Shown here piece by piece: positions 1-51,811 of a DNA stretch of 51,811 bases. The stretch is from assembly GCA_012728785.1 (NCBI GenBank), contig JAAYEK010000256.1, positions 1-51,811 of the forward strand. Reading direction: 5' to 3'. The first letter of the stretch is position 1, and each line of letters starts with the position of its first letter. This DNA is from Bacillota bacterium (GTDB lineage Bacteria; Bacillota; UBA4882; UBA8346). The notes under the pieces are model-generated. The model was not told the DNA's origin and ran no database searches. It saw nothing but the letters and a program-made list of their open reading frames with translations. Position numbers and translations under genes: made by a program.

Positions 1-153
1 ACAATAGCTCTAGTTACTTCTGGCCATGTTTTTAGCGCATCGCTGCGCTTACCTCATGACAGGTTTTTTTAATTCCAAAAGACCTACCAGTCTTTCGCTT
101 TCCTGCTGTTCAGTTTTCAAGGTTCAAGCCGCACATTCAAGTGTTGCGACGCA
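1..153 (-). other. Leader of an rRNA gene (boxA-like), gene at or beyond left edge
   Basis: Read on the minus strand, 130-105 contains CTTGAAAACTGAACAG, the boxA/antitermination-like sequence that in Bacillota precedes 16S or 23S rRNA genes. The outermost bases (about 25 to 1) read GAAGTAACTAGAGCTATTGT, loosely like the 5' end of many 23S genes (AAGTAACTAAGAGC then GGTGGATGCC), but the window ends before the diagnostic part. The promoter at 160-189 starts this transcript. What is seen is a promoter, a leader and the motif; which rRNA follows is inference. No 16S sequence lies between here and the methionine synthase gene. Confidence 0.55.
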
Positions 154-159
154 TTAGTT

Positions 160-189
160 AATATATCATATCTTCTAATACTTTGTCAA
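160..189 (-). promoter_or_regulatory. Strong sigma-A-type promoter for the rRNA leader
   Basis: On the minus strand TTGACA (189-184) and TATATT (165-160) are separated by 18 bases, with a TG one base upstream of the -10 box (extended -10). Start of transcription is expected near 153. It lies downstream of the methionine synthase gene, reads away from it, and is followed by the boxA-like leader. Confidence 0.7.
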
Positions 190-422
190 TCACATTTTTA
201 AAACCTTTTTTTGTAAAACCCGCTGCTATGTGATTGTTTGTCGCTCCAAATCTCGACAGCTTTAATAGATTACCACATCCCTTTTTAACTGTCAAGACTA
301 TTTCTTAAATTATTTTTCAAATTTCAAATAAAACCTTAAGATCTTCACTAATACCCGATATCTTTATCCTTAATTGCATCTAATAAGTGACCGGATTTTC
401 ATCTTTCTTGCTGGATTAAGGC

Positions 423-2858
423 TTAAATATCCTTATTGAATGTTTCTACCAACTTTCGAGCTAATTTAACAGCTTTCTGAGCATCTTCCGCATAAGCATC
501 AGCTCCAATTTCCTCAGCATATTGTTCCGTTACTACAGCCCCTCCAATCATAAATTTTGACTTTAAACCTACTTTTTTAGCCAAACTAATCACCTGTTTC
601 ATTTCAACCATGGTTGTAGTCATTAAAGCTGATAAACCTACTATCTTAGCATCAAGTGCTTTTGCTTTTTCAATGATTTCCTCAGTAGCGACGTCTTTTC
701 CCAAATCAAAAACTTCAAAACCAAAATTCCGTAACATTAAAGCAACAATATTCTTACCGATATCATGAATATCTCCCTTAACCGTAGCCAAAATAACTTT
801 TGGTTTCTCCCGCTCAAACTCAGCTTCATTTTGTTTCAGTAACGGCTCTAAAATTCCAAAAGCCTTTTTCAGAGCTTCAGCGCTTTGAATCAATTGTGGC
901 AAAAAATATTTCTTTGCTTCATATAACTCCCCCACCTCTGTAATAGCGGGAATTAGACAACGTTCAACCAATTCACCCGGTTTGCGCCCCTCTTTAATCC
1001 CTCTATCCAATGAATCGGCTATGCTTTCTTTATTACCCTTTAAGATGTCTTGATAAATTTGGTCGCTGCTGGATAGTGTGCTATTTACACTAAAAGTCCC
1101 TTGCTTAGAAGGCTCCGTTCGCTCCGTAAAATATTTTAGATAATTTCTACTCCCTTTATCATTCCCGGTTAACACATCGGAAGCCCGTTTGATATTCATC
1201 AATAAATCACTGGATGGATTAGCTATTGCTACGGTCAAACCACTACCAATGGACATCCCTAAAAAAGCTGCGTTAATCCAGCTTCGCTCCGGTAAGCCAT
1301 AAGATACATTAGATAATCCGATATTGGAATTGGTTTTAAAAATATTCGTGGTCCAACTGATTAACTTCAAGGTTTCCCTTGCGGCGGCTTGATCAGATGA
1401 GACAGTAAGCACTAATCCATCGACAATAATGTCTTGTTTTTTTAATCCATACTTCTCAGCTTCCGTATATACTTGTTCCACAATTCGAATTCTTTTTTCA
1501 GCAGTTTCCGGAAGACCATCATCGCCTAAAGGCAATAAAACAAACATCGCCCCGTATTTGGCGGCTATCGGAAGCAGTTTCGCCATTTTCTCCTTTTCAC
1601 CGGATATCGAATTTATCACTGCTCTCCCTGGATAAATCCTTAAGGCCGCTTCCAACACTTCCGGGTTTGAGGAATCAATGCATAATGGCGCTTCTACCAT
1701 TGAACTTAGTAGTTCCACGATCTCAACCATCTTTGATTTTTCGTCAATCCCAGGCATACCTACATTGACATCGAGAACTTCAGCGCCATTTTGGGTTTGT
1801 TCCAGCGCTAAACGGCGGACTTCAGTAGTCTTACCCTCTTTTAACTCCTCTTGCAGCTTCTTTTTTCCGGTAGGATTGATTCGTTCCCCAATAACCGTTA
1901 AAGGTTGATCAGAGCCAATAAATACTGTTTTTTGAGTTGAAGTTATTGCACTAAAAATATCTGAATCTACCTTGATCGGCTTTTTAAATTCCTGGACCCG
2001 TTCTTTTATTGCTTTGATATATTCGGACGAAGTCCCGCAACAGCCTCCAATTAAGTTAACACCCGCCTTCAAAAGAGCATTAACATGGGTCCCAAATTCA
2101 ACCGCTCCCATACTGAACACCGTCTTACCATCAATTAACTTTGGTAATCCGGCATTAGGTTTTGCGATTAAAGGAACTTTGGCATAGGGTTTCATCTGTT
2201 CAATAAACTTGATCATCTTTTCCGGACCGGTTGAACAATTACAACCAAACGCATCCACGCCTAAACTTTGAAGAGTTATTAAAGCAGTAACCGGATCAGT
2301 CCCGGTTAAAGTCCTTCCATCTTCATCAAAGGTCATCGTAACCCAGATCGGGAACGTGCAACTTTCCTTTATGGCAATTACGGCCGCTCTCGCCTCTTGA
2401 AGGTCAGTCATAGTCTCAATGGCAAAACAGTCAACTCCGCCTTCTAATAACCCTTGTACTTGTTCTTTATAAACTTCAACCACATATTCAAAAGGCAATT
2501 CGCCCAAGGGACGAATAAACCGTCCGGTAATTGAAAGATCCCCCGCTACCAATCCTAATTCCCCAACTGCTTCCCTGGATAAGATGGCTAACTTTCGGTT
2601 GATTTCTAAAACCTGATCAGCTAAACCGAATTCCTCCAGTTTTATTCTGTTTCCACCGAAAGTACAAGTATAGACAGCATTCGAGCCGGCAGCTAAATAA
2701 TCTTTCTGAATCGATACTATCGAGTCCGGATGTTCCAATACCCATTGTTCCGGACATACTCCCGTCGGCATTCCCTTCTTTTGCAATTCAGTTCCGAATG
2801 CCCCATCTAAAACAATTATCTTTTGATCAACCATTTTTTTGAAATCAATTCTGTCCAT
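423..2858 (-). CDS. metH: Cobalamin-dependent methionine synthase, short form lacking reactivation domain
   Basis: Transfers a methyl group from methyltetrahydrofolate to homocysteine through cobalamin, in the cytoplasm. The 811 residues hold, in order, a homocysteine-binding barrel (about 10-295) with the zinc cysteines C208 (GCNCS) and C273/C274 (GGCCGT), a pterin-binding barrel (about 315-580, GERINPTG and DVNVG motifs), the helical B12 cap (about 590-680) and the B12 Rossmann domain with the cobalt-ligating H698 in GDIHDIG. E. coli MetH is about 1227 residues; the missing part is the AdoMet-binding reactivation domain, which is encoded by the next gene upstream with a 14-base overlap. ATG start, AAAGGA nine bases upstream. 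The rRNA promoter lies just downstream. Confidence 0.93.
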   Translation of the reverse strand: MDRIDFKKMVDQKIIVLDGAFGTELQKKGMPTGVCPEQWVLEHPDSIVSIQKDYLAAGSNAVYTCTFGGNRIKLEEFGLADQVLEINRKLAILSREAVGELGLVAGDLSITGRFIRPLGELPFEYVVEVYKEQVQGLLEGGVDCFAIETMTDLQEARAAVIAIKESCTFPIWVTMTFDEDGRTLTGTDPVTALITLQSLGVDAFGCNCSTGPEKMIKFIEQMKPYAKVPLIAKPNAGLPKLIDGKTVFSMGAVEFGTHVNALLKAGVNLIGGCCGTSSEYIKAIKERVQEFKKPIKVDSDIFSAITSTQKTVFIGSDQPLTVIGERINPTGKKKLQEELKEGKTTEVRRLALEQTQNGAEVLDVNVGMPGIDEKSKMVEIVELLSSMVEAPLCIDSSNPEVLEAALRIYPGRAVINSISGEKEKMAKLLPIAAKYGAMFVLLPLGDDGLPETAEKRIRIVEQVYTEAEKYGLKKQDIIVDGLVLTVSSDQAAARETLKLISWTTNIFKTNSNIGLSNVSYGLPERSWINAAFLGMSIGSGLTVAIANPSSDLLMNIKRASDVLTGNDKGSRNYLKYFTERTEPSKQGTFSVNSTLSSSDQIYQDILKGNKESIADSLDRGIKEGRKPGELVERCLIPAITEVGELYEAKKYFLPQLIQSAEALKKAFGILEPLLKQNEAEFEREKPKVILATVKGDIHDIGKNIVALMLRNFGFEVFDLGKDVATEEIIEKAKALDAKIVGLSALMTTTMVEMKQVISLAKKVGLKSKFMIGGAVVTEQYAEEIGADAYAEDAQKAVKLARKLVETFNKDI

Positions 2859-3495
2859 CTATTTCAATCCTTTCAATTCCGGCAATGGCGATCACCGATT
2901 TTTCCGGTGTCAACATTAGCTTTTCAGTCAACCTTACTTCTAATTTACCTAAATCAAGCAAATCAAAGATTGCTTTTTGATAAGAAAGATCTAAATCGCC
3001 GTAACCTGGGCTATACCTATGTTTAGTAATTCTTTTCCCTTCCCGGTATAATATTTTATTAAAAAAATTCACAATCCAATCCAGACAAGCATCAGCCGTT
3101 TCGGAGGCTATCGCGTCTAAAATGGTCCCATAAGCAGCATCGCCTTGTTCGATCTCCATATTAATCCGCTCAACTATTTCTTTTCCCACCGTTGCTGCAA
3201 ATAATATTAATTCATCACTGCTCTCCAATAACCGGGCTAAAGATTTGCTTTGAAAACAAAGCCCGGTTTCGATCAAGATCGCTTCTTTCTGATGCGATTT
3301 AATAATAAAACGACCTGCCGTTCCTTTGGAACGGCAGTATATCATCCCATCTCGAAAGCCTTGGTCCAATTTTCGCTGATGGTTAAGATCAATTTCAGTT
3401 AAATTTTTTCTAAAACCTAACCGGGTCATTACATAATTTCGATTTGGACTAGCTGAGATACTCTTGAAATTAATAATTTTTGAATATGATTCCAT
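2845..3495 (-). CDS. Stand-alone methionine synthase activation domain protein
   Basis: This 216-residue protein matches the vitamin-B12-dependent methionine synthase activation domain. The signature RYSPGYGDLDLSYQK (about 161-175) resembles the AdoMet-binding RxxxGY region of MetH, and an LFAATVGKEI segment comes earlier. Its expected job is reductive methylation of oxidised cob(II)alamin on the short MetH encoded directly downstream; the two genes overlap by 14 bases, so translation is probably coupled. Thermotoga and several Bacillota are known to split MetH this way. The ATG starts two bases after the nagA stop codon and the ribosome binding site is weak, again suggesting coupling. Function rests on the motif and on context. 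Confidence 0.85.
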   Translation of the reverse strand: MESYSKIINFKSISASPNRNYVMTRLGFRKNLTEIDLNHQRKLDQGFRDGMIYCRSKGTAGRFIIKSHQKEAILIETGLCFQSKSLARLLESSDELILFAATVGKEIVERINMEIEQGDAAYGTILDAIASETADACLDWIVNFFNKILYREGKRITKHRYSPGYGDLDLSYQKAIFDLLDLGKLEVRLTEKLMLTPEKSVIAIAGIERIEIDGQN

Positions 3496-3497
3496 TA

Positions 3498-4682
3498 CTA
3501 TTCTCGATCCAATGAAATTAAACCGCTGATTATTTCCCCTTCAACCATTGTCATTACCACATCTAAGTCTGGAGTTAAGGCCACCAAATCGGCATCCTTT
3601 CCAGGATATAAACTTCCCTTATGCTTATTGATACCGAGATAACGGGCTGGATTATAGGTAGCCATTCGCAACGCGTCCGTCAATTCACAGCCGGTAAAAT
3701 CCATAAAATTCTTTACTGCTTTTTCCAAAGTTAAAACGCTTCCCGCTAAATTACCCTTTTGATTAGTCAGGCTATCTTTTTCAAGCGTCAACTCTCCTTC
3801 GTTTGTCAGATAATTTCCATTTGGCATTCCCGTAGGTAACATAGCGTCCGATACAAGAATAATTTGCTCCGGGCCTTTAGTATTTAAGACCAATTCTAAA
3901 GTTCCAGGGTGCAGGTGAACGCCGTCAGCAATTATTTCTACCATTAATTCCGACCTTAATAGCGCCGCCCCTAACACTCCCGGTTCACGATGATGGAAAG
4001 GACGTAACTGATTAAAACAATGGGTGATACAACTAAATCCATTAGTAATTGCGGTAATAGTAGTTTCAAAGTCCGCATCGCTATGGCCGATAGCGCATAA
4101 GATTCCTTCATCAACCAGTGAAGCGGCTACTTCCATGGCTCCCGGTAATTCCGGCGCCAAAGTGACCATTTTAATACCGAATTCAGATAACTGATGAAGT
4201 TTCAATACTTCTTCCAAATCAGGTTCGCGTAATTCATTAACTAGATGAGTCCCATAGTATTTGTGAGATAAAAAAGGGCCTTCCAAGTGTAACCCGAGAC
4301 AACGAGCGCCTTTATATGGTTTTTCCCCAATTCCGGCCAATGCTTTGGCTACCTTGGCCAAATCATCATAAGCCGCTGAAGTAACACTTGCCAAAAAAGT
4401 AGTGGTTCCGTGAGTAACATGAAACCTAGCTACTTCAATTAGTTTATCGGTAGTCCCTTCCATGACGGCAGCCCCACCGCCCCCATGAAGATGTTGGTCG
4501 ATAAAACCGGGAACTATCATCAGCCCTTCCAAAGGTACCTCCCGAAAACCATCAGGAATACTGACTTGTTCCACTGGTCCCGCAGCCAAAATCTTTCCAT
4601 CTTTGATTAACACATTTGCTTCATCAAACATTACAAATGGGGTTAATAATGCCGCTTTGGTTAATGCCAGTTCTCCAGCCAA
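3498..4682 (-). CDS. nagA: N-acetylglucosamine-6-phosphate deacetylase
   Basis: Hydrolyses GlcNAc-6-phosphate to glucosamine-6-phosphate and acetate in amino-sugar catabolism or peptidoglycan recycling. The 394-residue amidohydrolase has the metal site GFIDQHLHGGGG (about 59-70), HLEGPFLSHKYYGTH (about 132-146), GHSDADF (about 198-204), THCFNQLRPFHHREPG, catalytic Asp in LVSDAMLPTG (about 276-285) and the C-terminal NPARYLG with GKDADLV. Length is typical. The start is TTG at 4682, supported by GAGGAG eight bases upstream. nagB and a PTS are not nearby; neighbours are methionine synthase and an acetyltransferase, so the cluster is not a dedicated amino-sugar operon. Confidence 0.93.
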   Translation of the reverse strand: MAGELALTKAALLTPFVMFDEANVLIKDGKILAAGPVEQVSIPDGFREVPLEGLMIVPGFIDQHLHGGGGAAVMEGTTDKLIEVARFHVTHGTTTFLASVTSAAYDDLAKVAKALAGIGEKPYKGARCLGLHLEGPFLSHKYYGTHLVNELREPDLEEVLKLHQLSEFGIKMVTLAPELPGAMEVAASLVDEGILCAIGHSDADFETTITAITNGFSCITHCFNQLRPFHHREPGVLGAALLRSELMVEIIADGVHLHPGTLELVLNTKGPEQIILVSDAMLPTGMPNGNYLTNEGELTLEKDSLTNQKGNLAGSVLTLEKAVKNFMDFTGCELTDALRMATYNPARYLGINKHKGSLYPGKDADLVALTPDLDVVMTMVEGEIISGLISLDRE

Positions 4683-4787
4683 AAGATCAACTCCTCATCC
4701 TCCGTGATCAAGTCATTAAAACTTTCCTCCGGAGCTGAAAGCCGAATGGACTCTTTCAAATTAATATCGACTCCCGGTATGATACTT
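4683..4787 (-). other. GNAT-nagA intergenic stretch with an open reading frame lacking a clear start
   Basis: Between the two genes one minus-strand frame stays open for about 50 codons and ends at 4661 inside nagA. Its possible start is TTG at 4759 (32 residues, containing LSAPEESFNDLITEDEE). The only ribosome-binding-like sequence is GGGAG 11 bases upstream. It may be a small gene or chance; I do not call it a CDS. Confidence 0.25.
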
Positions 4788-6041
4788 TCAATATAAGTAG
4801 TTATTATCCCATATTAAAGGATATTTCTTTGGAAATAGGTGTTCAACTACTGTTAACTGTTTAGGGTGGGGCAAACTTAAATCAATCGAGTCATAATATC
4901 CAAATGTTAGTTTGGTTAATAACTTGTCTTGCTCTTGGTTTTGAGGTGTTCCAAATTTAGAGTTTATCTCCCAACCCATCGATTCTTGCCAAACCCACCT
5001 AAACCGCCCCTCCAAATTTCCCAAATCAAAACATTCGCCGTCTTTGAGATCTTTTATGGAGCAGGCTCTTACATTTAAGATAGGACGTAAAAAGTTTAAA
5101 AATTGCGGCCAATCGATGATTTTAATCATTCCCATCCGTGGCGCCGGATCAATATGAATACCACCCAGCCGATAAGCGGCGGCATTCAACAGATGAATCG
5201 GAGTTCCTCTTATATATAAAGTCTTCTCTGAAGATAATTCCCCACTGATTACCGCCATCATCTCAAATGCTACTTCCCGATCAATCGCTGCAGATTCGTT
5301 AATAATTAATTTTCGCCCCGGCTCATCCAAATAATTCAGATAACCTTTTAGATCACCTTTATTATTCTCCCAAACTAGAAAGTTTTCCTTTTTTGGAAAG
5401 GGAACCTCTTTTTCGACTCTGTTCTCAATTTCGATCTCCTTATACCGGTCTTCCCACCACTTAAGTTCTCTTTTTGGTTGAAGCCAATATTTCGCATTTC
5501 CGTTATTATAAATAGAAGCGATTTGCGAAAGGTCTTTAAACTCAACAATCCTAAACCTACCGCCGGAAACCTTTTTAGTTATTACTCTACCTGGTTTAAG
5601 CTTAGTTTTATATCTGGGTAAAATCGGAACAAACCCAAATCGCGGATAATAATCCGGTAAGCCCCAGAGAAAGACCCCAGGTACTCCCAAGCATTTTAAC
5701 TCTTCTAACCCTTGGGTTAAACACGTCCCGGCATAACCTTTACCTCGATAATCAGGATCAGTAACCACCGGCGAAACTGCCCAGAGCGGTATTTCGACCC
5801 CTTCAAAAAATAGCTTTTGTGGGAAAAACCCAACCGCCGCCACTACCCTGCCCGCTTCTTCGGCTAGATAAACCCACTCCGGGTCCCAGCCTTCCTTTGA
5901 ATAAAGATATGAAAATAAAACCCGGTGTTCCTCTCCATTTTTGGGATTTGACGCCGAGTCGGATTCTTTGGAAAAGCCTTTTTCAATTAAGTTTAATAAA
6001 GGTTCAATGTCTTTACTCGTGGCATGACGGTAGCGGACCAA
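4788..6041 (-). CDS. GNAT-family N-acetyltransferase (two-domain, Eis-like layout)
   Basis: This is a 417-residue protein with an N-terminal GNAT fold: the acetyl-CoA binding motif A is visible in VTDPDYRGKGYAGTCL (about 93-108), followed by LWGLPDYYPRFGFVP (about 125-139), a pattern common to predicted acetyltransferases of the COG4552/Eis group. The C-terminal half is longer than a plain GNAT domain and probably holds a second GNAT-like and a sterol-carrier-like domain as in Eis; I infer this from length only. The substrate cannot be told. Start TTG at 6041 with AAGGAG six bases upstream. A heptamer repeat array begins about 33 bases upstream. Confidence 0.8.
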   Translation of the reverse strand: MVRYRHATSKDIEPLLNLIEKGFSKESDSASNPKNGEEHRVLFSYLYSKEGWDPEWVYLAEEAGRVVAAVGFFPQKLFFEGVEIPLWAVSPVVTDPDYRGKGYAGTCLTQGLEELKCLGVPGVFLWGLPDYYPRFGFVPILPRYKTKLKPGRVITKKVSGGRFRIVEFKDLSQIASIYNNGNAKYWLQPKRELKWWEDRYKEIEIENRVEKEVPFPKKENFLVWENNKGDLKGYLNYLDEPGRKLIINESAAIDREVAFEMMAVISGELSSEKTLYIRGTPIHLLNAAAYRLGGIHIDPAPRMGMIKIIDWPQFLNFLRPILNVRACSIKDLKDGECFDLGNLEGRFRWVWQESMGWEINSKFGTPQNQEQDKLLTKLTFGYYDSIDLSLPHPKQLTVVEHLFPKKYPLIWDNNYLY

Positions 6042-6071
6042 GTTAAGCTCCTTGATGTTTTAAAATGATAG

Positions 6072-6122
<51 letters not shown>

Positions 6123-6159
6123 ATTATATCCCTTGTATGTTTATTGTCAATTATCTACT

Positions 6160-6606
6160 TCATCTAAGTCTTCCAGTCCCGTTATACCAATACTCTTGGA
6201 GCCAAATTAGGCCAAAAAAGAACATATAATACCAAAAAGCGCGTAATGCGTTCCAGTGAATGTAACTTATCCACCCTGCTTTAACGAAAAGAAGTTCCCC
6301 TAAGGTATTTAAAATCGCCCAACCAACCCAATAGCTTATCTTTAAAACCAGACTTTTGGATTTCGGAAATAATCTGATAAATAATCCCCCTTCAGCAGGG
6401 GCAATTCCCAGGACGGACCAAAGGCTCAAACCACCAACTGTTGGACCGTGATAACCCCATTGGTTAGATATCACTCCGACTATGTCGCTAACAACCCCTA
6501 GAAGACTGGAGAAAATCAGGATGGGATAATAAGCTCTAATCTTTTCCGCTCTCATTTGCCAAATATAAATTGATCCTATGATAATAAAACTTACTATATA
6601 GACCAT
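6160..6606 (-). CDS. Small integral membrane protein, CBO0543-like
   Basis: A 148-residue, very hydrophobic protein with about four membrane segments (roughly 1-16, 24-46, 84-106 and 118-138) separated by short loops rich in Trp and Gly. The pattern resembles the uncharacterised CBO0543 family of clostridial and bacillar membrane proteins; I recognise it only by general character. No catalytic motif is visible. The ATG at 6606 has AAGGG seven bases upstream. It is transcribed divergently from the minor pilin genes and has no evident operon partner. Function unknown. Confidence 0.7.
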   Translation of the reverse strand: MVYIVSFIIIGSIYIWQMRAEKIRAYYPILIFSSLLGVVSDIVGVISNQWGYHGPTVGGLSLWSVLGIAPAEGGLFIRLFPKSKSLVLKISYWVGWAILNTLGELLFVKAGWISYIHWNALRAFWYYMFFFGLIWLQEYWYNGTGRLR

Positions 6607-6754
6607 CCTATTTCCCTTATATTAAGACCTATTTAACCTTATTTTTTTTATTTGATTTTTATCTTACTAATTCTATGAAAGGAACGTCAACACCCTTATT
6701 AGTCCGTTTGTTTTCTATAGTTTTACCTTTCTTTATTATAATATTAAGAATATA

Positions 6755-6783
6755 TTGTTAAATTATTACTTCTGGGTTATAAT
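6755..6783 (+). promoter_or_regulatory. Promoter for the minor pilin genes
   Basis: TTGTTA (6755-6760) and a perfect TATAAT (6778-6783) are spaced by 17 bases on the plus strand; transcription would start near 6790, about 77 bases before the first pilin start codon. Confidence 0.6.
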
Positions 6784-6866
6784 TAACATAAGATTACCTA
6801 TTGTTTCTTCTTTTTTTAAATATCTTAACTATTCATCTTGAGACCAAAATGTATGGAGTTGATCTT

Positions 6867-7292
6867 ATGATTCGTTCTTCCGAACAAGGTTTTAGTACGA
6901 TTGAGATAATCATATCCGTCTTTCTAATCGGTCTTATAGTTGTGGCCGTTATGCTTTTTTCCGGGACTTCCCTTAAAACATCTACTGCCAATCGATTGAA
7001 AAATAATGCCGTTCGCCTTGCTCAACAAACTATTGAAAACTTGAAGCAATATGATCAACAGGGTTTTAATCGGAACACATTCCGAACAATTCCCGGTGTT
7101 ATTGGTAATCAAATACCTTCACCGGTTGTAGATGGAGTTATCTATAACGTAAATACGCAAATAATCCCTGATAATTTAAATCCGGATATTGCTAACAACA
7201 ATAACTATATCCCCATTCGAGTAACTGTTTCCTGGAACTATTTAGGACGAAATCAGATAACTGTCGATACTTGTATGATACAGTGGCAATGA
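6867..7292 (+). CDS. Type IV prepilin-like protein (minor pilin, PilV/GspI-like)
   Basis: A 141-residue class III signal protein. A short basic leader ends at EQG, and cleavage is expected before FSTIEIIISVFLIGLIVV, with Glu at +5 as in type IV pilins. The hydrophobic N-terminal helix is followed by a helix with NRLKNNAVRLAQQTIENLKQYD and a beta-rich C-terminal part. I chose the ATG at 6867 over upstream in-frame starts at 6801 and 6849 because GGAG lies nine bases upstream and prepilin leaders are short. It is first of three minor-pilin-like genes that would be processed by the PilD encoded at 18108-18854 and prime or tip the pilus. Confidence 0.85.
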   Translation: MIRSSEQGFSTIEIIISVFLIGLIVVAVMLFSGTSLKTSTANRLKNNAVRLAQQTIENLKQYDQQGFNRNTFRTIPGVIGNQIPSPVVDGVIYNVNTQIIPDNLNPDIANNNNYIPIRVTVSWNYLGRNQITVDTCMIQWQ

Positions 7293-7331
7293 GTAATTTA
7301 TTAATTCGATTATAATAACGGAGGTTCTTCG

Positions 7332-7820
7332 ATGTTTTTTCGATATTTACGTTTAAATGATCGAGGCTTTACTCTTATCGAAATCTTGATCGGATTAGTC
7401 TCTATCTCAATTATCGCTTTAGCGCTTCATCAATTTATAACTCACAGTTTCCGAACCAATGATTGGATTATTGACGAAACCGATACTTTGGTTACGGCTA
7501 ATAGAATTTTTAACAATATCACCGAGACACTTAATTGTGGATTTGACTTTCAGTCTACCGGCGGAGGAAGGATACTGAATTTCACCACTGATAGTTTTAA
7601 TGCTTTAGATCAAGAAATAACAGCTAGTATTACATGGGACGGTAGCAGTATTACATTAGCCCGAGATGGTGATTTGCCACGGGTTATAAACTCTAACCAA
7701 GACCAGGTGGAAAATCTTATATTCCAAACACCCAACGATTTTAGTGTTCGTATTTTACTTACAATAGCCGGAAATAATTACGAGACCACCATTCGGGGTA
7801 TGAATCAATCTGATAATTAA
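7332..7820 (+). CDS. Type IV prepilin-like protein (minor pilin, PilW/PulJ-like)
   Basis: A 162-residue protein with a 12-residue basic leader ending in DRG, then the N-methylation/cleavage motif FTLIEILIGLVSISIIAL with Glu at +5. The rest is soluble and beta-rich without cysteine pairs, except one Cys near residue 75. The ATG has GGAGG seven bases upstream and starts 40 bases after the preceding pilin gene. Position between a PilV-like and a PilX-like gene suggests the PilW/GspJ role in the pilus tip complex. The family call rests on the N-terminus; the sub-type is inferred from gene order. Confidence 0.85.
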   Translation: MFFRYLRLNDRGFTLIEILIGLVSISIIALALHQFITHSFRTNDWIIDETDTLVTANRIFNNITETLNCGFDFQSTGGGRILNFTTDSFNALDQEITASITWDGSSITLARDGDLPRVINSNQDQVENLIFQTPNDFSVRILLTIAGNNYETTIRGMNQSDN

Positions 7821-7870
7821 GAGGATTAAATAATAGTTATATTTAGGAATAATTGTTAGGGGTGATTTTA

Positions 7871-9310
7871 GTGTTAAAATCTTTTTTTACTAAACTCAAT
7901 AACGCTTATGGTATGGCTTTTCCGTTAGTACTTCTTTTTACTTTCCTAGCCGTATCTCTTTTAGTAGCCGGTCTTGGTCCGCTGATTACTACCCAGTCAA
8001 GAGTTGTCGCTCACACCGAAGATCAATTGATTGCCAGATATGCTGCGGAGGCTGGAGTTAAACGGGGTTTAGTTTTAGCCCGTAATGATTATGATAGATT
8101 ACCCGAAGGGAGAAGCCCCAGCACGATAAAGGAGAGAAAGGATGTAACGGAGTCACTTCTTAATTTGGGGGGGATCTCCTACAAATATTCTTATCGATAT
8201 GTAGATGGAAATACAAAACGAAACCCAATGAGAATGGAGGTAACTGCTACTGCAACTTCAAAAAATACGACTGCCGATTCAATGGCATGGATTGTTTTCA
8301 ATTCTGGCGATATCCCAGGTTATACTTCACCTAATCTAATCGAACTTATTACAAGCGCTAATTCTAAAAACTTGGATAATTGCTATCATTGGGAAAGCAA
8401 AACTAGATATAATACTAATAAATGGGGCTTCGGGACTAATGCTAAAGGAACAACATATGGTTACCCTTCTAATGGTACTCAAGAAAACATCATTCTTTTT
8501 AATAATAACTATGTAAAAAGCGAGTTCAAACTGGACTATAACTTTAATTTCACTAAAAATTCCGGTTCTGGTGGAATTGGAGTAATTTACGGAGCTTCAG
8601 ACGGTGATACTGCATATGATTTCAATGCTTATTGTGTCAAATTTAATAAATCCCGTGAAGCCTTTTCCGTTACAAAATTCACAACAGAGAATAGTAAATA
8701 TGGTAACCGTCCGGTTGAATTATTTATCAATACGGATGAGTCTGGTCCTCAATCATATGGTGTTAAAACAGGCGAACAAGCCATGTTCCAACCCAATGGA
8801 AAAGATCCCTCCGATCATTCCAAAACCAGTTTTAACGGGATCGATGATCTTGGCAATGTTATCGGTCGCTCTTCGATCTCCTTTAGTGATGTGAAAAAAT
8901 TAACTGGGGTTGATCCTCGTACTTATGATGCTAACTATTCAATACGTATTGAAACAATTTTAGAAGATGTTACTGTTTATAACAAAGATGGTACTAGCTA
9001 TCCGGATAAACGTCTACGGCAGAATGTATATCTTAAACCTGCAGATGCTAAGGTTGAAGACTATGTGAAAGTACTTAGTTTTATTGATTTTTCCGATGTT
9101 AACCCTACAAAAACATATGACCTTGTTACCAAAGGCAAAACTGAAATTCAAAACCCTCAAATCGATCTCAAACGTAAATATAATAGAGACAAACATATTC
9201 GCACTGGATTAAGAGTTTGGGATGTTAAATCATGCGAATTTTACAACTCCAATATTCAAGGCGACTTTCAGGAGATTTATGATGTTCGACGGATAATTTG
9301 GAAAAAGTAA
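7871..9310 (+). CDS. PilX-like pilus protein with probable lectin-like C-terminal domain
   Basis: The N-terminus has the non-canonical PilX/GspK style: a basic stretch, NAYGMAFPLVLLFTFLAVSLLVAGLG membrane helix (about 12-36), then TQSRVVAHTEDQLIARYAAEAGVKRGL (about 42-67), in which the AAEAG motif is typical of PilX. The remaining roughly 380 residues are far longer than usual PilX. A segment at about 175-280 with SEFKLDYNFNF, GSGGIGVIYGAS and YCVKFNKSREAFSV looks like a LamG/jelly-roll carbohydrate-binding fold. I infer a pilus-tip adhesin. Start is GTG at 7871 with AGGGGTG close upstream, preferred over TTG at 7853. A terminator follows at 9336. Confidence 0.75.
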   Translation: MLKSFFTKLNNAYGMAFPLVLLFTFLAVSLLVAGLGPLITTQSRVVAHTEDQLIARYAAEAGVKRGLVLARNDYDRLPEGRSPSTIKERKDVTESLLNLGGISYKYSYRYVDGNTKRNPMRMEVTATATSKNTTADSMAWIVFNSGDIPGYTSPNLIELITSANSKNLDNCYHWESKTRYNTNKWGFGTNAKGTTYGYPSNGTQENIILFNNNYVKSEFKLDYNFNFTKNSGSGGIGVIYGASDGDTAYDFNAYCVKFNKSREAFSVTKFTTENSKYGNRPVELFINTDESGPQSYGVKTGEQAMFQPNGKDPSDHSKTSFNGIDDLGNVIGRSSISFSDVKKLTGVDPRTYDANYSIRIETILEDVTVYNKDGTSYPDKRLRQNVYLKPADAKVEDYVKVLSFIDFSDVNPTKTYDLVTKGKTEIQNPQIDLKRKYNRDKHIRTGLRVWDVKSCEFYNSNIQGDFQEIYDVRRIIWKK

Positions 9311-9335
9311 CTCTTCCCCACAACCAACAGTTAAT

Positions 9336-9376
9336 AATAAAGAGGCGTACCAATCAAACTGGTGAGCCTCTTTATT
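9336..9376. terminator. Bidirectional rho-independent terminator
   Basis: Arms AATAAAGAGGC (9336-9346) and GCCTCTTTATT (9366-9376) pair over 11 bases, with an inner ACCA/TGGT stem. It lies between the PilX-like gene (+) and the convergent TolB-like gene (-), with A/T-rich flanks on both sides. Confidence 0.85.
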
Positions 9377-9517
9377 TAAACATTAAATCGTAACTGCTTC
9401 TTTTTCTCACACAACCCCGGGCCAACATGCCAATATTCCTTAGACGTTTGACCCGCGTTTTAATAAATATTCAACTAAAAGCTGCACTATTACACTTAAT
9501 TTCTCACTTGCCACTTC

Positions 9518-10810
9518 TTATTTCTCATTGGGTTCCCAAACCGGATCATAGTCATTAGCCTCTGACAATTTGGTAACTTTTCCGTCAAGTGTCACCAAAT
9601 ACAGGGTTGATTTTTGAAATGAGGTGTTTTTACCGACAAAGATCAGTTTGTCTCCCTCCGGCGACCATTTGACCATACTTAGCGGTAAGGAAACCTTCAC
9701 ATCGATTTCATCCTCCATCTTGGTGTTCAAATTATAAATAACCAACTTTGATTCGGACAAAACTGCCACCCGTGAACTATCCGGCGACCAGCCTGGTAAC
9801 ATCGGCTTAGCCCCGGTCTTTCCCAACAGCCGGTCATAATCGTTTCCATCAGTACCAACTAGATAAGTGCCGTAAAAGTATTCAAAAGTAACAGTCCCAC
9901 TTTCACTCACACGTGCATCTACATCAGCTACTTTTGTGAAAGATAACATTTTACCGTCCGGAGACCAAGAGAAACCGTCCTGATAATCAATACTTTCCCT
10001 CAATCTAGTGGCCTCCGCAATCTTCGTCTCATTGGCGCCATTGCTATCCATCACCGTTATTTGATTATAAGAGCCGGCAATTGTCATTTTAGTTGAAAGA
10101 TACCCAATCTTACTATTATCCGGCGACCAGACGGCTTCTCTATACGAGTCGTCGTTCTTGGTGACCTTCACCCGTTCCGTCCCATCCGAGTTCATCATAT
10201 AAATATACTTTTTACGCTGATATTTTTCCAGACAGAGAATTTTTTGGCCATCAGCCGACCAGGAGGGGCATGTCCCTTCCGCATCCCTTTCGGTTAAACG
10301 AATTAGATTTTTGCCATCCGTATCGACCCGGCAGATAATGGTTTTAGATTTATTCTTCATCATGAAAAGCACTTTCGTACTATCCGGCGACCATAAGGGC
10401 AAATAGTCGGCAACGCAATTCCTGGCAATTTCCACCTGCCCGCTGCCGTCATCATTCATCACCCGGATCGCCATTGCTTTACCCTTCTTGGAAAGATACA
10501 TTATCCTTTGCCCATCAGGAGACCATTGCGGTTTCAGATCATCATTTTTACTGTTAGTCAGCCGTTTCAAACCCGATCCGTCTTCATTGATGGTATAGAT
10601 CTCAAAGTTACCATCCCGTTTTGAAGAAAATGCGATTCGGCGGAGACTCTTCACCGCCGCACCCTTATCTTCCTCAGCATTACTAACATTTTCAACATTT
10701 TCTATATTGTCAACACTTTCAATGTGGTCAATCTTCTCCTCCGCCATAATCATCGGACCTAAAGCCAACAGTAAAACCGTTATCATCAAAACCGAACGCC
10801 TAATCCCCAT
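9518..10810 (-). CDS. TolB-like WD40/PD40 beta-propeller, exported
   Basis: A 430-residue protein with a signal peptide (basic MGIRR, hydrophobic core to about residue 23 ending MAEE), an acidic repeat-like spacer (DHIESVDNIENVENVSN, about 28-44), and then a propeller of seven to eight PD40 blades recognisable by WSPDG/WSPDS/WSADG/WSPDN/WSPEG repeats spaced about 42-50 residues apart. In proteobacteria TolB of this fold belongs to the Tol-Pal system, but no tolA, pal or tolQR is nearby, and TolB's N-terminal domain is missing. A periplasmic protein-binding role is likely; the partner is unknown. ATG with GGAGGGG upstream. It follows the porin-like gene in the same direction. Confidence 0.75.
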   Translation of the reverse strand: MGIRRSVLMITVLLLALGPMIMAEEKIDHIESVDNIENVENVSNAEEDKGAAVKSLRRIAFSSKRDGNFEIYTINEDGSGLKRLTNSKNDDLKPQWSPDGQRIMYLSKKGKAMAIRVMNDDGSGQVEIARNCVADYLPLWSPDSTKVLFMMKNKSKTIICRVDTDGKNLIRLTERDAEGTCPSWSADGQKILCLEKYQRKKYIYMMNSDGTERVKVTKNDDSYREAVWSPDNSKIGYLSTKMTIAGSYNQITVMDSNGANETKIAEATRLRESIDYQDGFSWSPDGKMLSFTKVADVDARVSESGTVTFEYFYGTYLVGTDGNDYDRLLGKTGAKPMLPGWSPDSSRVAVLSESKLVIYNLNTKMEDEIDVKVSLPLSMVKWSPEGDKLIFVGKNTSFQKSTLYLVTLDGKVTKLSEANDYDPVWEPNEK

Positions 10811-10923
10811 TAACTTCCCCTCCCACAGTATTAAAAATTGGGACTCTCATATCTTCTCTATTTTACCGTAAATATACCTATGCCGCAATAAGTTTCTTGA
10901 ATGAGATGTGGAAAATGTGAGCC

Positions 10924-10957
10924 AAAAAAAAGACTGCCTCCTAAGAGACAGTCTTTT
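10924..10957 (-). terminator. Rho-independent terminator of the porin-like gene
   Basis: On the minus strand AAAAGACTG and CAGTCTTTT form a nine-base stem around a 12-base loop and are followed by a run of T. It lies 20 bases after the stop codon of the barrel protein. Confidence 0.9.
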
Positions 10958-10977
10958 GACTTACAGTAAACTACTTC

Positions 10978-12018
10978 TTACCAGAAGCTCACGTAGCAGC
11001 TAGCATATACGCCATCATCTTCGTTAGCATCTACGCCTTTGCTGAACATACCGGCTCTGGCTTCGATCACGCCATAGTTGTAGCCAACATAGAAATTGGT
11101 GTAGTTATCGGCTTCATCAGCTTTTTCGTCTGCTTGAGCAGCTCTGTAGCAGAGGGTTACGTTGTCCATGGGTTTGTATTTCAATTCATACAATAAACCG
11201 CCATCTGCGAATTGATAGCCGTCATCCATACCGACCATAGCTTCAAAGTTGATAGCATCAACAGAAGCACCGATTTGAATAACACTGATATCCTCTACAC
11301 CAGCTGCATCAAAAGAAGAAGAAACATAGTCAGCTTTGATGGTTCCAAAACCTAAAGCATAAGAACCACCGACGTTAATTTCGCTGTTGCCGGCCTTGTC
11401 GCTATAACTACCAACATGAACGTCTCCGCCGTCAAACTTGAAGGTAGCAGCAATTGAAATTTCATTGTCATTATTTTCATCATAGGTGTTAAATCCATAA
11501 GCCAAGTTAACTTTTACGGTATCGGTTACATAGTCAACACCAAGTACGTTGTCTGTCAAGTCTTTGTCAAACATGCAATCGGTATGGCTTCCAAGCACGT
11601 CAATATTATACATTCTAGCCATTCCTTGGTTACCTTTTTCATTTTCAAAGTTGGTGTACCAAACGTTGAAGTTGGAACCGCCAACGCCGTCAATACCAAA
11701 TTCATAGATACCATTAACAGCCAGGGTTTTATCATCATGGTCGACAGTTTCACTATAATATCCATTGAGTGGCCATGAATCAAGTTTAGCACCGATGGTA
11801 CCCCAGCTACCGGTCTCTTCATCTTTGACAGTACCTTTTAGTAACAATTTGATACCGCTGTTATAAACACCACTCGGCATGTTTTCACGAGCATCGCTAT
11901 CCACATAACTCCAGCAAATTCTTCCGCCTACATACGCATCAAGAGCAGCAGCAGAAGCTACTACGGTTAATGATAAGGTTAAAACAACTACTAATGCAAG
12001 TACTAATAACTTTTTCAT
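10978..12018 (-). CDS. Porin-like outer-membrane beta-barrel protein
   Basis: A 346-residue exported protein: signal peptide MKKLLVLALVVVLTLSLTVV then ASAAALDA with a probable cleavage after ASA (about 23). The mature part is a run of short alternating strands separated by acidic, Gly/Asn-rich turns, has few charged helices, and ends in the aromatic residues Phe-Trp (YVSFW), close to the terminal-aromatic signal recognised by the BAM machinery. No SLH domain is present, unlike the OmpM porins of Negativicutes. Start ATG at 12018 follows AGGAGG; the in-frame ATG 14 codons upstream has none. A strong own terminator and a long leader suggest an abundant, regulated product. Barrel assignment is by pattern, not homology. 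Confidence 0.75.
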   Translation of the reverse strand: MKKLLVLALVVVLTLSLTVVASAAALDAYVGGRICWSYVDSDARENMPSGVYNSGIKLLLKGTVKDEETGSWGTIGAKLDSWPLNGYYSETVDHDDKTLAVNGIYEFGIDGVGGSNFNVWYTNFENEKGNQGMARMYNIDVLGSHTDCMFDKDLTDNVLGVDYVTDTVKVNLAYGFNTYDENNDNEISIAATFKFDGGDVHVGSYSDKAGNSEINVGGSYALGFGTIKADYVSSSFDAAGVEDISVIQIGASVDAINFEAMVGMDDGYQFADGGLLYELKYKPMDNVTLCYRAAQADEKADEADNYTNFYVGYNYGVIEARAGMFSKGVDANEDDGVYASCYVSFW

Positions 12019-12621
12019 TAAGTAAACTTCCTCCTCTAAATTTAAAATAAAATAATCCAATCAAGCGTTTCATTAATCTTTCCAATGGAACTGGTTCTTT
12101 TCAAGTTTCGAAACAGATACATCTTTGGACTAATATGCTTGACCTAAAACCTATTAGCTTACCTCTACATCGCCTCCTTTCATATCTTTAATGAATCCGG
12201 TAAGTGATGTAATAAAGGTTATAATACTAGCTAATCTTAATACATTACAAATTAATTATCTTATTGTTAAGCGAAAAATCCTAGTCGGATATTTCCTAGT
12301 TAAATAATCACATACTGAAGCTGACTTTTTAAAAAACAATGATTTTTTCTCGACATATTTCTTAAATTTCTCTCTCCTTGTTTTCAGAATGACTAAAAAA
12401 ATTACCTATCCTTTTCTTTCTCAAAATCCGATTTCAGCTTAATTGGCTTGATTCCTGCTAGTAAAAAATTATCAGCCGGATCTAAGTTCTAACTATGCTT
12501 TTACTGCATCCTAAATTCCTTCTTTAAATTTTCTTTCCATCTTTTCCATTAGATTTAGCGATTCAGCTAGTTTAAAAATACTCCTTTCATCCCAACCTAT
12601 CATCAACGAGGAGGTATCGAG
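12019..12621 (-). other. Long intergenic region upstream of porin and lipoprotein genes
   Basis: About 600 bases without a supported gene. It holds a candidate porin promoter (12221-12250), a perfect ten-base palindrome GTTTCGAAAC near 12106-12115, and on the minus strand an AAAGGAGG directly before an ATG-TAG start-stop pair near 12163-12176. The mRNA leader of the porin gene would be near 195 bases, enough for regulation by structure. No known riboswitch core was recognised. Confidence 0.4.
12221..12250 (-). promoter_or_regulatory. Candidate promoter for the porin-like gene
   Basis: On the minus strand TTGTAA (12250-12245) and TATTAT (12226-12221) are separated by 18 bases. Fit to consensus is moderate. 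If used, the transcript starts near 12214. Confidence 0.4.
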
Positions 12622-13077
12622 ATGAACTCTAAAAAAATTATTTTAGGTGTAGCCATGATTGTCTCTATTAATGTCTTTACGGGTTGTAACTGGCTTAATG
12701 ACAACCAACCCCGTCCGGCTCCGGTCCGGCCGCGTACTCCAACTCCCACACGGAACATAACTCCGGCTCCGACCAAAAGAACTCCTGGAGCTTCCGGGTT
12801 AACCGAAAAGCAACTATTGGATCGAATCAAGCGGATCGAGACTGCCGCTAAAAAGGAGAACTGGTCGGTATGTAACCGGGAGACTAACCTGCTGGGAGTG
12901 GATATGACCCGTTACCGTCCCTCATCGACCAATGGCAAATCATTAAGAAATATCGCCACCTTTGATACGGCTTACGCCAAGCTTCAAGCCGACGCCAAAA
13001 GCAAAAACCGACCGGGAATTATCAAAGACTGTGATAAACTACGGGATGATCTACGCCGGATCAAAAATAATCCATAA
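12622..13077 (+). CDS. Small lipoprotein with proline-rich linker, function unknown
   Basis: A 151-residue protein with a lipoprotein signal (MNSKKIILGVAMIVSINVFTGC, lipobox VFTGC, lipidated Cys22), a Pro/Thr/Arg-rich linker (about 29-52), and a compact helical C-terminal domain (about 58-148) with one more Cys pair (in VCNRE and KDCDK) and RLRD/DDLRRIK-like basic-acidic heptads. The domain looks like a four-helix bundle similar in style to DUF4363-type lipoproteins, but I cannot name the family. ATG with GAGGAGG about eight bases upstream. It converges on the secretin gene with a large inverted repeat between. Confidence 0.75.
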   Translation: MNSKKIILGVAMIVSINVFTGCNWLNDNQPRPAPVRPRTPTPTRNITPAPTKRTPGASGLTEKQLLDRIKRIETAAKKENWSVCNRETNLLGVDMTRYRPSSTNGKSLRNIATFDTAYAKLQADAKSKNRPGIIKDCDKLRDDLRRIKNNP

Positions 13078-13084
13078 TCCAATA

Positions 13085-13149
13085 AATCCGTGTTAATCCT
13101 GTCTAAAAGAAAAGGAGCTTAGACAGGATTAACGGGATGAACACGGATT
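13085..13149. repeat. Long imperfect inverted repeat between convergent genes
   Basis: The left arm 13085-13106 (AATCCGTGTTAATCCTGTCT) pairs with 13119-13149 (TTAGACAGGATTAA, then GATGAACACGGATT), the right arm carrying nine extra bases. The sequence is of the ATCCGTGTTAATC type seen as a dispersed intergenic element in many bacterial genomes, and a related stretch (ATCTGCGTAATCTGTC) follows at about 13192-13212. It can fold into a hairpin but has no T run, so it may end both convergent transcripts only weakly. Confidence 0.7.
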
Positions 13150-13219
13150 ATAAAAACCAAATATTATAATTTTTACATCTCCCTATCTGCGCAATCTGCG
13201 TAATCTGTCTCATCCGTGA

Positions 13220-15103
13220 TCAAAACTTGCTATTGGCAATCTTATCGACTGGAACCGGCAAAATAATTCCTTGACCCGTTTCAATCTTAGTATGGTCTTT
13301 AATATTATTAATTTCCATTAAAACTTCGACAGTTGTCCCATAACGTTTAGCAATCCGCCAAAGGGTCTCTTTGGGCTTAATCTCATAGAAATGATTCTTG
13401 GGTATGGGAAGCGCCAGCTCGAAGCCTGCAGCTATCTTTTCCGTGTCTGATTTTAGTTTATTCTCAGCTAAAATATTTTCTTTGGTGATCCCGAATTTTT
13501 TAGCAAGACCACTAATAGTCTCTCCTGTTTTCACTTTTACTTTCACCTTAACAGAATCAACCGCTTTAGACGCTGTCGGTTTGGACTCTGGCGGTATTGC
13601 TTCCATAGGGGTTGAATCGACTGTACCAGGTAGTTTGGAAAGGTCAGGTAACATTTTTTCTTCAACCGGGATCTCTTTATCAACCGGTTCCGTTTGAAGC
13701 GGCCCATCGACGGGTTTCGGTTTAACAGTTTCCTTTAGACTTGTAGACTCAGTTTGAGAAGTGTTTTCTAAGGTCGCGTTTTCATTAATTGGTTTTTCGT
13801 TGGTATCCTCCTGGACTGTAGAAGTGCTAATAACTGGAGCTCTTGGTTCAGTCTCCACCGGTGTTTTAGGGATTTCCATTTCTGTTGAGGGCTTTTTACC
13901 CACCGTATGAACACTGGCATTATCAATCCCTTCATTCTTCAGGCGAATGATTTTAGGAGTCACAAAAATCACTACTTCCGTATGTTCTCTGGTATCTTTT
14001 TTGTTCCCAAAAAGTCGCCCAATTAATGGTACTCTAGCTAGCCCTGGTAATCCGGAATTACTGGATGTATTAGACTCACTATGTAAACCGGATAAGACGA
14101 AGGTCTCCCCTTCACGCAACCTCACCACCGAGCTTGCTTCCCTGGTTCGAATCACCGGCACATCGTCGCCTTCTCCGGTTTTTCTCCAATCTACGATCGT
14201 ACTGACTTCAGCTTTAATCGAAACAGTCACAATATCATCTTCATTAATCCGCGGGGTCACTGTCAACTTAGTTCCAACTTCAAGATAAGTAACAATATAT
14301 TCGATCCCCGTAGATGAACGATTTGTTGTAATAATGGGAAATTTATCACCAATTAATATCTTCCCTTCTTGGCTATCGGTAATTGAAATATTAGGGTTGG
14401 CTAATAGGCGGGCCTTATTGGTTGCTTCCAAAGCGCTGAGTGTCGCCATAGTAGTTAATTTAAAGTTGGCCGTCGAGGAGATCTTGTTAAACTCCCAGTT
14501 CAACCCCAATTCCTTACTTCCGCCTTCGGTTAACTCCTCCATTCGCGCTTCAATATTCAACTGGGGCATCTCCCGATCAAGCCTGACTACGATCTCTTCG
14601 ATATTTTGATGTTCCAAGATACTGGCTTTGATCGTAAGTTGGTTGGTCCGGGTATCAACTCCAATCTTATCCTCGGCGATAATTATTTTTAAGGCATTCT
14701 TCACCTGTTCCGGCGAAGCATATCTTAGGTGATAAAGTTTTGTCTCCCTGCTCTCAAAATTGCTAAAAGTTTTCTCGTTGCCGATAATAACTGTCCTGGT
14801 CTGAGTGATCCACCGGAAGGAATAACCGTATGTCTGAGTCAACAACTCAATCGCTTCTTTAATCGACAGTCCGTGTTTGAGTTTGATGGATACATCTCCC
14901 TTGACTTGAGGGTCCATTAAAATATTGATCCCGCCCAACTCGGCCAGAGAACGGAATACGTCTCGAATATCGGCGTCGAATACTTCGAAGTTGGAGATAA
15001 TTTCGGTTTTCACTCCCGCTAAAACCGGATGGGAGCAAAAAAAGATCATCACCATTAACGTCAAAAACAATGGGGCTGCTATGAGTTTATTTCGTTTACC
15101 CAT
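13220..15103 (-). CDS. pilQ: Type IV pilus secretin PilQ with two C-terminal LysM domains
   Basis: Forms the outer-membrane pore for the pilus. The 627 residues hold a signal peptide (about 1-29), an STN/N0-type domain (FEVFDADIRDVFRSLAELGG, about 37-100), an N1 domain (about 118-185), and the secretin beta-domain (about 200-410) with RTREASSVVRLREGETFVLSGL and the signature PGLARVPLIGRLFGNK. After a Pro/Thr/Glu-rich linker (about 420-515) come two LysM domains (about 520-567 and 571-618; TGETISGLAKKFGIT and KETLWRIAKRYGTT). LysM binds peptidoglycan glycan; proteobacterial PilQ instead anchors by N-terminal AMIN domains, which are absent here. Start ATG overlaps the preceding stop by one base; last gene of the pilMNOPQ run. 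Confidence 0.93.
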   Translation of the reverse strand: MGKRNKLIAAPLFLTLMVMIFFCSHPVLAGVKTEIISNFEVFDADIRDVFRSLAELGGINILMDPQVKGDVSIKLKHGLSIKEAIELLTQTYGYSFRWITQTRTVIIGNEKTFSNFESRETKLYHLRYASPEQVKNALKIIIAEDKIGVDTRTNQLTIKASILEHQNIEEIVVRLDREMPQLNIEARMEELTEGGSKELGLNWEFNKISSTANFKLTTMATLSALEATNKARLLANPNISITDSQEGKILIGDKFPIITTNRSSTGIEYIVTYLEVGTKLTVTPRINEDDIVTVSIKAEVSTIVDWRKTGEGDDVPVIRTREASSVVRLREGETFVLSGLHSESNTSSNSGLPGLARVPLIGRLFGNKKDTREHTEVVIFVTPKIIRLKNEGIDNASVHTVGKKPSTEMEIPKTPVETEPRAPVISTSTVQEDTNEKPINENATLENTSQTESTSLKETVKPKPVDGPLQTEPVDKEIPVEEKMLPDLSKLPGTVDSTPMEAIPPESKPTASKAVDSVKVKVKVKTGETISGLAKKFGITKENILAENKLKSDTEKIAAGFELALPIPKNHFYEIKPKETLWRIAKRYGTTVEVLMEINNIKDHTKIETGQGIILPVPVDKIANSKF

Positions 15104-15708
15104 TATTTGGCCCTCTCTTTCTTATCCAGTTTCACACGGCCTTTCGGGGTGATTAAAATGACCGAGTCATTGTTAATTTCTCCCACCCGGTATTTGGTCC
15201 CCGGTAAAATCTCCCCCAGTTTCAATAGATAGGATTTATTTTGATATCTAACGATGATTACCTGACTATTTTCTGTTCCTAAGATCCCTTTTAAAACCGG
15301 TTTTTCCGGGTTCTCATCCGGTTTAGCGATTGGTAACAGTCCTTGATCAGGCCTTATCAGCTGCAGGTCATCCCTGACCGGTTGATTTGGAGGAACAGTC
15401 GGCCTTGTAGTTTGATCTTTGCGCCTCCGGGCTGCTATTATTGAAGGAGGCGGTAAAAAAAGATCCCTCTTTGAAATTGGGCCCGTGCCCATTTTTAAGC
15501 TTGGTGTTGTTAATTGATCTTCAGTATACTTGTCGTTAATATTGCCGGTTAACGGCGGGACAGCTGTTGCCGGGCTAGTTGGGCTGATAGGAGCCGGTTT
15601 AGGTTGCATAAAAAAACTCCAATATAAAGCCCCCCCTAAGGCAAACAGCAAGACAACCAATAAACCCGGCCTAACTGCCGGTTGCTTTTCCTGGGAATTT
15701 CCGCTCAT
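15103..15708 (-). CDS. PilP/GspC-like inner-membrane pilus alignment protein
   Basis: A 201-residue bitopic protein: cytoplasmic tail, one membrane helix (GLLVVLLFALGGALYWSFF, about 15-33), a long Pro/Thr-rich periplasmic spacer (about 35-125), and a small C-terminal beta domain (about 135-198: VLKGILG, VIIVRYQNKSYLLKLGEIL, VGEINNDSVILI) that matches the homology-region fold shared by PilP and GspC, which contacts the secretin. It sits exactly where pilP is expected, between pilO (4-base overlap) and pilQ (1-base overlap). Unlike proteobacterial PilP it is not a lipoprotein but has a membrane helix, as GspC does. Name inferred from fold and place. Confidence 0.75.
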   Translation of the reverse strand: MSGNSQEKQPAVRPGLLVVLLFALGGALYWSFFMQPKPAPISPTSPATAVPPLTGNINDKYTEDQLTTPSLKMGTGPISKRDLFLPPPSIIAARRRKDQTTRPTVPPNQPVRDDLQLIRPDQGLLPIAKPDENPEKPVLKGILGTENSQVIIVRYQNKSYLLKLGEILPGTKYRVGEINNDSVILITPKGRVKLDKKERAK

Positions 15709-16283
15709 GGGTTCACCTTCCCTTGTTCCACGGGAGCGATCAAGTCTAATATTAATTGAGTATTTAGCTCATAGGCTTTCCTACTCTCAGAATCGGGTTC
15801 GGAAGCATTTATGTTTAGACCTGAAACCATCATAAACCGCTTCGATTCAAGTATGGACTCTAGAAACCTTTTAATACCGTGATACTCCCCGTTTAATTCC
15901 ACCGCCCATTGATATACTTGATAATTCGGCAAACCTCTGAAATTCTTTACTTGATCGTCTATTTTACAGAAGATAATGTCCACCTTACAATTCCGGGCGA
16001 TTCGTTCCAGTTCCAAAACAAAAGCTGCTTGTTCCTCCCGGCTGGGAGCAAACCGTTGCAACCGATAAATTTCCGCGATTCCGGTTTTGCTTTGTTCTCT
16101 CAACAGCGGTAGTGTCGCTACTTTTTGTTTCATTTGCAACAACTCGGATTCACGCTGATTTATTTTTTGTTTCAATTCGTTATTTTTCAATAAATAATGG
16201 ACCCCTCCGGCAATGATTCCACCGGAGATCAAAATGATCAATATAATAAAAATTATGGTTGAAAGATTATTTTTTTTCGTCAT
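15705..16283 (-). CDS. pilO: Type IV pilus inner-membrane assembly protein PilO
   Basis: A 192-residue bitopic protein with an N-terminal membrane helix (IIFIILIILISGGIIAGGVH, about 10-29), a coiled coil (about 34-70) and a ferredoxin-like domain containing FVLELERIARNCKVDI and the PilO-typical YHGIKRFLESILESKRFM (about 133-151). It forms a heterodimer with PilN and links PilM to PilP and the secretin. The gene overlaps pilN by 17 bases and pilP by 4, with only a weak ribosome binding site, so translation is probably coupled. Confidence 0.88.
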   Translation of the reverse strand: MTKKNNLSTIIFIILIILISGGIIAGGVHYLLKNNELKQKINQRESELLQMKQKVATLPLLREQSKTGIAEIYRLQRFAPSREEQAAFVLELERIARNCKVDIIFCKIDDQVKNFRGLPNYQVYQWAVELNGEYHGIKRFLESILESKRFMMVSGLNINASEPDSESRKAYELNTQLILDLIAPVEQGKVNP

Positions 16284-16830
16284 ATTCCAGGGAACCCCTC
16301 CCGGTTACCATTTCCAGATTAAATTGATAACTGGTAAAATCGTTGTCTTCTTCCTTTTTAATCTCTTTCAATGAGGTGCTTTGATAATATTCACCAATAT
16401 TAATTTGATTTAAAAAATTACCAATCGAAGGTATATTTAACGACTGACCGGTGACTACTACCTTCCCGGTATGGTCGATTATCAGCTCTTCCAACCAAAT
16501 ATTTCCCGGCATAATTCTAGCTAAACTATTAAAAATTTCAAGTTGCGGTTGGTAAAACCCTCTTATTTGTTCTATTTCCCGCTGTAATTTGATCAACTCT
16601 GCCTGGGTCTGTTCCAATCTTCGTACCTCATCCATTTGCGGTTGAAGAAACGTAATTTGTTGATCAATGGAAGCCAATTTTCGGGTTGACTCTTGATAGT
16701 TAAAGTACTCAAAAACCCCGAATCCGGCTGAACCAAGGAGTAAAATTACCCCCCCGAATAAAATCATCAAATTTAATAAAGTAACTTGCTGTTTAGGCCG
16801 AAATTCTAGTGGTAATAGATTAATTCTCAC
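16267..16830 (-). CDS. pilN: Type IV pilus inner-membrane assembly protein PilN
   Basis: A 187-residue protein. The cytoplasmic N-terminus RINLLPLEFRPK is the conserved PilN peptide that docks in the PilM groove. It is followed by a membrane helix (about 20-42), a coiled coil (about 50-95), and a C-terminal domain with IWLEELIIDHTGKVVVTGQS typical of the Fimbrial_PilN family. Start is GTG at 16830, with GGAGGTGATC nine bases upstream; it overlaps the pilM stop by four bases. Works with PilM, PilO and the PilP-like protein as the alignment complex. Confidence 0.92.
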   Translation of the reverse strand: MRINLLPLEFRPKQQVTLLNLMILFGGVILLLGSAGFGVFEYFNYQESTRKLASIDQQITFLQPQMDEVRRLEQTQAELIKLQREIEQIRGFYQPQLEIFNSLARIMPGNIWLEELIIDHTGKVVVTGQSLNIPSIGNFLNQINIGEYYQSTSLKEIKKEEDNDFTSYQFNLEMVTGRGSLEYDEKK

Positions 16831-17882
16831 TCCGGGATCACCTCCCGCATCGCTAGACCCAAAGCCACACTATAAAGTGGCAGTTCCTCTTCAATTATGA
16901 GCCGCAGCTTTTTAGGCACAATAATCTTCTGCAAAACGCTTCCCTCAAGAACAGGAATTCCTAATTCCCGGTTGAGAAAAATCGCCAAATTAGTTAATAG
17001 GGAACCACCGCCGTTAATGATCAGGCGGTTCACTTCTTCGTTCCTTTCTTGTAAATTAAAATAATCAAAAGAGCGTCTGATTTCCAAAGCTAATTCCTTC
17101 AACCCTTCTTGCATGGCAAAATTAGCTTTCGATTCTAGACTCTGACTAATAGAATCGCTTTCACTCAAAGCATTAATCTTATTTAGCTTTATATCTTCCG
17201 CTTCTTCTACGGCAATTCCGAGATTAGTGGCAACCGTGGTAGTGAACCTATTTCCCGCCAAAGGGATCACTCTAGTAAATAAAGGAATCCCATCTTTTAA
17301 GATCATCAAATCGGAAGTTTCGAATCCAATATCCAAAAGCGCTACTGCACCTTCGGTATTAGCGTTTTCTAAACCCGCCGCCCGCATCAGGCTAAAAGTC
17401 TGAATATCCACCGCAGCAGTTTGGAACCCCTGATCTCTAAGGGTTTCCACATGGCTATAAATAATATCATTTCGGGCGCAAACCATTAGGACATCCATTT
17501 CATTTTGGTCCGGATACCGTCTAATGACTTTAAAATCAAGGGTCACTTCATCTACTGGAAAGGGAATGTAACGTTCTGCCTCCCAATGAATGGCGTTAGC
17601 TACCTCTTCATCTTCCATCATTGGCATTTTAATATGTCTAATTATCGCTGCTTGCCCGGGAATAGCGATTGTTACCCGTTTGGAAGAAATCCGATTTTTA
17701 GCGAACAGTTCCTTAATGGCTTTCCCGACTTGTTCCCGTTCTTTAATTTCACCGGCGTCTAACGCGCCTGCAGGTATCATGATTTTCCCAAAACGGATCA
17801 ACCGGGGTTTTAAACCGCCCTGCAATTCCAGAACTTTAATTGAATTAGCGCCGATGTCCAAACCGACTCCGACTTTAGCCAT
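16827..17882 (-). CDS. pilM: Type IV pilus actin-like ATPase PilM
   Basis: A 351-residue cytoplasmic protein with an actin/FtsA-type fold: the phosphate-1 loop VGLDIGANSIKVLEL (about 5-19), the conserved WEAERYIPFPVDEV (about 104-117), ALLDIGFETSDLMIL (phosphate 2, about 181-195), and the adenosine motif NGGGSLL (about 290-296). PilM recruits PilN's N-terminus and contacts the PilB motor. ATG with GAGGAG nine bases upstream. A gap of about 225 bases separates it from pilD, so an internal promoter for pilMNOPQ is possible. Confidence 0.93.
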   Translation of the reverse strand: MAKVGVGLDIGANSIKVLELQGGLKPRLIRFGKIMIPAGALDAGEIKEREQVGKAIKELFAKNRISSKRVTIAIPGQAAIIRHIKMPMMEDEEVANAIHWEAERYIPFPVDEVTLDFKVIRRYPDQNEMDVLMVCARNDIIYSHVETLRDQGFQTAAVDIQTFSLMRAAGLENANTEGAVALLDIGFETSDLMILKDGIPLFTRVIPLAGNRFTTTVATNLGIAVEEAEDIKLNKINALSESDSISQSLESKANFAMQEGLKELALEIRRSFDYFNLQERNEEVNRLIINGGGSLLTNLAIFLNRELGIPVLEGSVLQKIIVPKKLRLIIEEELPLYSVALGLAMREVIPE

Positions 17883-18107
17883 TTACCAAAACTCCTCATT
17901 CAGCTTTTGCCGAGTATTCACAGAAGATCATCGGCAACAAATCGCTCTAAATCAAGTCTTTTTTGTAAAATTATTCTCTTGTTGCTTATTAATGCAGCTA
18001 AAACAGGGATTCCCCTCCTCAAAAACTTGGAAGGGAATTGATTTTCCTAATATAACTAAATCATTAACCGGGTTATAAACGTCCCGGCCACACGCATTTT
18101 ATCCTAA
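17883..18107 (-). other. Gap between pilD and pilM
   Basis: About 225 bases without a supported gene. It would be the only place for a separate promoter of pilMNOPQ, but I found no clear -35/-10 pair. A long plus-strand frame across it (17590-18078) has no ribosome binding site and lies mostly antisense to pilM. Confidence 0.35.
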
Positions 18108-18854
18108 TCACAACCCATACAATCCGTATATCTTAAAAACAATCTCTTCCCAATAAAGCGCAATTAGACTTCCAACCACTAAAAAAGGCCCGAATGGAAA
18201 AGCTGTTTTTCGATCGATCTTCCTCAAAAGCATCAACGGAGCAATCACCAGCACTCCCAAAAAACTTCCGCTAAACAACACAAACAATGCCCTCTCCCAA
18301 CCTAAAAAAACCCCGGCCATCGCCAGAAACTTCACATCCCCCATACCCATTCCTTTTGGGTAAAAGAAAGTAATCGCCAGTAATATTCCGCCGCCGATTA
18401 GTCCACCTAAGATCCCGGCTATCATCTCCCCTTGCCAGATTCGAAACAGCAAACCAATCACAATCATCGGCAAGGTCAAAACATTGGGGATTAACCGGTG
18501 GTCCAAATCAATAAAGGCAATCACAATCAAGGCGTAAGTCAAGACTAAGGCCATCGCTCCGTCAACAGTTAAACCAAACCGTATCCAACAAAGTACGGTA
18601 AATACCGCTGTAATTAACTCCACCAGCGGATATCTCCAACTGATGGGAGTTTTACAGTAACGGCAGCGCCCCCTAAGCCAAATATAGCTCAAGACCGGAA
18701 AAAGGTCGAAAACCCCCAGCCGGTGATTGCAGTTTGGACAATGGGAGGGGGGGAGAACGATTGACTCCCCCCGAGGGATACGATAGATAAGTACGTTTAG
18801 AAAACTGCCGATTATTAATCCGAGCAATATTAATACTAAATAAAAACTAAACAT
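18108..18854 (-). CDS. pilD: Prepilin peptidase / N-methyltransferase PilD
   Basis: An A24-family aspartic protease that cleaves prepilin leaders and methylates the new N-terminus. The 248 residues include the methyltransferase region with two zinc-type Cys pairs, CPNC (about 39-42) and CRYC (about 64-67), NVLIYRIPRGE near the N-terminus, and the catalytic aspartates in DLDHRLIPN (about 117-125) and GMGDVK (about 172-177). About seven membrane segments. It lies 21 bases after pilA and would process PilA and the minor pilins at 6867-9310. Confidence 0.95.
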   Translation of the reverse strand: MFSFYLVLILLGLIIGSFLNVLIYRIPRGESIVLPPSHCPNCNHRLGVFDLFPVLSYIWLRGRCRYCKTPISWRYPLVELITAVFTVLCWIRFGLTVDGAMALVLTYALIVIAFIDLDHRLIPNVLTLPMIVIGLLFRIWQGEMIAGILGGLIGGGILLAITFFYPKGMGMGDVKFLAMAGVFLGWERALFVLFSGSFLGVLVIAPLMLLRKIDRKTAFPFGPFLVVGSLIALYWEEIVFKIYGLYGL

Positions 18855-18874
18855 TAATGTCCCTTACCCCAAAC

Positions 18875-19243
18875 TTAATCATGAAGACCACCAACATTTA
18901 AACAGTTAGCAGTTATTTCACCAGCGGCTCCAATAACAATAGCATAATCCATTGTTCCCGTACTCGGACAGTTAGGAAGTGTTTGCATCGCTGAAAAACC
19001 ACCTGGCATCGGAAGAATTAGATCACCGATAGCAGGTGGAGCTCCTCCGGTTGTAACACGAAAAAGCTCGCTTGCCGCCTCTATCGTGCCCCGGTTCGCT
19101 AAACATGTTTGAGTGAAAGAGGTTCGGCGCGCAGCCATCAGATTTGGTATCGCCAATGCAGCAATAATCCCGATGATTAATACAACGATCAAAATCTCGA
19201 TTAATGTAAAGCCGCTTTCATTTTTAGCTATTTTCATCATCAT
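18875..19243 (-). CDS. pilA: Major type IV pilin PilA
   Basis: A 122-residue prepilin. Leader MMMKIAKNESG, cleavage before FTLIEILIVVLIIGIIAALA with Glu at +5, then a short globular domain with three cysteines (TCLAN, LPNCPS, ANCLN), two of which could form the pilin disulfide. It ends at GGLHD. The small size is like pilins of Geobacter and Bacillota. Three successive ATGs follow GGAGGTGAA; the second or third has the best spacing. Sitting between pilC and pilD, it is the only pilin gene in the core locus and so the likely main subunit. Confidence 0.9.
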   Translation of the reverse strand: MMMKIAKNESGFTLIEILIVVLIIGIIAALAIPNLMAARRTSFTQTCLANRGTIEAASELFRVTTGGAPPAIGDLILPMPGGFSAMQTLPNCPSTGTMDYAIVIGAAGEITANCLNVGGLHD

Positions 19244-19276
19244 TTCACCTCCTTTCCAATATTTATTTAAATATAC

Positions 19277-20494
19277 TCATTTTACTCCCGTACTAAGTGA
19301 GAACATAGGAATCATCACCGCTGATACAACCATGGCGACAACTCCCCCTAAGCAAACCATAATCGCCGGTTCTATCAATTTGGTCAGGGACTCAATGGCA
19401 TAACCCGCTTCTTTTTCATAAAAGTCGGCCACCTGATTGAGCATGGTTGATAATTCTCCAGTCTCTTCCCCCACCGCAATCATCTGAGTGACCATTGGTG
19501 GAAATACTTTCTTTTCCGCCAAAGGTTTGGCCAGCCCTGTCCCTTGGGTAATATTAACCCTTGCTTTACTAATGGCATCGGCTACTACTGTATTTCCTAC
19601 TGCTCGTTCTACCATTTCTAGGCTAAGGGTGATCATTAAACCACTCTCTAATAGAGTAGCTAAAGTCCGGCTAAAACGAGCTGAAGCCAACTTTTGAATC
19701 ACCGGTCCGACAACTTTTATATTAAAGAGCAATTTATCAATTTTTCTTCTCCCGGATGGGGTATCATAATAAAATTTTACTCCTAAAACCATTCCCACCA
19801 AAACCGCCAGAATCAAATACCAATACTTTACGAACATATCGCTGGTAGCCATTAATAATAAAGTAACACCCGGTAATTTCATATTGGCCCCACGAAACAT
19901 ATCTAGAAAATTTGGCAACACAAAAGTCATCAGTCCAAATATTACCCCAATCGCCACTACTACAACCATTGCCGGATAAGTCATCGCTCCAGTGACTTTC
20001 TTTTTCAGCTCAAACTCCCGCTCCAAATGCTCTACCAATCTAAAAAGGACCGTCTCCAACTGACCGCTGGCTTCCCCCGCTTCCACCATGTGAATATAGA
20101 TGGTCGGGAAGATCTTCGGGTATTTGGCCATCGCCCCATGGAGGGTCTCGCCCCCCTCAACATTCCGCCGGATCTGATGGATCACCGACGCAAAGTAAGG
20201 GTTCTCCGTCTGTTGGGTCATTAAATTAAGACATGAGGCCAGATTCACCCCGGCCCGGATCATTACCCCGAACTGACGGGTAAAGATTAGCAATTCCCGG
20301 AGTTGCACTTTTTTCTGAAATATCTTGCTTTGCTTCTCCGCCCCAGACTTAGCCTCACCTTTGGGCTGTAACGAGGTGATATAATACCCCTCTTCCCGGA
20401 GCTTCAAAGCAGCTTCCCTGATCCCGGGAGCATCCATATACCCTTTTAAAGCCTGTCCCTTCTTATCCCGGATACTATATTCAAAAGAAGGCAT
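19277..20494 (-). CDS. pilC: Type IV pilus inner-membrane platform protein PilC
   Basis: A 405-residue GspF/PilC-family polytopic protein with two repeated T2SSF domains (about 70-192 and 272-394) and about three membrane helices (near 170, 220 and 375). Typical motifs are TRQFGVMIRAGVNL (about 74-87), GEASGQLETVL (about 136-146), and in the second repeat ARFSRTLATLLESGLMI and AVGEETGELSTML. It couples the PilB and PilT motors to pilin insertion. ATG with AAGGAG nine bases upstream. Length is normal. Confidence 0.94.
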   Translation of the reverse strand: MPSFEYSIRDKKGQALKGYMDAPGIREAALKLREEGYYITSLQPKGEAKSGAEKQSKIFQKKVQLRELLIFTRQFGVMIRAGVNLASCLNLMTQQTENPYFASVIHQIRRNVEGGETLHGAMAKYPKIFPTIYIHMVEAGEASGQLETVLFRLVEHLEREFELKKKVTGAMTYPAMVVVVAIGVIFGLMTFVLPNFLDMFRGANMKLPGVTLLLMATSDMFVKYWYLILAVLVGMVLGVKFYYDTPSGRRKIDKLLFNIKVVGPVIQKLASARFSRTLATLLESGLMITLSLEMVERAVGNTVVADAISKARVNITQGTGLAKPLAEKKVFPPMVTQMIAVGEETGELSTMLNQVADFYEKEAGYAIESLTKLIEPAIMVCLGGVVAMVVSAVMIPMFSLSTGVK

Positions 20495-20737
20495 CTCTTT
20501 ATTTCTCCTTCATTATTAAGCAATAAGGCAATAACAAGTATGTTTAAGTAATAATCTAAATTAGATCCCTCGCCCTTTAAAAGGGTAACCACCATCCTCC
20601 AAGGTCAATTATTAAGCTTACAACGCCCAACTATTACCCTTTAAGGGATAGGGTCGCCTTTAGACACCCATGGTGTAACATCCATCCCAAAATTCAACCG
20701 TTCACCATTTGTTTAAACCTCCAAAGCCCAACCCTCA

Positions 20738-20765
20738 ACTCCTGGCTCCTGTCTCCTGACTCCTG
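20738..20765. repeat. Four degenerate heptamers NCTCCTG
   Basis: Four consecutive units ACTCCTG, GCTCCTG, TCTCCTG, ACTCCTG, the same family as the array at 6074-6122. It lies in the pilT-pilC intergenic gap (20495-20774), which also holds an inverted repeat TTTAAAAGGGTAA (about 20574-20589) against TTACCCTTTAA (about 20634-20645). No gene is visible in that gap. Confidence 0.75.
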
Positions 20766-20774
20766 ACAACTAAG

Positions 20775-21839
20775 TTAAAACATCATCTCCGCAAATCGCT
20801 TAAACTCTTCCTGATCGGAAGCCCGCATCATCGCTTCTTGTAAGCTAATCAATCTCCGTTGATATAACGCTTTCAACGAAGCGTCCAAAGTCTGCATCCC
20901 CAGCTTGCCTCCGGTCTGGAGGGCGCTGGGGAGCTGATATGTTTTACCTTCACGAATCAAGTTGCGCACCGCCCCGTTGGCGACTAAGATTTCCGTGGCC
21001 AAAACCCGTCCCGGTTGATTGAATTTGGGGATCAACTGTTGGGCCACGATGCCTTGCAATGTCACCGATAGTTGCATCCGTACCTGTTGTTGCTGGTGCG
21101 GCGGAAAAACGTCGATGATCCGGTCCACCGTCTGAGTGGTATCATTCGTATGCAAAGTCGCAAATACCAAATGCCCGGTCTCAGCTGCGGTCAAAGCGGT
21201 TTGAATGGTTTCCAGGTCCCGCATCTCACCGACTAGGATCACATCCGGGTCCTCCCGAAGGGCCGCCCGGAGAGCGCCGGAAAAGGAATCAGTATCGGCC
21301 CCGACCTCCCGTTGGTTAATAATGCTTTTTTTATGTTTATGTAAAAACTCGATCGGATCTTCTAACGTAATAATATGGCAACTCCGGTTGGTATTGATTA
21401 AGTCGATTAAAGCCGCCAAAGTAGTGGTTTTCCCGCTACCTGTCGGCCCGGTCATTAACACCAAGCCTCTGGATTTTTCTGCAAAGGACTTGACCACTTC
21501 CGGGATTCCTAAAATAGAAAGGTCCGGAATCTGGGTGGGAATCAACCGCATTACCCCGGATATGGCTCCCCGTTGCCTGAAAAGATTCACCCGAAAACGT
21601 CCTATGTTTTGTATTCCGTAAGAAAAGTCAACCTGCCCTTTATCGTCCAAGGTTTTTTGATGAGAGTCATCCAACATCGGGGCCACCAATTCCCGAATCG
21701 CGCTATTATTCAATTCCATCGCTCCCGAAATCGGGATCAATTCGCCGTATACCCTCAACATCGGAGGACGTCCGACCGTCAAATGCAAGTCGGAAGCCTT
21801 TTGATTCACCGCAGTAGTAAGCAGATCATTAATGCTCAA
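20775..21839 (-). CDS. pilT: Type IV pilus retraction ATPase PilT
   Basis: A 354-residue hexameric motor that depolymerises the pilus for twitching motility. Visible are ASDLHLTVGRPP (about 15-26), Walker A GPTGSGKTTT (about 129-138), the Asp box, Walker B REDPDVILVGEMRD (about 190-203) and His box ETGHLVFATLHTNDTT (about 216-231). The C-terminal region with AVRNLIREGKTYQLPSAL is standard. Start is TTG at 21839 with GGGAGG eight bases upstream. It follows pilB by about 100 bases. Confidence 0.95.
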   Translation of the reverse strand: MSINDLLTTAVNQKASDLHLTVGRPPMLRVYGELIPISGAMELNNSAIRELVAPMLDDSHQKTLDDKGQVDFSYGIQNIGRFRVNLFRQRGAISGVMRLIPTQIPDLSILGIPEVVKSFAEKSRGLVLMTGPTGSGKTTTLAALIDLINTNRSCHIITLEDPIEFLHKHKKSIINQREVGADTDSFSGALRAALREDPDVILVGEMRDLETIQTALTAAETGHLVFATLHTNDTTQTVDRIIDVFPPHQQQQVRMQLSVTLQGIVAQQLIPKFNQPGRVLATEILVANGAVRNLIREGKTYQLPSALQTGGKLGMQTLDASLKALYQRRLISLQEAMMRASDQEEFKRFAEMMF

Positions 21840-21941
21840 AGATTCAACCTCCCTGTTTTATGGTTTACTCTTTTATAAACTCGCCAAATCTCCAAAACCA
21901 AGACAATCAACTACTGTCTCCTATCTTCTGTCTCCCAATCT

Positions 21942-23654
21942 CTACTCATTCACATATGCCGCTCTTACAATCTCCTCCAAAGTTGTCTTCCCCTCCAACG
22001 CTTTCAAAAGTCCATCCTGGAAAAGAGTCCGCATCCCGTTTTTAACGGCCAATTCTTTAATTTCTCCGGCCGGAACGTTTTGACTGATTAAAACCCTTAG
22101 TTCCTGATTCACCAACAAAACTTCGTGGATGGCCAAACGTTTTGAATATCCTTTTCCGCTGCAACGTCGGCATCCCTCACCCTTATAAAATACCAACTTC
22201 TCGGGGGGCGTATCCGGTAGGTTCTTTCTGACGATATCGTAATAAATATGATCTTCCGCTAAGTTATAAGCCTGTTTACAATCGGGACAAACTCCCCTTA
22301 CCAGCCTTTGGGCCAAAATCCCGATGACCGTCGATGCCGCCAGGAAGGGTTCGATCTTCATATCGATCAGCCTGGTGATACTACTAGGCGCATCGTTCGT
22401 GTGTAAGGTCGACAATACCAAGTGGCCGGTGAGCGCCGCCTGGGTGGCGATCTGGGCGGTTTCACCGTCCCGGATCTCTCCGACCATGATGATATCCGGA
22501 TCTTGCCGGAGAAAGGACCGGAGGGCCATGGCAAAGGTCAAACCCGCTTTATTATTCACTTGGACCTGGTTAATTCCATGAATTTGATATTCCACCGGGT
22601 CCTCGACGGTCATGATGTTTTCTTCGGGTGAATTCAACTCATTCAGGACCGAGCTAAGGGTCGTCGATTTACCGCTTCCAGTAGGACCGGTCACCAGAAT
22701 AATTCCGTGAGGCTGTTTATACACTGAACGGAATCGTTCCAGAGTATCCGGGAGAAATCCCAAACTCTCCATCTTGGCGAGGACATTATTTTTAAACAAA
22801 ATCCGCATAACCACTTTTTCGCCAAACACAATCGGAATGCAGGAAACCCGCAAGTCAATCGGTACCCCTTCGACCCGCATCTGAATCCGGCCATCCTGGG
22901 GCAGCCTCTTCTCAGCGATATTCATCCCGGAGATAATCTTAATCCGGGAGATAATCGCCGCCTGGGTGTTTTTAGGTGAAGTCATGATCTTTTTCAGCTT
23001 ACCGTCAACCCGGTAGCGGATTACCAGTTCCCGTTCGGTCGGCTCCAGATGAATATCACTGGCCTTTTCCTTAACAGCTTGGGTGATTAGTAAATTCACC
23101 AGCCGGACGATGGGGGCATCCTCGACCATCGCCTCCAAGTCTCCGACGCCCTGGTCTTCCTCCTTTTCTTCCTCGATCTGGACATCAAGATCTTTAAAAA
23201 CTTCTTGTACCGAACCGGAGATCCCGAAATATTGGCTAAAAGCCTGGTTCATATCATCTTCGGTAACAATCACCGGTTGTATTTCATAATTTAGGGTAAG
23301 CCTCAATTCATCTAAGGCATAGACATTGGTTGGGTCCAACATTGCTAATACCAGCCGTTTACCATTCTTCTCAACAGGAAAGACATGATATTTTTTAGCA
23401 ATATGCTCCGGTACCAAGGCTAAAATATCCGGGTCAATTTTATATTTAGAAAGAATTACATGGGGAATCCCCAATTGAAATTCAAGAGTCTCGATGAGAC
23501 GTTGCTCACTGATGAACCCCATTTTAACTAAAATCGACCCTAGACGTTCTTTAGTCTTACTCTGTTCTACTAGGGCCTCTTCCAACTGTTCAACGGTGAT
23601 CTGCCCCGTTTGTACTAAAAGGTCGCCAAATTTTTGTTTGAATACCGATGCCAA
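21942..23654 (-). CDS. pilB: Type IV pilus extension ATPase PilB
   Basis: A 570-residue GspE/PilB motor that powers pilus assembly. N-terminal MshEN/GSPII_E_N domain (about 4-145: KFGDLLVQTGQITVEQLEEAL), then the ATPase core with Walker A GPTGSGKST (about 321-329), Walker B RQDPDIIMVGEIRD, His box TGHLVLSTLHTNDAPS, and the Cys4 zinc site CPDC (about 460) with CRRC (about 500). The MshEN fold can bind c-di-GMP in some homologues. I prefer TTG at 23654, eight bases after GGAGG, over ATG at 23687, which has no ribosome binding site. Expression is probably controlled by the promoter and hairpins at 23745-23895. Confidence 0.93.
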   Translation of the reverse strand: MASVFKQKFGDLLVQTGQITVEQLEEALVEQSKTKERLGSILVKMGFISEQRLIETLEFQLGIPHVILSKYKIDPDILALVPEHIAKKYHVFPVEKNGKRLVLAMLDPTNVYALDELRLTLNYEIQPVIVTEDDMNQAFSQYFGISGSVQEVFKDLDVQIEEEKEEDQGVGDLEAMVEDAPIVRLVNLLITQAVKEKASDIHLEPTERELVIRYRVDGKLKKIMTSPKNTQAAIISRIKIISGMNIAEKRLPQDGRIQMRVEGVPIDLRVSCIPIVFGEKVVMRILFKNNVLAKMESLGFLPDTLERFRSVYKQPHGIILVTGPTGSGKSTTLSSVLNELNSPEENIMTVEDPVEYQIHGINQVQVNNKAGLTFAMALRSFLRQDPDIIMVGEIRDGETAQIATQAALTGHLVLSTLHTNDAPSSITRLIDMKIEPFLAASTVIGILAQRLVRGVCPDCKQAYNLAEDHIYYDIVRKNLPDTPPEKLVFYKGEGCRRCSGKGYSKRLAIHEVLLVNQELRVLISQNVPAGEIKELAVKNGMRTLFQDGLLKALEGKTTLEEIVRAAYVNE

Positions 23655-23744
23655 ATAAAGATCCTCCGATTTTATTTTAACCATCATTTTTGTATCTTTT
23701 TGTCAAAACAAATTAAAATTTATCAAAATCAATCAATCCTGGAT

Positions 23745-23779
23745 ATAAAAACCGCCGAATACATCCTATTCGCCGGTTT
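23745..23779 (-). terminator. Terminator between rnj and pilB
   Basis: On the minus strand AAACCGGCGAATA and TATTCGGCGGTTT pair over 13 positions with one mismatch, with a five-base loop, followed by TTTTTAT. Confidence 0.85.
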
Positions 23780-23860
23780 CACTACTTACTCCGTTGGATT
23801 CAAGTGACCAGATGTAAATCCAACTTCATCGTTTCGTCATATTTTAGCATTTCTGCACTT
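23745..23860 (-). ncRNA. Putative attenuator or small RNA upstream of pilB
   Basis: A transcript of about 116 bases is predicted between a consensus promoter and a strong terminator, ending about 90 bases before the pilB start codon. It holds one hairpin with arms GTTGGATT and AATCCAAC (23824-23817 and 23800-23793; 16-base loop) and then the terminator. It contains a nine-codon frame (MKLDLHLVT) without a ribosome binding site. The order promoter, structured RNA, terminator, gene is that of a riboswitch or attenuator, but it does not match the c-di-GMP-I or -II, THF, fluoride, T-box or other cores I know. It could also be an independent small RNA. Confidence 0.5.
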
Positions 23861-23866
23861 AACTCG

Positions 23867-23895
23867 ATTATAACTTATTGGTAACAATATGTCAA
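23867..23895 (-). promoter_or_regulatory. Perfect consensus sigma-A promoter upstream of pilB
   Basis: On the minus strand TTGACA (23895-23890), 17 bases, TATAAT (23872-23867). It starts 16 bases after the RNase J stop codon; transcription would begin near 23860. Confidence 0.85.
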
Positions 23896-23910
23896 TAATT
23901 GCATAGAATA

Positions 23911-25566
23911 CTAAATCTCAATAATCACCGGAATTATCATTGGGGTCCGTTTGGTTTTCTGATATAAATATTCTTTAATAGCATCCTTAATCAGTTTCTT
24001 TTTGGAAGACCAGTTCTTCCCTTCGCCTTTTAGAACCGCCTTCTTACTGATCTGCTTCACTCCGTCCATCAGTTCATCCGATTCCCGGACATAAATGAAA
24101 CCTCTGGAAATTACATCCGGATCATTAGCCAAACTACCCGTTTCCTTTTGAATAGTGACAATAATAATGATCATTCCGTCCTCGGACAAATGTTTTCTGT
24201 CCCTAAGAACAATATTTCCAACATCGCCGACACCCAGACCGTCTACTAAAACTTTACCCGAGGCCACCCGGCCATTTTTACGCGCTCCCTGATTGTCAAT
24301 TTCTAGCGCTTCTCCGATATCCATGATGAAAATGTTTTCCTTCTCCATCCCGAGGCTTTGAGCCAAGTTGGCATGTTGTTTCAGATGCCTGTATTCACCG
24401 TGGGCCGGAATAAAATATTTGGGTCTAACCAGTTTGTGGATTAACTTCAATTCTTCCTGGCAGGCATGGCCGGAAACATGAATGTCATTCCATGATTCAT
24501 AAATAACATTAGCGCCTTTCTTAAACAACTCGTTAATAACTCCGGAGATGGTCTTCTCGTTTCCCGGAATCGGGCTTGCCGAAATCACTACCAAATCTCC
24601 CTCGACAATTTCAATCTGCCGGTGTTCGCCGCCGGCCATCCTAGCCAAGGCAGACATAGGTTCTCCCTGACTTCCGGTAGTGATAATCACCAGATTTTCT
24701 GCCTGGTATTTTTTGATTTGATCAATATCAATCAAAACACCTTCCGGTACAGTCAAATAACCTAACTCGATCGCCTTTCTACTAACATTTACCATGCTCC
24801 GGCCACAGATCGCCACTTTCCGATGGTATTTTATCGCCGCGTCAATCACTTGTTGGACCCGGTGAATATTCGAAGCAAAAGTGGCCACTAAAATACGGCC
24901 CCCGACATCAGCGAAGATCTCGTCAAAAGCAGCGCCCACTGTCCGTTCAGACATGGTATACCCTTTGCGTTCAACATTGGTGCTATCGCAAAGCATCAGT
25001 AAGACGCCTTTTTTCCCAAGTTCGGCGAAACGCGGCAAATCAATTGTCTCACCTACAATCGGAGTATAATCAATTTTAAAATCCGAGGTGTGAACTATAA
25101 CCCCAACCGGTGTTTCAATAGCGACAGCCACTGCATCGGCGATACTATGGGTTGACCTAATAAACTCAACTTTAAAAGCCCCCAATTGGACCGACTGGCC
25201 TTGGGACACTTTTTCCAGTTGGCATTTGGATAAGATCCCGTGTTCTTCCAGTTTATATTCGATTAGTCCCAGGGAAAGTCTGGTCCCGTAAACCGGAACA
25301 TTCACTTCTTTCAATACATAAGGCAGCGCCCCAATATGGTCCTCATGCCCATGGGTTATAATAATTCCCCTGACTTTAGCCAAATTTTTCACCAGATAGG
25401 TAGTGTCCGGTAAAACCAGATCGACTCCCAACATTTGCTCTTCCGGAAAGGCCATCCCACAATCAACTACAATAATGTCTTCCCCATATTCGAAGACCGT
25501 TATGTTCTTCCCAATCTCTCCCATACCGCCTAATGGGATAATTCTCAATTTCTTATTACGCTTCAT
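23911..25566 (-). CDS. rnj: Ribonuclease J
   Basis: A 551-residue metallo-beta-lactamase/beta-CASP ribonuclease with 5'-3' exo- and endonuclease activity in mRNA decay and rRNA maturation. Visible: GGMGEIGKN (about 12-20), metal motif HGHEDHIGALPY (about 73-84), STHSIADA, SDFKIDY, the beta-CASP region with CDSTN and ATFASNIHRVQQ, SGHACQEE and the conserved PAHGEYRH (about 386-393), and a C-terminal dimer domain. Length is normal for RNase J1/J2. The second ATG (25566) is six bases after AGGAG; the first overlaps the site. It follows the ABC ATPase by about 30 bases and may be cotranscribed. Confidence 0.95.
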   Translation of the reverse strand: MKRNKKLRIIPLGGMGEIGKNITVFEYGEDIIVVDCGMAFPEEQMLGVDLVLPDTTYLVKNLAKVRGIIITHGHEDHIGALPYVLKEVNVPVYGTRLSLGLIEYKLEEHGILSKCQLEKVSQGQSVQLGAFKVEFIRSTHSIADAVAVAIETPVGVIVHTSDFKIDYTPIVGETIDLPRFAELGKKGVLLMLCDSTNVERKGYTMSERTVGAAFDEIFADVGGRILVATFASNIHRVQQVIDAAIKYHRKVAICGRSMVNVSRKAIELGYLTVPEGVLIDIDQIKKYQAENLVIITTGSQGEPMSALARMAGGEHRQIEIVEGDLVVISASPIPGNEKTISGVINELFKKGANVIYESWNDIHVSGHACQEELKLIHKLVRPKYFIPAHGEYRHLKQHANLAQSLGMEKENIFIMDIGEALEIDNQGARKNGRVASGKVLVDGLGVGDVGNIVLRDRKHLSEDGMIIIIVTIQKETGSLANDPDVISRGFIYVRESDELMDGVKQISKKAVLKGEGKNWSSKKKLIKDAIKEYLYQKTKRTPMIIPVIIEI

Positions 25567-25595
25567 CTTCATCTCCTAAAATAAATACATTTAAA

Positions 25596-26297
25596 TTAAC
25601 TCTTCAATATCGCTTTAGTTATTGCCTCTTCCAAACGAAAAGACACCTCTCCGTCCATCCTTGCTTCCAGTGAAATATCATTTTGGAAACATTCAATCAA
25701 ACGCGCCGGTCGAGCCGACAAGACTAAAATCCGGTCTCCCAACCAGACCGCCTCTTTAACATCATGAGTCACTACTACTACCGTATTTGATTTTTGTACC
25801 CACCATCTTAAAAAATCGGAGATCAATTGGAACCTTGTTTTCAAGTCCAGGGATTTAAAGGGCTCATCCATCAACAATAACTGGGCTGGATATGAAAAAG
25901 CCCTAGCCATCGCCGCTCGCTGTTTCATGCCGCCGCTCAATTGGCTTGGATAATATTCATAATATTCACCTAAACCAACTGCTTGTAAAGAATTCTTAAT
26001 CGCGTAGTCCCTTTCCTGGGCCGGTAGTTTATCTTCCAAAACCAACTCCAAGTTCTGATAAATGTTTAACCACGGCAACAGACGAGGTTCTTGAAAGAGA
26101 AAACCCACCAGTTTGGTAGAGACCACCGTTCCTTCGTCAGCTTCGGATAAACCGGCCATAATCTTTAAAATGGTCGTCTTACCACATCCCGAAGGCCCTA
26201 GGATAGCGGTAATCTTGGCGACGGGAAATTCCACAGTTAACTCATGAAACACTTTCAATTCTCCAAAACTCTTGGAAATTCCCTCCGCTTTATACAT
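25596..26297 (-). CDS. ABC transporter ATP-binding protein, NitT/TauT (SsuB-like) type
   Basis: A 233-residue ATPase with Walker A GPSGCGKTT (about 32-40), Q-loop FLFQEPRLLPWLN (about 75-87), ABC signature LSGGMKQRAAMARAF (about 124-138), Walker B LLLMDEPFKSLD (about 144-155) and H-switch VVVTHDVKEAVWL (about 175-187). These match the SsuB/TauB/NrtD group. Start ATG at 26297 (GGGA upstream) overlaps the permease stop by eight bases, so the three ABC genes are translationally linked. Substrate is unknown: likely a small organic sulfonate, nitrate-like anion or pyrimidine precursor. Confidence 0.9.
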   Translation of the reverse strand: MYKAEGISKSFGELKVFHELTVEFPVAKITAILGPSGCGKTTILKIMAGLSEADEGTVVSTKLVGFLFQEPRLLPWLNIYQNLELVLEDKLPAQERDYAIKNSLQAVGLGEYYEYYPSQLSGGMKQRAAMARAFSYPAQLLLMDEPFKSLDLKTRFQLISDFLRWWVQKSNTVVVVTHDVKEAVWLGDRILVLSARPARLIECFQNDISLEARMDGEVSFRLEEAITKAILKS

Positions 26298-27060
26298 CTT
26301 TCGTCCCTTTCCAGATGGCAAACGGTCTTCGTAGTAAATAGTCAGCTAAATAATCAAAGATCAAGCCGATTATAATCACAGCTATCGTCCAGGCAAATAC
26401 TTTTTCGGTTTGCAGGTAAATCCGGGCGGTGTCCATTTGGGTCCCGATTCCCCAAGTAGGATAAGCCAGTACTTCGGCGGCGACAGATACTTTCCAGGTG
26501 AGGCCGAGACCGCTGCTGACGCTAGCCGCTAAAAAAGGAAGCATCGAAGGTAGATCTACTTTCCATAACAACCGACTTTTTTTGACCTGATAAACAATGG
26601 CCATTTCCCGAAGTTCCGGATCAATACTACGCGTCCCTTCGATTATATTCTGGATCAAAACGGGCAAAACCACCAGCGTAATTACAAAGAACGATACGTT
26701 TCCACCCCGAAACCAAAGCAACGCTAAAATAATAAAGGACATCGACGGTGTACTGCGTAAACAAACCAATAACGGCCTCAATAGTACGTCCATGGATTTA
26801 GATTTCCCCGCTGGAATTCCAATTGCTATGGCAATCAAGAAGGATAAACCGAAAGCTATTAAACCTCGGCCGAGAGTCGACCCTAAATGCCGCCAAAAAT
26901 CCCTTGTCCCGGACAGCATTAATAAGTTAAGCAAAGTGTCCCGAGGCGACGGTAAAATAAGGGGTTCCTTCAACAACCACGCGGCACTATGCCAAATAAG
27001 AATCAGTCCGGCAATTGACGCCCCACTCAATAATTTATGGTTGGTAGTAAAACCCTTCAT
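26290..27060 (-). CDS. ABC transporter permease, NitT/TauT (SsuC-like) type
   Basis: A 256-residue membrane protein with about six helices and the BPD_transp_1 EAA loop region near 160-185 (ELREMAIVYQVKKSRLLWKVDLPSMLPFL). The final helix is followed by a basic tail. It would partner the ATPase downstream and the binding protein upstream. The ATG at 27060 follows GGGGAG by about ten bases and overlaps the binding-protein gene by 26 bases; the earlier in-frame start at 27078 lacks a site. Confidence 0.88.
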   Translation of the reverse strand: MKGFTTNHKLLSGASIAGLILIWHSAAWLLKEPLILPSPRDTLLNLLMLSGTRDFWRHLGSTLGRGLIAFGLSFLIAIAIGIPAGKSKSMDVLLRPLLVCLRSTPSMSFIILALLWFRGGNVSFFVITLVVLPVLIQNIIEGTRSIDPELREMAIVYQVKKSRLLWKVDLPSMLPFLAASVSSGLGLTWKVSVAAEVLAYPTWGIGTQMDTARIYLQTEKVFAWTIAVIIIGLIFDYLADYLLRRPFAIWKGTKDV

Positions 27061-28003
27061 CAGGTATCTTCTCCCCAATAGCGTTTGGCTCTAACTCCGC
27101 TAATCTCGATAAAAAATGTTCGATCTTTCCCTGAGCTTTAAAACCCGGCTCAAAACGGATGTTGCATCGGGGTAGCCCTTTTTGAATTGTATTTGACCAA
27201 ATTTGAACATACTTTTCAGCTAAAATCCCAGCTTGTTGAGGATTCTCATTCAACCACCGAATTGACCCCTCAAGCTCCTTTAAATAACAGTCGACAAATT
27301 CCGGATTTGAACCGGCAAAACTCTTATTAACCACTATACAAGTCTGGGGATAAGTTTGGCCTTGATTCTCAATCCTTTGCCATTCCCTTTGAAAATCCAA
27401 TAATAATTTATTCTTTGAATTCCGCGCTATTACCTCTGTTGCCCAAGGTTCCGGAAGTACGGCCAAAGATACTTCTCCGGCGGCTGACAACCGGGCCAGT
27501 TCCACCGGGCTCCCTACATACTGAATTGTCAAATCCCGCTCCGGATTTAAACCATTTTTAAGTAATAAATAGCGTAGTAACAGATCAGGCACTGCTCCTT
27601 TGGCTGGGACCAAAATTTTTTTACCTTTCAAATCAATCCAATCCTTAAGCTCAGTGTCGCCGACTAAATACAATACTCCCCAGCCAATAACGGCGGCGAC
27701 TTGAATTGATACCCCTTTATTATATAAAATAGCGGCGGTATTAATAGGTAATGCTGCCAAATCCACTGCGCCGGTGATCAACTTTCCCATCAGCAGGTCC
27801 GGGCTTTTTAAGATCGAGTGGGTAACCGGCCTACCGCCGATCAAAGGCTCTTCAATTAGTTTTACCATTGCTAAACCGGAAATTCCCGATAGCCCGGTTA
27901 TTATTACCGGTGGTTTTGACTGAGCCAGTCCGGCTCCGGCCAAAATCATCCCCCACAAAACAGCTCCTACAGCCATTGATGTTGATAGTTTGTTCCGAAT
28001 CAC
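27035..28003 (-). CDS. ABC transporter substrate-binding protein, NitT/TauT (NMT1-like) type
   Basis: A 322-residue exported periplasmic-type binding protein: signal peptide about 1-27 (MAVGAVLWGMILAGAGLAQS, no lipobox Cys, consistent with a periplasm), then two lobes with GAVDLAALPINTAAILYN, DLKGKKILVPAKGAVPDLLLR and GEVSLAVLPEPWATEV, the usual NMT1/THI5-like pattern. Substrate cannot be predicted. GTG start at 28003 with AAGGA about ten bases upstream. First gene of the three-gene ABC unit. A Gram-positive monoderm would usually anchor such a protein as a lipoprotein, so its soluble form also supports a diderm cell. Confidence 0.88.
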   Translation of the reverse strand: MIRNKLSTSMAVGAVLWGMILAGAGLAQSKPPVIITGLSGISGLAMVKLIEEPLIGGRPVTHSILKSPDLLMGKLITGAVDLAALPINTAAILYNKGVSIQVAAVIGWGVLYLVGDTELKDWIDLKGKKILVPAKGAVPDLLLRYLLLKNGLNPERDLTIQYVGSPVELARLSAAGEVSLAVLPEPWATEVIARNSKNKLLLDFQREWQRIENQGQTYPQTCIVVNKSFAGSNPEFVDCYLKELEGSIRWLNENPQQAGILAEKYVQIWSNTIQKGLPRCNIRFEPGFKAQGKIEHFLSRLAELEPNAIGEKIPDEGFYYQP

Positions 28004-28396
28004 TCAGGCACATCCTTTATCAAATCCAAAATCATTGTTTGATATCCTTAGTATTCAGTGTTGATCATTAATTGTAAATATATTCGACTATCGACCGCAA
28101 TTCCCTTTTACCTTTCCAGCGATAGGCATCTAATATATCATCTATTTTACAACTTTACAACCAGCACACTTGAGAATAGTGCATCAATACCCTTTTGAAC
28201 ATTGCAGAAACCCAGCAAACCTACTAACCTTGATCTTTAACCAAGCTACCTATAAATTATCCCGAAGCGGTCTATTATGCCTCGGGAGCATTATTTTAAG
28301 CTAGTCTCGTAATTAAGCTAGTCTAGCATCACCAATGATTTAAGTTTCAAACTGTCGGTATTGGATCATGATCCTATTAAGGAATTATCAAACCGC
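28004..28396. other. Intergenic region between ABC operon and pseudouridine synthase
   Basis: About 390 bases with no supported gene. A hairpin with arms TCCCGA (about 28260) and TCGGGA (about 28282), extended by GC/GC across a mismatch, may terminate the pseudouridine synthase transcript, though its T tract is weak. A direct repeat AAGCTAGTCT occurs twice near 28299-28327. No riboswitch core was recognised. Confidence 0.4.
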
Positions 28397-29116
28397 CTAA
28401 TTTAATAAAGGTTTCTCGATCAGATCAATCTCTTCCAAAGTAAGTTCCCGGTAATCCCCAATCCTTAAACTCGGGTCAATTGATAGCTCTCCCATAGCCA
28501 ATCTTTTTAAATATAAAACTTTTTTCCCTAATGCTTGAAACATTCTTTTAATTTGATGATATTTTCCTTCTTCAATAATCACTATTACTTCGCATTCCGC
28601 TCCGCAATCCACCACTTCCAACTGGGCCGGTCTGGTTTGATAACCGTCATCCAAAACAATCCCCTTACGGAAGGATTCGATCTCCTCCAATCCGATTGGA
28701 CCGGATACCTTAGCAAAATATTTTTTAGGCACTTTCTTTTTGGGCGCTAGTAATTGATGGCCTAAATCCCCGTTATTTGTCAGTATCAACAGGCCTTCCG
28801 TGTCTTTATCCAATCGGCCCACCGGAAAAATCCCCTTATTAAGATACTTTTGATCCAGCAGATCCAAAACAGTCCGTTCTCTAGAATCTCTAGTAGCGGA
28901 AACCACTCCCGCCGGTTTATTAAGCATCAAATAGATATGTTTCCGGTAAGCTACTTCCGCGCCCCAACAAACCACAATATCAAAACCGGGATGAATCTGA
29001 AAAGATTCATTTCTAACCGTTTGGTCATTGATTGTTACCAGACCGGATTTAATTAGCCGTTTAACTTCACTTCTGCTACCACATCCCATGTTCGCTAAAT
29101 AGCGGTCTATTCTCAT
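28397..29116 (-). CDS. 16S/23S rRNA pseudouridine synthase, RsuA/RluB family
   Basis: A 239-residue enzyme with an N-terminal S4 RNA-binding domain (MRIDRYLANMGCGSRSEVKR, about 1-46) and a catalytic domain with YLMLNKPAGVVSA (about 63-75) and the catalytic aspartate in GRLDKDTEGLLILTNNG (about 101-117). KYHQIKRMFQALGKKVLYLKR is the family C-terminal motif. Modifies uridine in the ribosome; RluB-like (23S) or RsuA-like (16S) specificity is not decided by the sequence. ATG with AGAGAGA upstream. Located just after a PBP1A gene. Confidence 0.92.
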   Translation of the reverse strand: MRIDRYLANMGCGSRSEVKRLIKSGLVTINDQTVRNESFQIHPGFDIVVCWGAEVAYRKHIYLMLNKPAGVVSATRDSRERTVLDLLDQKYLNKGIFPVGRLDKDTEGLLILTNNGDLGHQLLAPKKKVPKKYFAKVSGPIGLEEIESFRKGIVLDDGYQTRPAQLEVVDCGAECEVIVIIEEGKYHQIKRMFQALGKKVLYLKRLAMGELSIDPSLRIGDYRELTLEEIDLIEKPLLN

Positions 29117-29207
29117 TTTATCTCTCTCTTTAGTAATAATTATAATCCTCCAACATTGCGAACAAGTTCTTACCTAAGAATACGAAGAAATCCTTTACGC
29201 TCCCGAA

Positions 29208-31319
29208 CTAAAACTGTTCAAACTCATTAATGAGATCCGGTTGAGACTCTTCAAACCCTTCTTCCCCATGTTTTTCTTCAGTTTCAGATTCTATTGGTTC
29301 TTGAGAACCATCAGCTTGGGACCCATCCTCTTTTTTACCCGGGAAAAACCACCGCCAAATACGATACATCGAGCTTTTAGGGACATTATTCTCATTAAAG
29401 ACTTCCTGATATGTTTCTTTACTGGACCAATCCGGGACCGCCTCACCGGTGCTGGGATCAACGCTAGCCCAGACAATACCTGGCGGTTCAGGATAATCAC
29501 TTGCCGGAAGGCTACGGGTGGCTGCTTTCATATAAGTTCCCCACAACCCGGTAGCTGTCGAGCTTCCAATATTCATCCCTGTATAAATCATTGGTTGGTC
29601 CTGCCGATCATTACCAACCCAGACGACAGTTAACATTTCCGGAGTATATCCAACAAACCAGGCGTTGGTATAGTCGCTGGATGTTCCGGTTTTTCCAGCG
29701 GCGGGCCGGTCCGGTAGTTTCGCGCGGCGACCGGTCCCCTGATCCACAACGTCTTTCATTAACATTGTGATTATATAAGCAGTTTGGGGTGACAGCACCG
29801 GCTTAAGCTCCGATTTAAATTCCTTCAGCAAATTACCATGCCGGTCGGCAATTTTGACGATCGGGAAAGGCTTGGCATAATTCCCCTCATTGGCAAAGGG
29901 CGCGTAAGCCAAAGCTAACTCCATCGGAGTAACCCCTTTTGTCAATCCTCCTAATGAAAGAGGGGCTAAATGAAGGTCATGGGCTTTACCCTTTTTGACC
30001 AAACTGGTAATCCCCATCTGTTCCATCTGATTGGCTACCGCTTCAATCCCAACCTCTTGTAACAATTGGATGGCCACCGAATTCACGGAATCACGGAGGG
30101 CTGCTCGTAAAGTCATTCTGCCCCGGTATTGCCGGTCATAATTTTCCGGTTTCCATTCCTTCCCATCCGGTAAGGTGATTACCAATGGTTTATCATCGAA
30201 AATCGTCGCCGCCGTAAAACCCTGTTCCAGCGCGGTCGCATAGACAAACGGTTTAATAGCCGAACCCGGCTGCCGGTGAGAAAGGACTGTTCGATTATAT
30301 TGACTGGTCGAATAATTAGTCCCGCCAACCATCGCCAAAATGCCGCCGGTTTTAGGGTCAATGGTAATCAATGCTCCTTGTGGTTGGGACCTGGCGGGAA
30401 CTTTGGGTAAAGTCGTCAACGCCTTTTCCGCTTCTCTTTGACATGATAGATCCAGTGTCGAGTAAATTTTATAGCCACCGAATCTTAATTGTTCTTCAGT
30501 AAACCCTTCATTTTTAATCAAATATTCCTTAATATAATCGAGAAAATATGCCCCAGTTGAAGCGGCAGTTGTGCGCTTGACAATTTTAATCGGTGTTGCA
30601 ACCGCCGAATCATATTGGGCTTTGGTAATGTAGTTTTGATCCATCATTTTTAGCAGGACTGTATTTCTTCGGTTTCGAGCTTTTTTAGGGTTCTTTACCG
30701 GCGAATAATTTTCAGGGCTTTGAATTAATCCGGCAAGTAGCGCTGATTCGGGTAAACCTAATTGACTGACGGACTTATTAAAATAAAAGCGCGACGCCGC
30801 TTCGATTCCAAGATTACCGTGGGCCAAATAGATGCTGTTCAAATATAACTCTAGTATTTCATCTTTGGTATATACTTTTTCAATTTGAAGCGCGTAATTA
30901 ATATCCTGAACTTTACGGGACAATGTACGTTCCGATGTTAATAACGAAATTTTAGCCAATTGTTGGGTGATAGTGCTTCCGCCTTCCATAGCTCCTCCAC
31001 CCGGAGTTATGTTATGCACAAAAGCCCGGGCCATCCCCTTAAGGTCAATACCGTTATGTTGGTAAAAACGGGAGTCTTCAATGGCGACGACCGCATTTTT
31101 GACATTCTTAGGAATACGGTCAAATGAAATCCAAATTCGGTTATAGAAATACAAGTTTCCAACTAACCGCCCCTCGCGGTCATAGACCGACGAAGCCCTC
31201 CGGATATTCTCCAGTTTCTGACGCATGTCCCGGTTAAGGTCAGCGGCGAAGATTAAGACACCGCAAACTACAAAAATTGAAAGTCCGATTAATATCGCCT
31301 TTCGTTTAAAGATTGACAA
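29208..31319 (-). CDS. Class A penicillin-binding protein (PBP1A-type), first copy
   Basis: A bifunctional 703-residue peptidoglycan synthase anchored by one N-terminal helix (about 7-27). Glycosyltransferase domain (about 45-225) with catalytic EDSRFYQHNGID, GGSTITQQLAK and RKVQDINYALQIEK. Transpeptidase domain (about 300-600) with SxxK in PGSAIKPF, SxN in RDSVNS and KTGTS. The tail (about 650-703) is acidic, rich in Glu and Ser. Start is TTG at 31319; GGGGATGAG precedes it. A second paralogue lies at 33026-34921. No OB-fold insertion as in some PBP1A is obvious. Confidence 0.94.
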   Translation of the reverse strand: MSIFKRKAILIGLSIFVVCGVLIFAADLNRDMRQKLENIRRASSVYDREGRLVGNLYFYNRIWISFDRIPKNVKNAVVAIEDSRFYQHNGIDLKGMARAFVHNITPGGGAMEGGSTITQQLAKISLLTSERTLSRKVQDINYALQIEKVYTKDEILELYLNSIYLAHGNLGIEAASRFYFNKSVSQLGLPESALLAGLIQSPENYSPVKNPKKARNRRNTVLLKMMDQNYITKAQYDSAVATPIKIVKRTTAASTGAYFLDYIKEYLIKNEGFTEEQLRFGGYKIYSTLDLSCQREAEKALTTLPKVPARSQPQGALITIDPKTGGILAMVGGTNYSTSQYNRTVLSHRQPGSAIKPFVYATALEQGFTAATIFDDKPLVITLPDGKEWKPENYDRQYRGRMTLRAALRDSVNSVAIQLLQEVGIEAVANQMEQMGITSLVKKGKAHDLHLAPLSLGGLTKGVTPMELALAYAPFANEGNYAKPFPIVKIADRHGNLLKEFKSELKPVLSPQTAYIITMLMKDVVDQGTGRRAKLPDRPAAGKTGTSSDYTNAWFVGYTPEMLTVVWVGNDRQDQPMIYTGMNIGSSTATGLWGTYMKAATRSLPASDYPEPPGIVWASVDPSTGEAVPDWSSKETYQEVFNENNVPKSSMYRIWRWFFPGKKEDGSQADGSQEPIESETEEKHGEEGFEESQPDLINEFEQF

Positions 31320-31764
31320 CTAAACTCATCCCCTAAAATTACATTAATTCAACCTAAAAATATCATATAATTATTATATTGAACAGTAGTGAATTATTAG
31401 CAACTTGATTATTCTTAATTCATAACGTAATTCCAATTGAAAAGTTACAGTTTCGGGATCGGTTCCATCGAATTATCTTCTTTTAATACATGTACTAACA
31501 ACATCTCCGAAACTTCAACCTTAGGCCCGCCAATTATAATTGGGCATCGGTTGCCTGGTTTAATTAAACAGTAACCCTGTTTTTACGGTTTTTTAACCGA
31601 CAAATCATTCCCATTGTGCTATATTATCTTTAACCCTTTCATTTTTTCCCTTCTTTATTAGAAATGGCGCGGACCTAGTCTGCGCCATTTTGGTTTATCC
31701 TCTATATTAAATCGGTATATTAGGTCGAATTCTCCCATAAATATCCTATCATGGAGGGAAAACG
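31320..31764. other. Divergent intergenic region with a leader hairpin
   Basis: About 445 bases between a PBP1A gene (-) and the flippase gene (+). A hairpin at 31662-31690 has arms AAATGGCGC and GCGCCATTT with an inner GAC/GTC pair, and sits about 75 bases upstream of the flippase start. A possible plus promoter (CCGACA, 17 bases, TATATT near 31620) would place the hairpin inside the flippase mRNA leader. No gene is visible. Confidence 0.4.
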
Positions 31765-33135
31765 GTGAACAAAAGACCCAATTTGGCCGGTTTTTTATAC
31801 TTAGTGGGTTCAGGATTAATTATCCAGCTGACCGGCTCCATCTACCGAATCTGGTTGGCCCGTAAAATTGGGCCGGAAGCCTTGGGAATTCAACAGATGG
31901 TTTATCCAGTATACCGATTACTAAGTGGACTGGCAACCCTGGGACTACCCCTCGCCCTTACCAAATGGGTTTCGGAATTTTTAGCCTCTAAAAAGTATTC
32001 CGGGATTACTCCCATTCTTAGTTGGGCTGTTAAAGTCGTTTTTATCTCTTCCTTAATTACCGCAAGCGCATTGTTGTTTCTGACACCCTATTTAAGTAGT
32101 CATATCTTTACCGATCCCCGAGTCCGAGAGGCATTATTTGTTATTGCGCTAGCAATTCCTTTTTCAGCGCTTTCCGCTATTTACCGTGGCTATTTCCAAG
32201 GCTTTTCCAACACCGCTCCAACAGCGGTTTCCGAAATAACCGAACAACTTTCCGAAGTTGGCGTCACTTATCTATTGGTCGGTGTTTTATTACCGTTTCT
32301 ACCGTTTTCAATTTATACTTGTCCCCTGGTAGGTTTGACTATCGGCGAAATAATTTGTTTATTAACTCTGATCTGCTTCCTAAAACGCCAATCCGTTATC
32401 GAGGCGATTCATCCCCAGTTAGCCGTGCCAAAACCTGCAATTATTAGATATTCTTGGCCCTTGCTATTTAATCAAATAGTCACTTCGGCCAGCCTGGCTA
32501 GTGAAGGAGTGATCGTTCCTTTTATGCTGATCCGGGCCGGATATTCTACCCCAGAAAGCACTGCTCTTTTCGGGCAATTAACCGGTATGGCCGAACCGGT
32601 GGCCTATTTCCCTCTAATATTGATGGCCCCATTGGGCAGCGTACTTTCTCCCCAAATCAGTTCCGTTTATAAGACCGGCTCCCTCTCTAAACTCAAACAA
32701 AAGATCTCCAAGTTTTATTTAATTAGCGCCGTTCTATGCCTAATTGGCTATTTTGCCATTCAATTATCAGCCCCAACCTTAGTCCGCTATCTCTATGGTA
32801 GTTCCATCGGTATTTCCGTGCCCTTAGTCAAAATTTTAGTGATCAGTTTACCTTTTACCGGTATTTCAATTCTAAACTATACACTGTTAGCGGCAGTAGG
32901 AGCCACTGAAAAAATTCTCTATCTTAGTCTTTGGGTGGTAGGATTAAAAACCTTTCTTATTTATACTTTAACTCCCTTCTTTGGAATCTATGGCACGGCT
33001 TGGGCTATCAATATTACTCAATTCTTTATCGCCTTGGCAAGTTTGGCGGAGTTATGGCCGTTTTTGCCGAAATCCGGCGGAGTATCCCTCCCCAAATGGC
33101 TGCCGCCGTTCCGCTACCGAAGGGAACCCCTTTAA
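31765..33135 (+). CDS. Lipid/polysaccharide flippase of the SpoVB/MurJ (MOP) family
   Basis: A 456-residue polytopic protein with about 12-14 membrane helices. Typical N-terminal MOP-exporter features are GSGLIIQLTGSIYRIWLARKIGPEALG (about 12-38) and the GLPLALTKWVSE segment (about 59-70). In Bacillota this group includes SpoVB (spore cortex) and related flippases of undecaprenyl-linked precursors. The placement between two PBP1A genes favours a peptidoglycan-precursor role, but sporulation function cannot be deduced. GTG start, GGAGGG six bases upstream. Its last 110 bases overlap the end of the convergent PBP gene. Confidence 0.85.
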   Translation: MNKRPNLAGFLYLVGSGLIIQLTGSIYRIWLARKIGPEALGIQQMVYPVYRLLSGLATLGLPLALTKWVSEFLASKKYSGITPILSWAVKVVFISSLITASALLFLTPYLSSHIFTDPRVREALFVIALAIPFSALSAIYRGYFQGFSNTAPTAVSEITEQLSEVGVTYLLVGVLLPFLPFSIYTCPLVGLTIGEIICLLTLICFLKRQSVIEAIHPQLAVPKPAIIRYSWPLLFNQIVTSASLASEGVIVPFMLIRAGYSTPESTALFGQLTGMAEPVAYFPLILMAPLGSVLSPQISSVYKTGSLSKLKQKISKFYLISAVLCLIGYFAIQLSAPTLVRYLYGSSIGISVPLVKILVISLPFTGISILNYTLLAAVGATEKILYLSLWVVGLKTFLIYTLTPFFGIYGTAWAINITQFFIALASLAELWPFLPKSGGVSLPKWLPPFRYRREPL

Positions 33136-34921
33136 TGATCAACGGTTGATCGGAGCGATCATTTCCGATCCAAACACCAGCTAAATATTCGGGACTATAA
33201 CCAATAAACCAACCGTTAGTATTCCGATTGGTGGTCCCTGTTTTCCCCGCCGCTTTGGTTCCGATATTCGCCCGAATCCCGGTTCCCCGCGTTACTACTC
33301 CCTCCATCATTGATGTCAATTCCGAAGCCGTCTCCGGGGTGATTACGGGTTCTTGGGTAATTCGGTCTTGGTAAATTAACTTTCCCGACATATCATATAC
33401 CCGAAAAATTCCAAACGGTTTAGAACGGGTACCCTGATTGGCAATGGAAGTATAAGCCCCGGTCAACTCCAGTAAGGTGACTCCTTTGGTTAATCCTCCC
33501 AAGGCCAGAGGCGCCGGGCCTAAGTCATTTCGGTATCCTTCGGCCACCAAGTTTTCCAAACCCATCCGCTGGGCTAAGGCGAATACATTACCCGCGCCTA
33601 ATCTTTGGACTAATTGGACGGCAATGGTATTGACCGATTCTTCCAAGGCGGCTCGTAAAGTAATTTCGCCTCGGTACTTAGCATCATAATTTTGGGGACG
33701 CCACGGCTGCCCATTGATGATTATTTCCAGAGGTTCATCGATTAGCTTTGTTTCCGGCCGGTAACCGGTTTCCAAGGCCGCCGCGAATAAAAACGGCTTA
33801 ATTGCCGATCCAGGTTGACGGTGTATTTCAAATGCCCGGTTCAATTGGGCTGGGTTATAGCGCCGCCCCCCGACCAAAGCCAGGATTTCGCCGGTGGACT
33901 GTTTAATTATTACTGCAGCTCCCTGAGGTTGAATTACTCCTGATTGATTCAAATCCGAAACCGGTAAGGTTTCCACCGCGTCCTCGGCAACTGCTTGGAT
34001 TTCCCGATCCATGGTGGTGTAAACATTCAAACCGGCACTACGAAGGTATTTCTCACTATAGTTTGTTCTTTGTTTTAAAACTGACAATACATAATCTACA
34101 AAATAAGCCCCAACATAAGTTGATCCAGGACGGTCCAAACTACCGATGGGCTCTAGAACCAGCTTCTCGGTTTCGGTCTTCTCTAAATATCCATGTTTTT
34201 GCATTAAGCTAAGGACCAAATTTCTCCGTTCGATGGCAGCCTTTGGGTTTCGATAAGGAGTATAATATTCCGGGCTTTTAACTAGAGCGGCAAGCATAGC
34301 CCCTTCCGATGTAGTCAGTTCGTTGACGGATTTTCCAAAATAGACTTCAGCCCCTCCCTGGACTCCCCAGGTACCATGACCGAAATAAATACTGTTTAAA
34401 TAATACTCCAAAATATCTTCTTTGCTGTACTGCTGTTCAATTCGGATGGCGTAAGCCATTTCAAAAATTTTCCGTAAGACACTTTTTTCGTGGGACAAAA
34501 AAAGGTTTTTAACTAATTGTTGGGTAATTGTGCTTCCACCCTGGACTTTTCTTCCGGCCAATATGTCTTGATATATGGCCCTGATTATCCCTCGAAAATC
34601 AATCCCTTTATGTTGGTAAAACCGATAGTCTTCAGTAGCCACGAAGGCATTCTGCAAAGCAATGGGTATCTCAGAAATCGGGGCCCATAAACGGGTCTTT
34701 GCATAGAGGCCGGCTATTGGTACTCCATCCCGATCGTAAATGGTTGTAGCAAACCTACCTTTTTCCAATTCAGAACGAAGATCGAGCCTCCAAACCCATG
34801 GATTGAAAAAAACCAGTATTAGAATGACTAGGCCGACCAATAATAAAAAACCGATCCCTAACCGAAACAAACGCCTTGACCTTTTTCTTTTAAAATATAG
34901 CTTTCTTCCTGATTTGGCCAT
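33026..34921 (-). CDS. Class A penicillin-binding protein (PBP1A-type), second copy
   Basis: A 631-residue bifunctional peptidoglycan synthase. Basic cytoplasmic tail (KRKRSRR), membrane helix (about 20-42), glycosyltransferase domain with ATEDYRFYQHKGID, GGSTITQQLVKNL and RKIFEMAYAIRIEQQ, and a transpeptidase domain with PGSAIKPF, EESVNT and KTGTTN. It lacks the acidic tail of the first copy and ends shortly after the WIGNDRSDQPL segment. The stop codon (33026-33028) lies within the convergent flippase gene, a 110-base tail-to-tail overlap. ATG with GGTGAG upstream. Probably a diverged duplicate of 29208-31319, specialised in time or place. Confidence 0.93.
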   Translation of the reverse strand: MAKSGRKLYFKRKRSRRLFRLGIGFLLLVGLVILILVFFNPWVWRLDLRSELEKGRFATTIYDRDGVPIAGLYAKTRLWAPISEIPIALQNAFVATEDYRFYQHKGIDFRGIIRAIYQDILAGRKVQGGSTITQQLVKNLFLSHEKSVLRKIFEMAYAIRIEQQYSKEDILEYYLNSIYFGHGTWGVQGGAEVYFGKSVNELTTSEGAMLAALVKSPEYYTPYRNPKAAIERRNLVLSLMQKHGYLEKTETEKLVLEPIGSLDRPGSTYVGAYFVDYVLSVLKQRTNYSEKYLRSAGLNVYTTMDREIQAVAEDAVETLPVSDLNQSGVIQPQGAAVIIKQSTGEILALVGGRRYNPAQLNRAFEIHRQPGSAIKPFLFAAALETGYRPETKLIDEPLEIIINGQPWRPQNYDAKYRGEITLRAALEESVNTIAVQLVQRLGAGNVFALAQRMGLENLVAEGYRNDLGPAPLALGGLTKGVTLLELTGAYTSIANQGTRSKPFGIFRVYDMSGKLIYQDRITQEPVITPETASELTSMMEGVVTRGTGIRANIGTKAAGKTGTTNRNTNGWFIGYSPEYLAGVWIGNDRSDQPLIIKGVPFGSGTAAAIWGGILRRISAKTAITPPNLPRR

Positions 34922-35017
34922 TAATACTCACCCGATTTTAGGATAAGCTTGCCTCAATAAATAAATACCAGGTAAGAAGTTGAAACCCCGCTTGAAAGTT
35001 GATTACCCTGTTTTAAT

Positions 35018-35046
35018 TTGACATCTCAAGGAATTTAGGGCACAAT
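35018..35046 (+). promoter_or_regulatory. Candidate promoter for the lipid kinase gene
   Basis: TTGACA (35018-35023), 17 bases, CACAAT (35041-35046). The -35 box is perfect and the -10 box matches four of six. Confidence 0.45.
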
Positions 35047-35082
35047 ATAGAAAAGCCAGCCTTACATAGTCGAGGTATATCT

Positions 35083-35973
35083 ATGCAAAACGCGCTACTA
35101 GTTTATAATCCCAACTCCGGAGGTAACCGTTTTAATCCTTTAAATTCTATCTTGAGACGATTCCAATCCCAGAACATTCAGGTCCAAACCTTCCAACTGT
35201 CCAGGCTTAATGATCATGAAATCCTACTCCAAGCTTTAAGCCAGATTCGATTTGACCTATTGATCATCTCCGGCGGTGATGGGACAATTAACTTTGTGGT
35301 CAATCTATTGCTAAAAAATAACATTTCCCTTCCGATCGGCATTATCCCCGCCGGAACCTCTAATGATCTAGCCCGAAACTTAAAGCTCCCCCTGGATCAA
35401 AAAAAGGCCGTGGATCTCATCGCCTTAGGAAATACAATTGCCATCGACGCCGGCCTGATGAATAAGGATAATTATTTTTTAAGTAGTTGTGCTGGAGGTC
35501 TTTTCACGGATATCTCCTATAAAACCGAAGGGGACCTCAAGAAGAATCTTGGTCCGCTAGCCTACTATTTAAAAGGAGTTCAAGAGCTATCCCGGATTCA
35601 ACCATTCCGATTAACCGTTAATACGGCAACCGCCTCTCTACAAGAGGATATCTTGCTCTTCTTTATCTTAAACGGCCCCCACGTCGCCGGTTTAACCGAC
35701 TTAGTCCAAGAGGCTGACCCTCGCGACGGTAACCTGCATTTAGTTTTGATCAAAAAATGTGAACCCCTTGACCTCACCGGTATCTTCTTTAATATTCTGG
35801 GACATATTTCATTAAAGGATCATCCCAGTGTTACAATAATATCTACTTCTCAATTTGAACTAAAAAGCGAACAGGAAATCATTTTGAGTATTGACGGAGA
35901 AAAAAGCGGGACCTTACCGGCGAAGTTAGCGGTTGAGACTAAAAAATTAACGGTCTTCTCTCTATTAAAATAA
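35083..35973 (+). CDS. Diacylglycerol/lipid kinase, DagK/YegS family
   Basis: A 296-residue soluble or peripheral kinase. It has the N-terminal VYNPNSGG (about 6-13), the nucleotide loop ISGGDGTINFVVN (about 63-75), and IGIIPAGTSNDLARNLKLP (about 86-104), all typical of the DAGK catalytic family. It phosphorylates diacylglycerol or a related lipid, recycling it to phosphatidate; the exact lipid is not shown. ATG with GAGGT seven bases upstream. It ends five bases before the end of the convergent M23 peptidase gene with no terminator between. Confidence 0.9.
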   Translation: MQNALLVYNPNSGGNRFNPLNSILRRFQSQNIQVQTFQLSRLNDHEILLQALSQIRFDLLIISGGDGTINFVVNLLLKNNISLPIGIIPAGTSNDLARNLKLPLDQKKAVDLIALGNTIAIDAGLMNKDNYFLSSCAGGLFTDISYKTEGDLKKNLGPLAYYLKGVQELSRIQPFRLTVNTATASLQEDILLFFILNGPHVAGLTDLVQEADPRDGNLHLVLIKKCEPLDLTGIFFNILGHISLKDHPSVTIISTSQFELKSEQEIILSIDGEKSGTLPAKLAVETKKLTVFSLLK

Positions 35974-35978
35974 TAAGT

Positions 35979-36872
35979 TTAGTTCGTCTCTGGAAAATCC
36001 CATGCAATCGTTCTTTCCAAAAACAATTCCGGATCTATCGATACCTCATCTATTTTAAATGTTAAGTGTAAGTGGGGCCCAGTTGATAAACCCGTTGAAC
36101 CGACCTTACCTAAGACTGTTCCTTTCTCAACCTGATCTCCTTGGTTAACTGCAATAACCGATAAGTGACAATAACTGGTAAACAGATTTAAACCGTGATG
36201 CAGCATAACTGTTAGCCCAGTTACATTAAGGTTTCCCGCATAAATCACTCTACCGCGATTGACCGCCAATACCGGCGTGCCTTCTGGGCTAACAATATCA
36301 ATTCCTGAATGCCGGCCGTTTTCGGCATTATTAACATAACGGATTCGTCCAAAACCGGTGGAGATTCTCCCCTTTACCGGCCAGATGAATGGGCCTTCCC
36401 AAAGAGAAAGGATACCGGATTCAATCGCCTCTAAACGCGCTTTGGTAGTGATTTTAGCGTCTGAATTAACACTTGAATTGCTAAGTACTTTTTTTCTAGT
36501 GGATTCCGGCACTGAAATCCTGCTTTCCGGGAAAGTCCGTCCTAAAACCTTTATCGGGTAAGTTTTAACCCAATCTAATGTTCTGGACTTCACTAATATT
36601 GAAACTTGATAATCACCAGGAGCATTATAATATGAAATCGGCAAAAACCCAATGAACTCATCTTTTTCATTTTTCCATAATTCATAGCCTCTTTCTAAAA
36701 AGCCGACCTTAACCAAAGCGTCGTCAGCTGCCTTGACTTTTATTTGAAGAAAATCCCCCGGTCTTAGGCTAGCAGCGTTGAATTGGACTTCCGGCTCCGC
36801 AACTTCGGCCAAGACCATTATTGGTGAAATCAACAATAAAACAACCAAAAACACCCGATAAATCGCCCTCAT
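35979..36872 (-). CDS. Exported M23-family metallopeptidase (peptidoglycan hydrolase)
   Basis: A 297-residue protein with a signal peptide (MRAIYRVFLVVLLLISPIMVLAE), an N-terminal beta-sandwich domain of about 95 residues (EVQFNAASLRPGDFLQIKV onward), a linker, and a C-terminal LytM/M23 domain (about 178-290). The zinc site is visible as H in GRHSGID, D of the same motif, and HLHLTF near the end, with GTPVLAVNRGRVIYAG between. It would cut peptide cross-links. I start it at ATG 36872 after AAGGTGG; 23 further in-frame codons upstream lack a site and would put charged residues before the signal peptide. It lies just after prc, in the same direction. Confidence 0.9.
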   Translation of the reverse strand: MRAIYRVFLVVLLLISPIMVLAEVAEPEVQFNAASLRPGDFLQIKVKAADDALVKVGFLERGYELWKNEKDEFIGFLPISYYNAPGDYQVSILVKSRTLDWVKTYPIKVLGRTFPESRISVPESTRKKVLSNSSVNSDAKITTKARLEAIESGILSLWEGPFIWPVKGRISTGFGRIRYVNNAENGRHSGIDIVSPEGTPVLAVNRGRVIYAGNLNVTGLTVMLHHGLNLFTSYCHLSVIAVNQGDQVEKGTVLGKVGSTGLSTGPHLHLTFKIDEVSIDPELFLERTIAWDFPETN

Positions 36873-36943
36873 TAATTCAACCACCTTTTTAAATATCCAG
36901 CCACTAATTTCGTTCAATCTAGCCATTAAAATCCGGATCAAGA

Positions 36944-39052
36944 TTATTGATTAACCACGTCCCCCAAGACATACATGGCTTCATCTATATAAGGGTCGGA
37001 CTCAACTTGCTTTTGCCATTCATTCTGTTTATCAATAACTTTCTTATCCTTTACATAACCAAAATCATTATTGATCATCGTGGCCTTTAAATAAGTCCGC
37101 CCGCTAGTATAATTCTTTAATCGTTCGACTTCGTTTCCTAAAATTTGCTGTTCCTTAAAAACCTCGGTTAACTGTAAGGATTGATTAGTATTCTCTTGCT
37201 GGTCCATTACATTTTGAACATGTTCGGAAATCAGTTTAAAATAAGGATTTGCTTTTACCCTTTCTCCACTTTTAGCTTTGATTTGCTTAAGATCATACCC
37301 GGCCGGCCATCTTCGAAAGTAAGTGGCGGAAATGGTATCCCAAGGGAGGGCATTTGGCAAGTCTTTCTCTCCTTTTAAATACTCATAAACATAAGGTAAC
37401 GGTATATCGGCGATGACTCCCTCCATTTGGGTCGAACCACCGGTGATCCGATAATATTTTTGGGTCGTCAGTTTCAATGAACCAATCGGTTTCAAAATAG
37501 AAAATTCCCTGGTCAAAAAACGGTCTAGAATACTGTCCAAATCGGTATAAACTTGAACCGTGCCCTTTCCGTGTGTCCGGGGGCCTCCGATGATAATCGC
37601 CCGATTATAATCTTGGAGGGCTGCCGCAACAATTTCGGAAGCAGAAGCGCTAAAGGTATTGATTAAAACAACCAAGGGCCCACTGTAAACAGTATCCTTA
37701 TCGGGGTCGTTTAAAACATTAATATGTCCGGCGCCGTTTCTTACTTGGACTACCGGTCCATTCCTGAAGAAAAGACCGGACATGGCGATGGCATCATCCA
37801 AACTGCCTCCTGTATTATCCCTTAAGTCGAGAATAATTCCATCTACTTCTAGGGCATTTAGCTTTTGGAGATAATATCGAACATCTTTCGCAGAACTTCG
37901 CCCTTTATTCGATCGCGAGTCCCAATAGAAAGAAGGTAGATCAATGTAACCGAATTTTTTGTGCAACTCCTGATTAGTGATAATTGCTGCCTTTGCATAT
38001 ACCTCTTCAATCACCACTACGTCCCTGATAATCGGAATTACTATAATTCGACCATCCGGTTTTTTAACGGTCAGCCGGACCTCAGATCCTTTTTTGCCTC
38101 GTATCTGTTTCACCACATCATTCAGGGGCATATAGGAGATATCCATCGGTTCCCCCCGGCCCTGCCCCACTTTCATGATCAAATCACCGGCTTTCAGTTC
38201 TCCTTGCCGCCAAGCTGCGCTACCTACGACAATTTCATTAACTTTCACATATTCCCCATCCGCTTCAAGCATGGCGCCGATTCCTTCCAGGGTTCCCGAA
38301 AGGTCGGTCTCAAATTCCTCGGCTTGTTCCGGTAAAAAATAATTGGTATGGGGATCAAAACTCCCGGCAATGGCATTCAAATACTTTTCCAACTGATCAT
38401 CGTTGGTTTCGTTTAATAACATTTGAAACTCTCTTTTTAAACTTAAGGATAGCTTCTCTCTGGCTTGGATCTCCAATTTAGACCGAAAAACCGAGGTTTT
38501 AGTCTTTTTGGATTTAGCTTTGTCATCGACGCCATCGAGAGACAAATAATATAATAGAGCTCGATATTTAAGGGTCTTCCTCCATAACTCCTTCTGTTCG
38601 TCCTCATTAGCACAATAATCTCTCTTGTCCGGATCAAGCTCTAAACTTTCTTCTTCAGAAAAATCAAAGGGATGTTTCAAAAGTTCTTGATAATAATCTC
38701 TCACGTCCGTAATCCGCTTTTTTAGGATCGCTGAGGATTCTTTGACCAAACCGTAATTTCCCTTTTCCAATTCATCATCAATTTTAGTTTGATAATGTTT
38801 TAACTCCTCAATATCGGATTTTAATAAAAATCTTTTATTCGGATCCAGTCTTTTGAGATAAAGGTCGAAAGCTTTTAAGGAAAACTCATCGTTCAATCTG
38901 ATCTGGTTATAATGCCAGTTTTCCAATGCTTGAATCATAAGCCTGGTAATGACCGTATCTTTGGCAATATAATTATCGGCTAAAACAACGCCGACAACTA
39001 GCAAAACAATAACTGCCAAGGGTATCAAATACTTAAAAATTGGTTTTCGCAT
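36944..39052 (-). CDS. prc: Tail-specific (C-terminal processing) protease Prc/Tsp
   Basis: A 702-residue S41A protease of the E. coli Prc architecture: signal anchor (about 7-24), the long N-terminal TSP_NTD domain (KDTVITRLMIQALENWHYNQ through about 190), PDZ (about 215-310: EGIGAMLEADGEYVKV, GDLIMKVGQGRG), the protease core with catalytic Ser in NTFSASASEIVAAAL and Lys in RTHGKGTVQ, and the C-terminal DUF3340-type domain (about 560-660). This long form is typical of diderms, where it acts in the periplasm with peptidoglycan hydrolases. The neighbouring M23 peptidase fits such a partner. ATG at 39052 with AAGGA eight bases upstream. Confidence 0.93.
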   Translation of the reverse strand: MRKPIFKYLIPLAVIVLLVVGVVLADNYIAKDTVITRLMIQALENWHYNQIRLNDEFSLKAFDLYLKRLDPNKRFLLKSDIEELKHYQTKIDDELEKGNYGLVKESSAILKKRITDVRDYYQELLKHPFDFSEEESLELDPDKRDYCANEDEQKELWRKTLKYRALLYYLSLDGVDDKAKSKKTKTSVFRSKLEIQAREKLSLSLKREFQMLLNETNDDQLEKYLNAIAGSFDPHTNYFLPEQAEEFETDLSGTLEGIGAMLEADGEYVKVNEIVVGSAAWRQGELKAGDLIMKVGQGRGEPMDISYMPLNDVVKQIRGKKGSEVRLTVKKPDGRIIVIPIIRDVVVIEEVYAKAAIITNQELHKKFGYIDLPSFYWDSRSNKGRSSAKDVRYYLQKLNALEVDGIILDLRDNTGGSLDDAIAMSGLFFRNGPVVQVRNGAGHINVLNDPDKDTVYSGPLVVLINTFSASASEIVAAALQDYNRAIIIGGPRTHGKGTVQVYTDLDSILDRFLTREFSILKPIGSLKLTTQKYYRITGGSTQMEGVIADIPLPYVYEYLKGEKDLPNALPWDTISATYFRRWPAGYDLKQIKAKSGERVKANPYFKLISEHVQNVMDQQENTNQSLQLTEVFKEQQILGNEVERLKNYTSGRTYLKATMINNDFGYVKDKKVIDKQNEWQKQVESDPYIDEAMYVLGDVVNQ

Positions 39053-39146
39053 TTTATTTTCCTTTAATCTTTCGTTATTCTTTGCTTTTCTTCTCAATGA
39101 AATAAAACTATCATTATCTTCAATGATTGTCAACCTTTCGAAGGCT

Positions 39147-39965
39147 TTAAATCATTTCCAAACAGTCTTTTGCCACCCAGCCTCTTTTACCGTCAACTCT
39201 CTTTACCTTGAGCCAAGCTTCTTTCTCCTCTAAAATAAGCACCCTAGATCCTTCGGCTAAGTTGTAATAGAGAGTAGCGGCTTCCGAAGGTTCAAACCGA
39301 ACCTCTCCGGCTCTAATCGCCACTGCTTGTTCCCGGGCTTGGTCCCAAAAAGTCACCATACCCAACGAGGAAACAAGGCCGAACATTATCGCCCAGCAAA
39401 TTACTATTCCGGCCCACCATTTGTGGGTCTCTCCCTCGCTTAAATTACGTAAGCAGGCCGGTTTGATTATTCCTAAAATAATGAGGACCATCAATCCAAA
39501 AAACAAAATCGAGGCGTAAATGAGAATTTGCTCGACTGGGGCCATGGCGGTCAAAAATTTCAAAAATTCATATTTCCAGTCGGCAACGCCTTCCTGGACC
39601 CCGGATAAGACATAATTAAGGTTTGTTTTCAAATCTGCATCCCCCGGAATCAAGCGTCTTGCCCTTTCGTAATTCAGGACTGCTAAGCCCTTTGCTCCTA
39701 ACTTATAATAAGCATTCCCCAGGTTATAGTATAGATTACCGCTTAAATAACCTTCATCGCAAAGCTGTTGATAAGTTTCGACTGCTTTCAGAAAGTCCCC
39801 GCTTTGATAGGCCTTGTTCGCTTCTTCAAAAATAGCATTGGGATTAACAGCAGTCGTTCCGACATCTCCAATAGCCGACGCTTCTCCCCAGGCCGGATAA
39901 ATCAGAAAAACTAAAATTAAAATGCCGCTGAGCATGTATTTCTTGGAAGATTTCGGTTTTCTCAT
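39147..39965 (-). CDS. batE: BatE-like protein: TPR repeats, membrane helices and SH3-type domain
   Basis: A 272-residue protein with a signal/anchor helix (about 11-28), two to three TPR units (about 42-120; FEEANKAYQSGDFLKAVETY, NLYYNLGNAYYKLGAKGLAVLNYERARRL), two membrane helices (about 145-167 and 185-208), and a C-terminal SH3-like domain (about 217-272; SRVLILEEKEAWLKVKRVDGKRGWV). This is the layout of BatE, last gene of the Bat aerotolerance cluster of Bacteroidetes and spirochaetes. The ATG overlaps the batD stop by four bases. A periplasmic peptidoglycan- or protein-binding SH3 is likely. Confidence 0.85.
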   Translation of the reverse strand: MRKPKSSKKYMLSGILILVFLIYPAWGEASAIGDVGTTAVNPNAIFEEANKAYQSGDFLKAVETYQQLCDEGYLSGNLYYNLGNAYYKLGAKGLAVLNYERARRLIPGDADLKTNLNYVLSGVQEGVADWKYEFLKFLTAMAPVEQILIYASILFFGLMVLIILGIIKPACLRNLSEGETHKWWAGIVICWAIMFGLVSSLGMVTFWDQAREQAVAIRAGEVRFEPSEAATLYYNLAEGSRVLILEEKEAWLKVKRVDGKRGWVAKDCLEMI

Positions 39966-41773
39966 ATTGCCCTCTCCTCTCCGGCGTTTTTACTTCTCTT
40001 TTCTCCATAACCGTCAGTTTGGTCAAGGGATTTAATAATTGAGTCCACTCTCTCCCAAAGTTTCCCGGCCTCATCCGGGCTAATTTTATTACCGGTAAAC
40101 CGGTAATAATCATATTGGTCAAAAAATTCTCTGATCTCCCGTAGCGCCTCCGGTTTAACTCCGTAAACCACTATTTTCTGAACCACATCCCCGGTGATCC
40201 CAGCGGTGGTTAGGCGGTATTTCTCCCCCAAATACTCTCTCATTAGTAAATGCAACTCATCCAAAGTATTCTCCGGTTTACTAGTTATTCCCGCTTTAAC
40301 CTTAGCCAAAGCCTTAGCAGCCCGGTTACTGGCACGAATTGCCCGGGAGCGGAGGGAATCGGAATACAGGGTCCTTTGATAGCTTCGGTAAAACAAAGCT
40401 ATGATTAGCCCGAGCATTGGAATCAATTGCAGCCACCAGAAGGATTTTTGATAAATAAGTTGGTCTTGGCGACGCAAGATCTTCCCGGGCCCCTCTTTGA
40501 TAAATACCAAATCTTTTCCAAAACTCTCCCTTTCCTTAGTAGTATCGGAAAATAGGGCCGCTTTAAAATTGGGGTTTGGCTTCACCTTAACCGGGATCGC
40601 CGGAGTGGTTGTTTTGACATATTTCCCCTGGTATGGATCAAAATAAGCAAGACTAAAGGGACCAATCTTGTTCACTTGCGGATCGGTCGGAATTACCACT
40701 TGTTCAAAATGGATCTGACCGGTCTCCCCTTCCCCCGGGCTTTTCTTTTGGGGGTCATAAACTTTAAGCCCTTGATTACTAGCGAGCGAAGGCGGGCCAA
40801 TCGTTTGTAAATTACCGTTTCCGGTCACTTTAAGCTTCAGAGTAACCGGTTCTCCCTGGAGGACCTCGGTGGGCTGTCCGGTCACTTGGATTTGAAACCG
40901 GCCAATCCCCCCCGAAAAACCGGCTGGTTTTCCAGTAGTCGGCAAAGGTAATATGTTTAGATTCAAACCGTTACTTTTTAATTCAATAGGATACTTTTTG
41001 AAACTGGAGAAAAACGGGTCTCTGGTCTGCCGCTTGATTAATACGGCAATATTGATCAAAGCCGGTCCTAAAGAAAAGTTACCGGATTTTACCGGAGTCA
41101 AATTAGTTGAAAATTCAACCATTTCATAGGAACGGTCATTAATGATCACCTTTCGTTGGCTAGGTTTATTCATCGGGTCCAAGACGAACTCCGGTTGATC
41201 AATCACCGGATAATTCAATTCGTTAATTGTAATTTCACTAAAATACAACCTGACTTTTAAGGGAGTTTTTTCTCCTAAATAGAGCCAGGTTTTCCCTAAC
41301 TCCATCTCTAAGAAAAGTTTATCTCCCAAGGGAGAGGAATCTTCCGGGATTGTGGGGGCCGCTTTTCGTTGATTAACACCGGCGTTGACCTGAAGAGTAA
41401 CGGAGTTAGCCGTAATCTTTTGGTTCTTAATTTTCATTTCAAACGGTCCCAAGGTATATGAACCCGGTTTTAAACCGCTAATTTCATAGGAATAGTTGAT
41501 TGACGCCAAATATTCTCCGTTGATATAACTGGTACTGGAACTTCGGCCTAAGAAGTCGATTTGCAAGCCATCAATTTCTTCCATAACAGGTTCTTTTGCT
41601 AAAGCTGGACCTTCAACCGTAATATTTAGCCGGACCGCTTCGCCGGTAGTAATGGAACTGGTATCTAATACGGCCCTAGCCGTAAAATCCCTTGCTCCGT
41701 AAGCCGGGGGCTGAGAAAACAACCCGGTGGCCAAAATCAAAAATAGCGCAAAATGTCTGAATTTCATCTCCAT
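39962..41773 (-). CDS. batD: BatD: large exported beta-sandwich protein with C-terminal membrane helix
   Basis: A 603-residue protein. Signal peptide (about 1-26), then repeated immunoglobulin-like domains marked by ITTGEAVRLNITVEGPAL, FLGRSSSTSYINGEY (typical BatD), GEKTPLKVRLYFSEI and EVLQGEPVTLKLKVTGNGNL, a membrane helix at about 445-463 (WLQLIPMLGLIIALFYRS), and a cytoplasmic helical tail with an LDELHLLMREYLGEKYRL region. BatD is thought to form the periplasmic scaffold of the Bat complex. The second ATG (41767) may be the true start as AAGGA is eight bases upstream. Confidence 0.88.
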   Translation of the reverse strand: MEMKFRHFALFLILATGLFSQPPAYGARDFTARAVLDTSSITTGEAVRLNITVEGPALAKEPVMEEIDGLQIDFLGRSSSTSYINGEYLASINYSYEISGLKPGSYTLGPFEMKIKNQKITANSVTLQVNAGVNQRKAAPTIPEDSSPLGDKLFLEMELGKTWLYLGEKTPLKVRLYFSEITINELNYPVIDQPEFVLDPMNKPSQRKVIINDRSYEMVEFSTNLTPVKSGNFSLGPALINIAVLIKRQTRDPFFSSFKKYPIELKSNGLNLNILPLPTTGKPAGFSGGIGRFQIQVTGQPTEVLQGEPVTLKLKVTGNGNLQTIGPPSLASNQGLKVYDPQKKSPGEGETGQIHFEQVVIPTDPQVNKIGPFSLAYFDPYQGKYVKTTTPAIPVKVKPNPNFKAALFSDTTKERESFGKDLVFIKEGPGKILRRQDQLIYQKSFWWLQLIPMLGLIIALFYRSYQRTLYSDSLRSRAIRASNRAAKALAKVKAGITSKPENTLDELHLLMREYLGEKYRLTTAGITGDVVQKIVVYGVKPEALREIREFFDQYDYYRFTGNKISPDEAGKLWERVDSIIKSLDQTDGYGEKRSKNAGEERAI

Positions 41774-41782
41774 ATCCTTCCT

Positions 41783-42421
41783 TTACCAGTCTTTATCCAC
41801 TGGCGCTTCATCACTGATTCGGGGGATGAAGTATTGGGCGTCATTCATATTTACAATGTTTTCCGCTTCGTTCTGTTGCTGTTCCGGTGGTTTCTCAGAC
41901 GGTGGTTGCTTTAACCTAAGTAAGGTAAGTTCATAATTATATTTGGCGTCCAAATCTTTAGGATCAGCCTCCACCGCTTGTTTGAAATTGTCAAGGGCAG
42001 CCTGATATCCGGCTTGGCCCTGTTGATCTTGGCTTTTCTCCGCCAAACCATATAAAGCGTTTCCTAGATTATAACGGACTTCATTTTGCAACTTATTTTT
42101 TCGGGATTTACCAACCGTCAACCTTTCCAAACCGGTGGTGGCTTCTTTTAAATTGGCGATGGCTTTATCGGAGCGGTCTTTTTTTAGTAATGATAACCCT
42201 AGATTATTTAATACATAAGGTGAACTGGGCATATCAACCAAGATGTTTTCATAACGTTCCTGAGCTCGATCATAATCGGCTTGGTGATAATACCGGTTAG
42301 CCACGGACATTCGCCAAGTATTGCCCCAAATCAAAAAAATTACTGCCAAAACAATTATTGAACCGAAGGCAATTACCAAATAGGGCCGTTTACGAAAGGC
42401 CACTTTCTTCACCTCTACCAT
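41783..42421 (-). CDS. batC: BatC: TPR protein of the Bat cluster
   Basis: A 212-residue protein with an N-terminal membrane helix (about 13-32), four or so TPR-like units (NRYYHQADYDRAQERYENIL, YVLNNLGLSLLKKDRSDKAIANLKEA, YNLGNALYGLAEK, ALDNFKQAVEADPKDLDAKYNYEL) and a Gln/Glu-rich tail. I start it at ATG 42421, seven bases after AAAGGA, because that ribosome binding site falls inside the alternative longer start. The start region overlaps the displaced reading frame of batB. Confidence 0.85.
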   Translation of the reverse strand: MVEVKKVAFRKRPYLVIAFGSIIVLAVIFLIWGNTWRMSVANRYYHQADYDRAQERYENILVDMPSSPYVLNNLGLSLLKKDRSDKAIANLKEATTGLERLTVGKSRKNKLQNEVRYNLGNALYGLAEKSQDQQGQAGYQAALDNFKQAVEADPKDLDAKYNYELTLLRLKQPPSEKPPEQQQNEAENIVNMNDAQYFIPRISDEAPVDKDW

Positions 42422-42527
42422 ACTTAATCCTTTCAATGATCCCCGGCTTCACCCGGAAACCCAGACAAAATTCGATGGTTAATAAAATGATCCCTAACAA
42501 CAATGGGATTTGAAATCTTTCCATATA
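42390..42527 (-). other. batB: Displaced C-terminal coding frame of batB (frameshift)
   Basis: From 42527 a different minus-strand frame reads TYMERFQIPLLLGIILLTIE and continues through FCLGFRVKPGIIERIKYG to a stop at 42390. This is the expected end of a BatB protein (a YxERFQ motif and a membrane helix) but lies in the -1 frame relative to the upstream VWA domain; the upstream codons in this frame hit TAG at once, so it cannot be an independent gene with a normal start at its head. Confidence 0.7.
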
Positions 42528-43441
42528 GTCCTACGCCACTCACTATTAAGTTCCGATTTTTTCAAGCCGGCCAATCTGGTCCGGTACAACTCTTCCAAAC
42601 CCAAGGAAAACCCTCCGGCCCGGACATAGGTTCCTTCCCCTACCCGGGCTATTTCCTTGAGAACCCCTTCGTTCAGATATGTCTTAACTACATTACCGGC
42701 ATTATCCTTTAGATACGAACCATTACCATACTCATCCCGAAGGATGATCAGTTCACCCTCGGGGCTACCGATCCCAATGGTATATAGGGAGATGCCATCC
42801 TTCACCGCCATCTTGGCTTGAGACACCGGGTCTCCTTCATGGTTCTCCCCATCGGTAATTATGATTAAGACTTTTTCACCGGCGCTACCTGACTTAAAAG
42901 CCTTCTGGGCGGTTAAGATCGCTTCGCCGATAGCCGTTCCGCCCCTAGGAATGATGTCGGTATTTAAAACGTCCAAAGTGCTGCTGAAGGCATTAAAATC
43001 CATGGTCAAAGGACATTGCAGAAAACTCGTCCCCGAAAAAGCCACTAAACCCACTTTATCGTTTTGCATCACTTGAAGTAAGTCCTTAACTGCTAATTTG
43101 GCCTTTTCGAGGCGGTTCGGTTTTACATCAGTCGCCAGCATACTTTTGGATGTATCAATTGCGAAAATAATCTCCAATCCCTGATGTTTGACATCTTGCC
43201 AACGATATCCCCAACGTGGTCCGGATAAAGCCAGAATTAAAAAGACCAAACCTGCCAATCTCAAGATCAACCGGTGCTTTTGGGCTTTTCGGCCCGATAG
43301 ATCAATCACCTTCGGTATCAAGTCTTTACTAGCGAAAAGTTCCAAATCCCGTTCCAAACGACGATTAACCCAAATATAGAACCAGGTTAATAACGAAGGT
43401 ATTATTAACAAAAATAAATAAGACGGATGGGCCCAGTTCAT
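42494..43441 (-). CDS. batB: BatB: VWA-domain membrane protein, C-terminus lost by frameshift
   Basis: The open frame gives 315 residues: two N-terminal membrane helices (about 8-22 and 53-70), a von Willebrand A domain (about 88-290) with MIDAS motif DTSKSM, the threonine region RGGTAIGEA and ITDGENHEGD. Family members end with a membrane helix; here the frame runs instead into FKSHCC and stops at 42494, while the missing helix follows in the -1 frame. Either a one-base loss (real or an assembly error) or an unusual recoding event. ATG at 43441 follows CAGGAG by six bases and overlaps the batA stop by four. Confidence 0.85.
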   Translation of the reverse strand: MNWAHPSYLFLLIIPSLLTWFYIWVNRRLERDLELFASKDLIPKVIDLSGRKAQKHRLILRLAGLVFLILALSGPRWGYRWQDVKHQGLEIIFAIDTSKSMLATDVKPNRLEKAKLAVKDLLQVMQNDKVGLVAFSGTSFLQCPLTMDFNAFSSTLDVLNTDIIPRGGTAIGEAILTAQKAFKSGSAGEKVLIIITDGENHEGDPVSQAKMAVKDGISLYTIGIGSPEGELIILRDEYGNGSYLKDNAGNVVKTYLNEGVLKEIARVGEGTYVRAGGFSLGLEELYRTRLAGLKKSELNSEWRRTIWKDFKSHCC

Positions 43442-44436
43442 GGCAATCTCCTGCAAATTGTATTGGCTAAGATCCCTTCCAACAACAATATCCCCAGCGC
43501 TCCAAAGAGAAAATAAGGATAAAGGTCTTTATATTCCGAGTATTTCCCCATCTCCACCCGGGTTTTTTCCATCCGGTCAATCCGTTCAAAAATGGTCTTT
43601 AACGATTGGGTATCGGTGGCCCGGAAATATCGTCCTCCGGTGGTAGTGGCGATTTTTTGCAATAACTCTTCATCAAGGTTAATTTCAACCATCTGGTATT
43701 GTTTTTGCCCCCAAGAGTCAATCACCGGATAGGGGACTAATCCTTGTGAACCGGCGCCGATAGTATAGACGGTAACCTTAAGTTCCTTTCCAGCGTCAGC
43801 TGCTACTTCAGGAGCAATCTCTCCGGCGTTGTTATTTCCATCGGTTAATAAAATCACTACTTTGCTTTTGGCTCGGGATTCCTGTAACCGCTTCACGGCA
43901 TTGGTCAAGGCGGTGCCAATGGCGGTACCGTCTTCGATATCACCCGGTTTTACCTCGTTAATCCGAGATTTGATCCAATTATGGTCCCAAGTTAAAGGTC
44001 CTAGGATATATGGCCGACCAGCGAAAACTATTACTCCGATCCGGTCATTCGGCCTCCGGGAGATAAAATCCCGGACTACTTGTTTAACCACTTCCAACCG
44101 GTTGATCCGCTTTCCCCCGGACTTAAAATCTTCCGCCAACATACTGGTGGATACATCTAAAGCCAGTACGATATCGATTCCCTCTTTGCGAATCCTGCTT
44201 TTCCCCAAGCCCACCTTGGGCCGGGCCAAGGCAATGATCATTAACACTATAGTCCCAATGGTCAACCAAGGTAAAACCTTAAACCAACAAACTCTCCAAT
44301 TTTTTGGGGCCCGCTCTAAAGAGGCGGTGGTTGAAAAATTGACCGCCCCCCGTCTTGTTCCCAGCTCCAAATGGTATATTAAAACCGGGATGATAATGAT
44401 TAATAGCGTTAAAAAAACCGGATTTTCAAATATCAT
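43438..44436 (-). CDS. batA: BatA: VWA-domain membrane protein
   Basis: A 332-residue protein with N-terminal membrane helices (about 7-22 and 48-68), a VWA domain (about 83-290) having the MIDAS DVSTSM, GTAIGTAL and LLTDGNNNAGEI, and a C-terminal helix (YPYFLFGALGILLLEGILA). Unlike batB its C-terminus is intact, so it shows what batB should look like. ATG at 44436 with AGAGGAAG upstream, inside the end of the preceding gene. It likely forms a complex with BatB and the MoxR ATPase at the inner membrane. Confidence 0.9.
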   Translation of the reverse strand: MIFENPVFLTLLIIIIPVLIYHLELGTRRGAVNFSTTASLERAPKNWRVCWFKVLPWLTIGTIVLMIIALARPKVGLGKSRIRKEGIDIVLALDVSTSMLAEDFKSGGKRINRLEVVKQVVRDFISRRPNDRIGVIVFAGRPYILGPLTWDHNWIKSRINEVKPGDIEDGTAIGTALTNAVKRLQESRAKSKVVILLTDGNNNAGEIAPEVAADAGKELKVTVYTIGAGSQGLVPYPVIDSWGQKQYQMVEINLDEELLQKIATTTGGRYFRATDTQSLKTIFERIDRMEKTRVEMGKYSEYKDLYPYFLFGALGILLLEGILANTICRRLP

Positions 44437-45457
44437 TGTTAACTTCCTCTTTGGTTTCTTCAATCAAACCATGAACCATGGTTAAAGCTTTTTCTCCCTC
44501 ATCCTTGAGGGGTTGATGCTTGGCGAATTTAACCAAATCCGAATATTGAAGAAACTCCGCTAAAATATTTTGCTGAGCCGGTTCCAGAAAATCCATTCTC
44601 CCCAAACTCATCAAAAATTCTTCGGTAGTCATTTCCAAAGCCCTGAATCGAAAACGATTTTCCAGATACTCTCTGGCAATCTCGCTCAACCGGTCATAAA
44701 ATATTTTATACTTACCAGTCTCCAAAAGCTGCTCCCGGCGTAACTGGTCTAATTTATCAAAGGCAATCAGGTGGGCTGGTTCCAAGGTTTTCACTGCTTG
44801 CTCTTCTTTGGCGGCAACTCTATTTCGATAGCTTTTTCCCAAGCGTTTCAGTAGTAAATAAACCAAGCCTACCAGCCCAGTCATTCCTAAAAACGCTCCA
44901 ATATAACGATACCGCGGAGGGAGTCCTACCGGTTGCTTTGGGTTTTTCAATCCATCCGCTAATAACTCTGCTTCACTTAAGTTGGCCGGTAAAACAGAAA
45001 CGATTTTAAGTTGCAGATCCCCCACTGTAATCGTACCTTCCTTACCGGAACCGTCATGATAAGAGACTGTCAATCCTGAAATCTTGTATTCACCCGCTTG
45101 CCAACCGACAAATCCATAGGAAACCGTGTGTTTCCATCTTTCTTGTTCCGTTTTCTGCCGGAGTTTACCTTTGTTGGTCAGTTCCAATCCGCTCAATTGT
45201 TCGGGTGTTAATTCGGGAAGCAAATACTCAATCCCCGGAAGCCCTTCCACTATCAGATTAACCGAAATTGGGTCTCCGACATAAAAGGGACCGTCCCCCT
45301 TCAGTTCTAACCAAGCCCTAAGAGGTTCTCCCGCCACGGGTTCCTCCGGTTGAGCGGCTAACCTATCAACCGGCGTTAATAGACAAAACAATAGCGCGAT
45401 AGTTATCAATATGGTATAAATCTGCTTAAAAAGATGTTTGGTTCGGATATCGTTCAT
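44426..45457 (-). CDS. DUF4381-like / BatD-related membrane protein of the Bat cluster
   Basis: A 343-residue protein with signal peptide (about 8-34), an exported beta domain (about 45-180; DGPFYVGDPISVNLIVEG resembles BatD domains), a membrane helix (about 195-213), and a cytoplasmic helical domain with KIFYDRLSEIAREYLENRF and TTEEFLMSL, which matches the cytoplasmic part seen in proteins that sit between the DUF58 and VWA genes in Bat operons. Start ATG at 45457 after GGAGG. It overlaps batA by 11 bases. Confidence 0.75.
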   Translation of the reverse strand: MNDIRTKHLFKQIYTILITIALLFCLLTPVDRLAAQPEEPVAGEPLRAWLELKGDGPFYVGDPISVNLIVEGLPGIEYLLPELTPEQLSGLELTNKGKLRQKTEQERWKHTVSYGFVGWQAGEYKISGLTVSYHDGSGKEGTITVGDLQLKIVSVLPANLSEAELLADGLKNPKQPVGLPPRYRYIGAFLGMTGLVGLVYLLLKRLGKSYRNRVAAKEEQAVKTLEPAHLIAFDKLDQLRREQLLETGKYKIFYDRLSEIAREYLENRFRFRALEMTTEEFLMSLGRMDFLEPAQQNILAEFLQYSDLVKFAKHQPLKDEGEKALTMVHGLIEETKEEVNNDI

Positions 45458-45470
45458 CAATAACCTCCGT

Positions 45471-46349
45471 TCAACGCATCCGTTTTTCTCTTAGTTTAAA
45501 AAACCGTTGAATCGGTTCCAGGTATGGCTGGTCAGTTTGAACATCGATTAAATCAACTTTATTCCGGCGGAAAAGTTTGGCTAGGTTTTCGTTACGTTGT
45601 TCAGCTTCAGTCCGGACCATTTTGCGAAGCTCAGCGGAAGAAGTATCCACCAGAACCATCCGGCCGGTTTCATTATCTTGAAACTCGACCAAACCCAGCG
45701 GTGGAAGCTCCGATTCTTTAGGATCTCTTAATCTTACCGCTACCAAATCGTGGCGACGGGCCACACTACCCATGACCTTTTCAAAATTATCGTCCATAAA
45801 GTCGGAAACCAAGAAGATAATACTTCTTTGCTTCAAAACCTTATTCACAAATTTCAAGGCTTCTTCAATCTTGGTCCCGGTTCCGCTCGGCTGATAACCC
45901 AAAATTTCCCGGATCACCCGCAATACATGACGTCGTCCCTTTTGAGCGGGAAGATATTTTTCACAGGTATCGGTGAAAATAAGCAAACCCACTTTATCAT
46001 TGTTTTTAATCGCCAAAAAAGCAAGGAGCGCGGCTATTTCCGCTGCCAACTCGCTTTTAAGTGACTCGACCGAGCCGAATCTTTGGGAACCACTCAAGTC
46101 GATTACCAGCATTACCGTTAGTTCTCTTTCTTCAGCGAACCGTTTGATATAGGGGACGCCGCTTCGGGCTGTGACGTTCCAATCAATTGAACGAATATCA
46201 TCGCCCGGTATATACTCCCGCACTTCATCGAACTCAACACCTGCGCCTTTAAAGACACTGGTATACTGCCCGGAAATCATCTCATTGCTGATTCGGGATA
46301 TTTTGTATTGAATCTTGCGGACTTTTTTCAATATTTCCTTGGATAACAT
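45471..46349 (-). CDS. DUF58 protein (MoxR-associated)
   Basis: A 292-residue protein of the DUF58 family: KGAGVEFDEVREYIPGDDIR (about 34-53), SIDWNVTARSG and PYIKRFAEERELTVML are family hallmarks, followed by a VWA-like fold with DLSGSQRFG. Known neighbours of moxR; presumably an adaptor substrate for the ATPase. No membrane segment. The start ATG is eight bases after AGGAG, and this ribosome binding site is provided by the heptamer repeat at 46357-46370. Confidence 0.92.
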   Translation of the reverse strand: MLSKEILKKVRKIQYKISRISNEMISGQYTSVFKGAGVEFDEVREYIPGDDIRSIDWNVTARSGVPYIKRFAEERELTVMLVIDLSGSQRFGSVESLKSELAAEIAALLAFLAIKNNDKVGLLIFTDTCEKYLPAQKGRRHVLRVIREILGYQPSGTGTKIEEALKFVNKVLKQRSIIFLVSDFMDDNFEKVMGSVARRHDLVAVRLRDPKESELPPLGLVEFQDNETGRMVLVDTSSAELRKMVRTEAEQRNENLAKLFRRNKVDLIDVQTDQPYLEPIQRFFKLREKRMR

Positions 46350-46356
46350 CGCGCCG

Positions 46357-46370
46357 ACTCCTGTCTCCTG
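46357..46370. repeat. Two heptamer units (ACTCCTG, TCTCCTG) acting as ribosome binding site
   Basis: Same heptamer family as 6074-6122. On the minus strand it reads CAGGAGACAGGAGT and places AGGAG at the correct distance for the DUF58 start. Confidence 0.7.
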
Positions 46371-46380
46371 CCAACTGAAC

Positions 46381-47370
46381 TTAGGGTACTTCTACTCCGT
46401 CAAAGATCTTTTCAATAATATCCTCGACTTTTAATTCTTCCGCCTCCGCCTCATAAGTAATAATAATCCGGTGGCGCAAAATGTCGGGCCCAATCACCTT
46501 AATATCATTGGGGACCACATATCCCCGTCCTTGCATGAAAGCATAAGCCTTAGCCGCAATCCCCAAACTGATTGTCGCCCGGGGAGAAGCTCCGAATTCG
46601 ATCAAATCGGCTAGCTCCAACTTGTACTGAGCCGGTTCACGGGTGGCCATAATCAGATCAACAATATAGTCCTTAATCTTAGCGTCCATATAAACCATAT
46701 CCACTACTTTCCGCACCGCCATGATTTCTTGGGGAGTAATAACCGGCTGAATATCGATGGTTCGGGAAGTCTGAGCCATTCTCTCCATAATCAACAATTC
46801 TTCTTCTTTGGTGGGATAACCGATCTTCAACTTAAACATAAACCGGTCTAATTGAGCTTCGGGCAAAGGATAGGTCCCCTGCTGTTCAATGGGGTTTTGA
46901 GTCGCCAAAACCATGAAAGGTTCGGGTAATGGATAGGTGTTTTCTCCGATTGTTACTTGTTTTTCCTCCATCGCTTCCAAAAGAGCGCTTTGGACCTTAG
47001 CCGGCGCCCGATTGATCTCATCTGCCAGAATAATATTGGCAAAAATCGGTCCTGTTTTCGTTGTAAAACAGCCGGATTGCGGATTATAGATTAAGGTCCC
47101 GACTAGGTCTGCCGGGAGCAAGTCCGGAGTAAATTGAATCCTTTGAAAACAAGCGTTTACTGAAGCAGCCAAACTTTTTACGGACAGAGTTTTGGCCAAT
47201 CCCGGCACGCCTTCAAGCAACACATGGCCGTTAGCGAGAATCCCTAACAGTAAGCCATCGATCAATTTTTCCTGCCCAACGACAACTTTACCGATTTGTT
47301 CCTTAATTTTGGTTATAAATCCGCTGCTATTCTTGATTGCTTCATTTACAGCTGTTAATCCTTCTGGCAT
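46381..47370 (-). CDS. MoxR-family AAA+ ATPase
   Basis: A 329-residue AAA+ chaperone with Walker A GVPGLAKT (about 52-59), Walker B IILADEINRAP (about 110-120), sensor region LATQNPIEQQGTYPLPEAQL (about 154-173) and the arginine-finger region in LDRFMFKLKIGYP. The C-terminal lid includes GASPRATISL. MoxR ATPases act with VWA proteins, matching the downstream batA and batB. I prefer ATG at 47370, eight bases after GGGAGG, over 47376. It leads the Bat cluster after smr. Confidence 0.95.
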   Translation of the reverse strand: MPEGLTAVNEAIKNSSGFITKIKEQIGKVVVGQEKLIDGLLLGILANGHVLLEGVPGLAKTLSVKSLAASVNACFQRIQFTPDLLPADLVGTLIYNPQSGCFTTKTGPIFANIILADEINRAPAKVQSALLEAMEEKQVTIGENTYPLPEPFMVLATQNPIEQQGTYPLPEAQLDRFMFKLKIGYPTKEEELLIMERMAQTSRTIDIQPVITPQEIMAVRKVVDMVYMDAKIKDYIVDLIMATREPAQYKLELADLIEFGASPRATISLGIAAKAYAFMQGRGYVVPNDIKVIGPDILRHRIIITYEAEAEELKVEDIIEKIFDGVEVP

Positions 47371-47420
47371 AAACATTACCTCCCGGCATATTGGTACTAT
47401 TGGTTTTTTTCAGTTAGAAG

Positions 47421-47825
47421 TTAAAATCGACGCCGACGCGAAGTCCGGAGCCGATCCGCCCTGATTTTTTTACTATTTCTACGTTTTTCCCGCTCTTCCT
47501 CTTGATCATTAAAATCCATCCCCGGCTCGGTTCCACTTTTGAGTAGGTTTTTTAAGACCACTATTGTTTCGCCCGGATTGGGAGCCGTATAGGGAGACCC
47601 ATCCTCGCCCCGAAAAACCGTTTCCACTTTCTCTCTAGCAAAATCAGATTCTTCAAGCCAGTGGCGGACCATGGATTTAATGACCGGAAAAAATTCACTA
47701 TGTTTTCCTTGCCCATGGATAATCCTGACCAATGTCTCACCATAATAAGAAGCATTATCCAGTCCGATTGTCAGCTTTTCCAAGGCTTGCTCACGATTGT
47801 AACCGTGCAGATCAATTGTAAGAAT
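47421..47825 (-). CDS. Smr-domain protein with probable ATT start codon
   Basis: The open frame encodes the Smr fold: DLHGYNREQALEKL at the N-terminus and LVRIIHGQGKHS (the HGxGxG motif), followed by a variable part and an Arg-rich tail (RRNSKKIRADRLRTSRRRR). Smr domains are nucleases or nucleic-acid binders found alone or in MutS2. Standard starts in frame begin only at TTG 47783, after the essential DLHG motif. The frame is open from a TAA at 47852, and ATT at 47825 lies nine bases after AGGAG, giving 134 residues starting M-LTIDLHG. The basic tail suggests RNA or DNA binding. Confidence 0.7.
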   Translation of the reverse strand: MLTIDLHGYNREQALEKLTIGLDNASYYGETLVRIIHGQGKHSEFFPVIKSMVRHWLEESDFAREKVETVFRGEDGSPYTAPNPGETIVVLKNLLKSGTEPGMDFNDQEEEREKRRNSKKIRADRLRTSRRRRF

Positions 47826-47957
47826 CGGTATCCACTCCTGGGAGTTATTTTACCTAAAATATGAGATCCGAGATTGAAGCGGAATAATAGTAATGTTTCT
47901 GAAAGGAGTCGGTAATTTCCTGCATTTCTTAGTCAAAAAGCAGAAATTTTTTAAATC

Positions 47958-48815
47958 TCACAAAGGGTCATTCTCCTCAATCGCCACCGCTGCTTCTTTT
48001 GGCGAACTGCCAAATAAGGAGTTGATCTTCTTGGTGATATTCGCCGGAAACATTTTTAAGAGTAGATCCTTGCCCTTAAGAACCAACTCTAAAATATCCG
48101 CCCTGCCGTTCCAATTATCGTAGATAATCTCCTTCGGTATTTCTTCTACCAACCTGGTTATCAATATCGCCATTACCAGAGTATCATCGACAAAGCCCAA
48201 AACATTTCCCAGGGCCTCGGGAATTAGATCAATAGGTGACACTACATAAGCTACCGCTAAGGTTATTTTTAACTTCAACTCAACCGGAATTCCATCATCT
48301 TTCATGAGCTTAATCAATAATAACACCAAATCCGGTACAACCAACACCATTTCGGTAATTCCCCCGGCAAATTTACCCCCATGTTCCTTAGCCCAGTTTA
48401 AAATCCTCTCTCTTAACTTGGGCATTACATTTTCAGGCTCTTTCTCAACTCCATTCTTAGGTTGGATCAATACTTTGCCGTTGCCTGATTCCGCAAACAG
48501 TAGGTTGGGATCGATTAAAACCCTGTCTTTACGGACGATTAGAGCCTCCCGCTTCAAAATGACTTTATTAAATCTGAGCGACAGTTTAAGGACCCAAGGC
48601 ATCAGAAAACCGGGAATACCGGCAATCTCATCGAGCCTAAGGTAGATTAGATTATCTAAACCGGTTTCAATTACGGCCCGGCCGCTAAATTTCCATCCCA
48701 TAACCCTGCCGGATAGGTTAATTGTTCCTCCTAGGTCCTCCAGAAGCAACAGCCTGCTATTTTCGTCCCACTCGCCGTTGATTACAAGATCCGCCACATT
48801 AAACTTAATTGTCAT
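47958..48815 (-). CDS. Uncharacterised protein with C-terminal DUF1232 (YkvA-like) region
   Basis: A 285-residue protein. Residues about 1-110 are beta-rich and of unknown fold. About 150-225 is a DUF1232-like part with the family core KLKITLAVAYVVSPIDLIPEA (about 177-197) and GFVDDTLVMAILITRLV. The C-terminus is a short hydrophilic tail. DUF1232 proteins are small membrane-associated proteins of unknown role. ATG at 48815 with GAGGGG just upstream; a TTG four codons earlier lacks a site. May be first gene of the smr-moxR-bat transcription unit. Confidence 0.75.
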   Translation of the reverse strand: MTIKFNVADLVINGEWDENSRLLLLEDLGGTINLSGRVMGWKFSGRAVIETGLDNLIYLRLDEIAGIPGFLMPWVLKLSLRFNKVILKREALIVRKDRVLIDPNLLFAESGNGKVLIQPKNGVEKEPENVMPKLRERILNWAKEHGGKFAGGITEMVLVVPDLVLLLIKLMKDDGIPVELKLKITLAVAYVVSPIDLIPEALGNVLGFVDDTLVMAILITRLVEEIPKEIIYDNWNGRADILELVLKGKDLLLKMFPANITKKINSLFGSSPKEAAVAIEENDPL

Positions 48816-48869
48816 TTTTCCCCTCAAGTTATTGATTAAAATAGTCTTCGGATTCCCTTTACCAAATTA

Positions 48870-48904
48870 GGCGAGTTATATCGCCGGGTCACATATGATA
48901 CAAT
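48870..48904 (+). promoter_or_regulatory. Extended -10 promoter with overlapping palindrome
   Basis: TGATACAAT gives an extended -10 (TACAAT 48899-48904). A perfect inverted repeat GGCGA-six bases-TCGCC (48870-48885) covers the -35 position, the usual place for a repressor site. It precedes the helicase gene by about 60 bases. Confidence 0.4.
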
Positions 48905-48964
48905 AGGTATATCTGAAATTTAAAACGTATTCCCCCAAAAATAGTTGCCGTTAAGGACCTGGAT

Positions 48965-51310
48965 ATGAATTATTGCCATCATTATAAAATCAGTGTTACC
49001 GAACTGTTGGAATTTTCTACCATTACAGGAGATTTACATTCCGCTGCTGGAGATCGTTCCCGCGCCCGGGAAGGTATTGCCGGTCACCAACTTTTGGTGT
49101 CGCTCAGGCCGGAGGGTTACCAATCTGAAGTTCCAGTTGAACAAACCTATCAATGGGAAAACCTCACTTTGACTGTACATGGTCGGATCGACGGTTTAAC
49201 CATCAGCCAGACGACGATAGTTGTTGAGGAGATAAAAACCACTTACCAACCGATTGCTAATCTAATAGACCCATATCCGATCCACCTGGATCAACTCAAC
49301 ATCTACCTTTATCTGGTCATGGTCCGTTACCCCCATCAAAAAGTAACCGGCAGGCTAACCTATCTCAATCTGGATAACTTAGCGGAAAGCTCTTTTCCGG
49401 TGGTCATCAGCTTCGGTGAAGCTCAAGCCAACTTTGAAACCCTTGCCGTGAAATATCTGACTTTCCAAAAAACCAATCTCCACTGGATCGAAACTCGCAA
49501 CCGATCCCTTAATGAATTAGTCTTTCCTTTCCCTCAACTACGGCCGGGCCAAATGGAATTGATGTCTACCGTCACCCAAACCCTCCAACAAGAACAAGAT
49601 CTATTCATTGAGGCCGCCACCGGCATCGGTAAAACAATTTCAGTGCTAATTCCCGCTTTGAAACATTTGGCCACCGAACCACGGTTACGCCGAATTTTCT
49701 TTCTAACCGCCAAAACTGCCGGAAAGGAAATCTTACGAACCACTCTTCAGGATCTGATGGGACAGGGACTCCGTCTCCGTTCGGTTTTTATCGAAGCTAA
49801 AGAACGAGTCTGCCTTTGCTCTAGTATCCAATGTGATTTTTGTCAATTTGCCGAAAATTATTATGAACGAGTCGAATCAGTCATCCCCCGCTTACTCGGT
49901 CTGGAACTGATCACCCCGGAAATTATCAACGAAGTAGCTGAGGAAGAACAGCTTTGCCCCTTTGAAATATCGCTGGACTTAGCCTTACGGGCTGATTTGG
50001 TCATCTGCGATTATAACTATTTGTTTGACCCCGGTGTTTACCTGCGCCGCTTTTTTCAGACATCCAAACAGGAGTCGATCTTTCTCATCGATGAGGCCCA
50101 TAATTTAGTCAACCGAGGACGAGAAATGTATTCGGCTACTCTTTCCCATAAAGAGGTCTTGTCTTGGTCGGACGGTTTGAAAATTATCAGTTCGGATCTG
50201 GCCGCCGCCGGTGGAAAAGTAGCGGCGATTTTCGAGGAATATTTACAAGAACTTCGGGACAGTAACCAACAAGCTCTGCTCCTGCCTTCCCTCCACCCGG
50301 AATTGGAACCGGCTTTGGAACAATGGAGCGGGTCCATGGAAAAAACCATGCGCAAAAACCCACTGGCCCAGTCTCAGGAACAACTAAAAACTATTTATTT
50401 TGGAATTATCCGATTCATGCAGGTCATCTCTTCCCTCAACCAAGATTACGCTATCTTCTTAAAGGATGAGGACCGTAACTTGACCTTGCGTATTTTATGT
50501 TTAAACCCCGGTCCCTTACTACGTCAAAGGCTCGATAAAGGACGTTCAACAATTTTTTTCTCAGCTACCCTGTCTCCCTATGAATATTTTCGCGAATTAT
50601 TAGGCGGCCGGGACGACTCTTTACATCTCCGGCTTACATCCCCTTTCCCCAAGGAGAACCGCTTATATTTACACGTTCCAGGTATCGACACCCGCTTTCG
50701 GTCCCGGACCAATTCCCTTGCCCAACTGGTGGACTGTATCGGCTCGGTGGTCCAAGCCCGCTCCGGCAATTACCTGGTCTTCTTCCCATCATACTCTTAT
50801 TTGCAATCAGCTTTGCCCCTACTACGTCGAAATCTGGCCTCCCAAGCCTTGGTTTACGCGCAATTTCCGGGGATGGGCGATGAACAAAGACGCCACTTTC
50901 TCGATAAATTATTCAGCAATCATCCCAATGAAACCAAAATCGGATTAGCAGTACTCGGGGGAAGCTTCGGTGAAGGGATTGACTTGCCCGGCGAACAACT
51001 GATCGGGGTGATCATCGTTGGCCCCGGTTTACCCATGGTCAATGAAGAACAGGAATTGATCCGAATGTACTTTGAGGAGCGTGACAATTCAGGGTTTTTC
51101 CACGCCTACCTTGTTCCTGGATTAATCAAAGTGATTCAGGCCGCCGGCCGGGTCTTCCGGACCCCGGACGATATGGGGGTTGTGGTCTTGATTGATGACC
51201 GTTTTGGAGACGAACGCTATCAAGAACTGCTCCCGCCGGACTGGTTCCTCCCCGGTCGCCCCTTTACGGACCCGGAGTATCGGATTACTTTGGAGAAGTT
51301 TTGGGGGTAG
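48965..51310 (+). CDS. PD-(D/E)XK nuclease fused to XPD/DinG-family Fe-S helicase
   Basis: A 781-residue DNA repair-type protein. Residues about 1-175 look like a Cas4/RecB-type nuclease: H41, D76 in HGRIDG and E89-I-K91 in VEEIKTT fit the PD-(D/E)XK active site. The helicase part has Walker A AATGIGKT (about 217-224), Fe-S cysteines C283, C285, C290, C293 and C331, DEAH (376-379), motif IV-VI with GSFGEGIDLPGE and QAAGRVFRT. Bacterial XPD-like proteins of this kind unwind 5'-3' and process DNA ends or branched DNA. ATG at 48965 follows AAGGAC; no partner gene is near. The cellular role is unknown. Confidence 0.88.
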   Translation: MNYCHHYKISVTELLEFSTITGDLHSAAGDRSRAREGIAGHQLLVSLRPEGYQSEVPVEQTYQWENLTLTVHGRIDGLTISQTTIVVEEIKTTYQPIANLIDPYPIHLDQLNIYLYLVMVRYPHQKVTGRLTYLNLDNLAESSFPVVISFGEAQANFETLAVKYLTFQKTNLHWIETRNRSLNELVFPFPQLRPGQMELMSTVTQTLQQEQDLFIEAATGIGKTISVLIPALKHLATEPRLRRIFFLTAKTAGKEILRTTLQDLMGQGLRLRSVFIEAKERVCLCSSIQCDFCQFAENYYERVESVIPRLLGLELITPEIINEVAEEEQLCPFEISLDLALRADLVICDYNYLFDPGVYLRRFFQTSKQESIFLIDEAHNLVNRGREMYSATLSHKEVLSWSDGLKIISSDLAAAGGKVAAIFEEYLQELRDSNQQALLLPSLHPELEPALEQWSGSMEKTMRKNPLAQSQEQLKTIYFGIIRFMQVISSLNQDYAIFLKDEDRNLTLRILCLNPGPLLRQRLDKGRSTIFFSATLSPYEYFRELLGGRDDSLHLRLTSPFPKENRLYLHVPGIDTRFRSRTNSLAQLVDCIGSVVQARSGNYLVFFPSYSYLQSALPLLRRNLASQALVYAQFPGMGDEQRRHFLDKLFSNHPNETKIGLAVLGGSFGEGIDLPGEQLIGVIIVGPGLPMVNEEQELIRMYFEERDNSGFFHAYLVPGLIKVIQAAGRVFRTPDDMGVVVLIDDRFGDERYQELLPPDWFLPGRPFTDPEYRITLEKFWG

Positions 51311-51620
51311 AACTACCGCCGCCTCACCCACCCGCTACCTGGTCAGTTTAGTTACTTAACAGCAACATTTCTCTCCATGAATGTTAGCAGGTTTTGAGTG
51401 TTTGGAGAGGGACAGGTTGTTTTATTTTTGATTGTAGTTACTTTGCTGTCAGGGTCTATTAATTAGGATAAATTTCTGGCTGAAGACGTTTTTATTAATG
51501 CTACTAACAAATGAAGTGAACTAAGGTCTGTGTGAAGAGAAACTTGTTATCCGGTTATTTCATAACAAAATTAATATCCTAAATTTTCCAATAAGTCTTT
51601 GACCTTGTATCGTTTAACAT
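51311..51620. other. Intergenic region downstream of the helicase
   Basis: About 310 bases in which I see no supported gene, strong hairpin or promoter; base composition drops to A/T-rich towards the right. Confidence 0.4.
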
Positions 51621-51811
51621 TTATGCTTTTGGATTTTGTTCATCAGATTTATAAAATTTTAAATATTCACTATCTTTTGGCCCGAAGCATCGACCTCTTG
51701 ACTTTTTAAATACTACATTAAAATATTCTTTTGCTTTTGACAATTCCCCTATTTCATAGGCAACCTTACCAGCCCATAACTCTCGTTCGCCGGTATCACC
51801 CCGTTCAGGAT
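51621..51811 (-). CDS. C-terminal end of an unidentified protein (TPR-like)
   Basis: A minus-strand frame open to the window edge encodes 62 residues ending at TAA (51621-51623). It includes GERELWAGKVAYEIGELSKA, a helical pair of tetratricopeptide type, and RCFGPKDSEYLKFYKSDE. The start is outside the window. The A/T-rich codon use differs from the helicase gene, which may reflect transfer, but the piece is short. I do not recognise the family. Confidence 0.6.
   Translation of the reverse strand, partial: PERGDTGERELWAGKVAYEIGELSKAKEYFNVVFKKSRGRCFGPKDSEYLKFYKSDEQNPKA

Follow-up and report, generated by a model that had tools for sequence, protein, structure and literature searches.

The leader of a type IV pilus operon in the 51,811-nucleotide stretch of Bacillota DNA analysed here (the window) contains a class II c-di-GMP riboswitch that very probably acts as a transcriptional ON switch of the operon. 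Judged by its sequence, the leader RNA is an ordinary member of the known family RF01786. An earlier note on this DNA had suggested a new attenuator or small RNA without any core familiar to its author. The riboswitch-type attenuator before the pilus genes stands; the novelty does not, since the match to a known Rfam family that the note had named as counting against it was found (RF01786, 59.0 bits).

The pilus operon and its leader

The leader element is located on the minus strand between rnj, which encodes RNase J (end at 23911; RNase_J domains), and pilB. Its promoter, TTGACA-17-TATAAT (23867..23895, minus strand), has the -35 element at 23895-23890 and the -10 element at 23872-23867. The earlier note had described this promoter as perfect, and it does match the consensus at 12 of 12 positions. 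No other sigma-70 match in the 10 kb between 20 and 30 kb reaches 12/12 with a spacer of 17 nt, and TTGACA-17-TATAAT is present at the equivalent position in the same-genus relative. The predicted leader RNA runs from approximately 23860 to 23746 on the minus strand. Its length of approximately 115 nt agrees with the 116 bases first predicted, and the 90 bases between its end and pilB are also correct, provided that pilB starts at the TTG at 23654.

The first gene, pilB (21942..23654, minus strand), encodes the extension ATPase with an N-terminal MshEN domain (Pfam T2SSE 462 bits, MshEN 75 bits; matches to MshE and PilB in the PDB). A probable ribosome-binding site, GGAGG (23663..23667, minus strand), recognized by sequence, is 8 nt upstream of the TTG. 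In the sole same-genus relative, pilB starts with LATAFKQKFG at the equivalent TTG, which is likewise preceded by a G-rich stretch resembling GGAGG. The alternative ATG at 23687, which would give a longer protein, was dropped in favor of the TTG, having no Shine-Dalgarno sequence and not being conserved in the relative.

The operon has the order pilB-pilT-pilC-pilin-pilD-pilM and continues to a secretin, all on the minus strand. It includes the retraction ATPase gene pilT (20775..21839; Pfam T2SSE, tblastn with relatives), the inner-membrane platform gene pilC (19277..20494; Pfam T2SSF), a type IV pilin gene (18875..19243; Pfam N_methyl) and the prepilin peptidase gene pilD (18108..18854), assigned by sequence and position from its ORF and the order conserved in relatives. 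The rest of the cluster (13220..17882) is made up of pilM/N/O/P-like genes, recognized as ORFs, and the gene for the secretin PilQ (13220-15103; secretin Pfam 151 bits). PilQ also carries two C-terminal LysM domains. The presence of a secretin points to an outer membrane, as in the diderm Bacillota.

A c-di-GMP-II aptamer in the leader

The whole window was scanned against 4227 Rfam families at the gathering threshold, and exactly one RNA scored above it: the c-di-GMP-II riboswitch aptamer, RF01786, at 23762..23844 on the minus strand. The alignment spans the full model (1-84), with 59.0 bits against a curated gathering score of 53.5. Because the E value is 1.2e-10 for the window against all 4227 families, the leader element is not a chance occurrence, and a new RNA family is ruled out by the match. 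The pseudoknot and the motifs GAUGA, UGG-CACUU and AACCGGC are conserved in the window aptamer. It differs from the consensus in its pseudoknot, which is UCAC/GUGA rather than GCAC/GUGC, a compensated change that is common in this class of genomes, and in having a weak P1. The eight-base-pair hairpin that had been noticed, GUUGGAUU/AAUCCAAC on the minus strand, is present and is the P2 of this aptamer.

Compensatory changes in relatives had been proposed as a check on the leader, and they are present. In 18 distinct aptamers, aligned free of gaps over the 66-nt core and scored on the Rfam structure with the pseudoknot, both sides have changed in 14 of 17 pairs. Standard pairs fill 94.8% of the pair cells, compared with 72.1% in shuffled alignments and 26-42% when the structure is slid. 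In P2 both sides have changed in all eight pairs, and 97.9% of cells are paired. The pseudoknot joins the P2 loop to the 3' strand by four pairs, which form in 100% of cells, with UA/GC and AU/GC exchanges, and here UCAC/GUGA covaries with GCAC/GUGC. The inner two pairs of P1 are paired in 97.2% of cells over the same set and are the only ones that are solid in the window copy, where the outer pairs are mostly non-standard in the Rfam alignment and only approximately 2 + 3 pairs can be seen by eye.

Membership in RF01786 predicts c-di-GMP as the likely ligand, which was among the nucleotide second messengers suggested at the outset. The genome has 17 matches to the GGDEF domain, and therefore c-di-GMP is presumably made in this organism.

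The terminator and the predicted direction of the switch

The intrinsic terminator hairpin (23748..23780, minus strand) is GAAACCGGCGAAUAGGAUGUAUUCGGCGGUUUU, read from 23780 to 23748 and then followed by U, with a U run at 23751-23747. It folds at -16.3 kcal/mol with 13 stem pairs in the MFE structure, in keeping with the 13-position terminator described before. Its 5' arm is inside the 3' end of the aptamer and shares the last 19 nt, which comprise the conserved AACCGGC stretch and the 3' strand of P1. The aptamer and the terminator are therefore mutually exclusive, and ligand-dependent read-through, an ON switch, is predicted. With this coupling and the RF01786 match, the riboswitch architecture proposed for the head of the operon is borne out. 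The arrangement is frequent in the family. A terminator of -7 kcal/mol or lower overlaps the aptamer at 73 of 99 RF01786 loci, a set that includes tandem aptamers and related genomes and is thus not one of independent cases, versus 25 of 385 control windows in downstream genes.

The bacterial second messenger c-di-GMP is the cell's "settle down" signal. In the mechanism that we propose, RNA polymerase would start at the consensus promoter and transcribe the aptamer. At low c-di-GMP, the final 19 nt of the aptamer (GAAACCGGCGAAUA...) would pair with UAUUCGGCGGUUUU to form the intrinsic terminator, and transcription would end approximately 90 nt short of pilB. At high c-di-GMP, the pseudoknotted aptamer would be locked by the ligand and the 5' arm withheld, so that the terminator would fail and pilB-pilT-pilC-pilin-pilD-pilM and the genes beyond would be transcribed. 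The pilus genes are thus most likely switched on at high c-di-GMP.

Might the same aptamer instead have OFF polarity, or act on translation rather than on termination? A fold of 181 nt does place the leader in alternative pairings, and C. difficile Cdi2_1 uses a self-splicing group I ribozyme and translation initiation (PMC11477304). However, the 5' arm of a strong terminator is common to the aptamer, so the ligand should oppose termination, and the GGAGG and TTG are some 80-90 nt past the terminator. The Rfam scan of the window gave no group I intron, and no anti-terminator was seen that the aptamer could release. We consider this reading very unlikely, and retain the transcriptional ON switch.

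Conservation of the riboswitch

Matches to RF01786 were found in 30 of the 61 genomes in the set of relatives, which includes the window's own genome, and in 108 of 398 sampled genomes of the phylum, compared with none in 14 control genomes. A second copy is present in the window's own genome (G000:C164:10149-10231, 65.8 bits).

These other aptamers bear on the suggestion that a peptide-sensing attenuator or a leader peptide, MKLDLHLVT, controls the operon. The frame is present in the window and in the same-genus copy, and the second aptamer of the genome encodes the similar MKLGLYLVT. The frame is made, however, of conserved aptamer nucleotides, the motifs GAUGA and UGGUCACUU, and so is a by-product of invariant parts of the RNA. 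It has no Shine-Dalgarno sequence, stops or changes break it in most other aptamers, and the changes are explained by base-pair covariation, not by codon conservation. The peptide was dropped as a signal and is exceedingly improbable.

The same-genus relative keeps the promoter, the aptamer, the terminator, the TTG start and the gene order pilB-pilT-pilC-pilin-pilD-pilM, with a PilB that is 89% identical. Type IV pilus operons are downstream of the aptamer at 10 of the 99 RF01786 loci examined. Eight of these ten have pilB as the leading gene, no more than 114 nt from the aptamer; two of the eight are the window's genome and its same-genus relative, and the remaining six are from other families. 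In Evansella clarkii the aptamer precedes the pilin gene inside the pil operon. This recurrence of aptamer and pilB in several families, with a full riboswitch aptamer co-directional with and directly before pilB, leaves scarcely any likelihood that the leader is a stand-alone small RNA of approximately 116 nt with targets elsewhere, even though it has its own promoter and terminator and terminated riboswitch RNAs are known to accumulate in some bacteria.

The riboswitch is not a constant feature of the family. The orthologous pilB leaders of three sister genera (G002, G004 and G011) have no RF01786 match; for G005 (L177) the upstream sequence available for comparison was limited to approximately 130 nt. 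PilB is 61-73% identical in sister genera. The switch is therefore not essential to this pilB operon and has been gained or lost there within the family. The pilB leaders of G004 (L176) and G002 (L178) are long and have consensus-like promoters and no Rfam match, and L178 has a possible ACGATCT/AGATCGT-TTTTTT terminator upstream of pilB. Another form of leader control is possible at these two operons.

Other c-di-GMP riboswitch clusters

In the window's own genome (G000:C164, locus L032), the second c-di-GMP-II aptamer (8150-8232 of L032) is accompanied approximately 1.4 kb downstream by a c-di-GMP-I-GGC aptamer (6657-6739 of L032). The pair lies in a cluster of small secreted proteins, of 159 and 266 aa, for which no Pfam match was found. 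In most genomes of the same class that have an RF01786 match, the c-di-GMP-II aptamer is followed by a homologous cluster. This recurrence suggests a c-di-GMP-controlled surface structure without a Pfam family.

Aptamers also occur in groups. There are three tandem c-di-GMP-II aptamers within approximately 430 nt ahead of a single 166-aa ORF in G005 (G005:C245:2019-2446, L050), and tandem c-di-GMP-II pairs in G051, G235 and G211. In G044 (L034, 961-3635), c-di-GMP-II, c-di-GMP-I-GGC and c-di-GMP-I aptamers are found within 2.7 kb, the last two approximately 110 nt apart.

The MshEN domain of PilB

The MshEN domain of PilB, a fold that binds c-di-GMP in other proteins, scores 75.2 bits in Pfam against a cut-off of 23.1, and PilB matches MshE (PDB 5htl) with E 3.3e-21. 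The published MshEN pattern has two 24-residue motifs 5 residues apart, with the contact residues RLG...G...L...L..Q (PMC5013675). The layout in the window PilB is the one described there for the MshE and PilB ATPases: two motifs, each of 24 residues, flank the 5-residue spacer in KFGDLLVQTGQITVEQLEEALVEQ-SKTKE-RLGSILVKMGFISEQRLIETLEFQ. Motif II fits the pattern exactly. Motif I departs from it, with R replaced by K and L by F (KFG for RLG) and with Q at a usually hydrophobic position. Binding of c-di-GMP by this domain is plausible from the sequence.

Control by c-di-GMP may therefore be exerted at two levels with one ligand, through the riboswitch and through the MshEN domain of PilB, a combination already known from C. 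difficile (PMC9765702, PMC11656802). A more elaborate version, in which the riboswitch governs transcription, MshEN governs motor activity, and the weak P1 sets the threshold of the RNA above that of the protein and so separates synthesis from activation, is speculative and rather unlikely.

Comparison with C. difficile

Class II c-di-GMP riboswitches of C. difficile are ON switches (PMC11477304). The class II riboswitch Cdi-2-4, upstream of pilA1, permits transcription in the presence of c-di-GMP and leads to termination in its absence; some transcription reads through into the pilB operon (PMC6366702). This C. difficile operon was the only published case that emerged when the literature was searched for a c-di-GMP-II riboswitch immediately ahead of pilB.

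The pilB-first examples from several families now join the C. difficile case, and through the present one the expression of type IV pili is linked to c-di-GMP in an uncultured lineage of putatively diderm Bacillota, a secretin being present. The finding completes the annotation and opens no new question. Cdi-2-4/pilA1 likewise has a class II riboswitch and a terminator at the head of a type IV pilus operon (Bordeleau et al. 2015, cited in PMC6366702). Unlike that system, the window operon has pilB first, the pilin gene fourth, and a secretin of the diderm type. The ON polarity reported for Cdi-2-4 is the one that we infer for the window. An MshEN domain is present in the C. difficile PilB as well (PMC9765702). 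The window element is a device of the Cdi-2-4 kind, here with pilB in first place.

What the first reader, a model, noticed from the sequence alone, without database searches (positions are those of the whole stretch)
47421..47852. Smr gene with no ATG, GTG or TTG before its key motif: likely ATT start
The DLHG motif is encoded upstream of the first usual start codon. The frame is open from TAA at 47850-47852, and within it only ATT at 47825 has a good ribosome binding site (AGGAG, nine bases). ATT starts are very rare and in known cases (infC) mediate autoregulation by IF3.
Basis: partly seen in the sequence, partly recalled or inferred. Interest (0 to 1): 0.5.

Follow-up and report, generated by a model that had tools for sequence, protein, structure and literature searches.

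The report
Smr nuclease gene starting at ATT
A small gene for a protein thought to act on jammed ribosomes appears to begin with the very weak start codon ATT just where its relatives have ATG, which would keep its output low and might tie it to a protein that polices start codons.

Summary
The stand-alone Smr frame (minus strand, 47849 down to 47421) has no ATG, GTG or TTG before its DLHG motif, and ATT 47825 has AGGAG nine bases upstream. In 22 orthologues from the class, the codon aligned with this ATT is ATG in 17, GTG in 2 and ATT/ATC in 3: the window (ATT), its one congener in the search, G001 (ATC), and G002 (ATT). In 14 of the 19 ATG/GTG cases that codon is the first possible usual start after an in-frame stop. 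G001 and G002 also carry an in-frame GTG three codons earlier, inside GGAGTG and without a ribosome site of its own; in the window that GTG is out of frame. So the window's ATT is well supported, G001's ATC likely, G002 undecided. infC aligns with an ATT or ATA start in 26 of 26 readable class members, so the classic AUU-start gene is intact in this lineage. Six neighbouring genes have ordinary starts. AUU starts outside infC are known (pcnB; S. aureus cvfC1): a new member of a known kind. Control by IF3 is untested, and the ribosome site is only moderate. The main rival is a one-base error or insertion hiding a GTG start.

The parts
47421..47825 (-). stand-alone Smr coding sequence as proposed: ATT start, 134 residues, basic tail
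   Evidence: (Pfam PF01713, 51.6 bits, cut-off 25.7)
47823..47825 (-). proposed start codon ATT
   Evidence: aligned with ATG/GTG in 19 of 22 class orthologues; ATT/ATC in the other 3, this one included
47835..47839 (-). AGGAG ribosome-binding site
   Evidence: -7.2 kcal/mol for AGGAGTGG; GGAGTG also in G001 and G002
47802..47813 (-). DLHG motif
   Evidence: DLHG in 21 of 22 class orthologues, NLHG in G017
47781..47783 (-). first usual start codon (TTG), after DLHG; poor ribosome site
47850..47852 (-). in-frame stop TAA closing the frame upstream
47847..47852 (-). TAAAAT, possible -10 element, which would give a leader of about 14 bases; weak, inferred
   Evidence: 5 of 6 matches; one search's two-hexamer scan found no promoter here on this strand
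47958..48827 (-). upstream neighbour, DUF1232 protein
46381..47376 (-). downstream neighbour, MoxR-type AAA ATPase; also next to smr in G001

Best explanation
The gene encodes a small stand-alone Smr protein with an intact DLHG motif, probably an RNA endonuclease of the type that acts on collided ribosomes. Its translation starts at AUU 47825, directed by AGGAG nine bases upstream, presumably with formyl-methionine as first residue. An ancestral ATG at this codon became ATH in this genus. The weak start most likely just holds protein output low. Because IF3 is known to reject AUU, output may also rise when IF3 is scarce. Shown: the sequence, the aligned start positions, the ribosome site, the ATT/ATA position of infC. 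Inferred: actual initiation at AUU, low output, nuclease activity, any IF3 response.
For: The codon aligned with ATT 47825 is ATG in 17, GTG in 2, ATT/ATC in 3 of 22 class orthologues. In 14 of those 19 it is the first ATG/GTG/TTG after an in-frame stop (read off). Congener G001 has ATC there and shares GGAGTG; L025 is the same contig as G001:C204 (same length, same bases), so not a second witness. Residues upstream of the codon are not conserved with G001. Best-placed ribosome site of the five in-frame candidates. infC aligns with ATT in 23 and ATA in 3 of 26 readable class members. Six neighbouring genes have an ordinary start codon at an aligned place in both window and G001, 6 of 6. Outside the class, 10 of the 12 relatives found were read and all 10 have ATG, GTG or TTG shortly before the motif.
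Against: G001 and G002 have an in-frame GTG three codons upstream; the window lacks it by one base. Of the 19 ATG/GTG orthologues, four (G006, G008, G013, G018) have a further usual start codon upstream and G007 is not closed by a stop in the stretch shown. The ribosome site is moderate: 15 of the 21 other orthologues score better than -7.2, including G007 at -10.2, whereas the proven S. aureus cases have extended sites. G002 does not group with G000 and G001: with ATG-bearing G004/G009 in the Smr+IF3 tree (0.695), with G017 in the Smr tree (0.721), so the ATH cases may not share one origin. Six of the nine family members with the gene have ATG. No reads, proteomics or profiling.
Confidence: 0.75

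Rival explanations
1. The genus uses the GTG inside GGAGTG, three codons before ATH, as G001 and G002 could. The window's extra base is an assembly error or a recent insertion in this one strain.
For: In-frame GTG in both G001 and G002; in the window the same GTG exists one base out of frame. In G002 the GTG begins five bases after the stop of the 482-codon frame upstream, so coupled reinitiation is possible.
Against: That GTG has no ribosome site of its own: best match -3.3 (G001) and -2.4 (G002) kcal/mol with no gap, against -6.9 and -6.7 for ATH. GGAGTG is also the best-scoring ribosome site before the aligned ATG of G013. The stretch has no run longer than four equal bases.
Confidence: 0.15
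2. Translation starts at TTG 47783, giving a shortened Smr without DLHG, or the gene is decaying.
For: TTG 47783 is the first usual start codon.
Against: Weak ribosome site (-2.4); TIDLHG just after the ATT is nearly invariant in 10 aligned orthologues; the rest of the protein is intact and 71% identical to G001.
Confidence: 0.05
3. Initiation at another near-cognate codon such as ATA 47831.
For: ATA is in frame.
Against: Only three bases after AGGAG and not aligned with the start position of the orthologues.
Confidence: 0.03

Closest known systems
infC (IF3) with AUU start
   Same: ATT after an SD site; infC of this very genome has ATT, nine bases after AGGAGG, with no usual start codon between the preceding stop and that ATT; in smr the gap is nine after AGGAG, one base shorter in register
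   Different: Product is not IF3, so autoregulation does not apply; only 3 of 22 smr orthologues have ATH, against 26 of 26 readable infC; weaker ribosome site
pcnB (poly(A) polymerase), AUU start, E. coli (PMC1780047 and PMC9410913, passages seen)
   Same: AUU lowers output of an RNA-metabolism gene other than infC
   Different: Unrelated protein; tested by experiment
cvfC1 (AUU), ccpN (AUA), citZ (AUA) of S. aureus (PMC13009471, section 10 read)
   Same: Non-AUG ATH starts outside infC; conserved among staphylococci for cvfC1 and between S. aureus and B. subtilis for ccpN
   Different: Ribosome-profiling and reporter evidence (about 10% of AUG output in RPMI medium); extended ribosome sites for cvfC1 and ccpN
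SmrB of E. coli and MutS2 of B. subtilis (PMC10897456, section 7 and passages read)
   Same: Smr domain; DLHG and HGxG as in SmrB
   Different: No N-terminal hook region, no MutS or KOW domains; DLHG kept, whereas MutS2 of this class has (S/D)LRG in the 4 copies read

Membership tests
Smr domain family (PF01713) | profile match above curated cut-off | tested here: met
   51.6 bits, cut-off 25.7; match covers profile positions 1-54 of 77
Smr domain family (PF01713) | DxH and HGxG motifs | tested here: met
   DLHG; HGQG in IIHGQGKHS
Smr domain family (PF01713) | RNA cleavage at collided ribosomes (shown for some members only) | not testable with these tools
   needs biochemistry
SmrB-type | N-terminal extension with ribosome-binding hook | tested here: not met
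   DLHG lies four codons after the proposed start; same from the aligned codon in the class orthologues, though G007's frame is open much further up
MutS2 | MutS-type ATPase, KOW and Smr domains in one chain | tested here: not met
   134-residue protein, only Smr found; MutS2 is a separate gene
AUU-initiated bacterial genes | no usual start codon that keeps the conserved N-terminus | tested here: met
AUU-initiated bacterial genes | initiation at AUU shown by experiment | not testable with these tools
   no proteomics or profiling
AUU-initiated bacterial genes | ATH start kept in related species | tested here: inconclusive
   ATC in G001, ATT in G002, but both also have an upstream in-frame GTG
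IF3-controlled gene | expression responds to IF3 | not testable with these tools
   only infC's own start position was checked

The most novel reading that the evidence does not exclude
In this genus an ATH start on the stand-alone Smr gene is maintained by selection and ties a ribosome-collision nuclease to IF3 activity: when IF3 is scarce and initiation is sloppy, more nuclease is made.
Probability: 0.2. Interest if true: 0.65.

Novelty: new member of a known kind. Interest (0 to 1): 0.4.

Why it matters
Supported AUU starts outside infC are few, and a gene finder that allows only ATG/GTG/TTG would cut this protein short and remove its key motif. If real, it adds a probable translation-quality gene with an AUU start in a lineage whose infC also uses one, which makes an IF3 link testable.

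Tried and rejected
General relaxation of start codons: not seen in the syntenic block. Six of six neighbours compared have ordinary starts aligned with G001; for four more minus-strand genes (36944, 43438, 45471, 46381) homology began at or after the first usual start codon. Many other frames were flagged; I put those on the plus strand, and 37383-37604, down to overlap with real genes without testing each.

Smr as sole copy in the genome: one search found one Smr, but MutS2 of G000 ends at a contig edge, so this is probably an assembly gap.

Promoters: one search gave no promoter upstream of smr on its strand; one search's -10 scan is only suggestive. For G001 it reported a TATTAT 50 bases before the codon, while a second TATTAT lies 20 bases before it; undecided.

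Solved structures: phmmer gave only weak MutS2 hits (E 0.6 and 0.96) and one unrelated; membership rests on Pfam. No structure was predicted.

Wider phylum: 24 of 398 genomes match profile A3 at E 1e-10, 12 of them outside the class; starts read in 10, L074 and L082 not read. No ATH start needed there.

Print: the direct search (Smr domain, AUU, start codon) listed one paper, on dinoflagellates, not opened. The listings (20 of 104 papers listed), 45, 46, 51 and 52 named no AUU start on an Smr gene; one search was on Smr proteins alone. Most subscription journals are not held.

Full report
Sequence. On the minus strand the frame opens after TAA 47852-47850 and reads NNSQEWIPILTIDLHGYN...; the first ATG/GTG/TTG is TTG 47783, after DLHG. 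Pfam names it Smr. ATT 47825 has AGGAG nine bases before it and the best-placed anti-SD pairing among five in-frame candidates. In absolute terms the site is moderate: at -7.2 kcal/mol it is better than 6 and worse than 15 of the 21 other class orthologues.

Orthologues. A whole-genome search found the gene in 22 of 29 class genomes. Aligning the DNA shows that the codon matching ATT 47825 is ATG in 17, GTG in 2, ATT in 2 (window, G002) and ATC in 1 (G001). In 14 of the 19 with ATG or GTG it is the first usual start codon after an in-frame stop; G006, G008, G013 and G018 have another usual start codon upstream, and G007's frame is not closed in the stretch shown (read off). From that codon on the protein is conserved (71% with G001, 60% with G002); upstream it is not.

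The complication. G001 and G002 have GGAGTG in which GTG is in frame three codons before ATH. That GTG lacks a ribosome site of its own (-3.3 and -2.4 kcal/mol, no gap), while ATH has one (-6.9 and -6.7). GGAGTG is also the best-scoring site before the aligned ATG of G013. In the window the gap is one base longer and the GTG is out of frame. I therefore treat the window as a well-supported ATT start, G001 as a likely ATC start and G002, where the upstream frame ends five bases before the GTG, as undecided. In a tree of Smr plus IF3 (20 genomes) G000 and G001 pair (0.978) but G002 falls with ATG-bearing G004 and G009 (0.695); in the Smr tree of 22 it falls with G017 (0.721). The ATH cases may thus not share one origin.

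Lineage context. infC was matched in 27 of 29 class genomes; G025's match was partial and set aside. In the other 26 the aligned start position is ATT in 23 and ATA in 3, after a GGAGG-type site (GGGGG in G002 and G006). One search displayed 23 of 27; there G007, G011, G015, G016, G017 and G021 have a TTG or GTG in frame further up, before the ribosome site; G000 has none. The classic AUU-start gene is therefore intact here. In the syntenic block six neighbours compared with G001 have ordinary starts, 6 of 6.

Function. The protein is a bare Smr domain with a basic tail. DLHG is kept in 21 of 22 (NLHG in G017). MutS2 is encoded separately, and in the four MutS2 copies read the motif is (S/D)LRG, like the DLR of B. 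subtilis MutS2, reported not to cleave mRNA (PMC10897456, section 7 and passages). A division of labour, MutS2 splitting and small Smr cutting, is an inference, not shown.

Known comparisons. AUU starts outside infC exist: pcnB (PMC1780047 and PMC9410913, passages) and cvfC1 (PMC13009471, section 10), the latter at about 10% of AUG output in RPMI medium. PMC1780047 (passage) also proposes AUU for lepA in two species. This finding is a further candidate of that kind. That IF3 discriminates against AUU is taken from PMC9410913 (passage) and general knowledge; nothing here tests it for smr.

Noticed in passing
G000 infC, locus L032, and 25 other class members: The aligned infC start is ATT in 23 and ATA in 3 (G014, G020, G026) of 26 readable class members, so ATT can drift to ATA.
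   Followed up: partly
L053-L056 (MutS2 of G009, G004, G022, G011): MutS2 Smr domains have (S/D)LRG, without the DxH histidine, while the stand-alone Smr of the class keeps DLHG.
   Followed up: partly
L075-L085 (L082 not read), family f20 of the same phylum: A second group of stand-alone Smr proteins, in one other family, with ordinary starts in the 10 read.
   Followed up: partly
window 47914-47948: Imperfect inverted repeat AATTTCTGC...GCAGGAAATT between the DUF1232 gene and smr; GCAGGAAAT is also in G001. Role unknown.
   Followed up: no
class orthologues of smr: Exact TATAAT 27-42 bases before the aligned start in 9 of 22, against 3% in base shuffles: smr often may have its own promoter.
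   Followed up: partly
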